Below are positions 1 to 64,000 of a stretch of 64,000 nt of DNA, piece by piece (the stretch's first letter is position 1; each line of letters opens with the position of its first letter). Both the position numbers and the translations under genes were made by a program. The DNA comes from Rheinheimera pacifica. Lineage in GTDB: Bacteria; Pseudomonadota; Gammaproteobacteria; Enterobacterales; Alteromonadaceae. The notes under the pieces are model-generated. The model was not told where the DNA came from. It made no database searches and saw nothing but the letters and a program-made list of their open reading frames with translations. The DNA is taken from the NCBI RefSeq assembly GCF_900108485.1, contig NZ_FNXF01000001.1, forward strand, positions 434,001 through 498,000, given 5' to 3'.

Positions 1-1
1 T

Positions 2-562
2 GAGACACCCTCAAAAGCACTGTTGAGAACGCTTACTGAAACACTATATCTTTGTATAGCTATTCTCTATGACGAGAAATTGGGACTTGATTATACTCAA
101 GCGCAGGATAATAAAAAGGTAAAAGATTTTTGGCATACAAGTGCTTCACCTAAGAATTTGCACTTGAGGATTATCGAAATTGAAAAACAGTTTGGGTTAG
201 AGCAGGAGGCAATTGATGTCTTCACCAAATACAGGATGAGTGACTATGAAGTGATGTCGCAAGCCTCTCATCTCTCCTTCGAACTTGCTTGCCAGACCTG
301 TCTGCCAGAACCAATAGAGCGTGCTGGAGTTGTTGCGGTTGGTATTTGGGGGTGTGCAAGTAATCAAGCATTAACCTCTCTTTCAAAAGCGGCAAGAACA
401 ATATGGTATTTTTCTAAGCTGTCATACCCAAGGATTATGACGCTCGCCGCAGAGAGAAAAAGAGGGTTGCTTGATTTTGATTGTGAAGATGAAAATCATA
501 GAGCTATAGATGCAGGTTACAAATTATACTCCCATATAATATTGGAAAATTGGAATGAATAG
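2..562 (+). CDS. Unrecognised protein, 5' end cut by window edge
   Basis: The reading frame is open from base 2, so the gene very likely begins left of the window; the first possible start inside it is a TTG at 23 with no good ribosome binding site. The visible 187 residues are mostly helical and soluble, with no signal peptide or membrane segment. Cysteines lie in a short CQTC cluster near the middle and in a later GCAS motif. The pattern loosely recalls DUF5677-type proteins, but I cannot assign it. The next gene is on the opposite strand, so its 3' end faces mipA convergently. Function unknown. Confidence 0.6.
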   Translation, partial: ETPSKALLRTLTETLYLCIAILYDEKLGLDYTQAQDNKKVKDFWHTSASPKNLHLRIIEIEKQFGLEQEAIDVFTKYRMSDYEVMSQASHLSFELACQTCLPEPIERAGVVAVGIWGCASNQALTSLSKAARTIWYFSKLSYPRIMTLAAERKRGLLDFDCEDENHRAIDAGYKLYSHIILENWNE

Positions 563-679
563 TTCTAACACATATGAGCCTTCTCGGAGTCAATAGGTAA
601 AACCGCTCTTCTGGCCGCGCTAACGGGCAGGCCTTTGCTAGGAAAAGGGAGCGTAGCTAATTAATCACGTGGGAATCAA

Positions 680-710
680 AAGGGTCAGTGTCATTGATTT
701 CTGATCCCTT
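680..710. repeat. REP-like hairpin
   Basis: AAGGGTCAG at 680-688 pairs with CTGATCCCTT at 701-710 around one bulged T, with a 12-base loop (TGTCATTGATTT). The motif GGGTCAGTGTCATTGATTT resembles short palindromes that flank REP-associated tyrosine transposase genes in gammaproteobacteria (recalled, not searched). No transposase is beside it. It lies between two convergent genes and could also act as a weak terminator. Confidence 0.4.
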
Positions 711-758
711 AGGTCTGGAACCGGCTAAAACCAGTCCCTTGCGCAAGCCCGGGTCGGG

Positions 759-1586
759 CTAAAATATATAAATAAATCCGATGCCTACTTCGGCTTCATA
801 GTTGCTGCGGGCGATGGGGCTATTGCGCACGTCGCTACTAAAATGCTCATACAGCGCCTCGGCGAAGATCTGCCAGTTCTTGTTGATATTATGCCGGTAG
901 TTGTAATCAATCCCGATGGAGCGTAAGCCGCCACTCAGCCTGGTTTCGTCTAAGCCCGATGCCGCCGACTGCTGTGCGGTGATGCCGAAACCTGTATTGG
1001 CATATTTGCTGTCGTGAAATACTGCCACGATATTAATTTCCGAACCGGAACCGTCGGTTTTATCGCCAAAGCGGCGGCCGACACCAAACAGGCCAAGATT
1101 GCCGTTGTCTCCGGTCACCAGCCGGCTTACCAACCAATAACGCCAGTCGTTGCTAAACGCCCGCCGTGCCTGCAGTACTACTTCAAACCCCTCTTCGGTA
1201 TCACCAAGTCCGTCCAGACGACCATCATCAGAGTCACTTTCTTCGCGGCCCTCATCAAAGCCTATTAAGGCTTCCAGTAACCAGGTGTCAGCACGCAGGC
1301 CTCGCCAGCCCAAAGCTTCACCGGCAAAATAGAAGATGTCATTACCGCGGCGCCACTGCACAGCGCCCGCTGGCTGTATTTCAACACCAAATTCGTCTGA
1401 CCCTTCGTAGGCAGTTTCATATTCAATACCCAAGCCCAGCCCGAAAGCCCAGCCATCTTTACCTCTGGTGAAGTCGTCTACTGAGGGCAAAGGGACCAGC
1501 GCCGTTTTGCCGTCTTGCGCCAATGCTGTTTGAAAGAAAAAACCATGTATGAAAATGATTAGCAGTAGACCGGTAAAGTTTTTCAT
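759..1586 (-). CDS. MipA/OmpV family outer-membrane protein
   Basis: A predicted outer-membrane beta-barrel of 275 residues. Residues 1-23 are a signal peptide ending TALA before Gln24. The mature part alternates polar and hydrophobic residues, carries an acidic Asp/Glu-Ser loop near residues 112-130, and ends in an aromatic residue (Phe275), as outer-membrane barrels do. MipA/OmpV members were linked to MltA-PBP1B scaffolding and to porin-like roles; the substrate here is unknown. The start is set by a perfect AGGAGG seven bases upstream. It is a single gene behind the terminator of the upstream fusion gene. A second family member sits at 9079-9924. Confidence 0.82.
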   Translation of the reverse strand: MKNFTGLLLIIFIHGFFFQTALAQDGKTALVPLPSVDDFTRGKDGWAFGLGLGIEYETAYEGSDEFGVEIQPAGAVQWRRGNDIFYFAGEALGWRGLRADTWLLEALIGFDEGREESDSDDGRLDGLGDTEEGFEVVLQARRAFSNDWRYWLVSRLVTGDNGNLGLFGVGRRFGDKTDGSGSEINIVAVFHDSKYANTGFGITAQQSAASGLDETRLSGGLRSIGIDYNYRHNINKNWQIFAEALYEHFSSDVRNSPIARSNYEAEVGIGFIYIF

Positions 1587-1814
1587 GTAAAACCTCCTGT
1601 ATGAGTTCGCAGAACGGCACCCGGGTGTAGGGTTGATTGTTAGATATACGTGTAATTTTGTTGAGAGATCTCAGATTGGCGCTTTTTATTTGAATTTCCG
1701 ATTTGCACTGGTTTTTCAAATTATTAAGGGCAGATAAAAATTAACATCTATCTTTAGCAGAACCTCGCCTCGCTTGGTGGGCGAAGTGAAATACTTTATT
1801 TATATAGCAAAAGA

Positions 1815-1850
1815 GTAAAACGGTGACAGGCTCAGCCTCTTCTGAGCCTG
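1815..1850 (-). terminator. Terminator of the S41/beta-lactamase fusion gene
   Basis: A perfect 9-bp stem (CAGGCTCAG at 1827-1835, CTGAGCCTG at 1842-1850) with a 6-base loop begins 11 bases past the stop codon at 1862. On the minus strand it is followed by TCACCGTTTTAC, a short interrupted T stretch. It separates the fusion gene from mipA. Confidence 0.65.
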
Positions 1851-1861
1851 AGCCTGATAGT

Positions 1862-4351
1862 TTAATTTGTGGCCCAGATCGCATGCCAGGCGGTTACTTG
1901 CAGTTGCTCGATAAAGCTATTGAGCTCTGCGTTTTCCACATCATCTGCATTGATCAGCACTATCAGCGCATTACGGCTAGCTCTGTCCAGTAGCAACAAG
2001 GTTGTTACGCCAGGGTCTGCGCCGTCATGCGAGGCATAAGAATGATCCAAACCCCAAAAATAGCCGATACCCTGGCCTAAATGCTGCTGATGCAACGGGC
2101 TGAACATGATGTTTTGTACCTTAGCTGTAATAACCGGATGATTATCAGCTAACAGCGCCATGGCAAATTTGGCCAGATCATTTGCTGAGGCCGTTAAAAA
2201 GCCATCCGGCCAGCTGTTGGCACCATAGGCAGGATAAGCAATAAACTCACCGTCAGTTTTGGCATAGCGTGTTGCTGTGTTGGCAATGCTGTTGCCTGTT
2301 ATATCCCAGCGGGTTTGCGTAAGCTGCAAGGGGTCGGTTAGTTTTTCTGCAAAAAGTTCTGTGTAGGCTTTGCCTGCGCGTGCCGACATCAGTAAGGCTG
2401 CCGCTGCCGCACCAACATTAGAGTAGGCAAAATTATCGCCCGGTTGTATGTTGTCGTCCTGCTGGTAATTACCCTGGGTATAACGATTACCGGACTGCTG
2501 CAGGTAGTTTGGCAGAAATACCTCCAGTGCCTGATAGGCCGGTTCCGGACATGCCGTAGCAGTAAAAAGCGCATTGTATAAACTACTGCCGTCATCACTT
2601 TGAAAATAGCCACAGTTAACGTGTTCGCTGTCTAGAATGCCGCTGGTGTGCGACAGCAAGTGTTTGAACAAAATTGGCTGAGAAAAGTGTGCCGGCGGCG
2701 TCAGTTCAAAACCAATATTGCCGGACACGGGTAAATCCGGGCTAATTTGTCCGTCAGCTGCCATTATCGCCGCCAGTGTGCCATTAAATACTTTGCTGAC
2801 CGATGCCAGAAAAAATGCGGTGTCTGAAGTCGCTGGCTGATTTTCGCTGGCCTTGCCGAAGCCCTGGCTATAAACCGGTTCGCCATTTTTCAGCGCGGCC
2901 AGCGCAATACCGGGCAGCGTTTTTTGCTGTAAGGCTTCTGCTATCAGTGCTTCTACATCGTTAAAGCTAAACGGCATGGCAAAAGATTTATTCACTAACG
3001 ACAGCGCAGTGTCGTAAGCCTGAACCCGGGATAAGGCATTATCTTGCAATGAGAATACCGCCGTTTCAATATCAGCCGGTATGCCGGTTACTTCGTAGCT
3101 GTTGCCCTGCATATCCAGATAATGCTCATTAGATAAGGTTAACAGCCAACCGTTTGGCAGGGCGATTTGCAGCATATCTGACAGGGCACCATTGCTGGCT
3201 TCACCGAGGAGGGTTACCTGCGGTAAGCTTTTCATCATAATGCTGAAGGTTTCTGCCGCCGACACACTCTGTTGGCTGTTAATCAGCAATACCGGTTTGG
3301 TATAGGTTGTTGCTGCGGGGGAAAGCTTCAGGCTGACTAAACCGGTGGTGGCCAAACGGTTTTTTGCCTGTTTTTGTAATACTGCCTGTGGCTGGGTCAA
3401 AAAGTAGCGTACTAATTCGCTGCCAATATCGTCATAACCACCTTCATTAAAGCGATTGTCGATAATAATGGCGTCTGTACCGGCAAGATCTGCCATCATG
3501 GCCGCAAAAGCGGCTGTTGCCAGGTTAAAATCTCCGGCGACATCACGCTCATCGGCAGCATAACCTCCCAGGGCTCCCAGCATAATATAGCCAACGTTAT
3601 TGTCGCTTTTGGCCCACCATAAAGGTTGCTCTGCGTCGGCTTGTGTTAGCGCTTTGCCAGCGTAAAGCTGCATCAGTTCCAGCGCACTGGTACGCATATC
3701 GGATAGCAGCTCCTCAGTGGAGATCTCTGCCGCCGCAGCGTAAGCAGCAATAGCGTTGGCAGGAGCCGCACTATAATCAACTTGTTCGCCATTGATTTCA
3801 GCCGACAGCGTAGTATGGCTATCATTAAAACCAGCGAGCATTTGCGCAAAAATTGTAAATAATACCTCATCAGTTAACTGCTCGCTGATCAAGGGAGCAT
3901 ACTGCTGATATCGCTGTTGCCAGTCGATTTGGCGCTCGGGCAGAAAGGCATAAAGATCGTTGATTGTGTGCCAGAACAGCTCAAAATTCTGCCTGGGGCT
4001 CTGTGTTGGCGCGACAGGATTGCGACATTTATCCGGTAAGCGGTTTAACCGTTTAAGCTGCACCGGAAAGGCCTGCGCGCCCGGCATAGTAAAGCTAAGA
4101 TGGTTGCCTTTGTCAGAGAAGTTTGGCGCTGACATGTTCAGATCAGTCAGAGCACCTTGCTCACCGCGCCAGCAGAATTTGTCCAGTGCATAGTAAGTTT
4201 CATAATTGTGGTGGCTAAACACTATAATGTTGCCATAACCTGCTTGCTCATAAATGCCGGCAAGTTTGGCTGGTTTTGCTTTGTCATCGCTGCCGCATGC
4301 CGTTATTAATAATACCGTGCTAAGCAGTGCTAGTTTCATTCTTGTCTTCAT
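1862..4351 (-). CDS. Lipoprotein fusing S41-type protease and beta-lactamase-type serine hydrolase
   Basis: An 829-residue envelope protein with two hydrolase domains. The N-terminus is a lipoprotein signal (LITAC, lipid-accepting Cys19). Residues ~120-430 match an S41/tricorn-type protease: NDSHT with His179, a substrate-site DNRFNEGG at 298-305, and SVSAAE giving Ser364 as nucleophile. The Lys found 25 residues after Ser in CtpA/Prc is Ala389, so it looks like the His-Ser tricorn-like subtype. Residues ~460-829 are a class C beta-lactamase/DD-peptidase fold: SVSK (Ser517, Lys520), YSN (Tyr643), and HDG (His775) in place of KTG. All catalytic motifs are present in both halves. Substrates are unknown; peptide or peptidoglycan processing is an inference. 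It follows the kinase gene on the same strand by 97 bases. Confidence 0.82.
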   Translation of the reverse strand: MKTRMKLALLSTVLLITACGSDDKAKPAKLAGIYEQAGYGNIIVFSHHNYETYYALDKFCWRGEQGALTDLNMSAPNFSDKGNHLSFTMPGAQAFPVQLKRLNRLPDKCRNPVAPTQSPRQNFELFWHTINDLYAFLPERQIDWQQRYQQYAPLISEQLTDEVLFTIFAQMLAGFNDSHTTLSAEINGEQVDYSAAPANAIAAYAAAAEISTEELLSDMRTSALELMQLYAGKALTQADAEQPLWWAKSDNNVGYIMLGALGGYAADERDVAGDFNLATAAFAAMMADLAGTDAIIIDNRFNEGGYDDIGSELVRYFLTQPQAVLQKQAKNRLATTGLVSLKLSPAATTYTKPVLLINSQQSVSAAETFSIMMKSLPQVTLLGEASNGALSDMLQIALPNGWLLTLSNEHYLDMQGNSYEVTGIPADIETAVFSLQDNALSRVQAYDTALSLVNKSFAMPFSFNDVEALIAEALQQKTLPGIALAALKNGEPVYSQGFGKASENQPATSDTAFFLASVSKVFNGTLAAIMAADGQISPDLPVSGNIGFELTPPAHFSQPILFKHLLSHTSGILDSEHVNCGYFQSDDGSSLYNALFTATACPEPAYQALEVFLPNYLQQSGNRYTQGNYQQDDNIQPGDNFAYSNVGAAAAALLMSARAGKAYTELFAEKLTDPLQLTQTRWDITGNSIANTATRYAKTDGEFIAYPAYGANSWPDGFLTASANDLAKFAMALLADNHPVITAKVQNIMFSPLHQQHLGQGIGYFWGLDHSYASHDGADPGVTTLLLLDRASRNALIVLINADDVENAELNSFIEQLQVTAWHAIWATN

Positions 4352-4448
4352 AACAGTTTTCTCTGGGCTGGTAATAACTGCTTGTCACTTTATAAGTAAG
4401 CGGCAGCCCGAGCTGTAGGAAGCTTGTGTGGCTTTTGTACAAATTGTG

Positions 4449-5753
4449 TCAGCTGCAAGAGTTCAGATACAGGCTGAATCTGGCGCCTGCTAAGATCGGA
4501 TCACGGTCAACAACTATCTTGCCATTATGCCATTTGATTATTTCTGCGCTGATAGCCAACCCCAGACCAAAATGGGGGGTACTATCCTGCACTGTGCTGC
4601 TCTGTGCTGCGTTGTCCAGCTTAACGAAGGGTAGCAATACGTTTTCAGCATCTTCTGCTGCAATGCCCGGGCCATCATCACTGATGCTAATCAGTAACTG
4701 GGATGCTTTGGCTGACAGGGTGAGTTGCAGCTGGCTGTTGGCAAAGCGGCAGGCGTTGCCAACGATGTTATTGAGCGCCCGTTCCAGCCAGTGCGGGTTA
4801 ATCCGGCTGTATAACACTGGCTCTGTCATCAGTAATGATAAGCGCAGTTGATGCTGTAGCATTAGCGGCTCGATACTATGACAATACTCTGCCAGCCAGT
4901 GCTGCATAGTGTGCCGGCTAAACTCCAGATTACGTGCCGTACGCGACAAGCTGGCAAACTCCAGAAAGGAATTCACCATGGCCTCCATTCTGTCTACATC
5001 CTGCTCCATCCGCAGTAATAGTTGCTGTTTTTTCTCCGGGCTTGTTGCTTCTTGTACTGCCTCCAGGCCAAACCGTAAACAGGCAATGGGTGTACGCAAA
5101 TCATGCGACAGGCTTTTTGCCAGCAGGCGGTTTTCATGCAGCAACTGGCTGATTTGCTCTGCCATCTGGTTAAAACTGTGTTCCAGCCGGGGAATATAGC
5201 TAAACCGGGAATATGGCTGGCGGATATGCAATTCGCCTTTACCAAAACGCTCAGCCAGTCGGGTTAGTAAATTAAGCCGCCTCACCAGAGGCCATAACCA
5301 CAGCAACAGTAACACAGCAAAACCGGCATAAAGCGCCAGCGTCAGCCATAAACTAAGCGGATGCTGTTGCTGCTCCGGCGGTAATGCCAGCTTCAGTAAC
5401 CATTGTGGATGAGTGGGTAGCTGTTTGACCAGGTAGTCCTGCTCATTGCTGGCCAGGGCTAAACCGCCCGGGGCAGTCAGTTGCTGCGCCAGCTCTGCCG
5501 GCAGTGCCAGCGCCTGATACGGCTCCAGCTGTAAATTCAGCCCAAGTGCTGCCGCTTGTTGCTGGTAATGGGTAGGCAGCTGAATTTCTGCCAGCGGCTG
5601 GCTCTGGCTGACCATATAGTCCAACAGATGGGCTGAAACGGTGCCGGCATTGGATGGGGCCGGGTCGCCATCTATAACCCTGTCAATCAGATAACCCAGC
5701 AGAAACAGCGACAGTAAGCTGGTTAGTAATAAACCACTAAACAGGCGGGTCAT
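4449..5753 (-). CDS. Sensor histidine kinase of the TonB-receptor/DUF3019 cluster
   Basis: A 434-residue membrane histidine kinase. Membrane segments at ~5-26 and ~135-157 bracket a periplasmic sensor of about 110 residues that is rich in Gln and Leu. A HAMP-like linker follows, then the H-box SHDLRTP with His217. The N-box is NNIVGNACRF at 328-337, and the ATP lid motifs are DDGPGI (359-364) and GLGLAIS (396-402). It resembles RstB-type kinases. Its start overlaps the regulator's stop by four bases (ATGA), so the two are translationally coupled. The ligand is not evident; position downstream of outer-membrane genes suggests an envelope or extracellular signal. Confidence 0.88.
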   Translation of the reverse strand: MTRLFSGLLLTSLLSLFLLGYLIDRVIDGDPAPSNAGTVSAHLLDYMVSQSQPLAEIQLPTHYQQQAAALGLNLQLEPYQALALPAELAQQLTAPGGLALASNEQDYLVKQLPTHPQWLLKLALPPEQQQHPLSLWLTLALYAGFAVLLLLWLWPLVRRLNLLTRLAERFGKGELHIRQPYSRFSYIPRLEHSFNQMAEQISQLLHENRLLAKSLSHDLRTPIACLRFGLEAVQEATSPEKKQQLLLRMEQDVDRMEAMVNSFLEFASLSRTARNLEFSRHTMQHWLAEYCHSIEPLMLQHQLRLSLLMTEPVLYSRINPHWLERALNNIVGNACRFANSQLQLTLSAKASQLLISISDDGPGIAAEDAENVLLPFVKLDNAAQSSTVQDSTPHFGLGLAISAEIIKWHNGKIVVDRDPILAGARFSLYLNSCS

Positions 5754-6472
5754 GCTTGCTGCCAGGCATCAGCAACAAACAAATAGCCTTTGCCCCAGAT
5801 TGTTTTAATCCGCTGCGGCTGGCTGCTGCTGTCATTTAGTTTACGGCGCAGTACCGAGATCAGCATATCGATACGGCGGTCAAGGCCATCGTAGTCCCGG
5901 CCGGTCATTTCCAGAAAAACCTGTTGTCTGCTCAATACGGTGCCGGCATGGCTGGCCAGATACCAGAGCAACTTGAATTCGGTAGCCGAGAGCGGGATTT
6001 CTGTATCCGCCAGACAAACCCGGTGTGATGATAAATCCAGTAATAACTGATCAAATTGCAGTAAGGGCTGCTGTGGCTGCGTTTTCTGTTGCCGGCGCAG
6101 TATGCTGTTTAGCCTGGCAAGCAAGGCTCTTGGACGAACGGGTTTAACCAGATAATCGTTAGCACCGCTTTCCAGCGCCAGCACTTCGTCCAGTTCTTCG
6201 CCCTGTGCCGTGAGTATTAAGATTGGAATATCCGACTGCTGGCGGATCAACTTGCAGACTTCAAGCCCGTTTTTGCCCGGCAGCATCAGATCCAGCAGGA
6301 TCAGATCGGCAGCAGCTTGCTGCCATTGCATCGCAGCCTGATCGCCGCGGCTGAAATGTTCTACCCTGAAGCCTCTGGAGCAGAGAAAATCGCTAATCCA
6401 GGCTGCCAGTGCCAAGTCATCTTCAACCAGTAGTACTGTAGCGGTTTGTTCAAGAAGGGTATCAGCAGACAT
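5750..6472 (-). CDS. OmpR/RstA-family response regulator
   Basis: A 240-residue transcription factor, partner of the kinase encoded next to it. The receiver domain (residues 12-125) shows the acidic pair EDD at 17-19, phospho-acceptor Asp61 in LLDLMLP, and Lys110. The C-terminal winged helix (about 135-235) has the typical SATEFKLL recognition start and a KTIWGKGYLF wing near the end. The start is supported by an AGGA-type site eight bases upstream. It probably controls the preceding receptor, DUF3019 and porin genes, which is inference from the conserved neighbourhood. Confidence 0.9.
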   Translation of the reverse strand: MSADTLLEQTATVLLVEDDLALAAWISDFLCSRGFRVEHFSRGDQAAMQWQQAAADLILLDLMLPGKNGLEVCKLIRQQSDIPILILTAQGEELDEVLALESGANDYLVKPVRPRALLARLNSILRRQQKTQPQQPLLQFDQLLLDLSSHRVCLADTEIPLSATEFKLLWYLASHAGTVLSRQQVFLEMTGRDYDGLDRRIDMLISVLRRKLNDSSSQPQRIKTIWGKGYLFVADAWQQA

Positions 6473-6505
6473 ACCGGATCCTAAGCTGCATGGGTTAAGT
6501 TAGTG

Positions 6506-6527
6506 CGGGCTACTATAACGCAGCCCG
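6506..6527 (-). other. Hairpin between receptor and regulator genes
   Basis: CGGGCT at 6506-6511 pairs with AGCCCG at 6522-6527 across a 10-base loop in the 94-base gap. No T tract follows on the minus strand, so it may be a processing or stability element or a leaky terminator lowering expression of the two-component genes relative to the receptor. Confidence 0.35.
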
Positions 6528-6566
6528 TTACAGAATAGTGTCGGGAAAGTGTAACAACATCTTGGA

Positions 6567-8612
6567 TCAGAACCACAGCTTCATACCGACGTAAGGAAAC
6601 AGGCCCATATCCTCGTCTTTCTTGATACTGTAGCTCTGCTGGTCTGGCTGATTCAGCAAATAATAGCCAGTAACATTTTCGCGATTATAAAGGTTTCTGA
6701 CCGCAATGGTGTATTCTGCCGGGCGTGAAAACAGCGTGCTTTGTTTACGCAATTCAATATCCAGGCGGTGATAAAAAGGCAGCCGTTTGCTGTTCAGCTC
6801 ACCGTATACCGGCAGCAGGTAATCCGGGTGATAAGGATTCGGTTTGGCACCGGTAATCGGGGAGTAAAGATTACCCGAACGGCCGGTAAATACCGCACCC
6901 AGCGTCCAGTCGTTGCTCAGTTTATAATTCAGCACGCCATGAATGACCAGCGGTGTATCCAGGCGGTAAGGGGTGTTTTCCTTTGTAACAGGATCCTGGC
7001 GTTCGGATTGCGAAAAACTCATTGCCAGCCAGCCTGACCAATTGCCAGGTAATTCTTTTTCCAGCATCAGCTCCACGCCACGGCTGTATCCTGTAACGTC
7101 ACTAACGTAATGCAGTTGTTCTGGATCTTCAGCAGGGTTAAGTGCCCTTGGTAAGCGCTGCATGTTCTTGTAGTAGAAATCCAGTAATAGCCGCCAGCTA
7201 TCAAACTGATAGCGCAAACCGGCGGTGTAATGGTCAGAACGGGGCGATTGCAAATTGCGGTTACCAATTTTCGGCAGGGATTTTTCAATATCGGCCAATT
7301 GCTGATGGCGCCCGGCACTGGCAACCAGTTCCAGCTTATTGGTAACAAACCAGCTGATATGGGTTCGGGGGGCAAACAGGCTGTCGCCAGTGTAATCCTG
7401 ATGGTCATACCGGCTGCCGAACTGCCATAACAGATCCGGCGTTAGCTGCCAGTCTGCACTGATATACAGCGTTTGGTACTGCATGCTAAGCCTGTCATCG
7501 TCCTGCTCCCGCTCACCACGGTTGGCTTCGCAGTCTGGTTGGTGATCAGTGCAGTAGTACAGAATCATATCGTAGCGGTAATCGGCGTTCAGCCTGCCTG
7601 CTTCTGCGCCGGTTTGCAGCAGCACAGTGCTGCTTAGCGGTTGTTGCCAGCGGATCTGCAGTTCAGTATTGTTCTGGTTTAGCTGATAGAACTGGTTGTC
7701 ACCGAAGCCACCCTGTTCACGCTGATTAAGCTGTAACAGTGAGATAGCGAGCAACTGCTGCTGTTGGCCAAAGTATTCATAGCGTAGCTGCTGGCTGTGC
7801 CAGTTGCTGTTAAGGTAAGCATCGCCAATAAAATCCGGGTCAATCCGGCCTGCTTCCGACGCTTCAGACAGGTTAATCCCGGCTTTTTCACCCACCCCCA
7901 GTGCAGTCAGCGTCAGTTTATGCTGGTCTCCCGGCCGCCATTGGTAGCGAAGCTGGTAATCATTTAATACCGGCACCTTGGTAATGGTTTCACCGTCTTC
8001 TAATTCTTCACCTTTTTCAGTGAAATATTGCAAGGTACTGTGCCGGTAAGCAGCATAGACGCTCTGGTTTTCACTCAACGAACCTTCAACCAGCGCTGAG
8101 GTGCGCAGCATGTTCAGGTCAATGACGCCACCCAAAGGCTGTGCCTTGGGATCGCGCAGTGCCACATCAAAAACTGCACCGGTGGCGTGGCCAAACGGCG
8201 CCGCAAAGGCGGCAGGGTAGAGGGTGAAATCACGTAACAGCTCGCTGTTAAGGGCACTACCGTAAAGCTGGTTCAACAGCGGGCCGGTACGTTGGCCGTC
8301 CAGCATAAAATGGTTATCTCTTGGTGATGAGCCTCTTACTGCCGGGGCGCTGTCTGTGGTGTCATAAACCACGCCCGGCAGGGTGTAAAGTGCCTGAATG
8401 GGATCTCCCATTAATCCGCCAATATTCAACAGTTTTTGGGTATCTTCGTTTACCTCCGTTTGCGGCATATTGCGCCGGCCGCTGATGGTCAACCGTTCAA
8501 CTGTTTGCTGATGTTGTGGTGTAGTATCAGTTGGCTGGGCACTGGTCATTGCTGAAAGCACTGCCAGATTGCTGAGCAGCATTGGCATTAATAGCGGTTT
8601 AGCAGGCATCAT
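6567..8612 (-). CDS. TonB-dependent outer-membrane receptor
   Basis: A 681-residue gated porin for energised uptake across the outer membrane. Residues 1-25 are a signal peptide. A short TonB-box-like stretch (VERLTISG, 38-45) precedes the plug (about 60-160), which has PIQALYTLPGV and VRGSSPRDNHFMLDG-type signatures. The rest is a 22-strand barrel ending in Trp-Phe. One extracellular loop carries a cysteine pair, Cys354 and Cys361, next to an Asp/Glu-rich stretch. The family transports siderophores, metal complexes, vitamins or sugars; the ligand here is not readable. It lies between DUF3019 and a two-component pair on the same strand, suggesting ligand-responsive expression. Confidence 0.88.
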   Translation of the reverse strand: MMPAKPLLMPMLLSNLAVLSAMTSAQPTDTTPQHQQTVERLTISGRRNMPQTEVNEDTQKLLNIGGLMGDPIQALYTLPGVVYDTTDSAPAVRGSSPRDNHFMLDGQRTGPLLNQLYGSALNSELLRDFTLYPAAFAAPFGHATGAVFDVALRDPKAQPLGGVIDLNMLRTSALVEGSLSENQSVYAAYRHSTLQYFTEKGEELEDGETITKVPVLNDYQLRYQWRPGDQHKLTLTALGVGEKAGINLSEASEAGRIDPDFIGDAYLNSNWHSQQLRYEYFGQQQQLLAISLLQLNQREQGGFGDNQFYQLNQNNTELQIRWQQPLSSTVLLQTGAEAGRLNADYRYDMILYYCTDHQPDCEANRGEREQDDDRLSMQYQTLYISADWQLTPDLLWQFGSRYDHQDYTGDSLFAPRTHISWFVTNKLELVASAGRHQQLADIEKSLPKIGNRNLQSPRSDHYTAGLRYQFDSWRLLLDFYYKNMQRLPRALNPAEDPEQLHYVSDVTGYSRGVELMLEKELPGNWSGWLAMSFSQSERQDPVTKENTPYRLDTPLVIHGVLNYKLSNDWTLGAVFTGRSGNLYSPITGAKPNPYHPDYLLPVYGELNSKRLPFYHRLDIELRKQSTLFSRPAEYTIAVRNLYNRENVTGYYLLNQPDQQSYSIKKDEDMGLFPYVGMKLWF

Positions 8613-8708
8613 ACTTATATGTCATCCATTAAAATATAGGTGCTGCTATTGTCTGACGGGAACGCATAAAGGGCTGTAGCGGGGTTGTCGGTAAAATGTC
8701 AGTAAGTG

Positions 8709-9089
8709 TCAGAAACGCCGCCACAATCGTTTTTTATGCGCGCTTTGTACCCAGCTAACCTCAATTCTGGCGGTGGCCAGTACGTGCAGTTTTTGTTCGG
8801 AGTCCGTCATTTGCCATAAAATTAACTGGCGGCTTTGCATATCTTTGAAATGCCATTGCCACTGAGCTGAGGCTGTATTGTGCCAGCATTGCAGCTGCTG
8901 TTCATCCAGATACAGGCAGACGGTTAGGGGCTGTGAGATTGTCCAGGCTGTCTGAATTTGGGCATGGCATTCCCGTCCTTGCTGCAAGGTAACGCAATTG
9001 CTGGGGGAAGCGCTAAGTAGTGCTTCAGCCTGAGCCGGCTGCCAGAAAAGGCTGGCCGCCAATAGCAATAAGCGGTATCTAAAAAACAT
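8709..9089 (-). CDS. DUF3019 domain protein (secreted)
   Basis: A 126-residue exported protein with a signal peptide (1-21, AQA before Glu22). The mature part has four cysteines (32, 41, 58, 68), spaced as if for two disulfides, many Trp residues and a very basic C-terminus (HKKRLWRRF). It matches the DUF3019 pattern, a family of unknown function that I recall as commonly encoded beside MipA/OmpV and OmpR-type two-component genes in Alteromonadales. Its start lies 11 bases inside the upstream mipA-like gene, implying translational coupling. Confidence 0.78.
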   Translation of the reverse strand: MFFRYRLLLLAASLFWQPAQAEALLSASPSNCVTLQQGRECHAQIQTAWTISQPLTVCLYLDEQQLQCWHNTASAQWQWHFKDMQSRQLILWQMTDSEQKLHVLATARIEVSWVQSAHKKRLWRRF

Positions 9090-9924
9090 AACGTATCAGC
9101 ACAAATGACACCACTTCCGGGTTGTTCCGCGTTAAAGGGCTGTCAGTAAATGCCTGTGTATACCAGTTAATGCCAGCGCCTAACTCGGTGATCCAATGTT
9201 TGTTCAGCGGGTACACGCCGACCAGGCCGTTATGCCAGCGCCAGCCGCTGCCACTTTGATACTGTGGGCGCCCGGAGCGGACTTCTGCCGCAGTTACGCC
9301 ATAGTAGTAATTTACCAGCTTGGCGCTGTACCAGCTCAGTTCGCTGTTAAAGTACAGATCCCAGTTATGCTGTTCAAAGCGGAAGCCATAAAACAGCCGG
9401 AGCATATCGCCATGGTGGGTGGTGATGTCCTTATTAACCTGCAATGAAAGCAGCTGATTGTCTGTTGTATAAAACTGATATCGCAAGCCGGGCATAAAAT
9501 CACTTTCGCGGTTATGCAAGCCTTCAAGTTTGCTGCTGCTAATACCGTCGCCACTGGCGACAGAGTAGCCGAACCCATCATGGTAACTGGCCATAATCAA
9601 TGCCAGATTATGCCGCTCGCTATTGCTCAAACGATAACCCAGCGTGAAATCATCAAGCAGCCGGCCACTGCGTACGCCAAACAGCTGACCACTGCGCAAG
9701 CTGGGGGTTTCTGCAAACCAGTTTTTATATTCAAAATCGAACAGTAATTGCAGTTGCGGTATGCCATTTCGCGGGCTGTCCATTGCCGGCAGCAGGTTGC
9801 GGTTATGGCTGACACCAACCCCGACACCGAACTGCCAGTTAAAAGCAGACTCTTCTTCTGCAAGGCTAATGCTGCTGATTGTCAGCAGAAAACCATAAAG
9901 CAACAATAACCACAGTTTCTTCAT
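9079..9924 (-). CDS. MipA/OmpV family protein, first gene of the DUF3019 cluster
   Basis: A 281-residue outer-membrane barrel with a signal peptide (1-22, ISLA before Glu23), a GVGVGVSHN first strand typical of MipA/OmpV, and a C-terminal Phe in VLIRYVF. It shares the family but not close sequence with the 759-1586 protein. It overlaps DUF3019 by 11 bases and heads a probable operon with DUF3019, the TonB receptor and the two-component pair. In relatives, such porins are linked to cationic antimicrobial or metal responses; that role is inference here. Confidence 0.78.
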   Translation of the reverse strand: MKKLWLLLLYGFLLTISSISLAEEESAFNWQFGVGVGVSHNRNLLPAMDSPRNGIPQLQLLFDFEYKNWFAETPSLRSGQLFGVRSGRLLDDFTLGYRLSNSERHNLALIMASYHDGFGYSVASGDGISSSKLEGLHNRESDFMPGLRYQFYTTDNQLLSLQVNKDITTHHGDMLRLFYGFRFEQHNWDLYFNSELSWYSAKLVNYYYGVTAAEVRSGRPQYQSGSGWRWHNGLVGVYPLNKHWITELGAGINWYTQAFTDSPLTRNNPEVVSFVLIRYVF

Positions 9925-10007
9925 CAGGGGGACTCTGGTTCAGATAATATAAAAACTACAACCTTAACCTTTCTGCCAACTTATTACTGTATAAGAAATG
10001 TCAGAAC

Positions 10008-11345
10008 TTAGCTGCGGCTTACCTCATCGACTATTGCACTGAAGCTACCCTCTGCCAGTCGGGCGGTAATTTTATCGCCGTCTTTTAGCTGCGAGGCTGA
10101 GGTGACCACCTGCTGTTTTTCATCAAAGGTAATACTGTAACCCCGCGCCAGTGTTGCCAGTGGGCTGACGGTGTTGAGCTGGCTGCTTAACTGTGCCAGT
10201 TGTTGTTTACTTTGCTTTAACTGCAACTGCTGGGCATTGGTTAGCCGGCGCTCCAGCTGGTTAATATGTTGGGTGTGCGCCAATAAGGTTTTAGCCGGCG
10301 ATAACTGGCGCAGGCTCTTATCTAAGTAAAGTTGCTGTTGCTGCGCACCTTGCACAGCCCGTTTGGCGCTGGCACTTAAGCGCAGTTGCAGCTCGTCGAG
10401 GCGTTGTTGCTGTTGCTGCAACCGCCGTTTCGGGTGCAAGGCTAACAGGCGCTGGCTTAAATTTAATAGTTTAGGCGCGACCTGTTGCATACGGCTGCGC
10501 TGTGCTTGTAGCAGACGGTTTTTTAGCTGCAGTATGCGATCTAATAAATGCGACTGATCCGGCGAGACTAATTCCGCCGCAGCTGAGGGCGTAGCTGCGC
10601 GCATATCTGCGACAAAGTCGGTGAGGGCAAAATCGATTTCATGGCCTACGGCGCTGACAATCGGAATAGGGCAGGCGGCCACTGCACGGCATAGCTGCTC
10701 ATCGTTAAAACAGCATAAATCCTCTAACGAGCCGCCACCGCGGCCGATAATTAATACATCCACTTCATTGCGCCGAATCGCGCTGCTCAGCATATTTCTC
10801 AGCTGTGCCGCAGCGGTTTCGCCCTGCACCTGGGACGGATAGACAATAACTTCAATACCCGGCGCACGGCGGTTTAACACGGTAACGATATCGCGCACGG
10901 CGGCGCCGGTGGGCGAGGTAATAACGCCGACACGCTGTACCTGTGTGGGCAGGGGTTTTTTCCGCGCCGGGTCAAATAAACCTTCGGCCTGTAGCTGTGC
11001 TTTTAGTTGTTCAAATTGCTGCTTTAATAAACCGGCACCGGCGGTTTCAATAAATTCGGCCAGCAGCTGATATTCGCCGCGTGGCTCGTACACGCTGATG
11101 CGGGCACGAATAAGCACCTGCTGGCCATTTTGCGGCCGGAAGCTGCTATTGCGGTTAGCCTGCTTAAACATGGCGCATTTTACCTGGGCAGCGCTGTCTT
11201 TTAACGAAAAGTACCAGTGACCGCTGGCGGCAGCGACAAAATTAGACACTTCGCCTTGCAGCCACAGCGTTTGAAACTGCAGCTCCAGCGTAAGGCGTAC
11301 TTCACTGTTTAACCGGGAAACGCTATAGATATCGGGGTTTTGCAT
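10008..11345 (-). CDS. xseA: Exodeoxyribonuclease VII large subunit
   Basis: The large subunit of ExoVII, which degrades single-stranded DNA to oligonucleotides in both directions. The 445 residues begin MQNPDIYSVSRLNSEV, giving the N-terminal OB-fold (to ~100). The catalytic domain follows with GVITSPTGAAVRDI and the GRGGGSLEDL signature. A long Gln-rich coiled coil (about 280-400) binds XseB subunits. The frame stays open 81 bases further upstream, but that would add a hydrophobic stretch foreign to the family and extend towards the guaB promoter, so the inner ATG is chosen. xseB is not adjacent. Divergent from guaB, as in E. coli. Confidence 0.95.
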   Translation of the reverse strand: MQNPDIYSVSRLNSEVRLTLELQFQTLWLQGEVSNFVAAASGHWYFSLKDSAAQVKCAMFKQANRNSSFRPQNGQQVLIRARISVYEPRGEYQLLAEFIETAGAGLLKQQFEQLKAQLQAEGLFDPARKKPLPTQVQRVGVITSPTGAAVRDIVTVLNRRAPGIEVIVYPSQVQGETAAAQLRNMLSSAIRRNEVDVLIIGRGGGSLEDLCCFNDEQLCRAVAACPIPIVSAVGHEIDFALTDFVADMRAATPSAAAELVSPDQSHLLDRILQLKNRLLQAQRSRMQQVAPKLLNLSQRLLALHPKRRLQQQQQRLDELQLRLSASAKRAVQGAQQQQLYLDKSLRQLSPAKTLLAHTQHINQLERRLTNAQQLQLKQSKQQLAQLSSQLNTVSPLATLARGYSITFDEKQQVVTSASQLKDGDKITARLAEGSFSAIVDEVSRS

Positions 11346-11409
11346 AAAAAACGTACCAGCAGCTGGCCTGACAACGAAAACGCTAGAGTAACATAAAATA
11401 AAAAAAGCT

Positions 11410-11438
11410 TTGTGATACGCACGCAAAACCGTTAAAAT
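11410..11438 (+). promoter_or_regulatory. guaBA promoter with GC-rich discriminator
   Basis: TTGTGA (11410-11415), 17 bases, TAAAAT (11433-11438), then TGGGCCGC. This is a good sigma-70 match, and the GC-rich discriminator is typical of promoters repressed by ppGpp, as guaB is in E. coli. Transcription would start near 11445, which rules out the upstream ATG at 11438 as the guaB start. I see no PurR-like site. Confidence 0.7.
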
Positions 11439-11485
11439 TGGGCCGCAACATTCCCTATCTTTTCAGCCACAGCGAGATTGTTGCA

Positions 11486-12955
11486 ATGCTCAGGATCAAA
11501 CAAGAAGCCCTTACCTTTGACGACGTGTTATTGGTACCGGCGCACTCTACTGTTCTACCTCATACAGCCGATTTACGCACCCGACTGACTAAAAGCATCA
11601 CGCTGAATATTCCTATGGTTTCTGCGTCTATGGACACAGTAACCGAAGCCCGCTTAGCCATAGCGCTGGCACAGGAAGGTGGCTTAGGTTTTATTCATAA
11701 AAACATGACCATCGAAGAGCAGGCCGCTAACGTTCGTAAAGTTAAAAAATACGAAAGCGGTGTGGTGTCAGACCCGGTAACAGTAACGCCGGATATGAGT
11801 ATCCGCGAAGTGCAGGCGTTGGCGCAGCAGTGCGGCTTCTCCGGTTTCCCGGTGGTGGATGCCAGCAATAATCTGGTGGGCATGCTAACCAGCCGCGATA
11901 TGAGCTTTGAAGCCAACAACAATGAAATCGTCTCCAGCCTGATGACGCCACGCGAGCGGTTAGTCACCGTGCTGGAAACGGCGCCACGTGAAGAAGCCTT
12001 TAAAAAGATGCACCAGCACCGGATTGAAAAAGTGCTGGTAGTCGACAACGACTTCAAACTGAAAGGTTTAATTACCGTACGCGATTACTATAAAGCCGCC
12101 AGTAAGCCTAATGCCTGTAAAGACGAGTTAGGTCGCTTGCGTGTAGGCGCAGCCGTAGGCGTAGGCCCGGGCACTGACGAGCGCATAGCTGCGCTGGTAG
12201 AAGCCGGCGTAGATATATTGCTGATCGATACCTCACACGGCCACTCGCAGGGCGTGATTGACCGCGTAAAACAAACCCGCGCCCAGTACCCGGATTTACA
12301 AATTGTGGCCGGTAACGTGGCTACCGCTGCCGGTGCTAAAGCGCTGGCAGAAGCCGGTGCAAACGCGGTGAAAGTGGGCATAGGCCCGGGCTCTATTTGT
12401 ACTACCCGTATTGTTACCGGTTGTGGTGTACCGCAAATTACAGCGATCTCTGAAGCGGCGATGGGCGTGGCCGGCACGGATGTCACCATTATTGCTGATG
12501 GCGGTATCCGTTTCTCCGGTGACATCGCCAAAGCCTTAGTGGCCGGTGCTAACCTGGTAATGGTGGGTTCTATGTTTGCCGGTACTGAAGAAGCGCCGGG
12601 CGAAGTAGAGCTGTACCAGGGCCGTTACTATAAATCTTACCGCGGTATGGGTTCACTGGGCGCGATGGCGCAGCGTAACGGCTCGTCAGACCGTTATTTC
12701 CAGGGCAGCAACAACGCCGAGAAACTGGTACCGGAAGGCATTGAAGGCCGTGTGGCCTACAAAGGCCCGATGGAAAACATTATTCACCAGCAAATGGGCG
12801 GCCTGCGTAGCGCCATGGGCTTAACCGGTTGCCCAACCATTGACGAGCTGCGCACCAAGCCGGAGTTTGTCCGGGTAACTTCAGCCGGTATGGGTGAGTC
12901 GCATGTGCACGATGTGCAAATTACCAAAGAAGCACCCAACTACCGCTTAGGCTAA
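11486..12955 (+). CDS. guaB: Inosine-5'-monophosphate dehydrogenase
   Basis: Oxidises IMP to XMP with NAD, the committed step of GMP synthesis. The 489 residues start [18 protein letters not shown], as in E. coli GuaB (488). The barrel is interrupted by two CBS domains (about 95-205). The catalytic loop GPGSICTTR holds the active-site Cys near residue 305, and the flap motif [10 protein letters not shown] is present. It is followed after 57 bases by guaA, with a strong GC hairpin between them. The chosen start agrees with the promoter just upstream. Confidence 0.97.
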
Positions 12956-12971
12956 ACTGTTTACTGTTAAT

Positions 12972-12992
12972 GCGGCCGGGGATACCGGCCGC
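12972..12992 (+). other. GC-rich hairpin between guaB and guaA
   Basis: GCGGCCGG at 12972-12979 and CCGGCCGC at 12985-12992 form a perfect 8-bp stem with a 5-base loop. The downstream TGTACTTTT is a weak T tract ending about 10 bases before the guaA ribosome binding site. It could attenuate guaA or protect the guaB 3' end. Confidence 0.5.
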
Positions 12993-13012
12993 TGTACTTT
13001 TAAAAGGTCGCT

Positions 13013-14590
13013 ATGAACAAAAACATTCATCACCACCGCATCTTAATCCTCGATTTTGGTTCGCAATATACCCAGCTGATTGCCCGCCGCGTGCGCGAAA
13101 TTGGCGTGTATTGTGAGCTGTGGGCCTGGGACGTTACCGAAGCACAAATTCGTGACTTTAACCCCACCGGTATTATTTTATCCGGCGGCCCGGAAAGCGT
13201 GCACGAAGCTAACTCACCACGGGCGCCACAATATGTGTTTGAAGCCGGTGTGCCGGTGCTGGGCATTTGCTACGGCATGCAAACCATGGCCGAGCAATTA
13301 GGCGGCAAGGTGCAGGGTTCGGATATGCGCGAGTTTGGCTATGCCCAGGTAGAAGTGGTCGCCGCCAATGATTTATTCGCCAAAATTGAAGACCATGTCG
13401 GCAGCAGCGGCAATGCGCTGTTAGATGTGTGGATGAGCCACGGCGATAAAGTAGTGCAGGTGCCGGACGGTTTTATTACCTGTGCCAGCACAACCACCTG
13501 CCCGCATGCCGGTATGGTAGATGAAGCGCGCCAGTTCTACGGTGTGCAGTTCCACCCGGAAGTAACCCACACCCGCCAGGGCCAGCGTATGCTGGAGCAC
13601 TTCGTGGTGGATATCTGCGGCTGCGACAAACTGTGGACACCGGCGACGATTATTGAAGATGCCATTATCCGTTTAAAGCAGCAGATTGGTAATGATCAGG
13701 TTATTTTAGGCTTGTCCGGCGGCGTTGACAGCTCAGTCGTGGCGATGTTGCTGCACCGTGCTATCGGCAAAAACCTGACCTGCGTGTTTGTAGATAACGG
13801 CTTGCTGCGCTTAAACGAAGGCAAGCAGGTCATGGATATGTTTGGCGACCATTTCGGCCTGAACATTATCAAGGTAGACGCCGAGCAGCGCTTCCTGGAT
13901 GCTTTAGCCGGTGAAAACGAGCCGGAAGCCAAGCGTAAAATTATCGGCCGCGTCTTTGTTGAAGTGTTCGACGAACAAGCGCAAAAGCTGGAAAACGCCA
14001 AGTGGTTAGCGCAGGGTACCATTTACCCGGACGTGATTGAATCAGCCGGCTCGGCCACCGGTAAAGCGCATGTGATTAAATCGCACCATAACGTGGGTGG
14101 CTTACCAGCGCATATGAAAATGGGTCTGGTAGAGCCACTGCGCGAGCTGTTTAAAGACGAAGTGCGCAAAGTCGGTTTAGAGCTCGGCCTGCCCTACGAC
14201 ATGCTGTACCGTCACCCGTTCCCGGGCCCGGGTTTAGGTGTGCGCGTACTGGGCGAAATCAAAAAAGAGTACTGCGACATACTGCGCCGCGCCGATGCGA
14301 TCTTTATCGAAGAGCTGCACAAAGCTGAGCTGTATCATAAAGTAAGCCAGGCCTTTGCCGTATTCCTGCCGGTAAAATCGGTCGGCGTAATGGGCGATGC
14401 GCGTAAGTACGATTGGGTAGTATCACTGCGGGCAGTAGAAACTATCGACTTTATGACCGCACACTGGGCGCACCTGCCTTACGAGCTGCTGGGTAAAGTA
14501 TCTAACCGTATTATCAATGAGATCAACGGTATATCCCGCGTGGTATACGATATCAGCGGTAAACCACCGGCGACGATTGAGTGGGAATAA
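13013..14590 (+). CDS. guaA: GMP synthase (glutamine-hydrolysing)
   Basis: Converts XMP to GMP using ATP and glutamine-derived ammonia. The 525-residue protein has an N-terminal class I glutaminase (Cys86 in GICYG, the FHPEVTHT His-Glu pair near 182-184). Next is an ATP-pyrophosphatase domain with the P-loop LSGGVDSSV. The C-terminal dimerisation domain ends IEWE, as in E. coli GuaA. Length equals the E. coli enzyme. It is co-transcribed with guaB, and the pair ends at a strong terminator. Confidence 0.98.
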
Positions 14591-14606
14591 TTTCCTGAAA
14601 TAAAAC

Positions 14607-14634
14607 AAAAGGCCAGCGTAATGCTGGCCTTTTT
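14607..14634 (+). terminator. guaBA terminator
   Basis: AAAAGGCCAGC, GTAAT loop, GCTGGCCTTTTT: a perfect stem with a T5 tail, 17 bases after the guaA stop. Confidence 0.9.
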
Positions 14635-14676
14635 GCTATGTTAATTTGTACAAATACAGGAGGCCGGAGAACATCT

Positions 14677-15126
14677 ATGCGTAATGTAAAACAACTTCAC
14701 TTCAGTATTGTGATTAATGCAACGTTGCAAACGGTGTGGCAGCGGATGTTGTCTGATGTGGGTTACCGTAACTGGACCTCGGCATTTTGCGAAGGCTCGT
14801 ATTTTAAAGGCAGCTGGCAGCAGGGTGAGACCATACGGTTTTTATCGCCCTCCGGTGATGGCATGGTGGCGACTATTGCCGAACATAAACCACTGCAGTT
14901 TATCTCGATTAAACATCTGGGCTTTATTGTTAACGGCCAGGATGATTTTGATAGCGAACAGGTAACAAGCTGGGCTCCGGCCTTTGAAAACTACCGCTTT
15001 GCCAGCGTAGCCGGCGGCACTGAAGTCAGTATTGAGCAGGATATCGCGCCCGAGTATGAGCAATATATGCAGGACACCTGGCCCAAGGCACTGCAAAAAT
15101 TAAAGGTGTTATGTGAGCAAAGCTAA
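14677..15126 (+). CDS. SRPBCC/START-like fold protein
   Basis: A 149-residue cytoplasmic protein with the SRPBCC helix-grip pattern: N-terminal beta strand (KQLHFSIVINA), TVWQRMLSDVGYRNWTSAF helix region, and the long C-terminal helix DTWPKALQKLKVL. It resembles AHSA1/polyketide-cyclase-like proteins that bind hydrophobic ligands or chaperone partners; the ligand is unknown. The ATG at 14677 is preferred over a TTG-like start 39 bases upstream because GGAG lies seven bases before it. It stands alone between the guaA terminator and the signalling operon. Confidence 0.72.
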   Translation: MRNVKQLHFSIVINATLQTVWQRMLSDVGYRNWTSAFCEGSYFKGSWQQGETIRFLSPSGDGMVATIAEHKPLQFISIKHLGFIVNGQDDFDSEQVTSWAPAFENYRFASVAGGTEVSIEQDIAPEYEQYMQDTWPKALQKLKVLCEQS

Positions 15127-15136
15127 ATACTGAATT

Positions 15137-15153
15137 AGCACTGAAATAGTGCT
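15137..15153 (+). terminator. Weak hairpin after the SRPBCC gene
   Basis: AGCACT (15137-15142), GAAAT, AGTGCT (15148-15153), followed by TTAG. A 6-bp stem with hardly any T tract, 10 bases after the stop; only a weak terminator candidate. Confidence 0.35.
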
Positions 15154-15250
15154 TTAGAGTTACAACTGCACTGCTCTTCTTCACATCAGCGGTAACAGGC
15201 AAATTTGCACAAATAATTAATAAATCACTATTCAGCTGGGTACTAAACAC

Positions 15251-15279
15251 TTAGTATTGGCGTGTTATTGCAGTATATT
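15251..15279 (+). promoter_or_regulatory. Candidate promoter of the signalling operon
   Basis: TTAGTA (15251-15256), 17 bases, TATATT (15274-15279), about 50 bases before the first start codon. The -35 match is only partial. No sigma-54 type GG-N10-GC element was seen here although the first gene encodes a sigma-54 activator. Confidence 0.35.
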
Positions 15280-15337
15280 GCCACCTGATAGTGCATAAAA
15301 TTGCCAATTGTTAATAGACTGATACGAGATTTGAGCT

Positions 15338-16672
15338 TTGCTATCGATATTACTTGTAGATGATGACCACGAATTCACTGAAGTTGCCTCCCGCATTATA
15401 GATTTTCTGGGGCATACCGTGTCTGTCGCTGGCAGTTTAGCCGAAGCGAATGAGTGGCTTGAGCACAATAGTTTTGACCATATTCTGCTCGACTTTATGC
15501 TGCCAGACGGCAGCGGTATCCATTTGATGGATAGAGTCCAGCACCTGTTTCCTGTTCCCAAAGTCACCTTTATTACCGGGCACCCGTCGGTAAAATCCAT
15601 CATTGCTGAGCTGTGTGGGCCCAAAGTAGATTATTTGTTAAAGCCGATACAGCGTGAGTGTTTAGAGCGGGTGCTTAACCCGGCCAGGCAAAAAGCGAAA
15701 AAATCGTCGGCTGCTCAGTTTGAGTTGCATTTTGGTTGTCTGATTGGCGAGTCGGCGCCGATGCAAGCACTGTACACCATGATTGAGCGTGTCGCTGCAT
15801 CGAAGGCTAACGTGATGTTGTTGGGCGAAAGTGGCGTGGGTAAGGAACTGGTTGCTTCAGCCATTCATCATGCCAGCAAGACTGCCGGTGCCTTAGTTGC
15901 CACAAACTGTGGCGGCTTATCGAAAGAGCTGATCAGTAGCGAGCTGTTTGGCCATGAAAAAGGTGCTTTTACCGGCGCAGTCGCGCAAAAAACCGGTGTT
16001 TTTGAGCGTGCTCAGGGCGGCACATTATTTTTAGATGAAGTAACCGAAATGCCGCTCGATATGCAACCGCACTTATTGCGGGTATTAGAGACGAAAAAAA
16101 TTGTCCGTGTAGGTGGCAGTAAAGAAATTGCTGTAGATTGCCGGGTAGTATCGGCCACTAACCGAAGCCTGGAAAATATTGCCGAAAAAAATATTCTGCG
16201 GGAAGATATTTATTTTCGCCTGGCAGTATTTCCGATTGAAATTCCGCCGCTCAGAGAGCGTGCTGCAGACATCCCGCTGTTAGCAAAAGCGTTTTTAGCC
16301 AGCTTAAATGACGAGAACGGCACAAACTACCAATTTAGCCACGCCCAGCTGCAGCGGCTGGCCAGCTTTGATTGGCCGGGTAACGTCAGAGAGCTGCGCC
16401 ATACAGTGCACCGCGCTTACATTATGAGTGATCCTGCTAAGGATGAGATTGAATTACCCGCCTCGTTTGCGTCTCCGTTTTCTGCGGTACAGAAAGAAAA
16501 ATCCGGCCTGACGGCGGGCAAAACCATTGATGAAGTCGAGAGAGAGTTAATTTACCTGACATTAAAAAAAGTTGGCGGAAACAAAGCTATGGCTGCCGAT
16601 ATGTTGGGGGTAAGTGTGAAAACCTTGTACAACCGGTTAAGTGCCTACGGTGGCTTAGGGGAATTTAGCTAG
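15338..16672 (+). CDS. NtrC-family sigma-54-dependent response regulator
   Basis: A 444-residue two-component activator. Receiver domain 1-115 with DDD at 8-10, phospho-acceptor Asp52 and Lys102. AAA+ sigma-54 contact domain ~130-365 with Walker A GESGVGKE (163-170), the sigma-54-binding loop GAFTGA (209-214) and Walker B FLDE (231-234). A Fis-type helix-turn-helix lies at ~405-438. All key residues are intact, so it should activate sigma-54 promoters. The start is TTG: an in-frame TGA at 15332 leaves no room for an earlier start, and the receiver's first strand begins at residue 3. First gene of a five-gene signalling run; its targets are not visible. Confidence 0.9.
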   Translation: MLSILLVDDDHEFTEVASRIIDFLGHTVSVAGSLAEANEWLEHNSFDHILLDFMLPDGSGIHLMDRVQHLFPVPKVTFITGHPSVKSIIAELCGPKVDYLLKPIQRECLERVLNPARQKAKKSSAAQFELHFGCLIGESAPMQALYTMIERVAASKANVMLLGESGVGKELVASAIHHASKTAGALVATNCGGLSKELISSELFGHEKGAFTGAVAQKTGVFERAQGGTLFLDEVTEMPLDMQPHLLRVLETKKIVRVGGSKEIAVDCRVVSATNRSLENIAEKNILREDIYFRLAVFPIEIPPLRERAADIPLLAKAFLASLNDENGTNYQFSHAQLQRLASFDWPGNVRELRHTVHRAYIMSDPAKDEIELPASFASPFSAVQKEKSGLTAGKTIDEVERELIYLTLKKVGGNKAMAADMLGVSVKTLYNRLSAYGGLGEFS

Positions 16673-16692
16673 TTATTAACTGGGAGAATGTA

Positions 16693-16902
16693 ATGTCTGA
16701 CGCGAAAGTGGCTGAGTTAGCTAAGCAAGTGCATGATATTCGCAAGCCGCTGAATCGGATCTCGATGCAGGCAGAGTTAATTAAGCTGGTACTGGAAAAC
16801 AATTTGCCGCCGCAAAAAGCGATTGAAGCGGTGGATAAAATATTGCAGTCCTGCCAGGACTGTAGTCAGTTACTGGAAAACTTGTCAGATCCATCAGCGT
16901 GA
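16693..16902 (+). CDS. Free-standing histidine-kinase DHp (HisKA-like) mini-protein
   Basis: A 69-residue soluble protein with an excellent GGGAGA ribosome binding site. Residues 12-28 read as a histidine-kinase H-box (VHDIRKPLNRI, His14 in the phosphorylation position). A turn (NNLPP) and a second amphipathic helix to residue 64 complete the two-helix hairpin of a DHp domain. No ATP-binding domain follows: the frame stops and the next gene starts 29 bases on. It could act as a phosphotransfer intermediate, as ChpT or Spo0B do, or as a dimerisation inhibitor of the kinases beside it. Both are inference. Confidence 0.75.
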   Translation: MSDAKVAELAKQVHDIRKPLNRISMQAELIKLVLENNLPPQKAIEAVDKILQSCQDCSQLLENLSDPSA

Positions 16903-16931
16903 CGCAATTAAAAAGAAAAAGGGAAGCATAG

Positions 16932-18413
16932 ATGTCAGGCAATCTGTTAAACGGCCGTACCAGCTGGTTTTTACTGGGGGCGGTGATGATGTGCCTGATT
17001 GGCTTCAATGCCTATCTGGCAATCAGTTCGATTAAAGAGCTAACCGCTACGCAAATCAGTTTGACCAACACCGGCGATAATATTGTCAAACTTGATGATT
17101 TGCATTTGTCGATATTGTCAGCCGAGTCTGGCCAGCGGGGTTACCTACTGACAGATAATATCATCTACCTGGAGCCTTACCAGGCGGCATTAAGCCGGGT
17201 AAAAACGCAAATGGCCGAAGTTCAGGCTATTGAATCTGAGATACCGGAGCAACAACCGCGCATCAATGAGATTGTCCGGTTAGCTGACGCAAAAATTGCA
17301 GAACTAACTGAAATAGTCGGGCTGGCACAGCAAAATAAAGATGCGTTGGCGCTCAGATTACTAAAAACTAATCGCGGCAAGAATATTTATCTGGAGTTCC
17401 GGGCATTATTTGATGTCACCCGCCAGGTAGAACAATCTTACCGCGAAAGCTTGTTTCTGCGCCTGACTAAAGGGCGGGCCGATGCCCAGCTTAACTTTAT
17501 TTTATTTGGCGTACTGAGCAGTGTGCTGGTGATACTGATGCTGATCCTGTCATCTAGTAATGTAAAGAAAGAGCGAAAGTATCTGGCTGCACTGGAAAGC
17601 AAGAACGAAGAGCTGGCGCTGAAAGTGGAAGAGCGCACACAGGAATTACGCCTGTATTCGGAAGAATTAAGCCGTAGCAACCGGGAGCTGGAGGATTTTG
17701 CCTTTGTTGCATCCCATGACTTGCAGGAACCATTGCGAAAAATTCAGGCCTTTGGTGATCGCCTGGAGGCGTCATTTAGTCAGGAATTGGGCGAGAAAGG
17801 CCTGGACTATATGAAACGTATGCGTAACGCGGCGCAAAGAATGTCGCTGTTAATCAATGATTTATTGGATTTCTCCCGCATAAATACCCGCGGCCGGGAT
17901 TTTACACCTACCAATTTAACTGACGTGGTTAATGGTGCACTTGACGATGTTGAAATTGCCATTCAGGAAAGCAATGCCCAAATCAATATAGGTACTTTAC
18001 CGATAATACAGGCTGATAGCAGTCAGCTTAGTCAGCTGTTTCTTAATCTGTTGTCAAATTCGCTGAAGTTCCGCCTACCGGACAGAACACCGGTTATTAC
18101 TATTACTGCTGCAGTGCACCAGCCTAATATTATGCAGCAGGCCATTTGCCCGGATTGGCATGTAATAACGCTGACAGACAACGGCATTGGCTTTGCAATA
18201 GAGTATGCCGAGAAAATTTTTACACCGTTTCAACGCCTGCATGGCCGTTCAGAATATAAAGGAACCGGTATTGGCCTGGCAGTATGCCGGCGGATTGTAG
18301 AAAGACACAGAGGGTTAATTTACGCATCGGGTGAGCCTGGGGTTGGCGCCACTTTTACATTAATTTTGCCTGCCGACGGCACACCGTTTGGCAGCAGGGG
18401 AGAAACTGAATAA
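16932..18413 (+). CDS. CHASE3-domain sensor histidine kinase (phytochrome-kinase type)
   Basis: A 493-residue membrane kinase. Transmembrane segments at ~11-31 and ~189-207 enclose a helical CHASE3 sensor (~35-180; the ESGQRGYLLT signature at 65-74 is typical). A coiled coil (~210-255) leads to the DHp domain FAFVASHDLQEPLRKIQAF with His262. The HATPase domain has NLLSNSLKF, DNGIGF and GTGIGLAVCRR. The DHp type is the one seen in phytochrome-like kinases that pair with Rcp1 regulators, and such a regulator is the next gene, overlapping by one base (TAATG). Signal unknown. Confidence 0.9.
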   Translation: MSGNLLNGRTSWFLLGAVMMCLIGFNAYLAISSIKELTATQISLTNTGDNIVKLDDLHLSILSAESGQRGYLLTDNIIYLEPYQAALSRVKTQMAEVQAIESEIPEQQPRINEIVRLADAKIAELTEIVGLAQQNKDALALRLLKTNRGKNIYLEFRALFDVTRQVEQSYRESLFLRLTKGRADAQLNFILFGVLSSVLVILMLILSSSNVKKERKYLAALESKNEELALKVEERTQELRLYSEELSRSNRELEDFAFVASHDLQEPLRKIQAFGDRLEASFSQELGEKGLDYMKRMRNAAQRMSLLINDLLDFSRINTRGRDFTPTNLTDVVNGALDDVEIAIQESNAQINIGTLPIIQADSSQLSQLFLNLLSNSLKFRLPDRTPVITITAAVHQPNIMQQAICPDWHVITLTDNGIGFAIEYAEKIFTPFQRLHGRSEYKGTGIGLAVCRRIVERHRGLIYASGEPGVGATFTLILPADGTPFGSRGETE

Positions 18414-18874
18414 TGCCACTTACCAAAACACGGCCAATTACTATTTTAATGGCTGATGATGATGAAGATGATCGATTACTGACACAGGATGCGCTGCGCG
18501 AAAGCCGGGTGCTTAATTCATTGTATTGTGTTGAAGACGGCGTAGAGTTACTAGAATATCTGCGCAAAGAAGGCAAATATGCCACCGGCGTACCCTGTCC
18601 GCGGCCCAGCCTGATATTACTGGATTTAAATATGCCACGGATGGATGGCCGTGAAGCACTGCATAATATAAAAAGTGACGATAATTTGCGGGGTATTCCT
18701 ATCGTTATTCTTACCACGTCAAAACAAGAAGAAGACATGGTGCGGGGTTATAATTTAGGCGCAGCGTCGTATATCACCAAGCCGGTAAACTTTGAGGGCC
18801 TGGTAGAGCTAATGCGCACCCTGGGTAAGTATTGGGTAGAGTTTGTTGAGTTACCAGTACAAGATAATGACTAA
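18413..18874 (+). CDS. Rcp1-type single-domain response regulator
   Basis: A 153-residue stand-alone receiver: DDDEDD acidic pocket at 15-20, Asp71 in LLDLNMPRMDG, Lys123 in ITKPV. The long loop before Asp71 (residues 52-65) and the extra C-terminal helix mark the Rcp1 subfamily, partners of phytochrome-type kinases. It has no output domain, so it probably relays phosphate or acts by protein contact. Start codon overlaps the CHASE3 kinase stop, and its 3' end overlaps the next gene by eight bases. Confidence 0.9.
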   Translation: MPLTKTRPITILMADDDEDDRLLTQDALRESRVLNSLYCVEDGVELLEYLRKEGKYATGVPCPRPSLILLDLNMPRMDGREALHNIKSDDNLRGIPIVILTTSKQEEDMVRGYNLGAASYITKPVNFEGLVELMRTLGKYWVEFVELPVQDND

Positions 18875-20843
18875 ACAGGTAAAGCCGGTTCTACAGGCAA
18901 AAATCCTTCTGGTAGAAGACGATGAAGATGACTACATCATTACCCGTAGTCATCTGGAAGAATTAACCTCGTTTGACAGCCATCTGACGTGGGTAACAAA
19001 CTCAGTCGAAGGATTACAAAAGCTAACCGAAGGCAACTTTGATGTCTGTCTGCTGGATTACCAATTAGGCGCTGAAACCGGTTTATCGTTGTTAAAACAG
19101 GCAGTAGAGAGCGGCATATCTACACCCATTATTATGCTTACCGGCCAACCGGATAAGCAGCTTGATTTACAGGCACTGGAATATGGTGCGGCAGACTTTT
19201 TAGTAAAAAGCGAACTGAGTGAAGCAAGGTTTGCCCGGGCAATACGCTACGCATTAAGCCGCCGGGAATTTGAACTGGAACGTTTAAACCGGCTTAGGCT
19301 TGAAGCGGATAACAGATCAAAAGATCGGTTTTTAGCCCACCTGAGTCATGAGCTCAGAACGCCGTTATCTTCAATTTTGGGCTACACCGAGTTACTGCTT
19401 GAATCAAACCATACCGAAGACGCGCGGCCAGAGCTGAATATCATCCTGAATAATGGCAAGCATTTGCTGAGTTTGTTAAACGATATTCTCGACCTGTCCA
19501 AAATTACAGCGAACAAACTGGAGCTACGGCCAGAACCCACCAGTTTACGTCACCTGATATTGGATATTTATACCCTGCTTAAAGTTACCGCTATCGATAA
19601 CGGGTTGGAGCTAACCTTTAATTCGTTAACCCCGTTACCGGTGCTTATTACTGTCGATGGCACGCGCTTACGCCAGGTATTAATAAATTTGATTTATAAC
19701 GCCATCAAATTTACTGATGCTGGCAGTATCACCGTTGACCTGTGGACACAGCAAGACGCAGCAAAAGAAATGTTGATGTTTCGCATAACTGATACCGGTG
19801 TGGGCATTCCGCAGCGACAACTTAAAGATATTTTTGCGCCCTTTACCCAGATAGAAGATTACCTTACCCGGAAAAAAGGCGGCGCAGGCCTGGGGTTGGC
19901 CATTTCAGCAGAGCTTATTCAGCGTATGGGGGGCCGCATTGATGTGGCGTCTGAAGAAGGAAAAGGCAGTGTATTTACCTTTTCGCTGGATCCAGGCGAT
20001 ATAACGGATACCCAGCGCAAACCATTGAGCCTGGAACCGTCACTTAACAATAATGGTGGCGCGCACAGTAAGCTGGCTTTAACCGGCGAGGTGCTTATCG
20101 TTGATGATTTGGCTGACCTGCGCAAGCTGTCTGCACATTGGATCCAGGCTACAGGCGCCTCAGTAGACTTTGCTGTAAACGGCGCTGAAGCAATTGCCAA
20201 GGTAAAACACAAAATAGCATCAGGCAGCTATTACGATCTGATCCTGATGGATTTACACATGCCAGGCATGGGGGGCAGAGAAGCGACGGTAGCTATCCGC
20301 GAAACGGGCTATCAGTATCCGGTGGTTGCGCTTACTGCGGCAATGGCGAAGGGGATCCGCCAGCAGCTAACGGCGTTGGGTTTTAATGATGTGCTGTCCA
20401 AACCGATCACGAAGAATCAGTTGTACCGTGCATTACGCTGCTATTTAACCGGCAATTCGGCATTAACAGATAACAGCGCAGCAGATAGTCTGCCGCTGCA
20501 TTTCCTGGTGGTAGAAGATGATACTGAAGCTGCACAATTAATGCAGATACTGCTAGAAAGCCTGGGGGTGAAAACCACACTGGCACACAGTGCAGAAGAG
20601 TGTATGCGCGAACTGGCCTTACTGCACCGGTTTGACAGAATTTTGCTTGATCTGGGGCTGCCAGATAGTGATGGATTGCAGCTTATCGAGCGCATCGAGC
20701 ATAACTATCCTGACAATATTGTGATTGTGGTAAGTGGACATGAGCATGATATTGCTGCATCCGGCAGCGCCATCGTCCAGCAGAGTTTGTTAAAACCTAT
20801 CACTAAACAGGCCCTAAACAGCTTAGTGTTAACATGCCGCTAA
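18867..20843 (+). CDS. Hybrid kinase REC-HisKA-HATPase-REC-REC
   Basis: A 658-residue soluble hybrid with no membrane segment. REC1 (residues 10-130) has Asp64. A linker helix leads to the H-box HLSHELRTP with His161, the HATPase (NLIYNAIKF, DTGVGI, GAGLGLAIS), REC2 (about 407-525, Asp462) and REC3 (about 545-658, Asp595). All three acceptor Asp residues and the His are intact. In REC1 the usual Lys-Pro is Lys-Ser (VKSELS). The start is taken at ATG 18867, not the open frame 24 bases upstream, because the receiver strand starts right after. It overlaps the Rcp1-type gene by eight bases and probably integrates its phosphate state with other kinases. Confidence 0.9.
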   Translation: MTKQVKPVLQAKILLVEDDEDDYIITRSHLEELTSFDSHLTWVTNSVEGLQKLTEGNFDVCLLDYQLGAETGLSLLKQAVESGISTPIIMLTGQPDKQLDLQALEYGAADFLVKSELSEARFARAIRYALSRREFELERLNRLRLEADNRSKDRFLAHLSHELRTPLSSILGYTELLLESNHTEDARPELNIILNNGKHLLSLLNDILDLSKITANKLELRPEPTSLRHLILDIYTLLKVTAIDNGLELTFNSLTPLPVLITVDGTRLRQVLINLIYNAIKFTDAGSITVDLWTQQDAAKEMLMFRITDTGVGIPQRQLKDIFAPFTQIEDYLTRKKGGAGLGLAISAELIQRMGGRIDVASEEGKGSVFTFSLDPGDITDTQRKPLSLEPSLNNNGGAHSKLALTGEVLIVDDLADLRKLSAHWIQATGASVDFAVNGAEAIAKVKHKIASGSYYDLILMDLHMPGMGGREATVAIRETGYQYPVVALTAAMAKGIRQQLTALGFNDVLSKPITKNQLYRALRCYLTGNSALTDNSAADSLPLHFLVVEDDTEAAQLMQILLESLGVKTTLAHSAEECMRELALLHRFDRILLDLGLPDSDGLQLIERIEHNYPDNIVIVVSGHEHDIAASGSAIVQQSLLKPITKQALNSLVLTCR

Positions 20844-20945
20844 GGCACTACTAAAGTATTCATATCCGGTATTTGTATATAAATCAAACAATTGTTGGCA
20901 GTTTTGGCGCTGACACTGCTATTTAAACATTGTAAATTCTGCATG

Positions 20946-20974
20946 TTGCGATGTTAGTATTACAATTTTATAAC
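20946..20974 (+). promoter_or_regulatory. Promoter candidate for the outer-membrane barrel gene
   Basis: TTGCGA (20946-20951), 17 bases, TATAAC (20969-20974), inside a 284-base AT-rich gap. This leaves a leader of roughly 145 bases before the ATG at 21128; nothing else recognisable was seen in the gap. Confidence 0.5.
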
Positions 20975-21127
20975 GGCTTAAAATCGGTCCAGAAAAATAA
21001 TTTTAATTTAAGTGTTTGATTTATAATGTCTTATTTTTATTTTAAAAAGTGGTACAAAGCTTGTAACCGTTAACGCGAACTAAGGCCAAAGTGCCGATTA
21101 CTATTAGCTGATTTAACGGAGTTTATA

Positions 21128-21709
21128 ATGAGAAAGTCATTTTTAGCTGTATTAACTGCATCTTCTCTTATCGCCACCTCGGCTTATGCCGCTACACCGC
21201 AAGAAGATATTGATCATATGGGGATCTACGTTGGCGCCGCCTATGGCTTACTGAAAGTAGACGGTGATGACCAGGATTTTGATGAAGAAGATAACGCTAG
21301 CCGGTATTTTGTCGGCGCCCAATTTAATCAGGTGCTGTCTTTAGAAGGTGGTTACATTGACTTTGGTAATTATGGTAACAGCATTTTTAACACAGATTTA
21401 GATGGTTACACTCTGGCGTTAAAAGCCGGTTTACCGGTAACCGAGCGTTTCACTGTGTATGCACAGGGCGGTAATATTTGGTGGAAAGCCGACATTAATG
21501 CCACCGATGACAGCGCGGATGTGGATGGCTCAGACATATTTTATGGTGTAGGAGTGTCTTTTGCCCTGACGCAGAATCTGGCTCTTCGTCTGGAATACAC
21601 CCGCTTTGATGTAGAATTTGACCGTGATGAGATTGGCATCCTGGCCGAGATTGATAGCTTCGATACCAAAGTGGACTACGCCAGTATCGGCATTCAGTAC
21701 ACCTTTTAA
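21128..21709 (+). CDS. Small outer-membrane beta-barrel protein
   Basis: A 193-residue protein with a signal peptide (1-21, SAYA before Ala22). The mature part is an eight-stranded barrel in the OmpA-like/porin-family style: IYVGAAYGLLKV first strand, RYFVGAQFN, LALRLEYTRFDV, and a final strand SIGIQYTF ending in Phe. Strand-connecting loops are strongly acidic (DGDDQDFDEEDN). It has an AACGGAG ribosome binding site. Function is unknown; acidic loops could bind cations. Single gene with its own promoter and hairpin. Confidence 0.8.
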   Translation: MRKSFLAVLTASSLIATSAYAATPQEDIDHMGIYVGAAYGLLKVDGDDQDFDEEDNASRYFVGAQFNQVLSLEGGYIDFGNYGNSIFNTDLDGYTLALKAGLPVTERFTVYAQGGNIWWKADINATDDSADVDGSDIFYGVGVSFALTQNLALRLEYTRFDVEFDRDEIGILAEIDSFDTKVDYASIGIQYTF

Positions 21710-21734
21710 GCTTGCCGCACTACTTAGAATCAGC

Positions 21735-21760
21735 ACAGCCGGGTATAACAGCCCGGCTGT
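21735..21760 (+). terminator. Hairpin after the barrel gene
   Basis: ACAGCCGGG (21735-21743) and CCCGGCTGT (21752-21760) form a perfect 9-bp stem with an 8-base loop, 25 bases after the stop. The tail CTGCATTTG is T-poor, so termination may be incomplete. Confidence 0.55.
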
Positions 21761-21862
21761 CTGCATTTGGGACTTCGCCTGATTGGCATGGCTGAACTTT
21801 GCCCCAGGCCATCAGTCTGACAATACGTTTGTACTTATTTAGTAACGTAGCGGAGTCACGAC

Positions 21863-22552
21863 ATGGGGCGGAGTCAGGGAATGGGTAAGTTATTGCAGCT
21901 GTGGCGTGATAACCGCGGCATACTGGTGTTTTTAAGTTTAATGTTTGTGTTCAGAAGTGCGGTGGCTGACTGGAACGATGTGCCATCAGGCTCAATGCAA
22001 CCGACTATCGAAATTGGTGATCGTATTCTGGTTAATAAAATGGCCTATGATTTACGCCTGCCTTTTACCACAGTGTCGCTGGTTAAGCGCGCTGATCCGC
22101 AGCGCGGCGATATAGTTATTTTTCTGTCTGAAGCTGCCGATAACCGGCTGGTAAAACGTGTTGTGGGTGTGCCGGGCGATGTCGTGGCGATGCAACACAA
22201 CGTGCTGAGTATTAATGGCGAGCAAGTGGCATATCACCAGCCGGATGAAGCAGTAAAAGCTTATTCAGCGACCGACGGGGGCAGCCAGCTGTTAAACGAG
22301 CAATTGGGTGATATTACCCATACGGTAAAGCTGGCACCCTTTGCCACTGGCCGCGATAGTTTTGCACCGGTACGGGTGCCGCAAAGCCACTATCTGGTGC
22401 TGGGTGATAACCGCGACAACAGCGCTGATTCACGGGTAATTGGTTTTGTACCACGCGATGAAATTGTTGGCCGGGCCAGCAGCGTATTGTTTTCGCTGGA
22501 TCACGATAATTATTACCTGCCCCGTAGTGGGCGTTTCCTGGCGGCGTTGTAA
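21863..22552 (+). CDS. lepB: Signal peptidase I, short form
   Basis: Membrane serine protease that removes Sec/Tat signal peptides. The 229 residues have one transmembrane segment (~19-36), the nucleophile Ser44 in PSGSMQPT, and the general base Lys98 in NRLVKRVVG. The conserved GDNRDNSADSR box is near residue 187. It is about 95 residues shorter than E. coli LepB, lacks its first membrane span, and is not beside lepA or rnc. It may therefore be a second, specialised peptidase (inference). The start is ambiguous: ATG 21863 and ATG 21881 both have GGAG eight to nine bases upstream. Confidence 0.88.
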   Translation: MGRSQGMGKLLQLWRDNRGILVFLSLMFVFRSAVADWNDVPSGSMQPTIEIGDRILVNKMAYDLRLPFTTVSLVKRADPQRGDIVIFLSEAADNRLVKRVVGVPGDVVAMQHNVLSINGEQVAYHQPDEAVKAYSATDGGSQLLNEQLGDITHTVKLAPFATGRDSFAPVRVPQSHYLVLGDNRDNSADSRVIGFVPRDEIVGRASSVLFSLDHDNYYLPRSGRFLAAL

Positions 22553-22649
22553 GTTGCTGGCGCGGAATATCAGCACTTTGGTTTTCATTTTGTAAAATAG
22601 TTGCTTTACTTTAATCTGATTAAAGCTAGCAGCCTGCAGGGACCACATA

Positions 22650-23702
22650 ATGAAAACGTCTGTATTAGTGTTAAGCGCTTTACTTAGTCTTACAACTATA
22701 TCTGTTACTGAAGCCTGCACCCGCGCGGTATATAAAGGCCAGGATAATCTTATTCTTACTGCCCGCTCGATGGACTGGCGAGATGAGATCCCGGTTAACC
22801 TGTGGTTGTTTCCGCGCGGCATGCAGCGTCAGGGTGAGGTAGGGGCCAACTCAGTAAGCTGGACGTCGAAATATGGTAGTGTAATAGCCAGTGCCTTTGA
22901 TATTGCCAGTGCTGACGGGATGAATGAAAAAGGCTTGGCAGCCAATTTGCTCTGGCTGGTAGAGTCACGTTACCCGCCATATGATGGCAGCCAGCCCGGG
23001 TTAACTGTGGCAGCCTGGGTACAATATGTGCTGGATAACTTTGCCAGTGTGGCCGAAGCGGTTACAGCCATGCAGGCAGAGCCTTTTGTTGTGGTATCCT
23101 CGACTATTCCTGGTACTGACCGTTTTACCACCGTGCATTTGTCGTTGTCTGATGCCAGCGGAGACAATGCTGTATTTGAATATATTGACGGCAAGTTGGT
23201 GATCCATCATGACCCGTCTTACACCGTAATGACCAATTCGCCGGTATTTGAGAAACAGTTAGCGATAAATGAATACTGGCAGGAGTTGGGTGGCACTACT
23301 ATGTTGCCAGGTACTAACCGCGCAGCAGACCGTTTTGTCCGGGCGTCGTTTTATTTAAATGCGCTACCGCAAACCAATGATCCTGTGCTGGCAGCCGCCA
23401 GCGTGTTTAGCCTGATCCGCAATACGTCTGTACCCTATGGTATTTCGTCGCCTACTGAACCCAATATTTCTTCCACCCGCTGGCGCTCAGTGGCCGATCA
23501 TAAATCGCTGCGTTATTACTTTGAAACGGTATTTACGCCCAATACGTTCTGGGTTGAATTAACACAAGCTGATTTTCGTGCCGGGCAGCCGGTACGCAAG
23601 CTGGCATTGGATAAAAACCAGAGCTATGCCGGCAATACCATTAAGCAGTTTAAAAAAGCCGCAGCATTTCAGTTTGCCGGCTTGGAAAATCTCGTTGATT
23701 AA
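22650..23702 (+). CDS. Choloylglycine hydrolase family (Ntn) amidase, secreted
   Basis: A 350-residue linear amide C-N hydrolase of the bile-salt hydrolase/penicillin V acylase family. A signal peptide (1-22) ends EA before Cys23, which would become the N-terminal nucleophile on cleavage. The family motifs CTRAVY, ARSMDW (Arg39, Asp42), NEKGLAANLL and the late RSVADH/YYFETVF region are present. In Gram-negative relatives the enzyme is periplasmic and can cleave penicillin V or N-acyl homoserine lactones; the substrate here is not determined. Single gene with a GCAGGGA ribosome binding site. Confidence 0.87.
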   Translation: MKTSVLVLSALLSLTTISVTEACTRAVYKGQDNLILTARSMDWRDEIPVNLWLFPRGMQRQGEVGANSVSWTSKYGSVIASAFDIASADGMNEKGLAANLLWLVESRYPPYDGSQPGLTVAAWVQYVLDNFASVAEAVTAMQAEPFVVVSSTIPGTDRFTTVHLSLSDASGDNAVFEYIDGKLVIHHDPSYTVMTNSPVFEKQLAINEYWQELGGTTMLPGTNRAADRFVRASFYLNALPQTNDPVLAAASVFSLIRNTSVPYGISSPTEPNISSTRWRSVADHKSLRYYFETVFTPNTFWVELTQADFRAGQPVRKLALDKNQSYAGNTIKQFKKAAAFQFAGLENLVD

Positions 23703-23800
23703 TGTGCTATTTGCCATTTTATAAATGACTGGGTTTACTTGGCAGATAGACAGATGTTAGTTTTAGTCACGGCACTTTAGTTAACTAATAAGCACCTGAT

Positions 23801-24814
23801 ATGGATAATATTCTTAACGAGCTGACGCAATCTATTGGCGAAGACAGCCTTGAACAACAGGTTAGAGCGCTGATCCAGCTCTTGCAGCAGTCAACCGGTT
23901 TGGAGTCTGCTTATTTCACCCGTATTGATTTAAGCAAAGGCCTGCAGCACATCATGTATTCTTTAAATACCGGCCAGCTGCAATTAACAGAAGGGCTGAC
24001 AGTTGACTGGAATGATACCCTGTGTAAAAGAGCACTGGAGCAAAACCAGTTTGTGACGAATGATGTGGCTGTGCGTTGGGGCGATTCGGCCGCAGCGGCT
24101 CAGCTGGGGATCAATACTTATGTCAGTGCCCCGGTGCAACTGTCCGATGGCATGTTATATGGTACCGTTTGTGCTGCCAGCACAGAAAAAACAGTGGTAT
24201 CGGCCGGCAGTGCTACTTTACTGCAACTGATTAGCCGCCTTATTGCCATGCAGGTTGAACGCGAGCAGTTGCTACAGCAGCTGGAGCAGGAAAACCGGCA
24301 GTTTCGCAATGTGGCACTAACCGATCCATTAACCGGGCTGGGTAATCGCCGGGCGCTGGAGCAGGAGCTACAACGCACTATAGCAAACAGTCAGCGTAAT
24401 GGCAGTGCTGTATTTGTTGCTTATATCGATTTAGATAACTTTAAGCTGATTAACGACCAATACGGCCATGACGCCGGCGATCGGTTTTTACTGGCTATCA
24501 GCACTAAGTTAAAAAATGACCGGCGTGAAGGCGATTTTATCGCCCGTATTGGTGGTGATGAATTTGTTATCTTTGGCTTGCTGACAGGTAATAATACTGC
24601 TCAGGCTGCAAAAAAGCTGCGCCAGCAGATTTTCGACAGTACCTGTGGCAGTTTTGATATTACTGATACCGTGCTGCACTATGGCGGCGCCAGTGTAGGC
24701 TTGGCTGTTGCCGAGGCAGCTGAGCCGGCAAGTAGCTTGTTAAAGCGCGCTGATAGTGAAATGTATCAGCAGAAAAAACAGCGGGCAGCCAGCCGTAACA
24801 CAGCTAAGCGTTAA
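23801..24814 (+). CDS. GAF-GGDEF diguanylate cyclase
   Basis: A 337-residue soluble enzyme making cyclic di-GMP from GTP. Residues ~10-150 form a GAF-like sensor. A coiled coil (~150-170) joins it to a GGDEF domain (~172-330). The active-site motif is GGDEF at 251-255 and an inhibitory RxxD site (Arg242-Asp245) sits exactly five residues before it, so product inhibition is expected. No EAL domain. Its last four bases overlap convergently with prmA. A role in motility or biofilm switching is the family norm. Confidence 0.9.
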
Positions 24815-25695
24815 AGCCGTTTTTGTGCGCTCAGGCGCACCCATTCTTCCTGCACGGCGATGGGGTCAAAGCTGAACTCATCGCTGTAAGCGTCAATGAC
24901 ACTTTGTGCCTGGCTTTCTAAAATGCCTGACAGTGCCAGTTTGCCACCGGGCTTTACGTAGCTGCTTATCACTTGCTTTAATTCGGCCAGCGGCCCGGCG
25001 AGGATATTAGCTACTACAACATCAGCCTGAAAATTGCTAGGCTGATCTTTGGGCAAATACAGCTCTATCTGGCCTGCAACATTATTGCGTCTGGCGTTAG
25101 CTGTGCTGGCTTCTATTGCCTGTGGGTCAATATCAACACCAATTACCCGTTTGGCGCCCAGCTTTAACGCTGCTATGCCCAAAATGCCGGAGCCGCAGCC
25201 AAAATCAACTACGGTTTGCTGTGGTTCTATGGTGGCATCCAGCCACTGCATACATAGCGCAGTAGTAGGGTGGGTGCCGGTACCAAAGGCCAGGCCAGGG
25301 TCTAACATTACGTTTACTGCTGTCGGGTCCGGGATATCACGCCAACTGGGGCATACCCAAAGCCTGGTGCCAAATTTAATCGGGTGGAAGTTATCCATCC
25401 ACTCGCGCTCCCAGTCTTTATCTTCCAGCTGCTCCAGCTTGTAATCGACACCGTCTTTAAAGAATGACACCTGCTCCAGTTGTTTTACCACCTTATCCAT
25501 CGGATGCTCAGCGTCAAACAGGCCAACTACTACGGTATTGGTCCAGTAAATCACTTCGCCCGGCATTGGCTCGTAAATCGGGGTGTCCTGTGCATCGACA
25601 AAACTAACGGCCTGGGCGCCCCAGCCCATCAGCATATCGCTGACTTGTTCGGCTTTTTCTTCATTGGTGCTAACGCGCAGTTGGATCCAGGGCAT
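24811..25695 (-). CDS. prmA: Ribosomal protein L11 methyltransferase
   Basis: Methylates lysines and the N-terminus of ribosomal protein L11 using S-adenosylmethionine. The 294 residues match E. coli PrmA (293): N-terminal ferredoxin-like substrate domain starting MPWIQLRV, the [15 protein letters not shown] motif, and the SAM-binding [15 protein letters not shown]. It follows accC, as in E. coli-type neighbourhoods, but a terminator lies between, so it may have its own promoter; a TATAAT box sits at 25725-25730 on the minus strand. Confidence 0.96.
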
Positions 25696-25732
25696 AATCA
25701 GTCTCGCTTATAAAAATTTGCCGCATTATAGC

Positions 25733-25755
25733 AAAAAGGCCGCAAAAGCGGCCTT
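25733..25755 (-). terminator. accBC terminator
   Basis: On the minus strand: AAAGGCCGC, TTTT, GCGGCCTTTTT. A strong stem with T5 tail, 20 bases after the accC stop. Confidence 0.85.
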
Positions 25756-25775
25756 TAATCTGTGTAAGCTCAGGC

Positions 25776-27119
25776 TTACTTAATACCCAGCTTCTTCTCT
25801 AAATAGTGGATATTAGTACCACCTTTACAGAAGCCCGCATCACGCATAATGTCTTTGTGCAACGGGATGTTGGTTTTAATGCCGTCTACCAGCAGTTCGT
25901 CCAGTGCGTTCCGCATCCGGGCAATAGCGATATCGCGGGTTTCACCGTAGGTGATCAGCTTGCCTACCATAGAGTCATAGTTAGGCGGTACGGTGTAATC
26001 GGCGTAAATATGCGAATCCCAGCGAATACCATTACCACCGGCCGGATGGAAACGGGTAATTTTACCCGGCGACGGAATAAAGGTAACCGGATCTTCAGCA
26101 TTGATACGGCACTCTACGGCATGGCCGCGAATAACAATATCTTCCTGCTTCAGGGTCATTGGCATGCCTGAAGCAATGCGCAGCTGTTCTTTGATCAGAT
26201 CAACGCCGGTGATCATCTCGGTAACAGGGTGCTCTACCTGAATACGGGTGTTCATTTCAATAAAGAAGAACTCGCCGTTTTCAAACAGGAATTCAAAAGT
26301 ACCGGCACCGCGGTAATTCATTACTTTACAGGCATCGACACACCGGCCGCCGATAAAGGCGCGTAATTCCGGCGTAATGCCCGGTGCCGGTGCTTCTTCT
26401 ACCACTTTTTGGTGGCGGCGCTGCATAGAACAGTCGCGCTCACCTAAATGGATAGCGTTGCCCTGGCCATCAGCTAAAACCTGAATTTCGATATGGCGTG
26501 GGTTTTCCAGGAATTTCTCCATGTACACCATATCGTTACCAAAAGCGGCTTTAGCTTCGGCTTTGGTCATCTCGATAGAGCTAACCAGTTCTTCCTCGCT
26601 GCGCACCACACGCATACCACGGCCACCACCGCCACCGGCAGCTTTAACAATGATCGGGTAGCCAATACGCTTGGCAATAACCATATTAGTGGCAGGATCG
26701 TCGCCTACTGCGCCGTCAGAACCCGGTACACAAGGTACACCGGCTTTTTTCATCGCTTCAATAGCGGAGACTTTATCGCCCATTAAGCGGATAGAATCCG
26801 GGTGCGGGCCAATAAACACCAGGCCGCTTTCTTCTACCTGCTGGGCAAAATCAGCGCGTTCGGCTAAAAAGCCGTAGCCAGGGTGAATAGCCTGAGCATT
26901 GGTAACTTCGGCGGCAGCAATCAGCGCCGGTATATTTAAATAGCTTTGCGGTGACGCCGCCGGGCCGATACAAATGGTTTCATCGGCCAGCAGCACGTGT
27001 TTTAAATTACGGTCTACCGTAGAGTGCACGGCCACCGTTTTAATGCCCAGCTCTTTACACGCGCGTAAGATACGCAGTGCAATTTCGCCGCGGTTGGCAA
27101 TCAGTACTTTTTCTAGCAT
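25776..27119 (-). CDS. accC: Biotin carboxylase of acetyl-CoA carboxylase
   Basis: Carboxylates the biotin on AccB using ATP and bicarbonate, the first half of malonyl-CoA formation. The 447 residues start [17 protein letters not shown], as in E. coli AccC (449). The ATP-grasp glycine loop [12 protein letters not shown] and the catalytic [13 protein letters not shown] are intact. The frame is open eight residues further upstream, but that would overlap accB; the chosen start leaves a 16-base gap with an AGGCAG site. Confidence 0.97.
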
Positions 27120-27135
27120 CAGTCTGCCTTTTGCG

Positions 27136-27594
27136 TTATTCAATCACAAAGAGTGGCTGGTCAAATTCAACCGGCTCGCCGTTTTCTACCAGAATTTCTT
27201 TGATCACACCGGCCTTGTCAGACTGGATCTGGTTCATCATTTTCATTGCTTCAACAATACATAAAGTATCGCCAACCTTAACGCTCTGGCCTACTTCAAC
27301 AAAGGCTTTCGCTGTTGGCGATGCCGCGCGGTAGAAAGAGCCTACCATTGGCGATTTCATAATATGGCCACTGATCGCTTTTGGCGCTTCAACGGCTGCC
27401 GGTGCAGCTGCTGCGGCCGGGGCAGGTGCCGGGGCGTATTGTGGCGCCGGAGCATAGTGCTGCATAGGTGCATATTGCGGGGTAGGGCCGTTACGGCTAA
27501 TGCGTACCGACTCTTCACCTTCGGTGATTTCAAGCTCGTTAATGCCAGATTCTTCTAACAGCTCGATCAATTTTTTAATCTTTCTAATATCCAT
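27136..27594 (-). CDS. accB: Biotin carboxyl carrier protein
   Basis: Carries the biotin between the carboxylase and transferase of acetyl-CoA carboxylase. 152 residues: N-terminal helix [16 protein letters not shown], a flexible Ala-Pro linker (about 44-70), and the biotinyl domain with Lys118 in EAMKMMN. The linker also has repeated YAP units. Middle gene of aroQ-accB-accC, the usual order in gammaproteobacteria. Confidence 0.97.
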
Positions 27595-27616
27595 GTCTTT
27601 TTAGCCTGATTAGTTA

Positions 27617-28072
27617 TTACTGTTTGGTTGTTTGTAACGCTGCTACCGCCGCATCAAGTGCGTAGTGGTAACCTTTGGCACCAAGGCCACAGATCACCCC
27701 TTTGGCGATATCAGATAAATATGAATGCCGGCGAAAACTTTCGCGCGCGTGCACATTAGACAAATGCACTTCAATAAAAGGAATGGCCACGGCCAGCAAT
27801 GCATCACGAATAGCAATACTGGTATGGGTAAAAGCACCGGGATTAATCAGAATATAATCCTGCTTGCCCAAGCTTTGTTGAATAGCAGTCACCAGTTCGT
27901 GCTCGGCATTAGATTGTAAATGTGCCAGTTCGACACCTTTTGCCGCTGCCTGTTCCGTCAGGCCGGTGATAATATCCTGCAAAGTGGCGCTGCCATAGAC
28001 TGCCGGCTCGCGCACACCCAGCATATTCAGGTTAGGACCATTCAACACTAAAATTCGATAAGTTGCCGCCAT
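27617..28072 (-). CDS. aroQ: Type II 3-dehydroquinate dehydratase
   Basis: Third step of the shikimate pathway. The 151 residues show the type II signatures: [17 protein letters not shown] with the catalytic Tyr near 26, [11 protein letters not shown], and [14 protein letters not shown] containing the catalytic His. The enzyme forms a dodecamer. First gene of the aroQ-accB-accC group. A candidate -10 box (TATAAT on the minus strand, 28194-28199) lies 120 bases upstream. Confidence 0.96.
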
Positions 28073-28261
28073 TTGTGCGTTATTCCCGCTAATTGTTTTG
28101 ATCCGGCCCTATCTTGCCAAAGCTAATGATTAATTGCATCTGTTTGACAGAATTCTGTCGCAGACAGAGCCATTGGCTTAACAATAGCGCCTTATTATAG
28201 TGAAATCGTGACAAATGGCAGCAAAATACTGGTCTTATCAGCCAGAAAGCGGTTGGCAGTA

Positions 28262-28286
28262 GGCGGCGCCGGCTAAAAGCGCCGCC
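28262..28286 (-). terminator. Hairpin after dsbD
   Basis: GGCGGCGC (28262-28269) pairs perfectly with GCGCCGCC (28279-28286) over a 9-base loop, a few bases past the dsbD stop. No T tract follows, so it may be a stabilising 3' stem or a rho-dependent end. Confidence 0.45.
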
Positions 28287-28292
28287 CTGAGT

Positions 28293-30044
28293 TTACTGTT
28301 GTAGTTGTTTCAGATGGGCAGCGAAGTCGGAGGCGTTCATAAAACCCGTCACCCTGGCAGAGCTGATTTCTTCAGCCTGCGGGCTGAAAAACAGCAGGGT
28401 GGGCAGGCCCAGTACCTGATAGTTATCCAGTAGAGCCTGATCTTTACGTGTCATCTTGGTTACGTCGACTTTAATCAACTGCATCTTCTGCATTTGCGCC
28501 TGTACTTCAGCCTTGGGAAAGGTTAAATGCTCAAACTCTTTACAGGCAATACACCAGTCGGCATACAGATCAACCAGGGTGTAGCGCCCTTCACTGGCAG
28601 CAATTTTTTGCTGCAGCTCTTCCAGTGAGCTCACCAGTTCAAAACCTGCCTGCTGCTGCGTAACTGCGGCTGTTTGTTCTGTAGCCGGCCACCAATGTTT
28701 CAGGTTCAGGTATAGCGCTGCACTAAGCAGCAGCTGACCAAGAATTAACATAACCGCTTTGGCACTGTTATTTTGCAGGCTGAACATCACGCGGTACAGG
28801 TAAATAATAAAGCTGAGTAACAGCAAAGACCCTATAGCCAGGATATAACTGAACGGCAGCATCCGCTCCAGTAAAATAAGCGGTACCGCCAACAGCAGGA
28901 AGCCGAAAGTGGCTTTTACCGCATTCATCCAGTTACCGGCTTTAGGCAGCAGTTTACCGCCGGAGCTGCCCAGAATAAGCAGTGGCAACCCCATACCCAA
29001 ACTTAAGATATACAACGTAACCGCGCCCAGCAGTAAGTCACCGCTTTGGGCTACATACAGCAAAGCTGCAGATAACGGTGCCGTGGTGCAGGGCGAGGCG
29101 ATAAGGCCTGACAACGCACCCATGGTAAAGGCACCTTTGTGCGAGCCACCTTGTTGGTTATTGCTGACTTTACTGATTTTTTCCTGCCAACTGGACGGCA
29201 GTGTCAGATTAAATACACCGAACATCGCCAGTGCCAGCAGCACAAAAATAATACTGGCAACAATTAATACCGCCGGGTGCTGCATATAGCCCTGAAACCG
29301 CACACCTAAACTGGCTACTACTAACCCTAATGCCGAATAGGTAATGGCCATACCTTGCACATAAGAAAACGACAGCGTAAAGGCGCGTTTGTTAGATAAT
29401 TGCTTGCCCTGGCCGACAATAATGCTGGTTAAAATGGGGTACATCGGAAAGACGCACGGCGTAAATGCCAGGCCCAAACCCAGCAAAAAGAAACCGGCAA
29501 GTGTGGCTAAAGCTGCGCCATCGCTAAGTTTTGCTGCCAGCGTATTCTGGCTGGATACCGGTACGTTGCTTGGGGGAGCTACTGTGCTTTGATCGGCGCT
29601 AAGCGCAATGAGTGGCAGCTCTTTGGTTACCGGCGGGTAGCATAAACCGGCTTCGGCACAGCCCATATACTGAATTTTAAATACCGCATCTTCGCTGACA
29701 TCCGTTAACGGAATACGCAGGGTTAACTGATGAAAATACACCTGCGACACGCCGAAAAACTCGTCTTCTATCTGCATGCTGGCCGGATAGCTGGGGTGAG
29801 AAAAACTGACCGCAATACCGCCCAGTTTTATTTTATCTTTATACAGATAATAGCCATCGGCGATAGTCCAGCTGACAATCAGCTCATTTTGCTTTTGCAC
29901 AAAATCAAACGCAAATGCCTGCTCTACCGGCAAAAAGCTATCATTGGCGTTGAGCAGGCTATTGAGCACAGAGTTTTGTTGGGCTGAAACTGGCGCGACC
30001 AACGCAAACCAGAGTAAAAATGGCAGAACAAACACTTTATACAT
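28293..30044 (-). CDS. dsbD: Thiol:disulfide interchange protein DsbD
   Basis: Moves electrons from cytoplasmic thioredoxin to periplasmic reductases such as DsbC. About 583 residues: signal peptide (VAPVSA), N-terminal periplasmic domain with the CAEAGLC redox pair, and eight membrane spans with conserved Cys in FTPCVFPMYP and ASPCTTAPLS. The C-terminal thioredoxin domain has the WCIAC active site. The start is moved nine codons inward from the longest frame because GAGGAAG lies nine bases before ATG 30044, while the outer ATG has no ribosome site. Divergent from groES. Confidence 0.95.
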   Translation of the reverse strand: MYKVFVLPFLLWFALVAPVSAQQNSVLNSLLNANDSFLPVEQAFAFDFVQKQNELIVSWTIADGYYLYKDKIKLGGIAVSFSHPSYPASMQIEDEFFGVSQVYFHQLTLRIPLTDVSEDAVFKIQYMGCAEAGLCYPPVTKELPLIALSADQSTVAPPSNVPVSSQNTLAAKLSDGAALATLAGFFLLGLGLAFTPCVFPMYPILTSIIVGQGKQLSNKRAFTLSFSYVQGMAITYSALGLVVASLGVRFQGYMQHPAVLIVASIIFVLLALAMFGVFNLTLPSSWQEKISKVSNNQQGGSHKGAFTMGALSGLIASPCTTAPLSAALLYVAQSGDLLLGAVTLYILSLGMGLPLLILGSSGGKLLPKAGNWMNAVKATFGFLLLAVPLILLERMLPFSYILAIGSLLLLSFIIYLYRVMFSLQNNSAKAVMLILGQLLLSAALYLNLKHWWPATEQTAAVTQQQAGFELVSSLEELQQKIAASEGRYTLVDLYADWCIACKEFEHLTFPKAEVQAQMQKMQLIKVDVTKMTRKDQALLDNYQVLGLPTLLFFSPQAEEISSARVTGFMNASDFAAHLKQLQQ

Positions 30045-30263
30045 CAGCTTATACTTCCTCTTAAACGCCATAGCGTTGTTATCGCATTACACTAACATGA
30101 GCTTACTATACGCTGATAGCCGCCTTACGGCTTTATCAACGCGACCACCATCACCTCAGAATCATCACCTCAGTACAGACCTGCGGCGGGGCGGGTTTAT
30201 TTCAATAGCAGTAGATTTAATCTGTTTACCTAAAACGCCAATTAAGAAATTTTTGCTTTACCC

Positions 30264-30292
30264 CTTGGATTTTTTTCTGCAGTGCCCCATAT
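30264..30292 (+). promoter_or_regulatory. Sigma-32-like heat-shock promoter of groESL
   Basis: CTTGGAT (30264-30270), 14 bases, CCCCATAT (30285-30292). This matches the heat-shock consensus (CTTGAAA, 11-15 bases, CCCCATNT) at nearly every position and lies 58 bases before groES. Confidence 0.8.
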
Positions 30293-30350
30293 ACCGGGCA
30301 GACAATTTAACACCCATGTTAAAACACAAAATAGCTTTAGGAGATAGAGC

Positions 30351-30641
30351 ATGAATATTCGTCCATTACATGATCGTGTCATCATCAAACGTTTAGAAGC
30401 TGAAAGCAAATCAGCTGGTGGCATCGTCTTAACGGGCGCTTCAGCGGAAAAATCTACCCGTGGTGAAGTGGTTGCAGTTGGCTTGGGCCGCGTGTTAGAT
30501 AACGGCGATGTTAAGCCATTAGACGTTAAAGTTGGTGACAAGGTGCTGTTTGGTGCTTATGTAGAGCGCACAGAAAAAATTGATGGTCAGGAATACGTGA
30601 TCACCAAAGAAGACAATATCTTAGGTGTAATTCTGGATTAA
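30351..30641 (+). CDS. groES: Co-chaperonin GroES
   Basis: Heptameric lid of the GroEL chamber. 96 residues with the family start [14 protein letters not shown], a mobile loop [18 protein letters not shown] that contacts GroEL, and the end ILGVILD. AGGAG upstream. First gene of the groES-groEL operon, driven by a heat-shock-type promoter. Confidence 0.98.
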
Positions 30642-30668
30642 TTCTCCCGTAAACCTTACAACGATTAA

Positions 30669-32327
<1,659 letters not shown>

Positions 32328-32353
32328 TAAAAATGTAAGTGCCCACTTACCAG

Positions 32354-32380
32354 AAAACCCCGGCTTTATGCCGGGGTTTT
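32354..32380 (+). terminator. groESL terminator
   Basis: AAAACCCCGGC, TTTAT, GCCGGGGTTTT: a perfect 11-bp stem with T4 tail, 27 bases after groEL. Confidence 0.92.
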
Positions 32381-32549
32381 GCTTTTTATCGGTGTGGCTT
32401 TTATTGCAAATGGCTACATTTTTATACAAAAGGCTACAGCATACAGATGCTGATCAAGGTTATAGTTAGTTGTGTGGAGTAAACTTATTAGCGGCGGGTA
32501 GCTCTAACCAAAGTGGTTACAGCTGGCCATTTGGTACAGGAGACAAACG

Positions 32550-33086
32550 ATGCGTACAACAATATTGTTATGCGGTTTAGCTATAGTGCTTGGTACGGGG
32601 GCAGTGCAGGCCGGTGAGGTACAGATCAAATGGCAAGACCCGGAAAAATTCACTGATATTCGCCCGGCAAATGACAGCCGTAAAGCGTTTCGCGAAAGAG
32701 TGATTAAAAAGTTTGACGGCTTTTTCAATGATATGGCAACCCAGTTACCTGAAGGTTATAAATGGGAAGTCACAGTAACTGACGTCGATCTGGCCGGTGA
32801 TGTCGATTATTTTATCAGTAGGAGCGGTAGTGCTTTGCGTGTGGTGAAAGATATTTACTCACCAGCTATCCGTTTTACCCATGTGCTGCGGGATAAACAC
32901 GGTGAAGAGGTTGTTAGTGGCGAAGAACGCCTGCGTGATATGGGCTTTATGCAGTCCTTACGTTCTGCCAATGATAACGAAGAGTTTCGCTATGAAAAGC
33001 AGATGCTGAACAATTGGTTTACCAAAGAATTGCAGCCAAAAGTTGAGCAGTATGCGTTAGCCTTACCTAAGGTAAGCACAAACTGA
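32550..33086 (+). CDS. DUF3016 domain protein (exported)
   Basis: A 178-residue protein with a signal peptide (1-21, VQA before Gly22). The body carries the DUF3016 pattern: KWQDPEKFTDIRPA, FNDMATQLPEGYKWEVTVTDVDLAGDV, and a C-terminal RYEKQMLNNWF. The family has no established function and is common in Alteromonadales and Xanthomonadales. A clear AGGAGA site precedes the ATG. It stands alone after groEL. Confidence 0.8.
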   Translation: MRTTILLCGLAIVLGTGAVQAGEVQIKWQDPEKFTDIRPANDSRKAFRERVIKKFDGFFNDMATQLPEGYKWEVTVTDVDLAGDVDYFISRSGSALRVVKDIYSPAIRFTHVLRDKHGEEVVSGEERLRDMGFMQSLRSANDNEEFRYEKQMLNNWFTKELQPKVEQYALALPKVSTN

Positions 33087-33173
33087 GTTCAGGGCCCACC
33101 GGCGTTGTAGCGGCACCTGATTACTGCAGCTTAAGTGATGTTTACCCTGATGATGTTTGCCCTGATACTAGGG

Positions 33174-33479
33174 TTAGGTTACCACTGTGCGAAACTCTGC
33201 CAGTGTAGTGTGCAACTGCTTTAGTTGTTGCACCACGCGTTGTAATGTTGCGGTATTAAACTGCTGGCTTTGTCGCATAGCGGCAACCTGTTCAGCGGTT
33301 TCTGCCAGATAAGGCATAAAGCGGTTGCTGGAGGCCTTAAATAGCTTATTGTCGGCAAAAATACGCTGATGTTTGGCATGACCTTGCTGTTGCAGGCTAT
33401 CCAGCAACGCATCAGCGTCCAGCGCTTTGCGGTACAGCTCTTTCAGGTTGTCATCGAGTTGGTTAAGTAAAGTGTCCAT
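33174..33479 (-). CDS. PriC-like primosomal replication protein
   Basis: A 101-residue all-helical protein. The pattern FADNKLFKASSNRFMPYLAETAEQVAAM and a final QLKQLHTTLAEFRTVV resemble the PriC family, which helps reload DnaB at stalled forks through contact with SSB and DNA. It is shorter than E. coli PriC (175 residues) and lacks its basic C-terminal part, so the call is tentative. Divergent from the MerC-like gene. Confidence 0.5.
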   Translation of the reverse strand: MDTLLNQLDDNLKELYRKALDADALLDSLQQQGHAKHQRIFADNKLFKASSNRFMPYLAETAEQVAAMRQSQQFNTATLQRVVQQLKQLHTTLAEFRTVVT

Positions 33480-33600
33480 AATATGGCTTAGCTGAAAAAA
33501 GTGCTGCTATTATGCCATAAGCCCGGCGCCGCTTCAGCAGCCTTGCAGTGAAAGCCCGTTTTAACAGGTATTTTTTTCCATGCCCGTTTCTTTAGCAAAC

Positions 33601-33623
33601 GTTTTGTTATATTATCTCGTTTC
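33601..33623 (+). promoter_or_regulatory. Candidate Zur box upstream of the MerC-like gene
   Basis: The 23-base site is centred on GTTATATTAT. Against the gammaproteobacterial Zur consensus (GAAATGTTATA-N-TATAACATTTC) I count 16 of 22 matching positions, with the left core GTTATA perfect. It lies 28 bases before the GTG proposed as the start of the MerC-like gene. A Zur repressor gene is at 60654 in this window. Inference; needs motif scoring. Confidence 0.45.
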
Positions 33624-33651
33624 TTTATTTTCAGCTGTCAGAGTAAGCCAC

Positions 33652-34041
33652 GTGTTAGCAACAGTAAGAAACGTATTTGATAAAGTAGGTATTACAGTGA
33701 CGTCGCTTTGCGCCATTCACTGCATTATGCTGCCGATCATTCTGCCGGTTTTGCCGTTACTGGGCCTTAGCGTTGGCCATAATCATGCTTTTGAGCGCGT
33801 GATGTTGCTGGTTACCATAGTGCTGGGTTTTATTGCTTTGTTTATTGGTTTTCATCGCTATCACCGCAAGCTCTACCCGTTTTATTCGTTGTTTTTAGGT
33901 GTGTTTATATATTGGCAACGCGATGTGTGGGGCCACGAATATGAACACGCTGTTTTGATCGTGGGTGCATCCTTGGTGGTGTTGGCGCATGTGATGAATA
34001 TGCGCTTGTGTAATAGCTGCAAAAGCTGCCATGACCACTAG
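33652..34041 (+). CDS. MerC-domain inner-membrane protein
   Basis: A 129-residue membrane protein of the MerC family (mercury/metal transport-like). It shows DKVGITVTSLCAIHC with a Cys-x2-His-Cys cluster in the first membrane helix, three further hydrophobic spans, His-rich loops (GHNH, HRYHRK) and a C-terminal CNSCKSCHDH metal-binding tail. No mer operon is nearby. A GTG start at 33652 is preferred: the open frame reaches ATG 33580, but that would place a Zur-box-like promoter inside the gene. The His/Cys tail and the site suggest zinc rather than mercury handling. Confidence 0.72.
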   Translation: MLATVRNVFDKVGITVTSLCAIHCIMLPIILPVLPLLGLSVGHNHAFERVMLLVTIVLGFIALFIGFHRYHRKLYPFYSLFLGVFIYWQRDVWGHEYEHAVLIVGASLVVLAHVMNMRLCNSCKSCHDH

Positions 34042-34055
34042 GTCTCAAAATTTAT

Positions 34056-34083
34056 AAAAAATCCCGCTGCGGCGGGATTTTTG
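34056..34083 (+). terminator. Terminator after the MerC-like gene
   Basis: AAAAAATCCCGC, TGCG, GCGGGATTTTT. Perfect stem, A tract before and T5 after, so it can serve both this gene and the convergent ugpQ. Confidence 0.9.
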
Positions 34084-34093
34084 CTTTCTATGG

Positions 34094-34121
34094 TTAATTA
34101 TCTGTGCTTAATTATCTGTGC
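34094..34121. repeat. 14-bp tandem duplication at the ugpQ 3' end
   Basis: TTAATTATCTGTGC occurs twice back to back (34094-34107 and 34108-34121). The inner copy holds the ugpQ stop codon, so the outer copy lies just past the gene. A small slippage duplication with no expected effect on the protein. Confidence 0.85.
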
Positions 34122-34809
34122 TTAGCAGTGTACGGCTGCGTGCCGGATAGTTGCTGAAAATGCCGTCTACGCCATATTGCTGCAGGCGGCTGAGATCATC
34201 AGCTTGATCCACGGTATACACATATACTTTTAAACCGCGCGCTTTGGCATCATCAACAAAAGCCTGATTAATAAAGCTGACATCGCAATTTACCGAGTGC
34301 GCTTGCAACTGCTGCGCAAAAGCGGCGTAATCCAGCGGCAGGCTGGCGGTAAGAGCTCCCAGCTTTAGCTCTGGCTGCGCCAGTTTAAGGGCTGCGAGTA
34401 GGTGATGATTAAAAGATGAGATCAGCAGCCGCTGGCTATCAAACTGCAGCTCTTGCTTGGCTTTATCCAGCAAGGCCAGCAGCGGCGCTACGGTGTTTTC
34501 GCCTTTTAATTCAATATTCAGCCACAGCCTGGTATTTTGCAGTAACTGCAATACCTGCCTTAGCGTAGGAATGCGCTCGCCACGGCCGGCATCCAGTTGC
34601 ATCAGTTGCTCTATAGAGTATTGATAGATACTGCCGGTGCCGTTAGTGGTGCGGGCTAAATGATGATCATGAATAACAATCAGCTCGCCCTGTACGGCGA
34701 ATACGTCTATTTCTATAGCGTCAGCACCCTGCGTTATGGCTTGTTCAATAGCCAGCAGGGTGTTTTCCGGGTATTCACCACTGGCACCACGATGAGCGAT
34801 GATTTGCAT
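34108..34809 (-). CDS. ugpQ: Glycerophosphodiester phosphodiesterase
   Basis: Cleaves glycerophosphodiesters to glycerol 3-phosphate and alcohol. The 233 residues lack a signal peptide, so it is the cytoplasmic UgpQ type. Catalytic motifs: HRGASGEYPENT (His6, Arg7), EIDVF (Glu34 and Asp36 region), HDHHLARTTNG, and the later NIELKGE. A single gene between convergent merC and psd; no ugp transporter is present. Confidence 0.92.
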   Translation of the reverse strand: MQIIAHRGASGEYPENTLLAIEQAITQGADAIEIDVFAVQGELIVIHDHHLARTTNGTGSIYQYSIEQLMQLDAGRGERIPTLRQVLQLLQNTRLWLNIELKGENTVAPLLALLDKAKQELQFDSQRLLISSFNHHLLAALKLAQPELKLGALTASLPLDYAAFAQQLQAHSVNCDVSFINQAFVDDAKARGLKVYVYTVDQADDLSRLQQYGVDGIFSNYPARSRTLLSTDN

Positions 34810-34900
34810 GTTCGGTCCTGTTCAGAAGAGTTAGGGATAAAACTGGCAGAAGTGAATGCAGAGTATTTTTTTCGGCGACCGTTGCAGGCCAGGATGCTGA

Positions 34901-34990
34901 CAAATTCGCCTGGAGCGAATTTGAACAGCTGCGCTGGTCCGTAGGATAAACTTCATGGATGAAGTTTATAATCGAGCCCCCATGGATGGG
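34901..34990. repeat. Array of three palindromes between psd and ugpQ
   Basis: CAAATTCGC-CTGGA-GCGAATTTG (34901-34923), ATAAACTTCAT-GG-ATGAAGTTTAT (34946-34969) and CCCAT-GG-ATGGG (34979-34990). The last two share a CATGGATG core. They sit in a 251-base gap with no gene. The same CAAATTCG/CGAATTTG stem recurs at 55736-55758. It looks like a dispersed intergenic repeat family. Confidence 0.65.
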
Positions 34991-35060
34991 TTCACGGCGT
35001 GTTGCAGAAAAAATATACGGCGCATTCACGTTTTCGAAGCGCCGTAGCTGAAGATTAGCT

Positions 35061-35921
35061 TTAAATTGCTGTATTAGCAAAAGGCGCACCCATGCGGGTA
35101 ACGGTACCTGGTTGCTGATCGGCTAAAAACTGTAGTTTATTCGCCGGGAAAGCCAGCACTACTGTTGAGCCTAGTTTAAAGCGACCCATCTCGGCACCTT
35201 TTTCCAGCGTAATGGCATTTTTACCATGTGCCGGATAGCTCCAGCGAAACACATTTTTACCCGCCGGTGGCGTTACCGTGCCAGCCCAAACCGTTTCAAT
35301 ACTGGCAACTATCGTTGCACCTACCAACACTAATGCCATAGGGCCAAGCTCAGTATCGAAAATGGTTACTACGCGCTCATTTAACGCAAATAAATCCTTT
35401 ACGCATTCTGCGGTTAACGGGTTAACCGAGAATAGCTCTCCTGGCACGTAAATCATCTGACGTAGGGTGCCCCGAACAGGCATATGAATACGGTGATAAT
35501 CTTTTGGTGCCAGATAAATAGTAGCAAAGTGGCCGTTTTGAAACGGCAATGCCGTGGCGCTATCCCCGCCTAACAGAGCCTGCAGCGAATAATTGTGGTT
35601 TTTTGCCTGAATAAGTTTGCCATCAACGATAGGCCCAAGCTGGCTGATAGTGCCATCTGCCGGATGCGCAACAATATTAGCCTCTGTAGCCAGTGGGCGA
35701 ATGCCATCTTTTAATGGCCGGGTAAAAAACTCATTAAAACTGGCGTAATCTTTAGCGTGTTCAAACTGCGCTTCCGCCATATTAATGCCGTAGGCTTTAA
35801 TAAAACGGTTAATTAAAAAGTGGCTGAACCAGCCCAGTTTTGCCGCGGCTAATTTGCCGGCCAAACGGGATATAAGATGTTTAGGCAATAAGTATTGCAG
35901 GGTAATTTTTAAATTATCCAT
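35061..35921 (-). CDS. psd: Phosphatidylserine decarboxylase proenzyme
   Basis: Makes phosphatidylethanolamine at the inner membrane. The 286 residues include the catalytic His in [13 protein letters not shown] and the self-cleavage site LGST (250-253), where Ser252 becomes the pyruvoyl group. The small alpha chain is therefore about 35 residues. The psd start lies 18 bases after the rsgA stop, so rsgA-psd is probably one transcript, as in E. coli. Confidence 0.96.
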
Positions 35922-35939
35922 TTTGTTCTCTGTATAAAG

Positions 35940-36974
35940 TTAAAAGTGATTCGGTTTGTCCTGCGCCATACTGGCAAGGATTTTTAAATAGCTGTCATAG
36001 CGTTCCTGGCGAATGTCACCGGTTTCTACTGCATGCTGAATAGCGCAGCCGGGATCGGAAATATGCTTACAGTCACGGAATTTACAGCGCCCAAGCCAGG
36101 GGGTAAATTCAGTAAAGCCGCGGGTAACTTCTTCTGCTGTTAAATGCCATAGCGCAAATTCACGAATACCGGGCGAGTCGATTAAATCGCCGCCATCAGG
36201 CAAATGATACAAGCGTGACACTGTAGTGGTGTGCTGGCCCAGGCCGGAGTTTGCCGATACTTCCTGTGTCAGCGCTTCAAGGCCTGGCATTAAGTTATTC
36301 ATTAACGACGATTTGCCCACGCCAGACTGGCCGACAAAAATGCTGGTACCGCTGTGTAGGTAACTGAGCAATTGCGCCATACCCACACCGCTTTTAGCGC
36401 TAACCAGCAAAAAGTTATACCCCAGCTGTTGGTACAATGCCAGTTGCTGCTCTGTGGCAATAAACTCATCGGCGCTGAGTAAGTCGGCTTTATTAATCAC
36501 CAGCAGCGGTTTAATGCCGGTGATCTCTGCTGCGACAAGGTAGCGGTCAATAATATTTAGCGATAGCGCAGGTAAAATAGCAGAAACAATAATCATTAAA
36601 TCAATATTGGCGGCTACCGGTTTTAAACCGTCGTAAAAATCTGGCCGCAGCAGCACAGAGCTGCGCTCTTCTACCGCATCTATTACGCCATCAATGCCAC
36701 CGGTGGGTTGCAAAGCGCGGCGCCACACTACGCGATCACCGGTAACCAAAGAGGCAACAGAGCGGCGCATATTACAGCGCACCACGACACCGTTGGTATC
36801 TTCGACATCAGCATGCTGGCCAAAACGGCTTAATATCAGGCCGGTTTCAGTGGCGGCAAAGCTGTTGTCATCAACAGATTCGACACCTTTGTTTTTTGGC
36901 GCACGTAACCGTTTGCTGGCATTGTCGGCAATACGTTGTTGCTGGCGCTGGGTAAGATGTTTTTTCTTTGTCAC
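35940..36974 (-). CDS. rsgA: Ribosome small-subunit biogenesis GTPase RsgA
   Basis: A circularly permuted GTPase that checks late 30S maturation. From a GTG at 36974 it has 344 residues (E. coli 350): basic N-terminus TKKKHLTQRQQQR, OB domain, G4 NKAD, G1 GQSGVGKSS, G3 DSPGIREF, and a C-terminal zinc knuckle CKFRDCKHISDPGC. The longest frame starts 103 codons earlier but would run through the divergent orn start, so it is rejected. Divergent from orn and followed by psd, as in E. coli. Confidence 0.95.
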   Translation of the reverse strand: MTKKKHLTQRQQQRIADNASKRLRAPKNKGVESVDDNSFAATETGLILSRFGQHADVEDTNGVVVRCNMRRSVASLVTGDRVVWRRALQPTGGIDGVIDAVEERSSVLLRPDFYDGLKPVAANIDLMIIVSAILPALSLNIIDRYLVAAEITGIKPLLVINKADLLSADEFIATEQQLALYQQLGYNFLLVSAKSGVGMAQLLSYLHSGTSIFVGQSGVGKSSLMNNLMPGLEALTQEVSANSGLGQHTTTVSRLYHLPDGGDLIDSPGIREFALWHLTAEEVTRGFTEFTPWLGRCKFRDCKHISDPGCAIQHAVETGDIRQERYDSYLKILASMAQDKPNHF

Positions 36975-37085
36975 TGCTGCTTTTATCGCTCTGATGTAAA
37001 GGATGCTATTACTGCTAAGCTTAGGGCGTGTATGATACCTGCAATCTGTTAATGAACAAAGCAGCAACGAGTGTAAGGGTTTTTG

Positions 37086-37637
37086 ATGAGTGTAAATGAC
37101 AATAATCTGATCTGGCTTGATTTGGAAATGACTGGCCTGGAGCCAAAAACTGATGTCATTCTGGAAATGGCCACTATTATTACCGACAGCCAGTTGAATA
37201 TTCTGGCTGAAGGGCCGGTATTTGCCATTAAACAACCGGACGATGTGCTGGATAATATGAGCGCCTGGTGCGTGGAACAACACGGTAAAAGCGGTTTAAC
37301 GGCGCGTTGCCGGGCCAGTACTACTACGCTGGCAGATGCTGAACAACAAACCATCGCGTTTTTACGCCAGTATGTGGCGGCGGGTAAATCGCCAATGTGT
37401 GGTAACAGCATAGGGCAGGACCGCCGCTTTCTGGCAGAGTATGCGCCAACGCTGGAAGCGTTTTTTCATTACCGTAATCTGGATGTCAGTACAGTAAAAG
37501 AGCTGGCACGGCGCTGGCACCCGGAGGTGCTGAAGAAAGTACAAAAAGCCGGCAGCCATCTGGCACTGGATGATATTCGTGAGTCAATTGCTGAATTAGT
37601 AACCTATCGCGAGCATTTTTTCAAATTACCGCAATAA
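37086..37637 (+). CDS. orn: Oligoribonuclease
   Basis: 3'-5' exonuclease that finishes RNA decay by degrading di- to pentanucleotides, including pGpG from c-di-GMP breakdown. 183 residues of the DEDDh family: Asp-x-Glu in [18 protein letters not shown], and [10 protein letters not shown]. The ATG has AAGGG six bases upstream. It may cooperate with the diguanylate cyclase signalling encoded elsewhere in the window. tRNA-Gly follows. Confidence 0.96.
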
Positions 37638-37642
37638 AGTGC

Positions 37643-37670
37643 TTGCATAAGCTAACTGATTTTGTAAAAT
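37643..37670 (+). promoter_or_regulatory. Promoter of tRNA-Gly
   Basis: TTGCAT (37643-37648), 16 bases, TAAAAT (37665-37670), then GCGCGCC, a GC-rich discriminator typical of stringently controlled stable-RNA promoters. Transcription would start near 37677. Confidence 0.65.
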
Positions 37671-37703
37671 GCGCGCCATCACGACGTAACAACGTCAGTT
37701 GAT

Positions 37704-37779
37704 GCGAGTATAGCTCAGCTGGTAGAGCGCGACCTTGCCAAGGTCGAGGTCACGAGTTCGAACCTCGTTACTCGCTCCA
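37704..37779 (+). tRNA. glyV: tRNA-Gly (anticodon GCC)
   Basis: 76 bases with encoded CCA. Acceptor GCGAGTA pairs with TACTCGC; the D loop has AGCTCAGCTGGTAGAGC; the anticodon loop is CTTGCCAAG with GCC; the T loop has GTTCGAAC. It resembles E. coli tRNA-Gly-GCC almost base for base. Single copy here with its own promoter and terminator. The glyV symbol follows E. coli use for a GCC isoacceptor and is nominal. Confidence 0.97.
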
Positions 37780-37788
37780 AATTCGATG

Positions 37789-37825
37789 AAAAACCGCACT
37801 TTGCGCAAGCACAGTGCGGTTTTTT
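37789..37825 (+). terminator. Terminator of tRNA-Gly
   Basis: AAAAACCGCACT and AGTGCGGTTTTTT flank a 12-base loop; strong stem and T6 tail 10 bases after the tRNA. Confidence 0.92.
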
Positions 37826-37873
37826 GTTTTCTGCGATATAGTTAATGCCTGTTTAGTTTAACATCTGGCTGCT

Positions 37874-38080
37874 ATGTCTGAATCGCCCTGCGTGCGTAAC
37901 TGTTGCCTGGATCAGCATGATTGCTGCCTGGGGTGCGGCCGGTTATTAAACGAAATTATAGAGTGGCACAGCGCAGACAAAATACGGCGCGATACGATCC
38001 TGAATTTGGCTGCACAACGCCTGACACAGCGCCAACAGTTATACGCACTCAGGCGTCCCGCGGCAGACCCTTCTGAATAA
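37874..38080 (+). CDS. DUF1289 domain protein
   Basis: A 68-residue protein with the DUF1289 signature: SPCVRNCCLDQHDCCLGCGRLLNEI, a six-Cys cluster followed by a helix with WHSADKIRRDTIL. The cysteines suggest zinc or iron-sulfur binding. The family is widespread and uncharacterised. Its last 32 bases overlap the 3' end of queG on the other strand. Confidence 0.85.
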   Translation: MSESPCVRNCCLDQHDCCLGCGRLLNEIIEWHSADKIRRDTILNLAAQRLTQRQQLYALRRPAADPSE

Positions 38081-39182
38081 TCCTGACTAAACGCTCAGTG
38101 CTGCGCGGTAAGAGCGACTCTGCTTGCCAGCTTTTGCGTTTTTGTTGCGCTAACGCCCAGTGAATATGTTCTGCTACCAATTCGCTGGCGCTATCAAGCT
38201 TAGCGCTTAACGCTTGCACAATATCAGCCTGATAAGGCGCATTACCCAGTGCTACGGCAATGTTGCGTTGCCAGCGTTCATAGCCAATGCGGCGGATGGC
38301 GCTGCCTTCGGTATGGCTTAAAAACTCGCCTTCCTGCCAGGCAAATAAACTGAGCAGACTTTGGCTTTGCCATTGCGGCCGGCGCTGAAAGTCGCCTTCA
38401 ATGCTGAGCGGTGCGGCGCGGTTTTCCGGGCACACTAACTGGCAATCGTCACAACCATAAATCCGGTTGCCCAGTAACGGGCGGAATTCTTCCGGAATGG
38501 CGCCTTTAAGTTCGATGGTCAGATATGAAATACAGCGGCGGGCATCGACTACATAGGGTTCAACAATAGCGCCGGTGGGGCAACTGGTGATGCAGGCAAC
38601 ACAGCTACCGCAATCACCTTCATGTGGCGTATCGATGGGTAAAGGCAAATTGACCAGCAGCTCGCCTAAAAAGAACCACGACCCGGCTTCCTGGTTTAGC
38701 AATAAGCTGTGTTTGCCTATCCAGCCAAGCCCGGCCTGTTGTGCCAGTGGCCGTTCTAAAATAGGGGCAGAATCGGTAAAAGGCCGGTAGCCCAGTTCTG
38801 CCACCTGCTGGTTAATGCGCTCGCCCAGTTGTTTTAGCCGGTTGCGGACCAGTTTATGGTAGTCTCGCCCCAGCGCATAGCGGCTGATATAAGCCTGAGT
38901 AGGGTCAGCCAGATTGGTGGCAAAACCGGCCCCTTCGGGTAAATAGTTCATCCGTACACTGAGTACCCGCAACGTACCGGGCACCAGTTCTGCCGGCCTT
39001 GCGCGTAGCATGCCGTGGCTGGCCATATAATCCATTTCGCCGTGGTAACCGGCATCCAGCCACTTTTGCAGCTGGCGTTCAGCATCCGGCAAGGAAACGC
39101 CGGTTATACCCAGCTGTGCAAAGCCCAGTTCCTGCGCCCAGCGCTTTATCTGCAATGCCAGTGCGGCGTAATCTGTTGTCAT
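38049..39182 (-). CDS. queG: Epoxyqueuosine reductase
   Basis: Last step of queuosine synthesis in tRNA: reduces epoxyqueuosine using cobalamin and two 4Fe-4S clusters. The 377 residues carry the cluster motifs CGSCVACITSCP and CDDCQLVCPENR, the conserved ISRYALGRDYHK and the PILERPLAQQAGLGWIGKH region. Divergent from tsaE. In E. coli nnrE lies between queG and tsaE; here it does not. Confidence 0.95.
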   Translation of the reverse strand: MTTDYAALALQIKRWAQELGFAQLGITGVSLPDAERQLQKWLDAGYHGEMDYMASHGMLRARPAELVPGTLRVLSVRMNYLPEGAGFATNLADPTQAYISRYALGRDYHKLVRNRLKQLGERINQQVAELGYRPFTDSAPILERPLAQQAGLGWIGKHSLLLNQEAGSWFFLGELLVNLPLPIDTPHEGDCGSCVACITSCPTGAIVEPYVVDARRCISYLTIELKGAIPEEFRPLLGNRIYGCDDCQLVCPENRAAPLSIEGDFQRRPQWQSQSLLSLFAWQEGEFLSHTEGSAIRRIGYERWQRNIAVALGNAPYQADIVQALSAKLDSASELVAEHIHWALAQQKRKSWQAESLLPRSTERLVRIIQKGLPRDA

Positions 39183-39356
39183 GCAAAAAGCCGGTTAAAA
39201 AACACAGTGTAATTTAGCATAAACAGCCCTGTGGCGCCTAGTTGGCCGGGAACTTGCCACCATTTGATCATGTCATAGTCGCGACAAGCGGTTTTACTGG
39301 CTCAGCAGGCAACTAATTTGTTAACATGGTGCGGTTTTTGTGCGACAACAGAGAAA

Positions 39357-39833
39357 ATGCCGGTGCAGCAATTTGAAAGTGTGTTAAAGGATGAACAAGC
39401 AACATTAGCGTTAGCGTCACGTGTGGCTTTACTGGTGTCAGGTGGGCAAACGTTATTTCTGCAGGGTGAGCTGGGGGCGGGTAAAACCACTTTCAGCCGT
39501 GGCTTGCTTAACGCTCTTGGCCATAAGGGTACGGTGAAAAGCCCTACCTATACTCTGGTTGAACCCTATCAGTTGCCAACGTTAACCGTGTTTCATTTTG
39601 ACCTGTACCGTTTACGTGATGCTGAAGAGCTGGAGTTTATGGGCATACGTGATTACTTTCGCAACGACAGTGTATGCCTGATTGAATGGCCCCAGCAAGG
39701 CATGGGTTATTTACCTGTGGCGGATCTCAACATACACTTATTATTCGAACAAGAGCAGCGGCGGGTAAGGATAAGCGCTAATACCCCAGCCGGAGCCAAA
39801 ATGCTGAATGCACTAAATAATGAAAACGAATAA
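39357..39833 (+). CDS. tsaE: tRNA threonylcarbamoyladenosine synthesis ATPase TsaE
   Basis: ATPase that supports the TsaBCD machinery making t6A37 in tRNAs. 158 residues with Walker [29 protein letters not shown] and IEWPQQG motifs. The ATG at 39357 fits E. coli TsaE length (153) better than the open frame 39 bases upstream. Its end overlaps amiB by 14 bases. First gene of the long plus-strand hfq superoperon. Confidence 0.94.
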
Positions 39834-41127
39834 TTACAATATGTTACACGTTTTATTGCTGTTGCTGCTGGCCTTGTTCAGCATGGCCAGCGTAGCGGCT
39901 AATCAGGTACAGGGTGTAAGAATTTGGCCATCACCGGACAATACCCGGGTGGTATTCGACTTATCTGCTGCACCGGATCATAAATATTTCACACTGGATA
40001 ACCCGCACCGCTTGGTTATTGATCTGAGCAATATTAAAGGCGGCAGCAATTTACCGGCAGTGTCAGGAGAGTCGCCGTTAATTAAAGCTATCCGTAGCAG
40101 CGGCGATGCCAACCGGATGCGTATCGTGCTGGATTTAGCCAAATCAACCAAAGCCAATGTGTTTGCTTTGTCACCCACGCCGCCTTATGGCCATCGCTTG
40201 GTGGTCGATTTACCGGACGACCAGCCTGTACAAAATACTCCTCCACCGGCAATCCGTGCGGCACGCGATATTGTTATTGCGATAGATGCAGGCCACGGTG
40301 GTGAAGATCCGGGCTCAATAGGCCCGAGCGGTTTTTATGAGAAAAACATTACTTTACCTGTAGCCAGGCAGCTGGCGCAGTTAATCGACCGTCAGCCCGG
40401 CATGAAAGCCATGATGGTGCGTACCAACGACTACTATATTCATGTTAACCGCCGTACCGAAATTGCCCGGGGCCAACAAGCCGATCTGCTGGTGTCTATT
40501 CATGCCGATGCTTTTACCACACCACAACCGCGCGGGGCTTCTGTATGGGTGTTGTCGTTACGCCGTGCTACCACCGAAGTGGGGCGTATGCTGGAGCAGA
40601 CTGAACGGCACTCTGAGTTACTGGGCGGTGTGGCAGAAATTATTAAAGATTCTGCCAATGAGCGTTATCTGGCGCAAACGGTGCTGGATTTATCAATGAA
40701 CCACTCTATGGTAACAGCCTATCAGGTAGCAGGTGAAGTGCTGCAAGAGCTGGGTAAAGTTGCGCATTTGCATAAGAAAGAGCCGCAGGCTGCCAGTTTT
40801 GGTGTACTTAAAGCGCCGGATATTCCGTCGATTTTGGTAGAGATCGGTTTTATTTCTAATCCGCAAGATGAAAAGCTAATGCGCTCGTCTGCGCATCAGG
40901 CTAAATTGGCGCAATCGCTATTTACTGCGCTAAAACGGCACTTTGAGAAATCGCCGCCAGCCGACTCATTATTTGCCCAGCAACGTGCCCGTGAACACCG
41001 TGTTAGTGCCGGTGAATCTTTGTCGTTGTTGGCCCAGCGCTACAATGTGTCTATTGATGAATTACGCAATCTTAATCAGCTTACCACTGACAGCATCCGC
41101 GTTGGCCAGACACTGCGGATCCCATAA
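39820..41127 (+). CDS. amiB: N-acetylmuramoyl-L-alanine amidase AmiB
   Basis: Periplasmic zinc amidase that splits septal peptidoglycan. 435 residues: signal peptide (~1-27), AMIN domain for septal targeting (~30-125), amidase_3 domain (~145-375) with [19 protein letters not shown] and VEIGFISNP zinc/catalytic motifs, and one C-terminal LysM ([15 protein letters not shown]). ATG 39841 is an alternative start. Between tsaE and mutL, as in E. coli. Confidence 0.94.
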
Positions 41128-41129
41128 CT

Positions 41130-42887
41130 ATGCCTATTCGTATTTTACCGCCGCAGTTGGCTAATCAGATTGCGGCGGGTGAAGTTGTTGAACGCCCTGC
41201 ATCTGTAGTGAAAGAGCTGGTAGAAAACAGTTTGGATGCCGGTGCTGATCAGATTGAAATAGATATTGAAAAAGGTGGCAGCAAGCTTATCCGGGTGCGT
41301 GATAACGGCAGCGGTATTGCAGAGCAAGAGCTGGTGCTGGCATTAAGCCGGCATGCCACCAGCAAAATTACTGATTTGGATGATTTGGAAGCTATTACCA
41401 GCCTGGGCTTTCGTGGCGAAGCATTGGCCAGTATCAGCTCAGTATCCCGCCTGACATTAACCTCAAAAACTCTTGAACAAAGTGCAGCCTGGCAGGCCAG
41501 TGCTGCCGGGCGTGATATGCAGGTAGAAGTGCGGCCCGCGGCGCACCCGGTGGGTACCAGCATTGAAGTGCTGGACTTATTCTTTAATACTCCGGCACGG
41601 CGTAAGTTTTTGCGCACGGATAAAACAGAATTCAGCCATATTGATGAGCTGATAAAACGGCTGGCGTTAAGCCGTTATGATGTTAGCTGGCAGCTGAGCC
41701 ATAACGGCCAGGCCGTGCGCCGGTTGAAGGCGGCAAAAACGGAAGAGCAACGGCAAAAGCGGGTAGCGGCACTGTGTGGCCGGGTGTTTGCTGAAAACGC
41801 GGCTTTTATTCAGAACCAGTATGGTGATGTGCGGATCTGGGGCTGGATAGTACAGCCGCAAGCCTGTAGCAGCCAGTTGCAATGCCAGTACAGCTACGTT
41901 AATGGCCGGATGATGCGCGACAAGCTGTTAAATCATGCCATCCGTCAGGCCTATGGCGATATGCTAACCGCAGATCAGCAGCCCGCATTTGTAATATATC
42001 TGGAGCTTGATCCCCGTCAGGTCGATGTCAATGTACATCCGGCCAAACATGAAGTGCGTTTTCATCAGGCAAGGTTAATCCACGATTTTGTGGTGTCAGC
42101 CCTGGGCGATGCGTTGAGCCAGTTAACTGCACCACAGTTAGCCGAAGATAGGGTTAACCGGGTACAGGAAACATCGGCCTACACCTATCAGCCAGCAACC
42201 AGCAACCGGCAACCGGCCGGCAACCAGCCAGGCAATAACGGTGCTTACTCACCCCGTCAGCCTGCCGCTGCTGCAGTAAAACGTGAGCTATCATACTGGC
42301 AGCACAGCCACATAGCGGCAGAGGCAGCAGAAACACAGACAGAACAGCAACCCGAGGTTGTAGCAGGTTTACCGGCGGTGTCACAACCCGCCGGGGCGCC
42401 ATTTATTATGCGTAACCGCTATTTGCTGAAGCAATATGCAGACGACGTGCTGTTAATTGATCTTGTGCCCACCTTGTCGGCATATTTTACTGCCAACAGC
42501 TTACCAGCCGTGCCGTTATTGCTACCGCTGCGTATCAGTGTCAATGCAATGCAGCTACGCACACTTACCCAACTGGCCGACAGCTTTAGCCGGGCTGGTT
42601 TTGATATGTTGCTTACTGACAATACGGTGATAGTACGGGCAGTACCAGACTGGCTGCGACAAACTGTACTGGGGCACTGGCTGCCGTTATGGTTTGAGCA
42701 GTTAGTGCAGCATAGCGGCGATGAGGTGGTTGGGGTTTTATTGTCGATGTTACTTAATGCAAATGAGGTAGCAGCCGTCACGGTGTTAAAATCTGTGCCG
42801 CAAGTGTTGTCGCTGCCTGAGTATTGGCACAGTGCGCCTTTGCAACTTGATGCCACACTAAGTTTGTTAACAAGGCAACAACCATGA
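41130..42887 (+). CDS. mutL: DNA mismatch repair protein MutL
   Basis: Links MutS mismatch recognition to strand cleavage. 585 residues: GHKL ATPase with catalytic Glu in [19 protein letters not shown] and [11 protein letters not shown] Gln/Pro-rich linker (~350-400) contains near-repeats of CAACCGG type, and a C-terminal dimerisation domain follows. The metal-binding DQHA-type endonuclease motif is absent, as in MutH-dependent E. coli MutL. It overlaps miaA by four bases. Confidence 0.96.
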
Positions 42888-43813
42888 GCCAGATAAAGCG
42901 CGATGTGATTTTTCTGATGGGGCCAACCGCATCAGGTAAAACGGCTTTGGCAACGGAGCTCTATCAACGTCTGCCTGCAGAGCTTATCAGTGTTGACAGC
43001 GCGCTGGTTTACCGCGGTATGGATATAGGCACTGCCAAACCCACAGCGCAGGAGCTGGCAGTAACGCCGCACCACCTGATCGATATCCGTGATCCGCTGC
43101 AAAGCTATTCTGCGGCAGACTTCCGTACAGATGCGTTGCGTTTGATTGCTGAAATTCAACATCGTGGTAACATCCCCATCCTGGTTGGTGGTACTATGTT
43201 GTACTTTAAAGCCTTGCTTGAGGGTATTTCGCCGCTACCAGAGGCCAACGAGGCAGTGCGACGGCAGTTAGAGCAGGAAGCCGCAGTAAAGGGCTGGGCC
43301 GGATTACATCAGGAATTAGCGCAGATTGATCCTGTATCTGCACAGCGTATTCACCCGAATGACCCGCAGCGTATTAACCGGGCGTTGGAGGTTTACCGAC
43401 TAACCGGACGTAGTTTGACAGATTTAACTGCAGAAAAAGGGGAACCTTTTGCTTTTGTCGCACACCAATTTGCGATAGCGCCGGAGGATCGTGCCGTGTT
43501 GCACCAGCGTATTGCGCTTAGGTTTGAGCAGATGCTGGCGGCTGGTTTTGAACAGGAAGTTGCGGCACTTAAAAACAGGCCGGATTTACACCCGGATTTG
43601 CCCTCTATGCGCTGCGTAGGTTACCGGCAAATGTGGGATTATCTGTCTGGTAATGGTAGCTATCAGCAAATGAGTGAACGCGGTATAGCAGCAACGCGGC
43701 AACTGGCAAAACGACAGTTAACCTGGCTGCGTGGCTGGCCTGATCTGACATGGCTGAAAAGTGATGCGCCGGTGTCAGAAAACTTGCAAGCCGTTTTATC
43801 TTCGCTAAGCTAA
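42884..43813 (+). CDS. miaA: tRNA dimethylallyltransferase
   Basis: Adds the isopentenyl group to A37 of UNN-decoding tRNAs. 309 residues with P-loop [39 protein letters not shown] and [14 protein letters not shown]. Starts on ATGA with the mutL stop, so it is translationally coupled. A heat-shock-like promoter for hfq follows it. Confidence 0.97.
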
Positions 43814-43842
43814 ATAAGATATAGAAAAAGACGTTTTAACAA

Positions 43843-43870
43843 CTTGAAATAAAAAAAATAATACCAATAT
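43843..43870 (+). promoter_or_regulatory. Sigma-32-like promoter of hfq
   Basis: CTTGAAA (43843-43849, perfect -35), 14 bases, CCAATAT (43864-43870; consensus CCCATNT). E. coli hfq also has a heat-shock promoter in this place. The AT-rich 89-base gap contains nothing else recognisable. Confidence 0.6.
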
Positions 43871-43902
43871 AAGTCGGACTAATTAAAAAAGGAAAGCGGC
43901 AC

Positions 43903-44163
43903 ATGGCAAAGGGCCAATCTTTACAAGACCCATTTTTAAACACCTTGAGACGGGAGCGTATTCCGGTATCAATTTATCTGGTGAATGGCATTAAACTTCA
44001 GGGTCAGATCGAATCTTTCGATCAGTTCGTTATTCTGCTGAAAAACACTGTAAGTCAGATGGTATATAAGCATGCCATTTCAACTGTGGTACCGGCCCGC
44101 GCGGTCAATACTATGGTAACTCACAGTAATGGCCAGGGTGATGACGAAGAGGACGTGGAATAA
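43903..44163 (+). CDS. hfq: RNA chaperone Hfq
   Basis: Hexameric Sm-like protein that pairs small RNAs with mRNAs. 86 residues: [21 protein letters not shown], Sm1 motif [23 protein letters not shown], and Sm2 motif [12 protein letters not shown]. The C-terminal tail is short and acidic (DDEEDVE), against about 102 residues in E. coli. GGAAAG ribosome site. Confidence 0.98.
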
Positions 44164-44180
44164 TTTCAGGGGTTAGTCGC

Positions 44181-45476
44181 TTGTCTGACATTAGCGTGGT
44201 ACCGGAACAAGCGATCCTTGTCCATGTAAACTTTTCGCAGCAGCATGTCAGTGAGGATTTAACCGAACTGAAATTGTTGGTGTCTTCCGCCGGTGTGCAA
44301 ACGTTGCAGGTTATTACTGCAAGCAGAAGTGCGCCTGATGCTAAGTTTTTTGTTGGTTCAGGTAAGGCCGGCGAAATAGCAGCACTGGTGGAAGAAACCG
44401 GCGCTGATGTGGTTATTTTTAATCATGCGCTCAGCCCGGCACAAACGCGGAACTTAGAGCGTTTGTGTCTGACCCGAGTCATTGATCGTACCACTTTGAT
44501 CCTGGATATTTTTGCTCAGCGCGCCCGTACCTTCGAAGGTAAGTTGCAGGTAGAACTGGCACAGTTGCAGCATTTGGCTTCCAGGCTGGTGCGCGGCTGG
44601 GACAGCCTTGATCGGCAAAAAGGGGGTATTGGCCTGCGCGGCCCCGGTGAAACCCAACTGGAAACTGACCGGCGTTTACTGCGGGAGCGGGTAAAAGCGC
44701 TGCAAACCAGATTAGCGAAGCTGACAAAGCAACGTGAACAGGGGCGTCGTGCCCGGCAACGGTCTGAAGTGCCGGTAGTGTCTGTAGTAGGCTATACCAA
44801 CGCCGGTAAGTCGACGTTATTTAACCGCATTACCAAAGCCGATGTGTATGCTGCTGATCAGCTGTTTGCCACCCTTGACCCCACTTTACGTAAACTGAAA
44901 TTAAAAGGTGTTGGCGAGATTATTCTGGCTGACACTGTCGGTTTTATCCGGCATTTACCGCATGATCTGGTGGCTGCTTTTAAATCGACATTGCAGGAAA
45001 CACGTGACGCCGATTTGCAGTTACATGTGGTGGATCTGTCCGATCCACGCAAAGATGACAATATGCAGCAGGTAGAACTGGTGCTGCAGGAAATTGAAGC
45101 CGATCAGCTACCACAGCTGGTGGTGTACAACAAAATTGACCTGTTGCAGCAATTACCACGTATTGAGTACAACGAATATAAGCAACCGGTAGCGGTATAT
45201 TTGTCTGCCGTGAGTGGCGCCGGGGTAGATTTGCTGGCGCAGGCACTTAGCCAGTTATTGTCAGAGCGGTATCTGGACATAGCACTGCTATTGCCTCCGG
45301 ATCAAATGCACTGGCGTGCCAGGTTTCACCAGCAACATAGTATTGAACAAGAACAGTTTGATGCTGATGGCAATTGTCAGTTGCAACTGCGGTTAAGCGA
45401 GTCGGTCTGGAACCGTTGCCTTAAGCAGTCGCATGGGCAATTAGAAAACTATGTCGTCAGTAAGCCGGTTATTTGA
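44181..45476 (+). CDS. hflX: Ribosome-associated GTPase HflX
   Basis: GTPase that splits stalled ribosomes under stress. 431 residues: HflX N-terminal domain with KFFVGSGKAGEI and FNHALSPAQTRNLE, a basic linker, then the G domain with GYTNAGKST, DTVGFIRHLPHDLV and NKIDL. The start is TTG, with AGGGGT seven to eight bases upstream and 17 bases after hfq. Order hfq-hflX-hflK-hflC as in E. coli. Confidence 0.95.
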   Translation: MSDISVVPEQAILVHVNFSQQHVSEDLTELKLLVSSAGVQTLQVITASRSAPDAKFFVGSGKAGEIAALVEETGADVVIFNHALSPAQTRNLERLCLTRVIDRTTLILDIFAQRARTFEGKLQVELAQLQHLASRLVRGWDSLDRQKGGIGLRGPGETQLETDRRLLRERVKALQTRLAKLTKQREQGRRARQRSEVPVVSVVGYTNAGKSTLFNRITKADVYAADQLFATLDPTLRKLKLKGVGEIILADTVGFIRHLPHDLVAAFKSTLQETRDADLQLHVVDLSDPRKDDNMQQVELVLQEIEADQLPQLVVYNKIDLLQQLPRIEYNEYKQPVAVYLSAVSGAGVDLLAQALSQLLSERYLDIALLLPPDQMHWRARFHQQHSIEQEQFDADGNCQLQLRLSESVWNRCLKQSHGQLENYVVSKPVI

Positions 45477-45516
45477 TACATTAACCCTTATTTTGCAACT
45501 TAGAATGGAGTAAACC

Positions 45517-46674
45517 ATGGCTTGGAATGAGCCGGGCAATAACGGCAAGAATAACGACCCCTGGAAACAGGGTGGTCGTGATCAGGGCCCGCCCGATTTA
45601 GATGAAGTGTTTCGCAACTTTGGCAAAAAGTTAGGAGGCATCTTCGGCGGTGGCAAGTCAACAGGCGGTAGTAGCGGCGGTGGTGCTTCTGCTGCTCTGG
45701 TACTAATACTGATTGTCGCTGCTCTGGTATGGGCTTTCAGTGGCTTTTATACCATTAAAGAATCTGAGCGTGGTGTCGTGCTGCGTTTCGGCCAGTATCA
45801 CGATGAAGTCGGGCCCGGTATTCACTGGAAGCCTACCTTTATTGACAACGTGCTGCCGGTTGATGTGACCAGTGTACGCACTTTGCGCAGCGACGGTTTT
45901 ATGCTGACTCAGGATCAGAACCTGGTACGGGTTACGTTTGAAATCCAGTATCGTGTATTCAACGCCCGTTTATATAAGTTTTCGGTGGTAGATGCTGACA
46001 GCAGTTTAAATCAGGCAACCGATGCGGCTCTGCGTTATGTTATTGGTCACTCCATTATGGATGACGTATTAACCCGCGGCCGTGAAGTCGTGCGGCAGAA
46101 CACCCGCCAGGAACTGGAAGGCATTATTCAGCCCTACAACATGGGTATAGCACTGGTTGATGTTAACTTCCGCGATGCCCGGCCACCGGAAGAAGTGCGT
46201 GATGCCTTTGATGATGCGATTAAAGCACAGGAAGATCAGGAGCGTTTTGTTCAGGAAGCTCAGGCTTATGCCCGTGAAATTGAGCCGCGTGCCCGTGGTC
46301 AGGTTAACCGCGTAATGCAGGAAGCTGATGCCTATAAACAGCAAATTGTATTAAAAGCGCAAGGTGAAGTTGCACGCTTTGAGAAGCTGTTACCGGAATA
46401 TCTGGCAGCGCCTAAAGTAACCCGCGATCGTATGTACATTGAAACGATGGAACAGGTATACAGCAATACATCTAAAGTGCTTTTGGATGTTAAAAATGGT
46501 AATAATATTATGTATTTACCGCTTGATAAGATGATTAATCAAGGCGCTGGCAGTTCAACACCGTCAGGCAGCTTGCCGTTGATCCCATCGCGTAGCAGCA
46601 CTGACAGCAGTAGCAGTTCAAACCGGACTGACAGTTCGCGCAGCACAACAACACGCAGCGGCGGCCGGGGGTAA
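45517..46674 (+). CDS. hflK: FtsH modulator HflK
   Basis: Inner-membrane SPFH protein that with HflC cages FtsH protease. 385 residues: Gly/Asn-rich cytoplasmic N-terminus, one membrane span (~60-82), SPFH domain on the periplasmic side (~85-290), coiled coil, and a Ser/Thr-rich tail. ATGGAG site upstream. hflC starts three bases after its stop. Confidence 0.95.
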   Translation: MAWNEPGNNGKNNDPWKQGGRDQGPPDLDEVFRNFGKKLGGIFGGGKSTGGSSGGGASAALVLILIVAALVWAFSGFYTIKESERGVVLRFGQYHDEVGPGIHWKPTFIDNVLPVDVTSVRTLRSDGFMLTQDQNLVRVTFEIQYRVFNARLYKFSVVDADSSLNQATDAALRYVIGHSIMDDVLTRGREVVRQNTRQELEGIIQPYNMGIALVDVNFRDARPPEEVRDAFDDAIKAQEDQERFVQEAQAYAREIEPRARGQVNRVMQEADAYKQQIVLKAQGEVARFEKLLPEYLAAPKVTRDRMYIETMEQVYSNTSKVLLDVKNGNNIMYLPLDKMINQGAGSSTPSGSLPLIPSRSSTDSSSSSNRTDSSRSTTTRSGGRG

Positions 46675-46677
46675 TAT

Positions 46678-47559
46678 ATGAAAAACTTTACTATAGCCAT
46701 TATCGTTATTATTGGGTTTATCTTTATATCGGCCCTGTTTGTGGTGCCTGAAGGCCAGCGCGCCATTGTGATTCAGTTTGGTAAAATTCAGCGTGATGCT
46801 GAGCAAAACGTTGTAGTGTATGAGCCAGGCTTACATTTTAAGCTGCCGTTTATTGAAACTGTGCGTAAGTTAGATGCACGGGTGCAAACATTGGATGATG
46901 CACAGGATCGTTTTGTAACCGCTGAGAAAAAAGACTTGCTGGTAGACAGCTATGTGAAATGGCGTATCAATGACTTTGGTGCCTATTTTCTGGCAACCGG
47001 CGGCAATATTGCGCAAGCAGAGGTGTTGTTAAAGCAGTATATTAACAACGGCTTACGCACCGAGTTTGGTACCCGCACCATTCAGGAAATTGTGTCAGGC
47101 GAGCGTACAGAGCTGATGCAGGGCGCTTTACAACAAGCGGGCGCTGCATCAAAAGAGCTGGGTATTGAAGTTGTTGACGTGCGGGTAAAGCAGATTAACC
47201 TGCCGCAGGAAGTCAGTAGCTCTATTTTCGCCCGGATGGAAGCCGAGCGTCATGCAGTGGCACGTGAGCATCGTTCACGTGGTATGGAAGAGGCCGAGAT
47301 TATTCGCGCCGACGTTGATGCCCGGGTTACTGTTATGGTGGCCGACGCCGAGCGTAACTCACGTACTGTGCGCGGTGATGGTGATGCATTAGCAGCTAAT
47401 GTCTATGCCGAAGCCTATAACAAAAATGCCGAGTTCTTTTCATTTGTTCGCAGTATGGAAGCCTATCGCAAAAGCTTTAACAGTAAAGACGATGTGTTGG
47501 TGGTACAGCCGGATAATGAATTCTTTAAGTACATGAAGTCAGATCAAGTACAGAACTAA
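46678..47559 (+). CDS. hflC: FtsH modulator HflC
   Basis: Partner of HflK in the FtsH-regulating complex. 293 residues: N-terminal membrane anchor (~4-24), SPFH domain with VPEGQRAIVIQFGK, conserved VDVRVKQINLP, coiled coil and a short tail. Immediately downstream of hflK and followed by a terminator, so the hfq transcript probably ends here. Confidence 0.96.
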   Translation: MKNFTIAIIVIIGFIFISALFVVPEGQRAIVIQFGKIQRDAEQNVVVYEPGLHFKLPFIETVRKLDARVQTLDDAQDRFVTAEKKDLLVDSYVKWRINDFGAYFLATGGNIAQAEVLLKQYINNGLRTEFGTRTIQEIVSGERTELMQGALQQAGAASKELGIEVVDVRVKQINLPQEVSSSIFARMEAERHAVAREHRSRGMEEAEIIRADVDARVTVMVADAERNSRTVRGDGDALAANVYAEAYNKNAEFFSFVRSMEAYRKSFNSKDDVLVVQPDNEFFKYMKSDQVQN

Positions 47560-47572
47560 TAGTGTTGTATAA

Positions 47573-47599
47573 GAAAAAGGCCCGTTCAGGGCCTTTTTT
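47573..47599 (+). terminator. hflKC terminator
   Basis: AAAAAGGCCC, GTTCA, GGGCCTTTTTT: strong stem with T6, about 14 bases after hflC. Confidence 0.92.
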
Positions 47600-47626
47600 G
47601 TCTCTGACAGGGTCATAGGGGGAGTT

Positions 47627-48796
47627 ATGTACCAACAGTTTTATCAGCGGTTTTTGCAGGCGAACCAGGGCAAGCAACATTTTGCCTGTCACTCACATCA
47701 TTACTGGCCAGATGTTACCCGCGATGCCATGTTGGCATACTGGGACGATACTGCCAGGCTGGTAGATGATAAATGGCGCTATATTTTTGGTGAAAAAGTA
47801 CCGCAAACCCAGCAATTAATTGCCGATATATTGCAGTTGCCCCAGGCTGAACAAATTGTGTTTGCGCCTAATACTCACGAACTGGTGATGCGTTTGCTCA
47901 GTTGTTTTGATTTACGCCAACCACTGAGAATTCTAACCACTGACAGTGAGTTTCACAGCTTTTCGCGGCAGGTAAAGCGTTTGGTTGAATATGACAACGT
48001 GCAACTGGATATCATTCCAACCGAGCCTTTTGCCAGCTTTGCACAGCGCTTTAGCGACGCTGCGGCAGCACACAACTATCAGTTGATTTTTTGCAGCCAG
48101 GTATTTTTTAATTCAGGTTTCGCTATTACCGATTTAACCGGCTTGGTACGGCAATTAGCTGCCGCCAGCGATGCGATGATCGTGATCGACGGCTATCATG
48201 GTTTTATGGCCTTGCCGACAGACTTATCGGCAATTGCTGAGCGCGTTTTTTATCTGGCCGGTAGTTATAAGTATGCACAGGGCGGTGAGGGCTGCTGTTT
48301 TATGGCCGTGCCGCTGGGCTGCACAGCGCGGCCGTTATATACCGGCTGGTTTGCTGAGTTTGGTACTTTGGCGGGCGAGAAATCTGCCACCGTACTGTAC
48401 AGCGAAGATGGTTATCGTTTCGCCGGTTCAACGATGGATTTCTCCGCTTTATATCGCCTTAATGCCGTGTTGCGGTTATTTAAACAGCAGGGCATTAGTG
48501 TTGGCCGTATTCATCAGTATGTACAGCAGTTACAACAGGTATTTTTGGCCAAAGTAGCAGAGTTAAAGCATGCTAAGTTAAATTTGCAGACACTGCTGCA
48601 GCATGATTTGGCACACCACGGCCATTTTTTAACCTTCCGTTTGGGCAGTGCAGCTGAAGTGGCTGAGCTGGCAGCACAGTTAAAACGCGCGGGTATTGAA
48701 ACCGACTATCGCGCAGATCGTTTACGGTTTGGCTTTGCCTTATACCATAACAGTGCGCAATATGATTTAACTTGTCTAACCCATGAACATACTTAA
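47627..48796 (+). CDS. Class V aminotransferase-fold PLP enzyme (kynureninase-like)
   Basis: A 389-residue fold-type I PLP enzyme. Lys215 in AGSYKYAQGGEG is the likely Schiff-base lysine, and Asp188 in VIDGYHGF would contact the pyridine nitrogen. The first third (HSHHYWPDVTRDAMLAYWDD) and the overall plan resemble kynureninases, but no kynurenine pathway gene is nearby, so the substrate is open. It has its own GGGGGAG site and a terminator on each side, making it a single-gene insertion between hflC and purA. Confidence 0.78.
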   Translation: MYQQFYQRFLQANQGKQHFACHSHHYWPDVTRDAMLAYWDDTARLVDDKWRYIFGEKVPQTQQLIADILQLPQAEQIVFAPNTHELVMRLLSCFDLRQPLRILTTDSEFHSFSRQVKRLVEYDNVQLDIIPTEPFASFAQRFSDAAAAHNYQLIFCSQVFFNSGFAITDLTGLVRQLAAASDAMIVIDGYHGFMALPTDLSAIAERVFYLAGSYKYAQGGEGCCFMAVPLGCTARPLYTGWFAEFGTLAGEKSATVLYSEDGYRFAGSTMDFSALYRLNAVLRLFKQQGISVGRIHQYVQQLQQVFLAKVAELKHAKLNLQTLLQHDLAHHGHFLTFRLGSAAEVAELAAQLKRAGIETDYRADRLRFGFALYHNSAQYDLTCLTHEHT

Positions 48797-48820
48797 CTGA
48801 CTGAATAAAAACCATTAATT

Positions 48821-48849
48821 AAGCCGCTAAGAAAAAAGCGGCTTTTTTT
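48821..48849 (+). terminator. Terminator after the PLP enzyme gene
   Basis: AAGCCGCT, 8-base A-rich loop, AGCGGCTTTTTTT: strong stem with T7. Confidence 0.92.
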
Positions 48850-48860
48850 CCTCCAGACGG

Positions 48861-50217
<1,357 letters not shown>

Positions 50218-50245
50218 GGCATCTGTTTGTTAAGTTGTGCCGTAT

Positions 50246-50275
50246 AAAAAACGCTGCCACCTGGCAGCGTTTTTG
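50246..50275 (+). terminator. purA terminator
   Basis: AAAAAACGCTGCC, ACCT region, GGCAGCGTTTTT: strong stem with T5, 29 bases after purA. Confidence 0.9.
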
Positions 50276-50312
50276 TTTATGCTGATAAAAAGCAAAACAT
50301 GGAGTTACGGTT

Positions 50313-51632
50313 ATGCGCATTTTTACCTTGTTAGCAGCGTTAATAACACTTACCGCTTGTGGTGGCGGAGGCAACATAGATACAGACAGCACAGGGCAAA
50401 CCAGTATTTGCCAGCGTACTGATATTAACTCTCAGGTGTTTTGTGCGTTGCAGCGGGATTATCTGTGGTACCGTGATTTGCCTGCTTCAATTAACCCAGA
50501 TAGTTACAGTTCGCCCAATCAATTATTGCAGGCTGTCGCAGCACCACAAGATCGCTACAGCTTTATTCTTACCCGGCAAGAATATGAAGATCGCTATATT
50601 AACGCTACGTTCTTCGGCTACGGTTTCTCCAGTGTCAGAGCAGATAATGATACGGCGTTGCAAATTGCGTATGTATATGACGACGGTTCAGCGGCGCAAA
50701 ATGGCCTGCGCCGCGGCGATAAAATAATTGCAATTGAGGGCGTTAGCGTCGCGCAGTGGCTAAGCCGGCTTGATGCAGGCACGGCAACCAATGAGGATAT
50801 TTACGGCCCGAACGAAACTGGTGTAGTACGTAACTTTGTCTGGCGTAAACCTGATACCTCTGAGCAGGCAGCAAATTTTATTAAAACAGCAGTGACTACC
50901 AATACTGTGCTGCACCGCTCTGTCACTACACAAGGCAGTAAACGTATTGGTTATCTGGTGTTTAATACTTTTATTGAATTGTCTGAGACTGAACTGGAAG
51001 AAGCGTTTGCCTATTTTGCTACGCAAGGGGTTAATGAGTTGGTGCTGGATGTACGTTACAACGGCGGCGGCCTGATCCGGGTGGCAAACCAACTGAGTAC
51101 ACAGATTGCGCGAAACTTCGTTCAGGGCCAAGTTTTTGTAAAATATCAGTTTAATGACAAGAATACGGCAAAAAATAGTACCACCCTGTTTGCGCTGGGG
51201 GCCGGCAGAACGGTTCTGAATCTGCCCAGGGTATTTGTGCTGACAACCCAAAGCAGCTGCTCATCCAGCGAACTGGTGATTAATTCTCTGACACCTTTTG
51301 TTGAGGTGGTGCAGATAGGTAGTGCAACTTGTGGTAAGCCGATAGGGCAGCAACCGGATATTATTGGCAACTACGTGTTGTTTGCTATTAACTTTCAAAC
51401 GGTAAACGCGCTGGATCAAGGTGGGTACTTTGATGGTTTACAGCCTAACTGCCCGGTTACTGACAACATAACCGGAGATTGGGGCGTTGTTACTGATCCT
51501 TTGTATGCTGAGGCAGTTAATTATATTGCCAGCGGCAGCTGCAGCGATGTAGCCGTAAGTAGCGCTACAGTGCGTGCTAAGGTAATAAAACCACGGCTTG
51601 CAGCTCCGTGGATATTAAATAACGAGCAATAA
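50313..51632 (+). CDS. S41-family PDZ protease, lipoprotein
   Basis: A 439-residue envelope protease. Lipobox LTAC with Cys16 followed by Gly4, which favours the inner or outer membrane periplasmic face. A PDZ-like domain (~100-190) includes GLRRGDKIIAIEG. The S41 core has the SSCSSSE motif with Ser317 as nucleophile and Lys342 in CGKPIG exactly 25 residues later, the CtpA/Prc spacing. It differs from the S41 half of the fusion at 1862, which lacks that Lys. Substrate unknown. Between purA and motX. Confidence 0.85.
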   Translation: MRIFTLLAALITLTACGGGGNIDTDSTGQTSICQRTDINSQVFCALQRDYLWYRDLPASINPDSYSSPNQLLQAVAAPQDRYSFILTRQEYEDRYINATFFGYGFSSVRADNDTALQIAYVYDDGSAAQNGLRRGDKIIAIEGVSVAQWLSRLDAGTATNEDIYGPNETGVVRNFVWRKPDTSEQAANFIKTAVTTNTVLHRSVTTQGSKRIGYLVFNTFIELSETELEEAFAYFATQGVNELVLDVRYNGGGLIRVANQLSTQIARNFVQGQVFVKYQFNDKNTAKNSTTLFALGAGRTVLNLPRVFVLTTQSSCSSSELVINSLTPFVEVVQIGSATCGKPIGQQPDIIGNYVLFAINFQTVNALDQGGYFDGLQPNCPVTDNITGDWGVVTDPLYAEAVNYIASGSCSDVAVSSATVRAKVIKPRLAAPWILNNEQ

Positions 51633-51705
51633 AGGCGCAGAAGTTGCTTAAAAAAAGCTACTAGAGGCCGATAAAGCCTAAGATAACAATTTTCAGGCGC
51701 ATATT

Positions 51706-52326
51706 ATGACTAAAATGCTATGGTTGGTGCTGGCTGTTTTGATACTGCAAGCGCCATTAACACAGGCGCAGGAACTTGAAGCCGTGCAGTTATATTCTCA
51801 GGACGAACTGTTGGCATTGATCCGTACCAACAGCCATCTTAAGCGTGTACGGGCCGATGATTGTCAGCTGGTGCGTGATATCGAAGCCCGGGCGGATATT
51901 ATGCAGTTGCCGGCTTATCAGTTTCTGTATGGCGATATGCTGGCCTATGCGGTTTGTGTGCCACGTAATGTAGAACGAGGCTGGGACCTGATGCTGCAAG
52001 CCGCAGCGCAAGGCTTACCTGAGGGGTTAGAACAAGTAGGCCGTTATTATCATATTGGCCGCTTTGTGCAGCCCGATACCGATAAAGCTATTATTTATTT
52101 GCGTGAAGCCTCGGCACTGGGTAATTTAAAAGCGCAGTTACGTTTGGCACAGCTATTAGTTGACGGCCATGGCAGCCCGGTAGATTTCGAACAAAGCTAT
52201 CGCTGGTTGCACAATGCGGTAACGGCAGATGCCGGTACACATAAACAAATACAACAGTTGCTTGGCAAGCTAAGCCAAAAAATGCCCGCACGGGTAGTGG
52301 CGAATGCCAAACGGCCGGTAAAATGA
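51706..52326 (+). CDS. motX: Flagellar motor protein MotX
   Basis: A 206-residue periplasmic protein with Sel1 repeats: signal peptide (1-21), then a conserved QLYSQDELLALI start, RVRADDCQLVRDIEARA, YQFLYGDMLAYAVCV (Cys pair at ~53 and ~84), and Sel1 units LPEGLEQVGRYYHIG and LGNLKAQLRLAQLLVDG. These match MotX of Vibrio and Shewanella, which forms the T ring of sodium-driven polar flagella with MotY and PomAB. No other flagellar genes are in the window. Gene name from recognition. Confidence 0.82.
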   Translation: MTKMLWLVLAVLILQAPLTQAQELEAVQLYSQDELLALIRTNSHLKRVRADDCQLVRDIEARADIMQLPAYQFLYGDMLAYAVCVPRNVERGWDLMLQAAAQGLPEGLEQVGRYYHIGRFVQPDTDKAIIYLREASALGNLKAQLRLAQLLVDGHGSPVDFEQSYRWLHNAVTADAGTHKQIQQLLGKLSQKMPARVVANAKRPVK

Positions 52327-52392
52327 AGTTCATACTCATAACCCGGTTTAGCTGTTACACTTAACACAATTTAGGAAACAAAAGATAACTTA

Positions 52393-54732
52393 ATGACGGT
52401 AAATGATCCGCATCTTGCGCGTGAGCAGGAAAAATACGACAACCCTATCCCCAGCCGTGAATTTATTCTCGAGCATATCGAAAAACGCCAGAGCCCCGCT
52501 TATTTTGAAGAATTAGTTGAAGAGCTGGGCTTAACCGATGACGATGCTATATTCGCGCTGAAAAAACGCCTGCGCGCCATGGAGCGCGACGGCCAGTTAA
52601 TTTATACCAAAAACCGCCGCTATGGCCTGGTCGATAATATGGACCTGGTCAAAGGCACGGTATTGGGCCACCGCGAAGGCTTTGGCTTTTTAAAGCTGGA
52701 GCAGGGTGGGCCGGACTGGTTTATTCCCAACTTTGAAATGCAGCGTTTGCTGCATGGCGACATTGTGCTGGCGACAGCGCAAAGCGTAAACAGTAAAGAT
52801 AAAATTGAAGCCCGCGTAGTGCGGGTATTAGAGCCGCGCGCCGAGCCGATAGTTGGGCGTTACTATAAAGATTTCGCCTTAGGCGTAGTAGTGCCGGATG
52901 ACCCGCGCATTACCCAGGATATTGTTATCCCCGATGGTGAGCAGGGCGCAGCCCGGCACGGCCAGGTGGTATTGGTAGAAATAACCCAGCGGCCATCAAA
53001 GCGGGTTAATGCAGTCGGTAAAGTCACCGAAGTACTGGGCGAGCATATGGCGCCGGGTATGGAAATTGAAATTGCCATTCGTAATCATCAAATACCGCAT
53101 GTGTTTTCTGATGCGGTATTAAAACAAGTGGCTAAGTACGGCGAAGAAGTGCCAGCAGAGGCCAAGCAAGGCCGTGTCGATTTAACCAAATTAGGTTTGA
53201 TTACTATTGATGGTGAAGATGCGCGCGACTTTGATGACGCCGTTTACGCTGAAGCCAAAGAAAACGGCGGCTGGCGTTTATGGGTGGCCATTGCTGATGT
53301 TAGCGCTTATGTACTGCCGTATACGGTGCTGGATAACACCGCCATAGAACGCGGCAATTCGGTGTACTTCCCCGACCACGTAGTGCCTATGTTGCCGGAA
53401 GCGTTATCTAACGGCCTGTGTTCGCTTAACCCGCATACCGACCGCTTATGTTTAGTCGCCGATATGCATATCAGTGCCAGTGGTAAACTCGACAGCTATC
53501 AGTTTTATGAAGCGGTAATGCACTCCAGTGCGCGCTTAACTTATAACAAGGTGCATAAGATACTGCAGGGCGACCCTGAGTTACGCCAGCAATATGCCGC
53601 TAACCTGACCAATATTGAAACGCTGAACAGCCTGTATAAAAAGCTGGCCAAGGTACGCGGCCAACGCGGTGCTATAGAGTTTGAAACAGTAGAAACCCGC
53701 TTTGTATTTAACAGTCATCGCAAAATTGAGCAGATTGTACCGGTGCACCGGGTTGAGTCGCATAAGATCATTGAAGAGTGCATGATCATGGCCAATGTGG
53801 CCGCCGCACGCTTTATTGAAAAGCACGAAGCCCATACGCTTTTCCGTGTACACGAACGGCCGGATGCTGACCGCTTTGACAACTTCCGCCGCTTTTTAGC
53901 TGAGCTTGGCATAGAAGCGAACTTATCAGCTGAGCCAACACCGCTGGAGTTAACGCAAACGCTGGAAAAAATCGGTGACCGGCCGGATCGTGAGCTGATT
54001 GAAACCACGATGCTGCGCTCGATGAAGCAGGCGGTGTATCAGGGTGATAACCAGGGCCACTTTGGTTTAGCGCTGGAAGCTTATGCTCACTTTACCTCGC
54101 CCATCCGCCGTTACCCGGATTTAGTGCTGCACCGCGGTATTAAAGCTTTGCTGGCCAAACAAGGCCAAAAGGTGACCGGTGCCCGCGAATACACTGAAGC
54201 GGAAATTACGCCACTGGGCGAGCAATGCTCGATGACCGAGCGCCGTGCGGATGATGCCACCCGCGAAGTCGCCGACTGGCTAAAATGCGAATACATGCAG
54301 GACCATTTAGGCGCTGAGTTTGACGGTGTAGTGTCTACCGTTACCAGCTTTGGCTTATTTGTGCGCTTAACCGAGCTGTATATCGAAGGCCTGGTGCATG
54401 TCACCTCGTTGCAAAACGATTACTACCACTTTGACGCCGAGCGCCACACGCTAAGCGGCGAGCATGGCAAAGTAACCTATCGCATGGGTGATTTGCTAAA
54501 AGTGAAGGTGGCTGCGGTTAACCTGGAAGCGCGCAAAATTGATTTAGTTTTAGTAGGCGAGCCCAAGCGTATTGTCAGCAAAGAGCAAATCAAAGCGTCA
54601 AAGCAAGGTGCAGCTAAAGGCGGCAAACGCGCTACCGGTAAAGCAGCACCTGCCGCTAAAGGTGCAGAAGCTAAGCCCAAAGGCGCGCGTAATATTACCG
54701 CACGTAAAAAGCCACGGCGTAAAGCGAAGTAA
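52393..54732 (+). CDS. rnr: Ribonuclease R
   Basis: 3'-5' exoribonuclease able to degrade structured RNA. 779 residues: N-terminal helix-turn-helix (~20-85), two cold-shock domains, RNB catalytic domain with DGEDARDFDDAVYAE metal-binding Asp residues, S1 domain (~640-725), and a Lys/Ala-rich basic tail. Followed by rlmB after 48 bases, as in E. coli. Confidence 0.97.
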   Translation: MTVNDPHLAREQEKYDNPIPSREFILEHIEKRQSPAYFEELVEELGLTDDDAIFALKKRLRAMERDGQLIYTKNRRYGLVDNMDLVKGTVLGHREGFGFLKLEQGGPDWFIPNFEMQRLLHGDIVLATAQSVNSKDKIEARVVRVLEPRAEPIVGRYYKDFALGVVVPDDPRITQDIVIPDGEQGAARHGQVVLVEITQRPSKRVNAVGKVTEVLGEHMAPGMEIEIAIRNHQIPHVFSDAVLKQVAKYGEEVPAEAKQGRVDLTKLGLITIDGEDARDFDDAVYAEAKENGGWRLWVAIADVSAYVLPYTVLDNTAIERGNSVYFPDHVVPMLPEALSNGLCSLNPHTDRLCLVADMHISASGKLDSYQFYEAVMHSSARLTYNKVHKILQGDPELRQQYAANLTNIETLNSLYKKLAKVRGQRGAIEFETVETRFVFNSHRKIEQIVPVHRVESHKIIEECMIMANVAAARFIEKHEAHTLFRVHERPDADRFDNFRRFLAELGIEANLSAEPTPLELTQTLEKIGDRPDRELIETTMLRSMKQAVYQGDNQGHFGLALEAYAHFTSPIRRYPDLVLHRGIKALLAKQGQKVTGAREYTEAEITPLGEQCSMTERRADDATREVADWLKCEYMQDHLGAEFDGVVSTVTSFGLFVRLTELYIEGLVHVTSLQNDYYHFDAERHTLSGEHGKVTYRMGDLLKVKVAAVNLEARKIDLVLVGEPKRIVSKEQIKASKQGAAKGGKRATGKAAPAAKGAEAKPKGARNITARKKPRRKAK

Positions 54733-54780
54733 TAAGGTAAACTGCCGGCCTTTTTTAAGTGTCGGCATTAAGGGTTAACA

Positions 54781-55512
54781 ATGAGCGCAGATCTGGTATT
54801 TGGTATTCATGCGGTAGGGGCATTATTACAACGCGCACCGCAGGATGTGCTGGAGTTGTTTGTGATGAAAGATCGCGACGACAAGCGCATGCAGCCGTTA
54901 ATCCAGCAGGCACGGCAAAACGGTGTGTCGGTGCAGTTTTGTAACCGCAAAACTATGGACGATATGGTCGGTGGCCAGCATCAGGGCATAATTGCCAAAG
55001 CCCGGTTACAAAGCAGCGGCAGCGAAGCCGATTTAGCCGCCATTGTTGAGCAGCAGGAAAAGCCGTTTATTCTGATCCTGGATGGTGTAACCGACCCGCA
55101 CAATTTAGGCGCTATTCTACGCAGCGCCGATGCCGCCGGTGTGCATGCTGTGGTATCGCCAAAAGATCGTTCAGTGAAGCTCACCTCAGTAGTACGTAAA
55201 GTAGCCTGTGGCGCTGCTGAAAGCGTGCCTTTTATTACCGTAACCAACTTAGCCCGTACCCTGCGTGAATTACAGGACGCCGGTGTTTGGGTGGTCGGCA
55301 CGGCCGGTGAAACCGATACCAGTATTTACCAGGCTGATTTTAAAGGCCCGTTGGCACTGGTATTGGGCGCCGAAGGCGAAGGCCTGCGCCGCTTAACCCG
55401 CGAAACCTGCGACAGCCTGGTAAAAATTCCGATGTTTGGTACTGTGTCCAGCCTTAACGTATCGGTTGCTGCCGGTATCTGCTTATTTGAAGCCGTGCGC
55501 CAACGCCAGTAA
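54781..55512 (+). CDS. rlmB: 23S rRNA Gm2251 methyltransferase
   Basis: SpoU-family 2'-O-methyltransferase acting on G2251 in the peptidyl-transferase P loop. 243 residues (E. coli 243): N-terminal L30-like RNA domain (FGIHAVGALLQ), then the knotted SAM domain with motifs NLGAILRSADAAG, GAEGEGLRRLTRE and PMFGTVSSLNVSVAAGI. Probably co-transcribed with rnr. Confidence 0.96.
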   Translation: MSADLVFGIHAVGALLQRAPQDVLELFVMKDRDDKRMQPLIQQARQNGVSVQFCNRKTMDDMVGGQHQGIIAKARLQSSGSEADLAAIVEQQEKPFILILDGVTDPHNLGAILRSADAAGVHAVVSPKDRSVKLTSVVRKVACGAAESVPFITVTNLARTLRELQDAGVWVVGTAGETDTSIYQADFKGPLALVLGAEGEGLRRLTRETCDSLVKIPMFGTVSSLNVSVAAGICLFEAVRQRQ

Positions 55513-55535
55513 ACTCCGCCCCCGATTGCTTTTGG

Positions 55536-55655
55536 GCGATAGCAAAGGTTAGCTGTTTCGATTGCGCAGCCACAGAGTGTCTGAGTGAGCGCGCAAGCAG
55601 CGAACGAGTTGCTGTGGCGAGCACAGCGAAATAGCTAGCCTTGCTTTGAAGTCGC
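55536..55655. repeat. Long imperfect inverted repeat A after rlmB
   Basis: The arm at 55536-55560 pairs with 55627-55655, sharing AGCAA-GG-TAGCT-TTTCG with a few mismatches and gaps. An inner CCACAG/CTGTGG pair lies within the loop. It occupies the first part of the 455-base gene-free gap between rlmB and rpsF. It could be a degraded mobile element, a structured RNA or a bulky terminator. Confidence 0.5.
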
Positions 55656-55656
55656 C

Positions 55657-55816
55657 GGTAAAAGTGAGTGTTATGCTCGCCACAATGACACCTCGGGCAA
55701 TCCTGCCCTCAGTGAGGCGGCTCAGCTAAGCTTACCAAATTCGTTCCCGACGAATTTGTCCGCCGCCTTCGCTTACGCGAAATGGGTTTGTGGCTGCGCT
55801 ATCACTCGCTTTTACC
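55657..55816. repeat. Long imperfect inverted repeat B before rpsF
   Basis: A 29-base arm (55657-55685) and its complement (55788-55816) match at 22 of 29 positions, bounded by GGTAAAAG and CTTTTACC. The 102-base centre contains a perfect CAAATTCGT-TCCCG-ACGAATTTG hairpin (55736-55758) like that at 34901. No ORF is present. MITE-like arrangement; inference. Confidence 0.55.
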
Positions 55817-55847
55817 TGCTTAATCTTTCAAATTGATTGCTTTCTGC

Positions 55848-55876
55848 TTGTTATTTACCCGCTAAGTCCGTAAAAT
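55848..55876 (+). promoter_or_regulatory. rpsF operon promoter
   Basis: TTGTTA (55848-55853), 17 bases, TAAAAT (55871-55876), then ACGCGACC. A good sigma-70 promoter with a GC-rich discriminator, as expected for a ribosomal protein operon. Confidence 0.7.
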
Positions 55877-55909
55877 ACGCGACCTTCGGCCATACACCTA
55901 ACGTTCCTT

Positions 55910-55945
55910 GCCTCCATGAGAACCCCGGCCGAGTTCCCCCGAGGC
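55910..55945 (+). promoter_or_regulatory. Candidate S6:S18 autoregulatory leader
   Basis: In the rpsF 5' UTR, GCCTC (55910-55914) pairs with GAGGC (55941-55945), and inside it GAAC (55920-55923) pairs with GTTC (55933-55936), leaving a C-rich internal loop (CCCC before GAGGC). This two-stem shape with a C-rich bulge is what the known S6:S18 leader motif looks like. Its position 23 bases before the start fits feedback on rpsF-priB-rpsR-rplI. Confidence 0.5.
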
Positions 55946-55967
55946 TTACTAACCGTAAGGAGCTACA

Positions 55968-56345
55968 ATGCGTCATTACGAAATCGTTTTTATGGTTCAC
56001 CCTGATCAGAGTGAACAAGTACCTGGCATGATTGAGCGTTACACTGGCGCAATCAAAGAAGCGGGTGGTTCTATTCACCGTCTGGAAGATTGGGGTCGTC
56101 GTCAACTGGCTTACCCAATCCAGAAGTTGCATAAAGCTCACTATGTTCTGATGAACGTAGAAGCACCACAAACTGTGATTGATGAGCTGGAAACTAACTT
56201 CCGCTACAACGACGCGGTATTACGTAACCTGATTATGCGCACTGACAGTGCCGTAGTTGAGCCATCACCAATGGCAAAAGTACGTGATGAACGTCGTGAG
56301 CGTGCTCCTCGCGAACATGAAGAGCAAGTAGCAAACGAAGAGTAA
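55968..56345 (+). CDS. rpsF: 30S ribosomal protein S6
   Basis: Ribosomal protein of the 30S platform that pairs with S18. 125 residues: [25 protein letters not shown], the conserved [13 protein letters not shown], and an acidic Glu-rich tail that may be glutamylated by RimK-type enzymes. AAGGAG site. First gene of rpsF-priB-rpsR-rplI. Confidence 0.98.
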
Positions 56346-56355
56346 GTTGTTGTTA

Positions 56356-56661
56356 ATGGACAATAGCACCGTACTGGTTGGCAGTATCTGCCGTCAACCG
56401 GAGCATAGCGAAAGTCCTGCGGGCATACCGCATACGGTTTTGGTGTTAGAACACCGCAGTAACCAGATGGAAGCCGGCTTAAACCGCCAGGCCTATGTCA
56501 GGATACAGGTAGTACTAACCGGAGCCGCACTAACACAACATACCCGACAGTTAACGTTGGGCAACATGGTAAAGGTGACAGGTTTTTTAAACCGCCACCA
56601 AAGCCGCAGCGGACAAGCTAAGCTGGTGCTGCATGCGCAACAAATTGAACAAATAAGTTAG
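56356..56661 (+). CDS. priB: Primosomal replication protein N
   Basis: OB-fold single-strand DNA-binding protein that helps PriA restart forks. 101 residues aligned with E. coli PriB: SGIPH-like [24 protein letters not shown], and a final [12 protein letters not shown]. The ATG at 56356 is preferred to the TTG at 56347, 10 bases after rpsF. The operon position between rpsF and rpsR is diagnostic. Confidence 0.95.
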
Positions 56662-56672
56662 GAGACAGGCAA

Positions 56673-56900
56673 ATGTCACGTTTTTTCCGTCGCCGTAAAT
56701 TCTGCCGTTTTTCTGCAGAAGGCACTGTAGAGATTGATTACAAAGATACCGTTGTTCTGAAAAACTACGTTACAGAAAGCGGTAAGATCGTACCTAGCCG
56801 TATTACTGGTACCAGCGCTAAGTATCAGCGCCAACTGGCTCGTGCTATCAAGCGCGCACGCTACCTGGCTCTGCTGCCTTACAGCGACTCACACAGTTAA
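56673..56900 (+). CDS. rpsR: 30S ribosomal protein S18
   Basis: 75 residues with [37 protein letters not shown] and [21 protein letters not shown], as in E. coli S18. Binds S6 on the platform. GGAGACAGG ribosome site 11 bases after priB. Confidence 0.98.
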
Positions 56901-56919
56901 TACAGAAGGGGTATAAGCA

Positions 56920-57372
56920 ATGCAAATTATTCTGTTAGACAAAGTCGCTAACCTTGGTGGTTTAGGTGACAATGTAGCTGTTAAGTCAGGTTATGCTCGT
57001 AACTTCTTATTCCCACAGGGTAAAGCAGTTCCGGCTACCAAAGCTAACATCGAGAAATTCGAAGCCCGTCGCGCTGAATTAGAAGCTAAATTAGCTGATG
57101 ATTTAACTGCTGCGAACGACCGTGCTGCTAAAATTGCTGCGCTGGGTGAAGTGACTATCGCTTCTAAAGCCGGTGACGAAGGCAAGCTGTTCGGTTCAGT
57201 TGGCACCCGTGATATCGCTGATGCGATCACTGAAGCTGGCGTTAAAGTATCTAAAGCAGAAGTTAAACTGCCTACAGGTACTTTACGTGAAACTGGCGAG
57301 TACGAAATCGACGTACAGTTACACGCTGAAGTTACTGCAACTGTAAAAATTGTAGTAATCGCAGAAGCTTAA
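56920..57372 (+). CDS. rplI: 50S ribosomal protein L9
   Basis: 150 residues: N-terminal rRNA-binding domain [17 protein letters not shown] with [14 protein letters not shown], a long connecting helix, and a C-terminal domain ending KIVVIAEA. Last gene of the rpsF operon, followed by a terminator. Confidence 0.98.
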
Positions 57373-57380
57373 TAAGCTTT

Positions 57381-57410
57381 AAAGCGCACTGTATCTGCAG
57401 TGCGCTTTTT
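57381..57410 (+). terminator. rpsF operon terminator
   Basis: AAAGCGCACT, 8-base loop, AGTGCGCTTTTT: strong stem with T5, eight bases after rplI. Confidence 0.92.
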
Positions 57411-57527
57411 CCTCTGTTTCCCCCGTTGTTGTTTATCTGATCTGCTAAAAAATATCTGACACTTTGCTTTGTGATCTGCCTGCGGCGGGTTAGCATTATG
57501 CTGTTTTCGCCAACTGAAACAGGTGTT

Positions 57528-58910
57528 ATGAGTAGTATCAAAGACAAACAGGTTGCTGCGGTTAAAATGCCGCCCCATTCGATAGAAGCTGAGCAGTCGG
57601 TACTTGGCGGCTTAATGCTGGATAACGAGGCCTGGGATCGCGTGGCAGAAAAAGTCGTCGAGCAGGATTTTTACCTGCGCGCGCACCGCTTTATTTTCGC
57701 CGCCATGTCGCGCCTGGCAGAAGCCACCCAGCCGATTGATATTATTACCGTATCGGAAAATTTAGAAGCCAATCTGCAACTGGACGATGTCGGCGGTTTT
57801 GCTTATTTAGGTGAAATTGCCAAAAATACCCCCAGTGCCGCCAATATACTGGCCTATGCCGAAATCGTGCGTGAGCGTGCCGTGGTGCGCGATATGATTT
57901 CCGTGGCGCATGATATTGCTGACGCCGGTTACGACACTCAGGGCCGCACCTCGGCTGAGCTGCTGGACTTTGCCGAAACCAAAGTCTTTAAAATTGCCGA
58001 GCAGCGTACCAATGCCAATGAAGGCCCCGAGCCAATTAACAGCATCCTGGCCAAAACCATTGAAAAAATTGACGAGCTGTTCCGCTCGCCGTATGACGGT
58101 GTTACCGGGGTGTCTACCGGCTATGTCGATTTAGATAAAATGACCAACGGTATGCAGCCGTCTGATTTGATCATTGTTGCGGCCCGGCCATCGATGGGTA
58201 AAACCACCTTTGCGATGAACCTGTGCGAGCATGCTGCCATTACCTCTGACAAGCCGGTGCTGATTTTCAGCTTAGAGATGCCCTCCGAACAAATTATGAT
58301 GCGTATGCTGGCGTCTTTAGGCCGGATTGACCAAACCAAGGTCCGTACCGGCCAGTTGGAAGATGAAGACTGGGCGCGGCTGTCTTCTGCCATTGAGCTT
58401 TTGAACACCAAAGGTAAAATGTATATCGATGATGGCTCGGGGCTAACACCGACCGAAGTGCGCTCACGGGCACGGCGCGTGGCGCGTGAGCATGGTGGCT
58501 TAAGCATGATTATGGTCGACTATTTACAGTTAATGACCGTGCCGGGCATGAGCGATAACCGCACGCTGGAAATTGCTGAGATTTCGCGCTCATTAAAAGC
58601 CCTGGCAAAAGAGCTGAAAGTACCGGTCGTGGCACTGTCGCAGCTTAACCGGTCATTGGAGCAGCGTGCCGACAAGCGGCCGGTAAACTCCGACTTACGT
58701 GAGTCCGGCTCTATTGAGCAGGATGCTGACTTAATTATGTTTATCTACCGCGATGAAGTGTACAACGATGACAGCCCGGATAAAGGCACGGCAGAGGTGA
58801 TCATCGGTAAACAGCGGAACGGCCCCATTGGCCGGGTGCGGCTAACGTTCCATGGCCGTTACTCGCGCTTTGATAACTACGCCGGCAGTGCACGCTTTGA
58901 GGAAGATTAA
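57528..58910 (+). CDS. dnaB: Replicative DNA helicase DnaB
   Basis: Hexameric helicase of the replication fork. 460 residues: N-terminal DnaG-binding domain (PPHSIEAEQSVLGGLMLDN), linker, RecA-like domain with Walker A ARPSMGKTT, MVDYLQLM, and the SDLRESGSIEQDAD Arg-finger region. No intein. The frame opens at 57471; ATG 57498 and 57528 are both possible, and the latter fits family length. alr overlaps its stop (TAATG). Confidence 0.97.
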   Translation: MSSIKDKQVAAVKMPPHSIEAEQSVLGGLMLDNEAWDRVAEKVVEQDFYLRAHRFIFAAMSRLAEATQPIDIITVSENLEANLQLDDVGGFAYLGEIAKNTPSAANILAYAEIVRERAVVRDMISVAHDIADAGYDTQGRTSAELLDFAETKVFKIAEQRTNANEGPEPINSILAKTIEKIDELFRSPYDGVTGVSTGYVDLDKMTNGMQPSDLIIVAARPSMGKTTFAMNLCEHAAITSDKPVLIFSLEMPSEQIMMRMLASLGRIDQTKVRTGQLEDEDWARLSSAIELLNTKGKMYIDDGSGLTPTEVRSRARRVAREHGGLSMIMVDYLQLMTVPGMSDNRTLEIAEISRSLKALAKELKVPVVALSQLNRSLEQRADKRPVNSDLRESGSIEQDADLIMFIYRDEVYNDDSPDKGTAEVIIGKQRNGPIGRVRLTFHGRYSRFDNYAGSARFEED

Positions 58911-59995
58911 TGCTTAGCCGTCGGCCTCAGGCCACTATAGACTTAGCTGCGCTTGAGCATAACTTCGCGCGGGTAAAGCAGCTGGCGCCAAACAGCAAGG
59001 TACTGGCAGTGTTAAAAGCCAATGCCTATGGCCATGGCATGTTGCCGGTAGCTCAGGCGTTAACGCAAGCCGATGCGTTGGGCGTTGCGCGCCTCGATGA
59101 AGCCTTAGCACTGCGAGCCGGTGGTATTGCCAGGCCGATAGTGTTGCTGGAAGGCTTTTTCCACCCGGATGAACTGGCGCAAGTGGTTGCCTCTAACCTG
59201 CAACTGGTAATACATCATCATGATCAGGCCGAAGCATTGCTGGCGGCGCAATTGGATGCACCGGTGCGGGTGTGGCTAAAAGTCGATTCCGGTATGCACC
59301 GGCTGGGTATTTATCCGCACGAATTTAACCAGCTATATCAGCGTTTGTGTCAAAGCAGCAATGTGCAGGGGCCGCTGCGGTTAATGAGCCATTTTGCCAG
59401 CTCAGATGAATTGGACAAACCGGCTACCATTAATCAGCTGGCATTGTTTAAGCACATTACGCAAGGCAGTGCCGGTGAACATTCACTTGCTAACTCTGCC
59501 GCCGTACTAAACTGGCCGCAAAGCCATGGTGACTGGGTGCGCCCCGGCTTAATGCTGTACGGGGTATCGCCCATGGCTGATGCTGTTGGCACTGATCACG
59601 GTTTAAAGCCAGTCATGACCCTCAGCAGCAGCGTTATCGCGGTACGCGAGGTAAACGCTGGCGACGCTGTAGGTTACGGTGGCAGTTGGATAGCCGCGCA
59701 CAACACCCGTTTAGCGGTGGTGGCGATGGGTTATGGGGATGGCTACCCGCGCGGCGCCGGCAATAATGCCGATGTATTAATTAACGGCAAGCGTTTACCG
59801 ATTGTTGGCCGGGTGTCGATGGATATGATTACCGTTGATATCGGTAACGAAGCTGTTGCCGTGGGTGACAAAGTGATCCTGTGGGGCAGCGATTTACCGG
59901 TAGAGCAACTGGCGCGCTGTGTGGATACTATTCCTTATGAACTGCTGTGTAATATTACCAGCCGCGTACAGTTCAGTTATACCCATCGTACTTAA
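58910..59995 (+). CDS. alr: Alanine racemase
   Basis: PLP enzyme making D-alanine for peptidoglycan. 361 residues: PLP lysine Lys36 in VLKANAYGHG, catalytic Tyr in AVGYGGSW near residue 254, and MDMITVDIG. Starts within the dnaB stop (TAATG), so the two are translationally coupled, as in E. coli dnaB-alr. Confidence 0.97.
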   Translation: MLSRRPQATIDLAALEHNFARVKQLAPNSKVLAVLKANAYGHGMLPVAQALTQADALGVARLDEALALRAGGIARPIVLLEGFFHPDELAQVVASNLQLVIHHHDQAEALLAAQLDAPVRVWLKVDSGMHRLGIYPHEFNQLYQRLCQSSNVQGPLRLMSHFASSDELDKPATINQLALFKHITQGSAGEHSLANSAAVLNWPQSHGDWVRPGLMLYGVSPMADAVGTDHGLKPVMTLSSSVIAVREVNAGDAVGYGGSWIAAHNTRLAVVAMGYGDGYPRGAGNNADVLINGKRLPIVGRVSMDMITVDIGNEAVAVGDKVILWGSDLPVEQLARCVDTIPYELLCNITSRVQFSYTHRT

Positions 59996-60043
59996 AGCTG
60001 TAACTTCAATTACTTTTGGTATACCCCAACCGAATATCTTAAA

Positions 60044-60071
60044 CAACAACGCCAGCATTAGCTGGCGTTGT
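60044..60071 (-). terminator. Terminator between alr and cheX
   Basis: ACAACGCCAGC, ATTA, GCTGGCGTTGT: perfect 11-bp stem in the convergent gap. The minus-strand side has TGTTGTTTAAG after it, so it serves cheX best; on the plus side the tail is GC-rich. Confidence 0.7.
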
Positions 60072-60090
60072 GCGGTACAGGGATGGCAGG

Positions 60091-60555
60091 TTATTTATCA
60101 AAGCTGACTTCAATATGCACTTTGCCAAAATCCGAGTCGAATGGCATTAACACCTTTGCGCCTTCAGATTTATGCGAAATAGTGTGGTTTTTACCAGACA
60201 CTACTACAGGAGTTGCCATGGTAAAGTCATAGCCTTTTTCACCTAAAATACGCTTGGCACCGCCGGTAACCATATTAGTAATTTCACCTACCATATCGGT
60301 GACATCTGGCGTGATGCCTTTTGGCCGCTCGCCCAGCATGCGAAACATTATTTCTACCGCTAAGGATTCTTCAAATGTAATAGAGAAGGAGCCTTTGGTT
60401 TGCGGGCTCACCATACCTATTAAACCAGACACATCGCCACGGGCAACTTCGTCTTTTTTTATACGGGGTTGTCCGGGGGTAATGGTGGTATTGGCCATAG
60501 TGCTTAGCACATTGACTAAAGACGATAAAAACGGATTTATAAATTCAACATTCAT
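60091..60555 (-). CDS. cheX: CheX-family chemotaxis phosphatase
   Basis: A 154-residue protein that dephosphorylates CheY-P in the CheC/CheX/FliY family. Starts MNVEFINPFLSSLVNVL and carries the catalytic E-x2-N in GEITNMVTGGAK at about 91-94. Members fold as dimers. No cheA or cheY is adjacent, so it is a stand-alone gene. Consistent with the polar-flagellum inference from motX. No strong ribosome site. Confidence 0.85.
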   Translation of the reverse strand: MNVEFINPFLSSLVNVLSTMANTTITPGQPRIKKDEVARGDVSGLIGMVSPQTKGSFSITFEESLAVEIMFRMLGERPKGITPDVTDMVGEITNMVTGGAKRILGEKGYDFTMATPVVVSGKNHTISHKSEGAKVLMPFDSDFGKVHIEVSFDK

Positions 60556-60653
60556 GTCAATGCCTATCAGAAAACAGAACTAAAGCGAAAGCTTGTTTAA
60601 GATTAGAAACCTTTTTGTAAATGCACAAGCCAGATCCTTGATACAGATAAGTT

Positions 60654-61094
60654 TTATTGTTTGGCTTTACATATTTTGCACAAACCATGTGCTTCAATGG
60701 TCTGGTGTTTGATAACAAACCCCTGAGATACTGCCTGACGGTTAAACTCGTCTTGCAGCAAACTGGAATGTAGCTCAGTGACATTACCACAATGATCACA
60801 AATTAACAGCTGTGCCGGATGATGCTGGCCAAAATGATGGCACAACATAAACGCATTGCTCGATTCAATTTTATGAATAAAACCCTGCTCGGTAAGAAAC
60901 TCTATTGCCCGGTATACCGTAGCGGGTTTTGCACCGGGCTCAGTTTGTTTTAACTGCTCAAGCAGTTCATAGGCGCCAATGCCGCCGTTAAGGCCGGCGA
61001 GCAGGCGAAACACTTTTTCGCGGATAGATGTAAAGCGGGCACCATTTTGTTCGCAAATTGTGCGCGCCCGGTTAACCAGAGTTTCCGTCGACAT
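60654..61094 (-). CDS. zur: Zinc uptake regulator Zur
   Basis: Fur-family repressor of zinc import genes. 146 residues close to E. coli Zur: winged helix with KPATVYRAIEFLTEQGFIHKIESSNAF, structural zinc site CDHCGN plus the C-terminal CKIC, and the Zur-specific IEAHGLC. It is transcribed before cheX on the same strand. No Zur-like box was seen ahead of it; one candidate is upstream of the MerC-like gene at 33601. Confidence 0.9.
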   Translation of the reverse strand: MSTETLVNRARTICEQNGARFTSIREKVFRLLAGLNGGIGAYELLEQLKQTEPGAKPATVYRAIEFLTEQGFIHKIESSNAFMLCHHFGQHHPAQLLICDHCGNVTELHSSLLQDEFNRQAVSQGFVIKHQTIEAHGLCKICKAKQ

Positions 61095-61188
61095 TTTCAG
61101 CTCCTGTCAGCAGTTGCTGGCAGTGTACCATAACAAAGCTTAACTGCCACGTACGCCATACAGTGCAACAGGATGAAAATATGGTTGT

Positions 61189-61401
61189 TTATAACCGGTT
61201 AATTTGTTCTTTTAACTGGTAGCTTTTGTCTGTAACAATGCTTTCCAGTGTGGCTATACGTTGCTTCAGTTTTTCTTGCTCGGCTCTGAGTTGATCCAAT
61301 TCTGCGCTACCCGCTTTGCCTTTATTATCGTGATATACCTTAAAGGCTGATAATCCTATACCGCCAATAATGGCCAGTGCCGCTATTTCGAAAGGTCCCA
61401 T
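61189..61401 (-). CDS. PspB-like small membrane protein
   Basis: A 70-residue protein with one N-terminal membrane span (residues 4-22) and a cytoplasmic coiled coil: RAEQEKLKQRIATLESIVTD. This plan and the RI-x-LE-x-I pattern resemble PspB, which senses inner-membrane stress with PspC. No pspA or pspC is adjacent, so it may be an orphan paralogue. Ribosome site AGGAG before the ATG. Confidence 0.65.
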   Translation of the reverse strand: MGPFEIAALAIIGGIGLSAFKVYHDNKGKAGSAELDQLRAEQEKLKQRIATLESIVTDKSYQLKEQINRL

Positions 61402-61601
61402 TGTATGCTCCTGTTATTCTCTGTAATAGTTTAATGGCATTGTGTGCAAATCAGATGCCAACATAATAATATGTATATATATCAGTTGGATGTACTGGTA
61501 ATCTAATTGATAACAATGGTAAGCACACAAAAGTTTAGCCAATTTCACCATAATATAGTGGTAAACTCCGCCACCAATCTAGCAATTAATTGTAAAGCAT
61601 T

Positions 61602-62087
61602 ATGACTGATGAAGACTGGATGCGCCGTGCTATCGTGCTGGCAGCTAACGCCGAGCAGCAGGGCGAAGTACCGGTGGGCGCTGTGCTGGTTAAAGACGGT
61701 AAAATGATTGCCGAAGGCTGGAACCAGATGATCAGCCTCAATGACCCATCAGCCCATGCTGAGATGCAGGCAATACGCGCAGCATCGGCCGTTATGGCTA
61801 ACTACCGCCTGCCGGACTGCACCTTGTATGTAACGTTGGAACCATGCAGCATGTGCGCGGGGGTAATGGTGCATAGCCGGATTAAGCGGTTGGTGTTTGG
61901 CGCGACAGATTTAAAAACCGGTGCGGCGGGCTCGGTGCTTAATTTAGTGCAACATGGCCGGTTTAATCATCAACTGGAAGTGGTGTCCGGGGTGTTGGCA
62001 ACAGAATGCGCCACCCAATTATCGGCGTTTTTTCAGCGGCGCAGGCTGGAGCAAAAAGCAGCTAAACAACGTCGGTTGCCTGATTAA
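61602..62087 (+). CDS. tadA: tRNA-specific adenosine deaminase
   Basis: Deaminates A34 of tRNA-Arg-ACG to inosine. 161 residues: zinc site HAE in PSAHAEMQAIR (Glu is catalytic) and PCSMC, with EVPVGAVLV. Basic C-terminal helix. Its 3' end overlaps convergently with the small basic ORF at 62062 by 26 bases. In E. coli tadA also neighbours mltF and purL. Confidence 0.96.
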   Translation: MTDEDWMRRAIVLAANAEQQGEVPVGAVLVKDGKMIAEGWNQMISLNDPSAHAEMQAIRAASAVMANYRLPDCTLYVTLEPCSMCAGVMVHSRIKRLVFGATDLKTGAAGSVLNLVQHGRFNHQLEVVSGVLATECATQLSAFFQRRRLEQKAAKQRRLPD

Positions 62088-62223
62088 AAAAGCTCAGGTA
62101 ATGGCGTCGGCGCTGATGCAGTTTTGCCACCGCAATATTGCGTTTAATACGGCGCCTGCTGGAGGCAACATCTACCAAACGACGGCGCCGTGCTCTGATT
62201 TGAGGTTTTTTGCGTTTTAACAT
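62062..62223 (-). CDS. Small arginine-rich protein, 53 residues
   Basis: I read this frame directly: ATG at 62223, TAG at 62062. It encodes 53 residues with 13 Arg and 5 Lys (34 percent), for example MLKRKKPQIRARRRR near the start, and only two acidic residues. AAGGG lies six bases before the ATG, a good ribosome site. No family is recognised; composition suggests RNA or ribosome binding, or an antimicrobial-like peptide, both speculative. It lies between mltF and tadA, same strand as mltF, with its start 67 bases beyond the mltF stop. Confidence 0.55.
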   Translation of the reverse strand: MLKRKKPQIRARRRRLVDVASSRRRIKRNIAVAKLHQRRRHYLSFFNQATDVV

Positions 62224-62290
62224 AGCGCACCCTTATTTTTGCCTAATGTGCTTACTATGGATGCGTATTGGCGCGGTTTCAATAGCTGCT

Positions 62291-63721
62291 TTAATTGTTG
62301 TCCTGTGGTGGCTCTGGCAATATTTCTATACTGAGTTGCTCGGTTAAGCGCTGTTTTTGTAGCTCCAGCCGTTGCTCTGCCTGTTGGCGTTCATCTACCC
62401 ATAACAAGGTGTCGTAGTAGCGGCGGATATTTTCGACATAAGTTACCGCTTCATCACCGCGGGCGTAACCATATTTAGTGGTTTGATAGACATTTTTTTG
62501 CCGCAGCAACGGCAGGCGCTGTTTTACATCCAGCCATTTATCCGGATCAGCCCCCTGGCGCTGGGTAATAATGCGCGCATCTTCCACATGGCCCCAACCT
62601 ACATTATAAGACGCCAGCGCAAACCAGAGCCGGTCAGGCATGGTAATACGCTCTGGTATCCGGGTAACCATCCGGTGCAGGTAACGGCTGCCACCCAGTA
62701 TGCTTTGTTCCGGATCAAGCCGGCTGGCAACACCCATCTGCTGTGCTGTAGGTAAGGTTAGCATCATTAAGCCGCGCACACCGGTCGGGCTTTTGGCTTT
62801 CGGATCCCAGTGCGATTCCTGATAACTGAGTGCAGCCAGTAAGCGCCAGTCCAGCTCACCGGCATATTGCATAAACCAGGCTTTAAACTTCGGCAGCTGT
62901 TGTTCTATCGCATCGATATACACCAGCGTATCTACGTAATCGAACAGTTGTACATGGCCAAAGTAACGATCTTCCAGTGCAATAAGTTCGCCGCCCTGAT
63001 ACATAGCACCAAAGAACTCAATCAATACGGCATAGAGTGAATCATCGCTGTTATCTGCCAGTAACCAGCTAACCGGTAAGTTGTCGCGCACGGTAAAGGC
63101 AATACTAAGGTTAGGGTAAAAGCGCCGGTTTAGTGCCAGCTGGTTTGAGTCAGTCAGGGTGTAAGCAATATTACCGTCAACCACCTGCTGTAAAATCTCG
63201 TCGGCATCGAGGGTCGGGTGTTGCAGCCATTGTAGATCCGGTTTATCCAGGTTTAGCTGTTGCAGTGTTTCGGCATGGCTGCTGTCTTTTACTACAACTA
63301 CAGTATCGGTCAGGTCGTCCAGCGAGCGGGGCCAGGTATTGCCTTGTTTAAATACTAATACTTCATTTATCCAGCGATACGCCGGTGATGAACGGTACTT
63401 GCCTTTGCGCAGCTCTGTTAGGGTCAGGCCGCCGGCAATATAGTCAACCTGGCCGCTTTGCAGCTTTTGCAGCAGTTCGTCCAGTTGGTAGCTGGGAAAT
63501 AATTCCAGTTTGACACCAAGTTTATCGGCCAGTGCCTGGCTTAGTTCCAGCTCGAAACCGGTGGGGCCGTCAATACCAACATAATAGCTGGTAGGGCCGT
63601 GCAAAATGCCGACCTTTAAGCTATCACGCTGATATATCTGGTAAAGCTGGCTTTGTGATGGCTCGGGGCTACACCCTGCTAAACACAGTAACAACAGCAA
63701 CCAGGCCTGACTTTTCCACAT
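62291..63721 (-). CDS. mltF: Membrane-bound lytic murein transglycosylase F
   Basis: Outer-membrane lipoprotein that cleaves glycan strands. 476 residues: lipobox LAGC with Cys17, an amino-acid-binding-like SBP3 regulatory domain (~35-260), and a lysozyme-like SLT domain with catalytic Glu302 in SYQESHWDPKAKSPTG. Divergent from purL, as in E. coli. No unusual feature. Confidence 0.96.
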   Translation of the reverse strand: MWKSQAWLLLLLCLAGCSPEPSQSQLYQIYQRDSLKVGILHGPTSYYVGIDGPTGFELELSQALADKLGVKLELFPSYQLDELLQKLQSGQVDYIAGGLTLTELRKGKYRSSPAYRWINEVLVFKQGNTWPRSLDDLTDTVVVVKDSSHAETLQQLNLDKPDLQWLQHPTLDADEILQQVVDGNIAYTLTDSNQLALNRRFYPNLSIAFTVRDNLPVSWLLADNSDDSLYAVLIEFFGAMYQGGELIALEDRYFGHVQLFDYVDTLVYIDAIEQQLPKFKAWFMQYAGELDWRLLAALSYQESHWDPKAKSPTGVRGLMMLTLPTAQQMGVASRLDPEQSILGGSRYLHRMVTRIPERITMPDRLWFALASYNVGWGHVEDARIITQRQGADPDKWLDVKQRLPLLRQKNVYQTTKYGYARGDEAVTYVENIRRYYDTLLWVDERQQAEQRLELQKQRLTEQLSIEILPEPPQDNN

Positions 63722-63815
63722 CTTTACTAACCTGCAATGTCACGTTCTGCGCTGTTATAACAAACTTCTGTCGCCGCGTCAGTGTTTACTCATACCACTT
63801 GAGCAGAAATTTCTT

Positions 63816-63821
63816 TATAAT
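63816..63821 (+). promoter_or_regulatory. purL -10 box candidate
   Basis: TATAAT at 63816-63821, followed by GGCGCGCC. The -35 region (TACCAC at 17 bases) is poor, so activation or a different spacing is possible. No PurR-like palindrome was found. Confidence 0.45.
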
Positions 63822-63873
63822 GGCGCGCCTGTTTTAGGTTCCATCGTCGTTCAATCCACGGGAAAAAAAGCCT

Positions 63874-64000
63874 ATGTTGATCCTGCGTGGTGCGCCAGCA
63901 CTGTCCGATTTCAGAATTCAGAAGTTACTAGACCAATGCGCCCAGAGTGGCTTAACCATCAGCGGTATTTATGCTGAGTTTATGCACTTTGCTGATGTTA
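63874..64000 (+). CDS. purL: Phosphoribosylformylglycinamidine synthase, 5' end only
   Basis: Fourth step of purine synthesis, using glutamine to make FGAM. Only the first 42 residues are in the window. The start [15 protein letters not shown] and [11 protein letters not shown] closely match the E. coli PurL N-terminus, so identity is secure though the catalytic domains lie beyond the edge. The divergent position with mltF supports it. Confidence 0.93.

Follow-up and report, generated by a model that had tools for sequence, protein, structure and literature searches.

The 64,000-nucleotide stretch of Rheinheimera pacifica DNA analyzed here (the window) contains a genuine gene whose 69-residue product, named sDHp, is a HisKA/DHp hairpin without any further domain. 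We propose that sDHp is probably a minimal dimeric histidine phosphotransferase, which would pass phosphate from a receiver (REC) of a hybrid kinase to an NtrC-type regulator encoded in the same operon. The relevant features are as follows.

15338..16672, + strand, NtrC-type response regulator: REC with Asp52, sigma-54 AAA+ domain with GAFTGA, Fis-type HTH; constant neighbor of sDHp
16693..16902, + strand, sDHp, small stand-alone DHp protein of 69 aa: phospho-acceptor His14, H+1 Asp15, H+4 Lys18
16932..18413, + strand, CHASE3-HisKA-HATPase kinase: His262
18413..18874, + strand, single-domain receiver protein (Rcp): Asp71
18843..20843, + strand, hybrid kinase REC1-HisKA-HATPase-REC2-REC3: no HPt domain
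21050..21065, + strand, sigma-54 -24/-12-like motif TGGTAC-N5-TTGTA: candidate local target promoter
21128..21709, + strand, OmpA-like outer-membrane barrel gene just after the operon: candidate target

Identification of a Stand-Alone DHp Gene

The reading frame of sDHp begins with ATG, and the sequence GGGAG (16682-16686) lies 7-11 nt 5' of this start. A gap of 20 nt separates the gene from the stop of the regulator gene upstream, and another of 29 nt from the CHASE3 kinase gene downstream. The first-pass annotation of this DNA had described a DHp domain encoded alone in 69 residues, with the H-box His14 in VHDIRKPLNRI, between an NtrC-type regulator and a CHASE3 kinase, all of which was confirmed. 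In the search that it had suggested, with the Pfam HisKA profile (PF00512), sDHp scored 33.8 bits (E = 3.5e-8), above the gathering cut-off of 26.9. No Pfam match to HATPase was found in the 69 residues, and sDHp, lacking this domain in its own protein, falls outside the histidine kinases by membership.

All 28 aligned sDHp orthologues match HisKA at E <= 1. For sDHp itself, no match at E <= 10 was obtained with Hpt (PF01627), a search in which the HMMER filters drop most weak matches, or with the Pfam families of Spo0B, ChpT, and PhyT (SPOB_a and HPTransfase). Hpt and SPOB_a were also absent among the families listed (25 of 35) for 28 sDHp members; one relative, L107, matched SPOB_a under the cut-off (E = 0.087). 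In the whole genome of the window, 45 HisKA matches were detected (E <= 0.01), and sDHp is unique among them in having a short frame, of 77 codons; no other frame has fewer than 299.

An AlphaFold2 model of the single chain, based on 24 aligned sequences, predicted two helices (residues 3-35 and 40-65) with a mean pLDDT of 92. The first-pass annotation had made its reading depend on the prediction of a helical-hairpin dimer; the hairpin part of this expectation is borne out by the single-chain model. The second helix ends four residues before the C-terminus, which leaves no room for an ATPase-like domain. Structural superposition gave 2.1 A over 68 residues for HK853 and 1.8 A over 67 residues for the EnvZ chimera 4kp4. 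Many unrelated two-helix hairpins reach an equal Z, so the structure comparison supports the fold only; what sets HK853 and the EnvZ chimera apart from them is 28% sequence identity in each case.

Selection on the gene was estimated from eight Rheinheimera-group sequences. dS was computable for 19 of the 28 pairs, whose dN/dS ratios lie between 0 and 0.20; the other nine were saturated, and pairs with L027 are near saturation. Judged from these ratios, sDHp is under purifying selection. The missing ATPase domain could suggest the leftover of a broken kinase, and a frameshifted remnant had indeed been named by the first-pass annotation as a reading that would overturn its own. Conservation refutes this, and its probability is practically nil: in addition to the low dN/dS, stand-alone orthologues occur in other genomes, with frames all of 70-124 aa, the next gene is only 29 nt away, and the closest other match in the same genome is 31% identical.

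Distribution and Co-inheritance with the NtrC-Type Regulator

A single-protein scan of genome contigs detected 27 relatives of sDHp, in Rheinheimera, Arsukibacterium, Colwellia, Pseudocolwellia, Cognaticolwellia, Alteromonas, Thalassotalea, Paraglaciecola, Glaciecola, Catenovulum, Ningiella, and Pseudoalteromonas, plus one MAG. Within the family of the window, 56 of 196 genomes match the sDHp profile; 53 of these have a stand-alone copy, and in the remaining three every match falls within a frame of 492-560 aa. The order scan, which partly covers the same genomes, yielded matches in 25 of 394 genomes (stand-alone in 23). The class scan matched 12 of 369 genomes, stand-alone copies being confined to two members of the window's family (G000 and G077); one of the matches lies in a 173-aa frame and covers model positions 22-59 only. 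In the phylum scan, 16 of 299 genomes matched and six had stand-alone copies, one of them (G1100) from another order of the same class, where sDHp is accompanied by the whole operon. A second profile matched 35 of 258 genomes, with a short frame in the window genome only.

The genomes with stand-alone sDHp are exactly those with an orthologue of the NtrC-type regulator (E <= 1e-100): in the family, 53 of 196 genomes belong to both sets and none to only one (empty symmetric difference), the three genomes with only kinase-length profile matches being left out. The single receiver, which we take to be Rcp1-like, is present (E <= 1e-40) in 51 of the 53 genomes and in five others. The two genomes without a match are G072, which has a fused hybrid, and G106, whose receiver has diverged (46% identity).

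The usual gene order is NtrC-type regulator, sDHp, CHASE3 kinase, single receiver, and REC-HK-REC-REC hybrid kinase. Among 85 sDHp ORFs from fetched loci (some genomes are represented twice, and one ORF is a truncated plasmid copy), the NtrC gene is directly upstream of 80, with a median gap of 15.5 nt by mechanical starts, and the CHASE3 kinase gene is downstream of 76. The five ORFs without an NtrC gene are all preceded by a REC-GGDEF regulator according to Pfam.

Second copies of sDHp were found in eight family genomes, each of which also has a main copy. Context was read for six second copies, namely five of these eight (four GGDEF, one NtrC) and that of G336 from the order scan (GGDEF), leaving out G141, G191, and G210: five follow a REC-GGDEF regulator and one follows a second NtrC-type regulator. 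At L100, L102, L103, L104, and L115, a second small DHp family stands directly after REC-GGDEF regulators. These GGDEF-linked paralogues have the H-box HNVRNPLNS or similar, with Asn at H+4 and, in the five, Asn or Ser at H+1, and every genome in which they were seen has a main-type copy too.

Small DHp pieces and an incomplete NtrC gene (72% identical) are also present on the Escherichia coli IncC plasmid pB39_C (L118, 4826-6201), with a Tn3 transposase on one side and erm(42) on the other, and are not annotated in that record. This suggests that the plasmid DNA adjoining the pieces came from a Rheinheimera-like chromosome.

Conserved Residues and Their Chemistry

To compare residues, 86 places with sDHp (window included) were reduced to 72 in which none of the five genes is missing and both the regulator and the hybrid are full-length, and then to 61 non-redundant operons. 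Paralogues, cut loci, L118, L107, L109, and the G032 and G034 loci were left out. In the latter two (L130 and L166, respectively), the hybrid kinase gene is interrupted, by mutation or assembly error, and the sDHp frame is intact; in G034 the NtrC gene is interrupted as well.

His14, on whose conservation the first-pass annotation had also staked its reading, is invariant in all 61 operons, as are Arg17, Asn21, Glu28, and Ile50; Ser24, Met25, and Ala27 have one exception each. Every one of the 61 operons also retains the five receiver Asp residues, both kinase His residues, and the GAFTGA loop, whose second position is A in 54 and S in seven.

The two positions that govern HisKA chemistry behave differently in sDHp. 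According to PMC3510030, HisKA kinases need an acidic residue at H+1 for kinase activity and Thr or Asn at H+4 for phosphatase activity. Asp15 at H+1 is kept in 59 of 61 operons. The H+4 position, which is Lys in the window where HisKA kinases have Thr or Asn, varies (K in 26, G in 15, A in nine, N in six, and others). Because of this variation, we conclude that selection has not retained HisKA phosphatase chemistry in the main sDHp clade.

The conserved Asp15, a residue for autokinase chemistry rather than for relay, is a point against the phosphotransferase reading. It would fit a split kinase, in which the ATPase domain of either neighboring kinase phosphorylates sDHp in trans and the phosphate then goes to the regulator. 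ChpT and Spo0B, however, also keep HD at their H-box. In addition, the five GGDEF-linked paralogues lack the acidic residue, and a split kinase would leave REC2 and REC3 of the hybrid without an onward partner in the operon. We therefore regard a split kinase as improbable.

Assignment of Partners and the Proposed Phosphorelay

The receivers of the operon were compared with one another to assign partners. In alpha-1, REC1 of the hybrid and the single receiver are mutually nearest in all 61 operons. As REC1 and Rcp share this surface, the CHASE3 kinase probably feeds both. Among the four other receivers, REC3 is nearest to the NtrC receiver in 53 of 61 operons by whole-domain identity, and in 58 of 61 when alpha-1 is scored with BLOSUM. 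This likeness gives moderate support to a relay from REC3 through sDHp to the NtrC-type regulator. The resemblance is modest, with 27% identity between REC3 and the NtrC receiver versus 18-22%, and in the reverse direction the nearest alpha-1 to that of REC3 is split evenly between NtrC and REC1 (29 of 61 each), both of which weaken the assignment.

Mutual information between sDHp and each neighbor, calculated from the 61 operons (effective number 34, with relatedness dominating), singled out no partner, which also counts against the relay. A charge match between Arg22 of sDHp and receiver position 13 was considered as partner evidence: Arg is paired with Glu in all 49 loci with Arg22, and Glu occurs in eight of the 12 others. 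It was dropped since nearly all receivers are acidic at this position (NtrC in 59 and REC2 in 60 of 61; REC1, REC3, and Rcp in all 61). The receivers of the GGDEF regulators share no alpha-1 with REC3 or the NtrC receiver, their nearest being the single receiver; that sDHp paralogues are paired with such receivers is a further point against the relay. Moreover, nine Hpt matches were found elsewhere in the window genome, one of them in a 165-aa frame, and such a protein could serve the hybrid instead.

On balance, we favor the phosphotransferase, based on its exact co-occurrence with the regulator, the unvaried His, the intact phospho-sites of its neighbors, and the natural simplification of the operon described below. 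In the proposed scheme, two sDHp hairpins would form a four-helix DHp bundle. The CHASE3 kinase probably feeds Rcp and REC1, and REC1 would control the second kinase. His14 would accept phosphate from a receiver of the hybrid, most likely REC3, and Asp52 of the NtrC-type regulator would be the next acceptor; the phosphorylated regulator would then activate sigma-54 promoters. sDHp would thereby fill the HPt slot as Spo0B, ChpT, and PhyT do, dispensing with an ATPase-like domain. The first-pass annotation had let sDHp shuttle phosphate among its four signaling neighbors; the shuttle is retained here as the favored function and narrowed to the route from hybrid receiver to NtrC-type regulator.

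Natural Rearrangements of the Operon

In G072, a single CHASE3-HisKA-HATPase-REC-REC hybrid replaces the last three genes, and sDHp and the NtrC-type regulator are kept. This set has the classic layout of hybrid kinase, HPt, and regulator, with sDHp in the HPt slot. G084 has the NtrC-sDHp pair on one contig and the kinase trio on another.

Five genomes without sDHp (G078, G101, G125, G152, and G217; two of them 85-87% complete) have a module of MASE3-HisKA-HATPase kinase and receiver. Its third gene encodes REC-GGDEF-EAL in four and is cut at a contig end after GGDEF in the fifth. The corresponding loci (L123-L127, L127 being the cut one) lack NtrC and sDHp, and represent the same input module connected to c-di-GMP domains. 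As these modules end in REC-GGDEF-EAL, no onward relay is needed. Taken together, the rearrangements indicate that sDHp accompanies a second, hybrid kinase whose signal has to get to a separate regulator, and is missing where the output is built into the receiver.

These layouts also bear on the view of sDHp as a brake, which would drain phosphate from the NtrC-type regulator via His14 (followed by hydrolysis or return to the hybrid) or act as a phosphatase. The constant pairing with the regulator and the Asn at H+4 of the GGDEF-linked paralogues would agree with it, and PhyT is described as acting both positively and negatively (PMC5898713). On the other hand, the phosphatase residue defined for HisKA (PMC3510030) is not kept in the main clade, and a pure brake leaves the five intact receivers and the simplification in G072 unexplained. 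A brake is therefore unlikely.

sDHp also occurs beside regulators without the kinase trio, at L107, in the second copy of L101, and at the five GGDEF loci. This distribution disfavors another suggestion of the first-pass annotation, that sDHp might hold a kinase in a mixed dimer, here taken to be inactive and independent of phosphate; the adjacency of a DHp hairpin to two HisKA kinases could be cited for it. A trap of this kind would have no use for the His, yet His14 never varies and the helix beneath it hardly does, and the RR-facing positions of sDHp are unlike those of both kinases. We consider it very improbable.

Extending the phosphotransferase reading, it is possible, if doubtful, that DHp-only phosphotransferases form a family with one member per regulator, which distributes phosphate from the two-kinase module to different outputs: an NtrC-type activator in all genomes and, in some, an added REC-GGDEF cyclase with its own sDHp. 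If so, this would be a case of a kinase reduced to its hairpin and doing the work of an HPt.

A Candidate Target Promoter

A motif similar to the -24/-12 consensus of sigma-54 promoters precedes the OmpA-like barrel gene in the window, and the same arrangement is found in all nine loci of the Rheinheimera group. In total, 17 of 61 loci have the motif in the first 250 nt after the operon and on its strand. The number expected from the rest of these sequences, which hold 31 matches over 1.31 Mb (both strands), is 0.36. Because the narrow pattern was drawn up once the motif had been noticed in Rheinheimera, the enrichment is post hoc; this and the kinship among the loci inflate the count. The other eight loci have the motif 108-169 nt after the operon, and in six, of Alteromonas type, an ORF of 106-114 aa is listed behind it. 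Four of these six ORFs (L031, L138, L152, and L161) have a DUF883-type C-terminus below the cut-off, which was not seen in those of L038 or L150. The motif is thus placed in the same way in two lineages with different genes.

The remaining 44 of 61 loci have no motif within 250 nt downstream of the operon. A general sigma-54 pattern with two mismatches gave 45 matches in the whole window versus 59 expected, which is not above chance, and a promoter and terminator scan revealed nothing decisive.

Comparison with Known Phosphotransferases

Among known proteins of this kind, Spo0B has a second domain, whereas sDHp does not. LuxU is a monomeric HPt bundle, and its gene follows that of its partner in the order luxO-luxU. 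Unlike LuxU, sDHp matches HisKA and not Hpt. In function, LuxU resembles what is proposed for sDHp: this small phosphotransfer protein connects the hybrids LuxQ, LuxN, and CqsS to LuxO (PMC8895600), a sigma-54 dependent regulator.

Spo0B, ChpT, and PhyT are phosphotransferases thought to be derived from kinases (PMC5898713). ChpT carries its His33 on a dimeric two-helix hairpin, similar to the DHp-type His of sDHp, for which a relay between receivers is proposed here. It retains an atypical ATP-binding fold, whereas sDHp ends after the hairpin; ChpT cannot autophosphorylate, and its altered domain is thought to affect partner recognition (PMC3433190). PhyT relays phosphate from SdrG to PhyR, a transfer between receivers like that proposed for sDHp, and has a degenerate ATPase domain of which sDHp has none (PMC5898713). 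ChpT and PhyT both keep a degenerate ATPase-like domain, which may or may not be needed for docking.

The closest parallel in size is the isolated DHp of EnvZ (residues 223-289), whose NMR structure as a four-helix-bundle subdomain is PDB 1JOY (PMC8320348). It comprises 67 residues of DHp alone, and its profile match with sDHp is weak (E = 0.36). The EnvZ piece is a laboratory fragment, whereas sDHp is a natural gene product.

Phosphotransferases are divided into HPt proteins and pseudo-kinases in a 2023 paper (PMC9981736). sDHp fits neither class, because it has no Hpt match and no second domain, and is most aptly described as a pseudo-kinase-type variant that consists of DHp only. In the open-access literature searched (subscription papers being outside its scope), we found no description of a DHp-only phosphotransferase. 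The proposed function would tie an apparently uncharacterized five-gene relay of Rheinheimera, Alteromonas, Colwellia, and their relatives to a likely local target, and would make a compact relay component available to structural and synthetic studies. Compared with ChpT and PhyT, a conserved natural version of 69 residues would show that the hairpin suffices.
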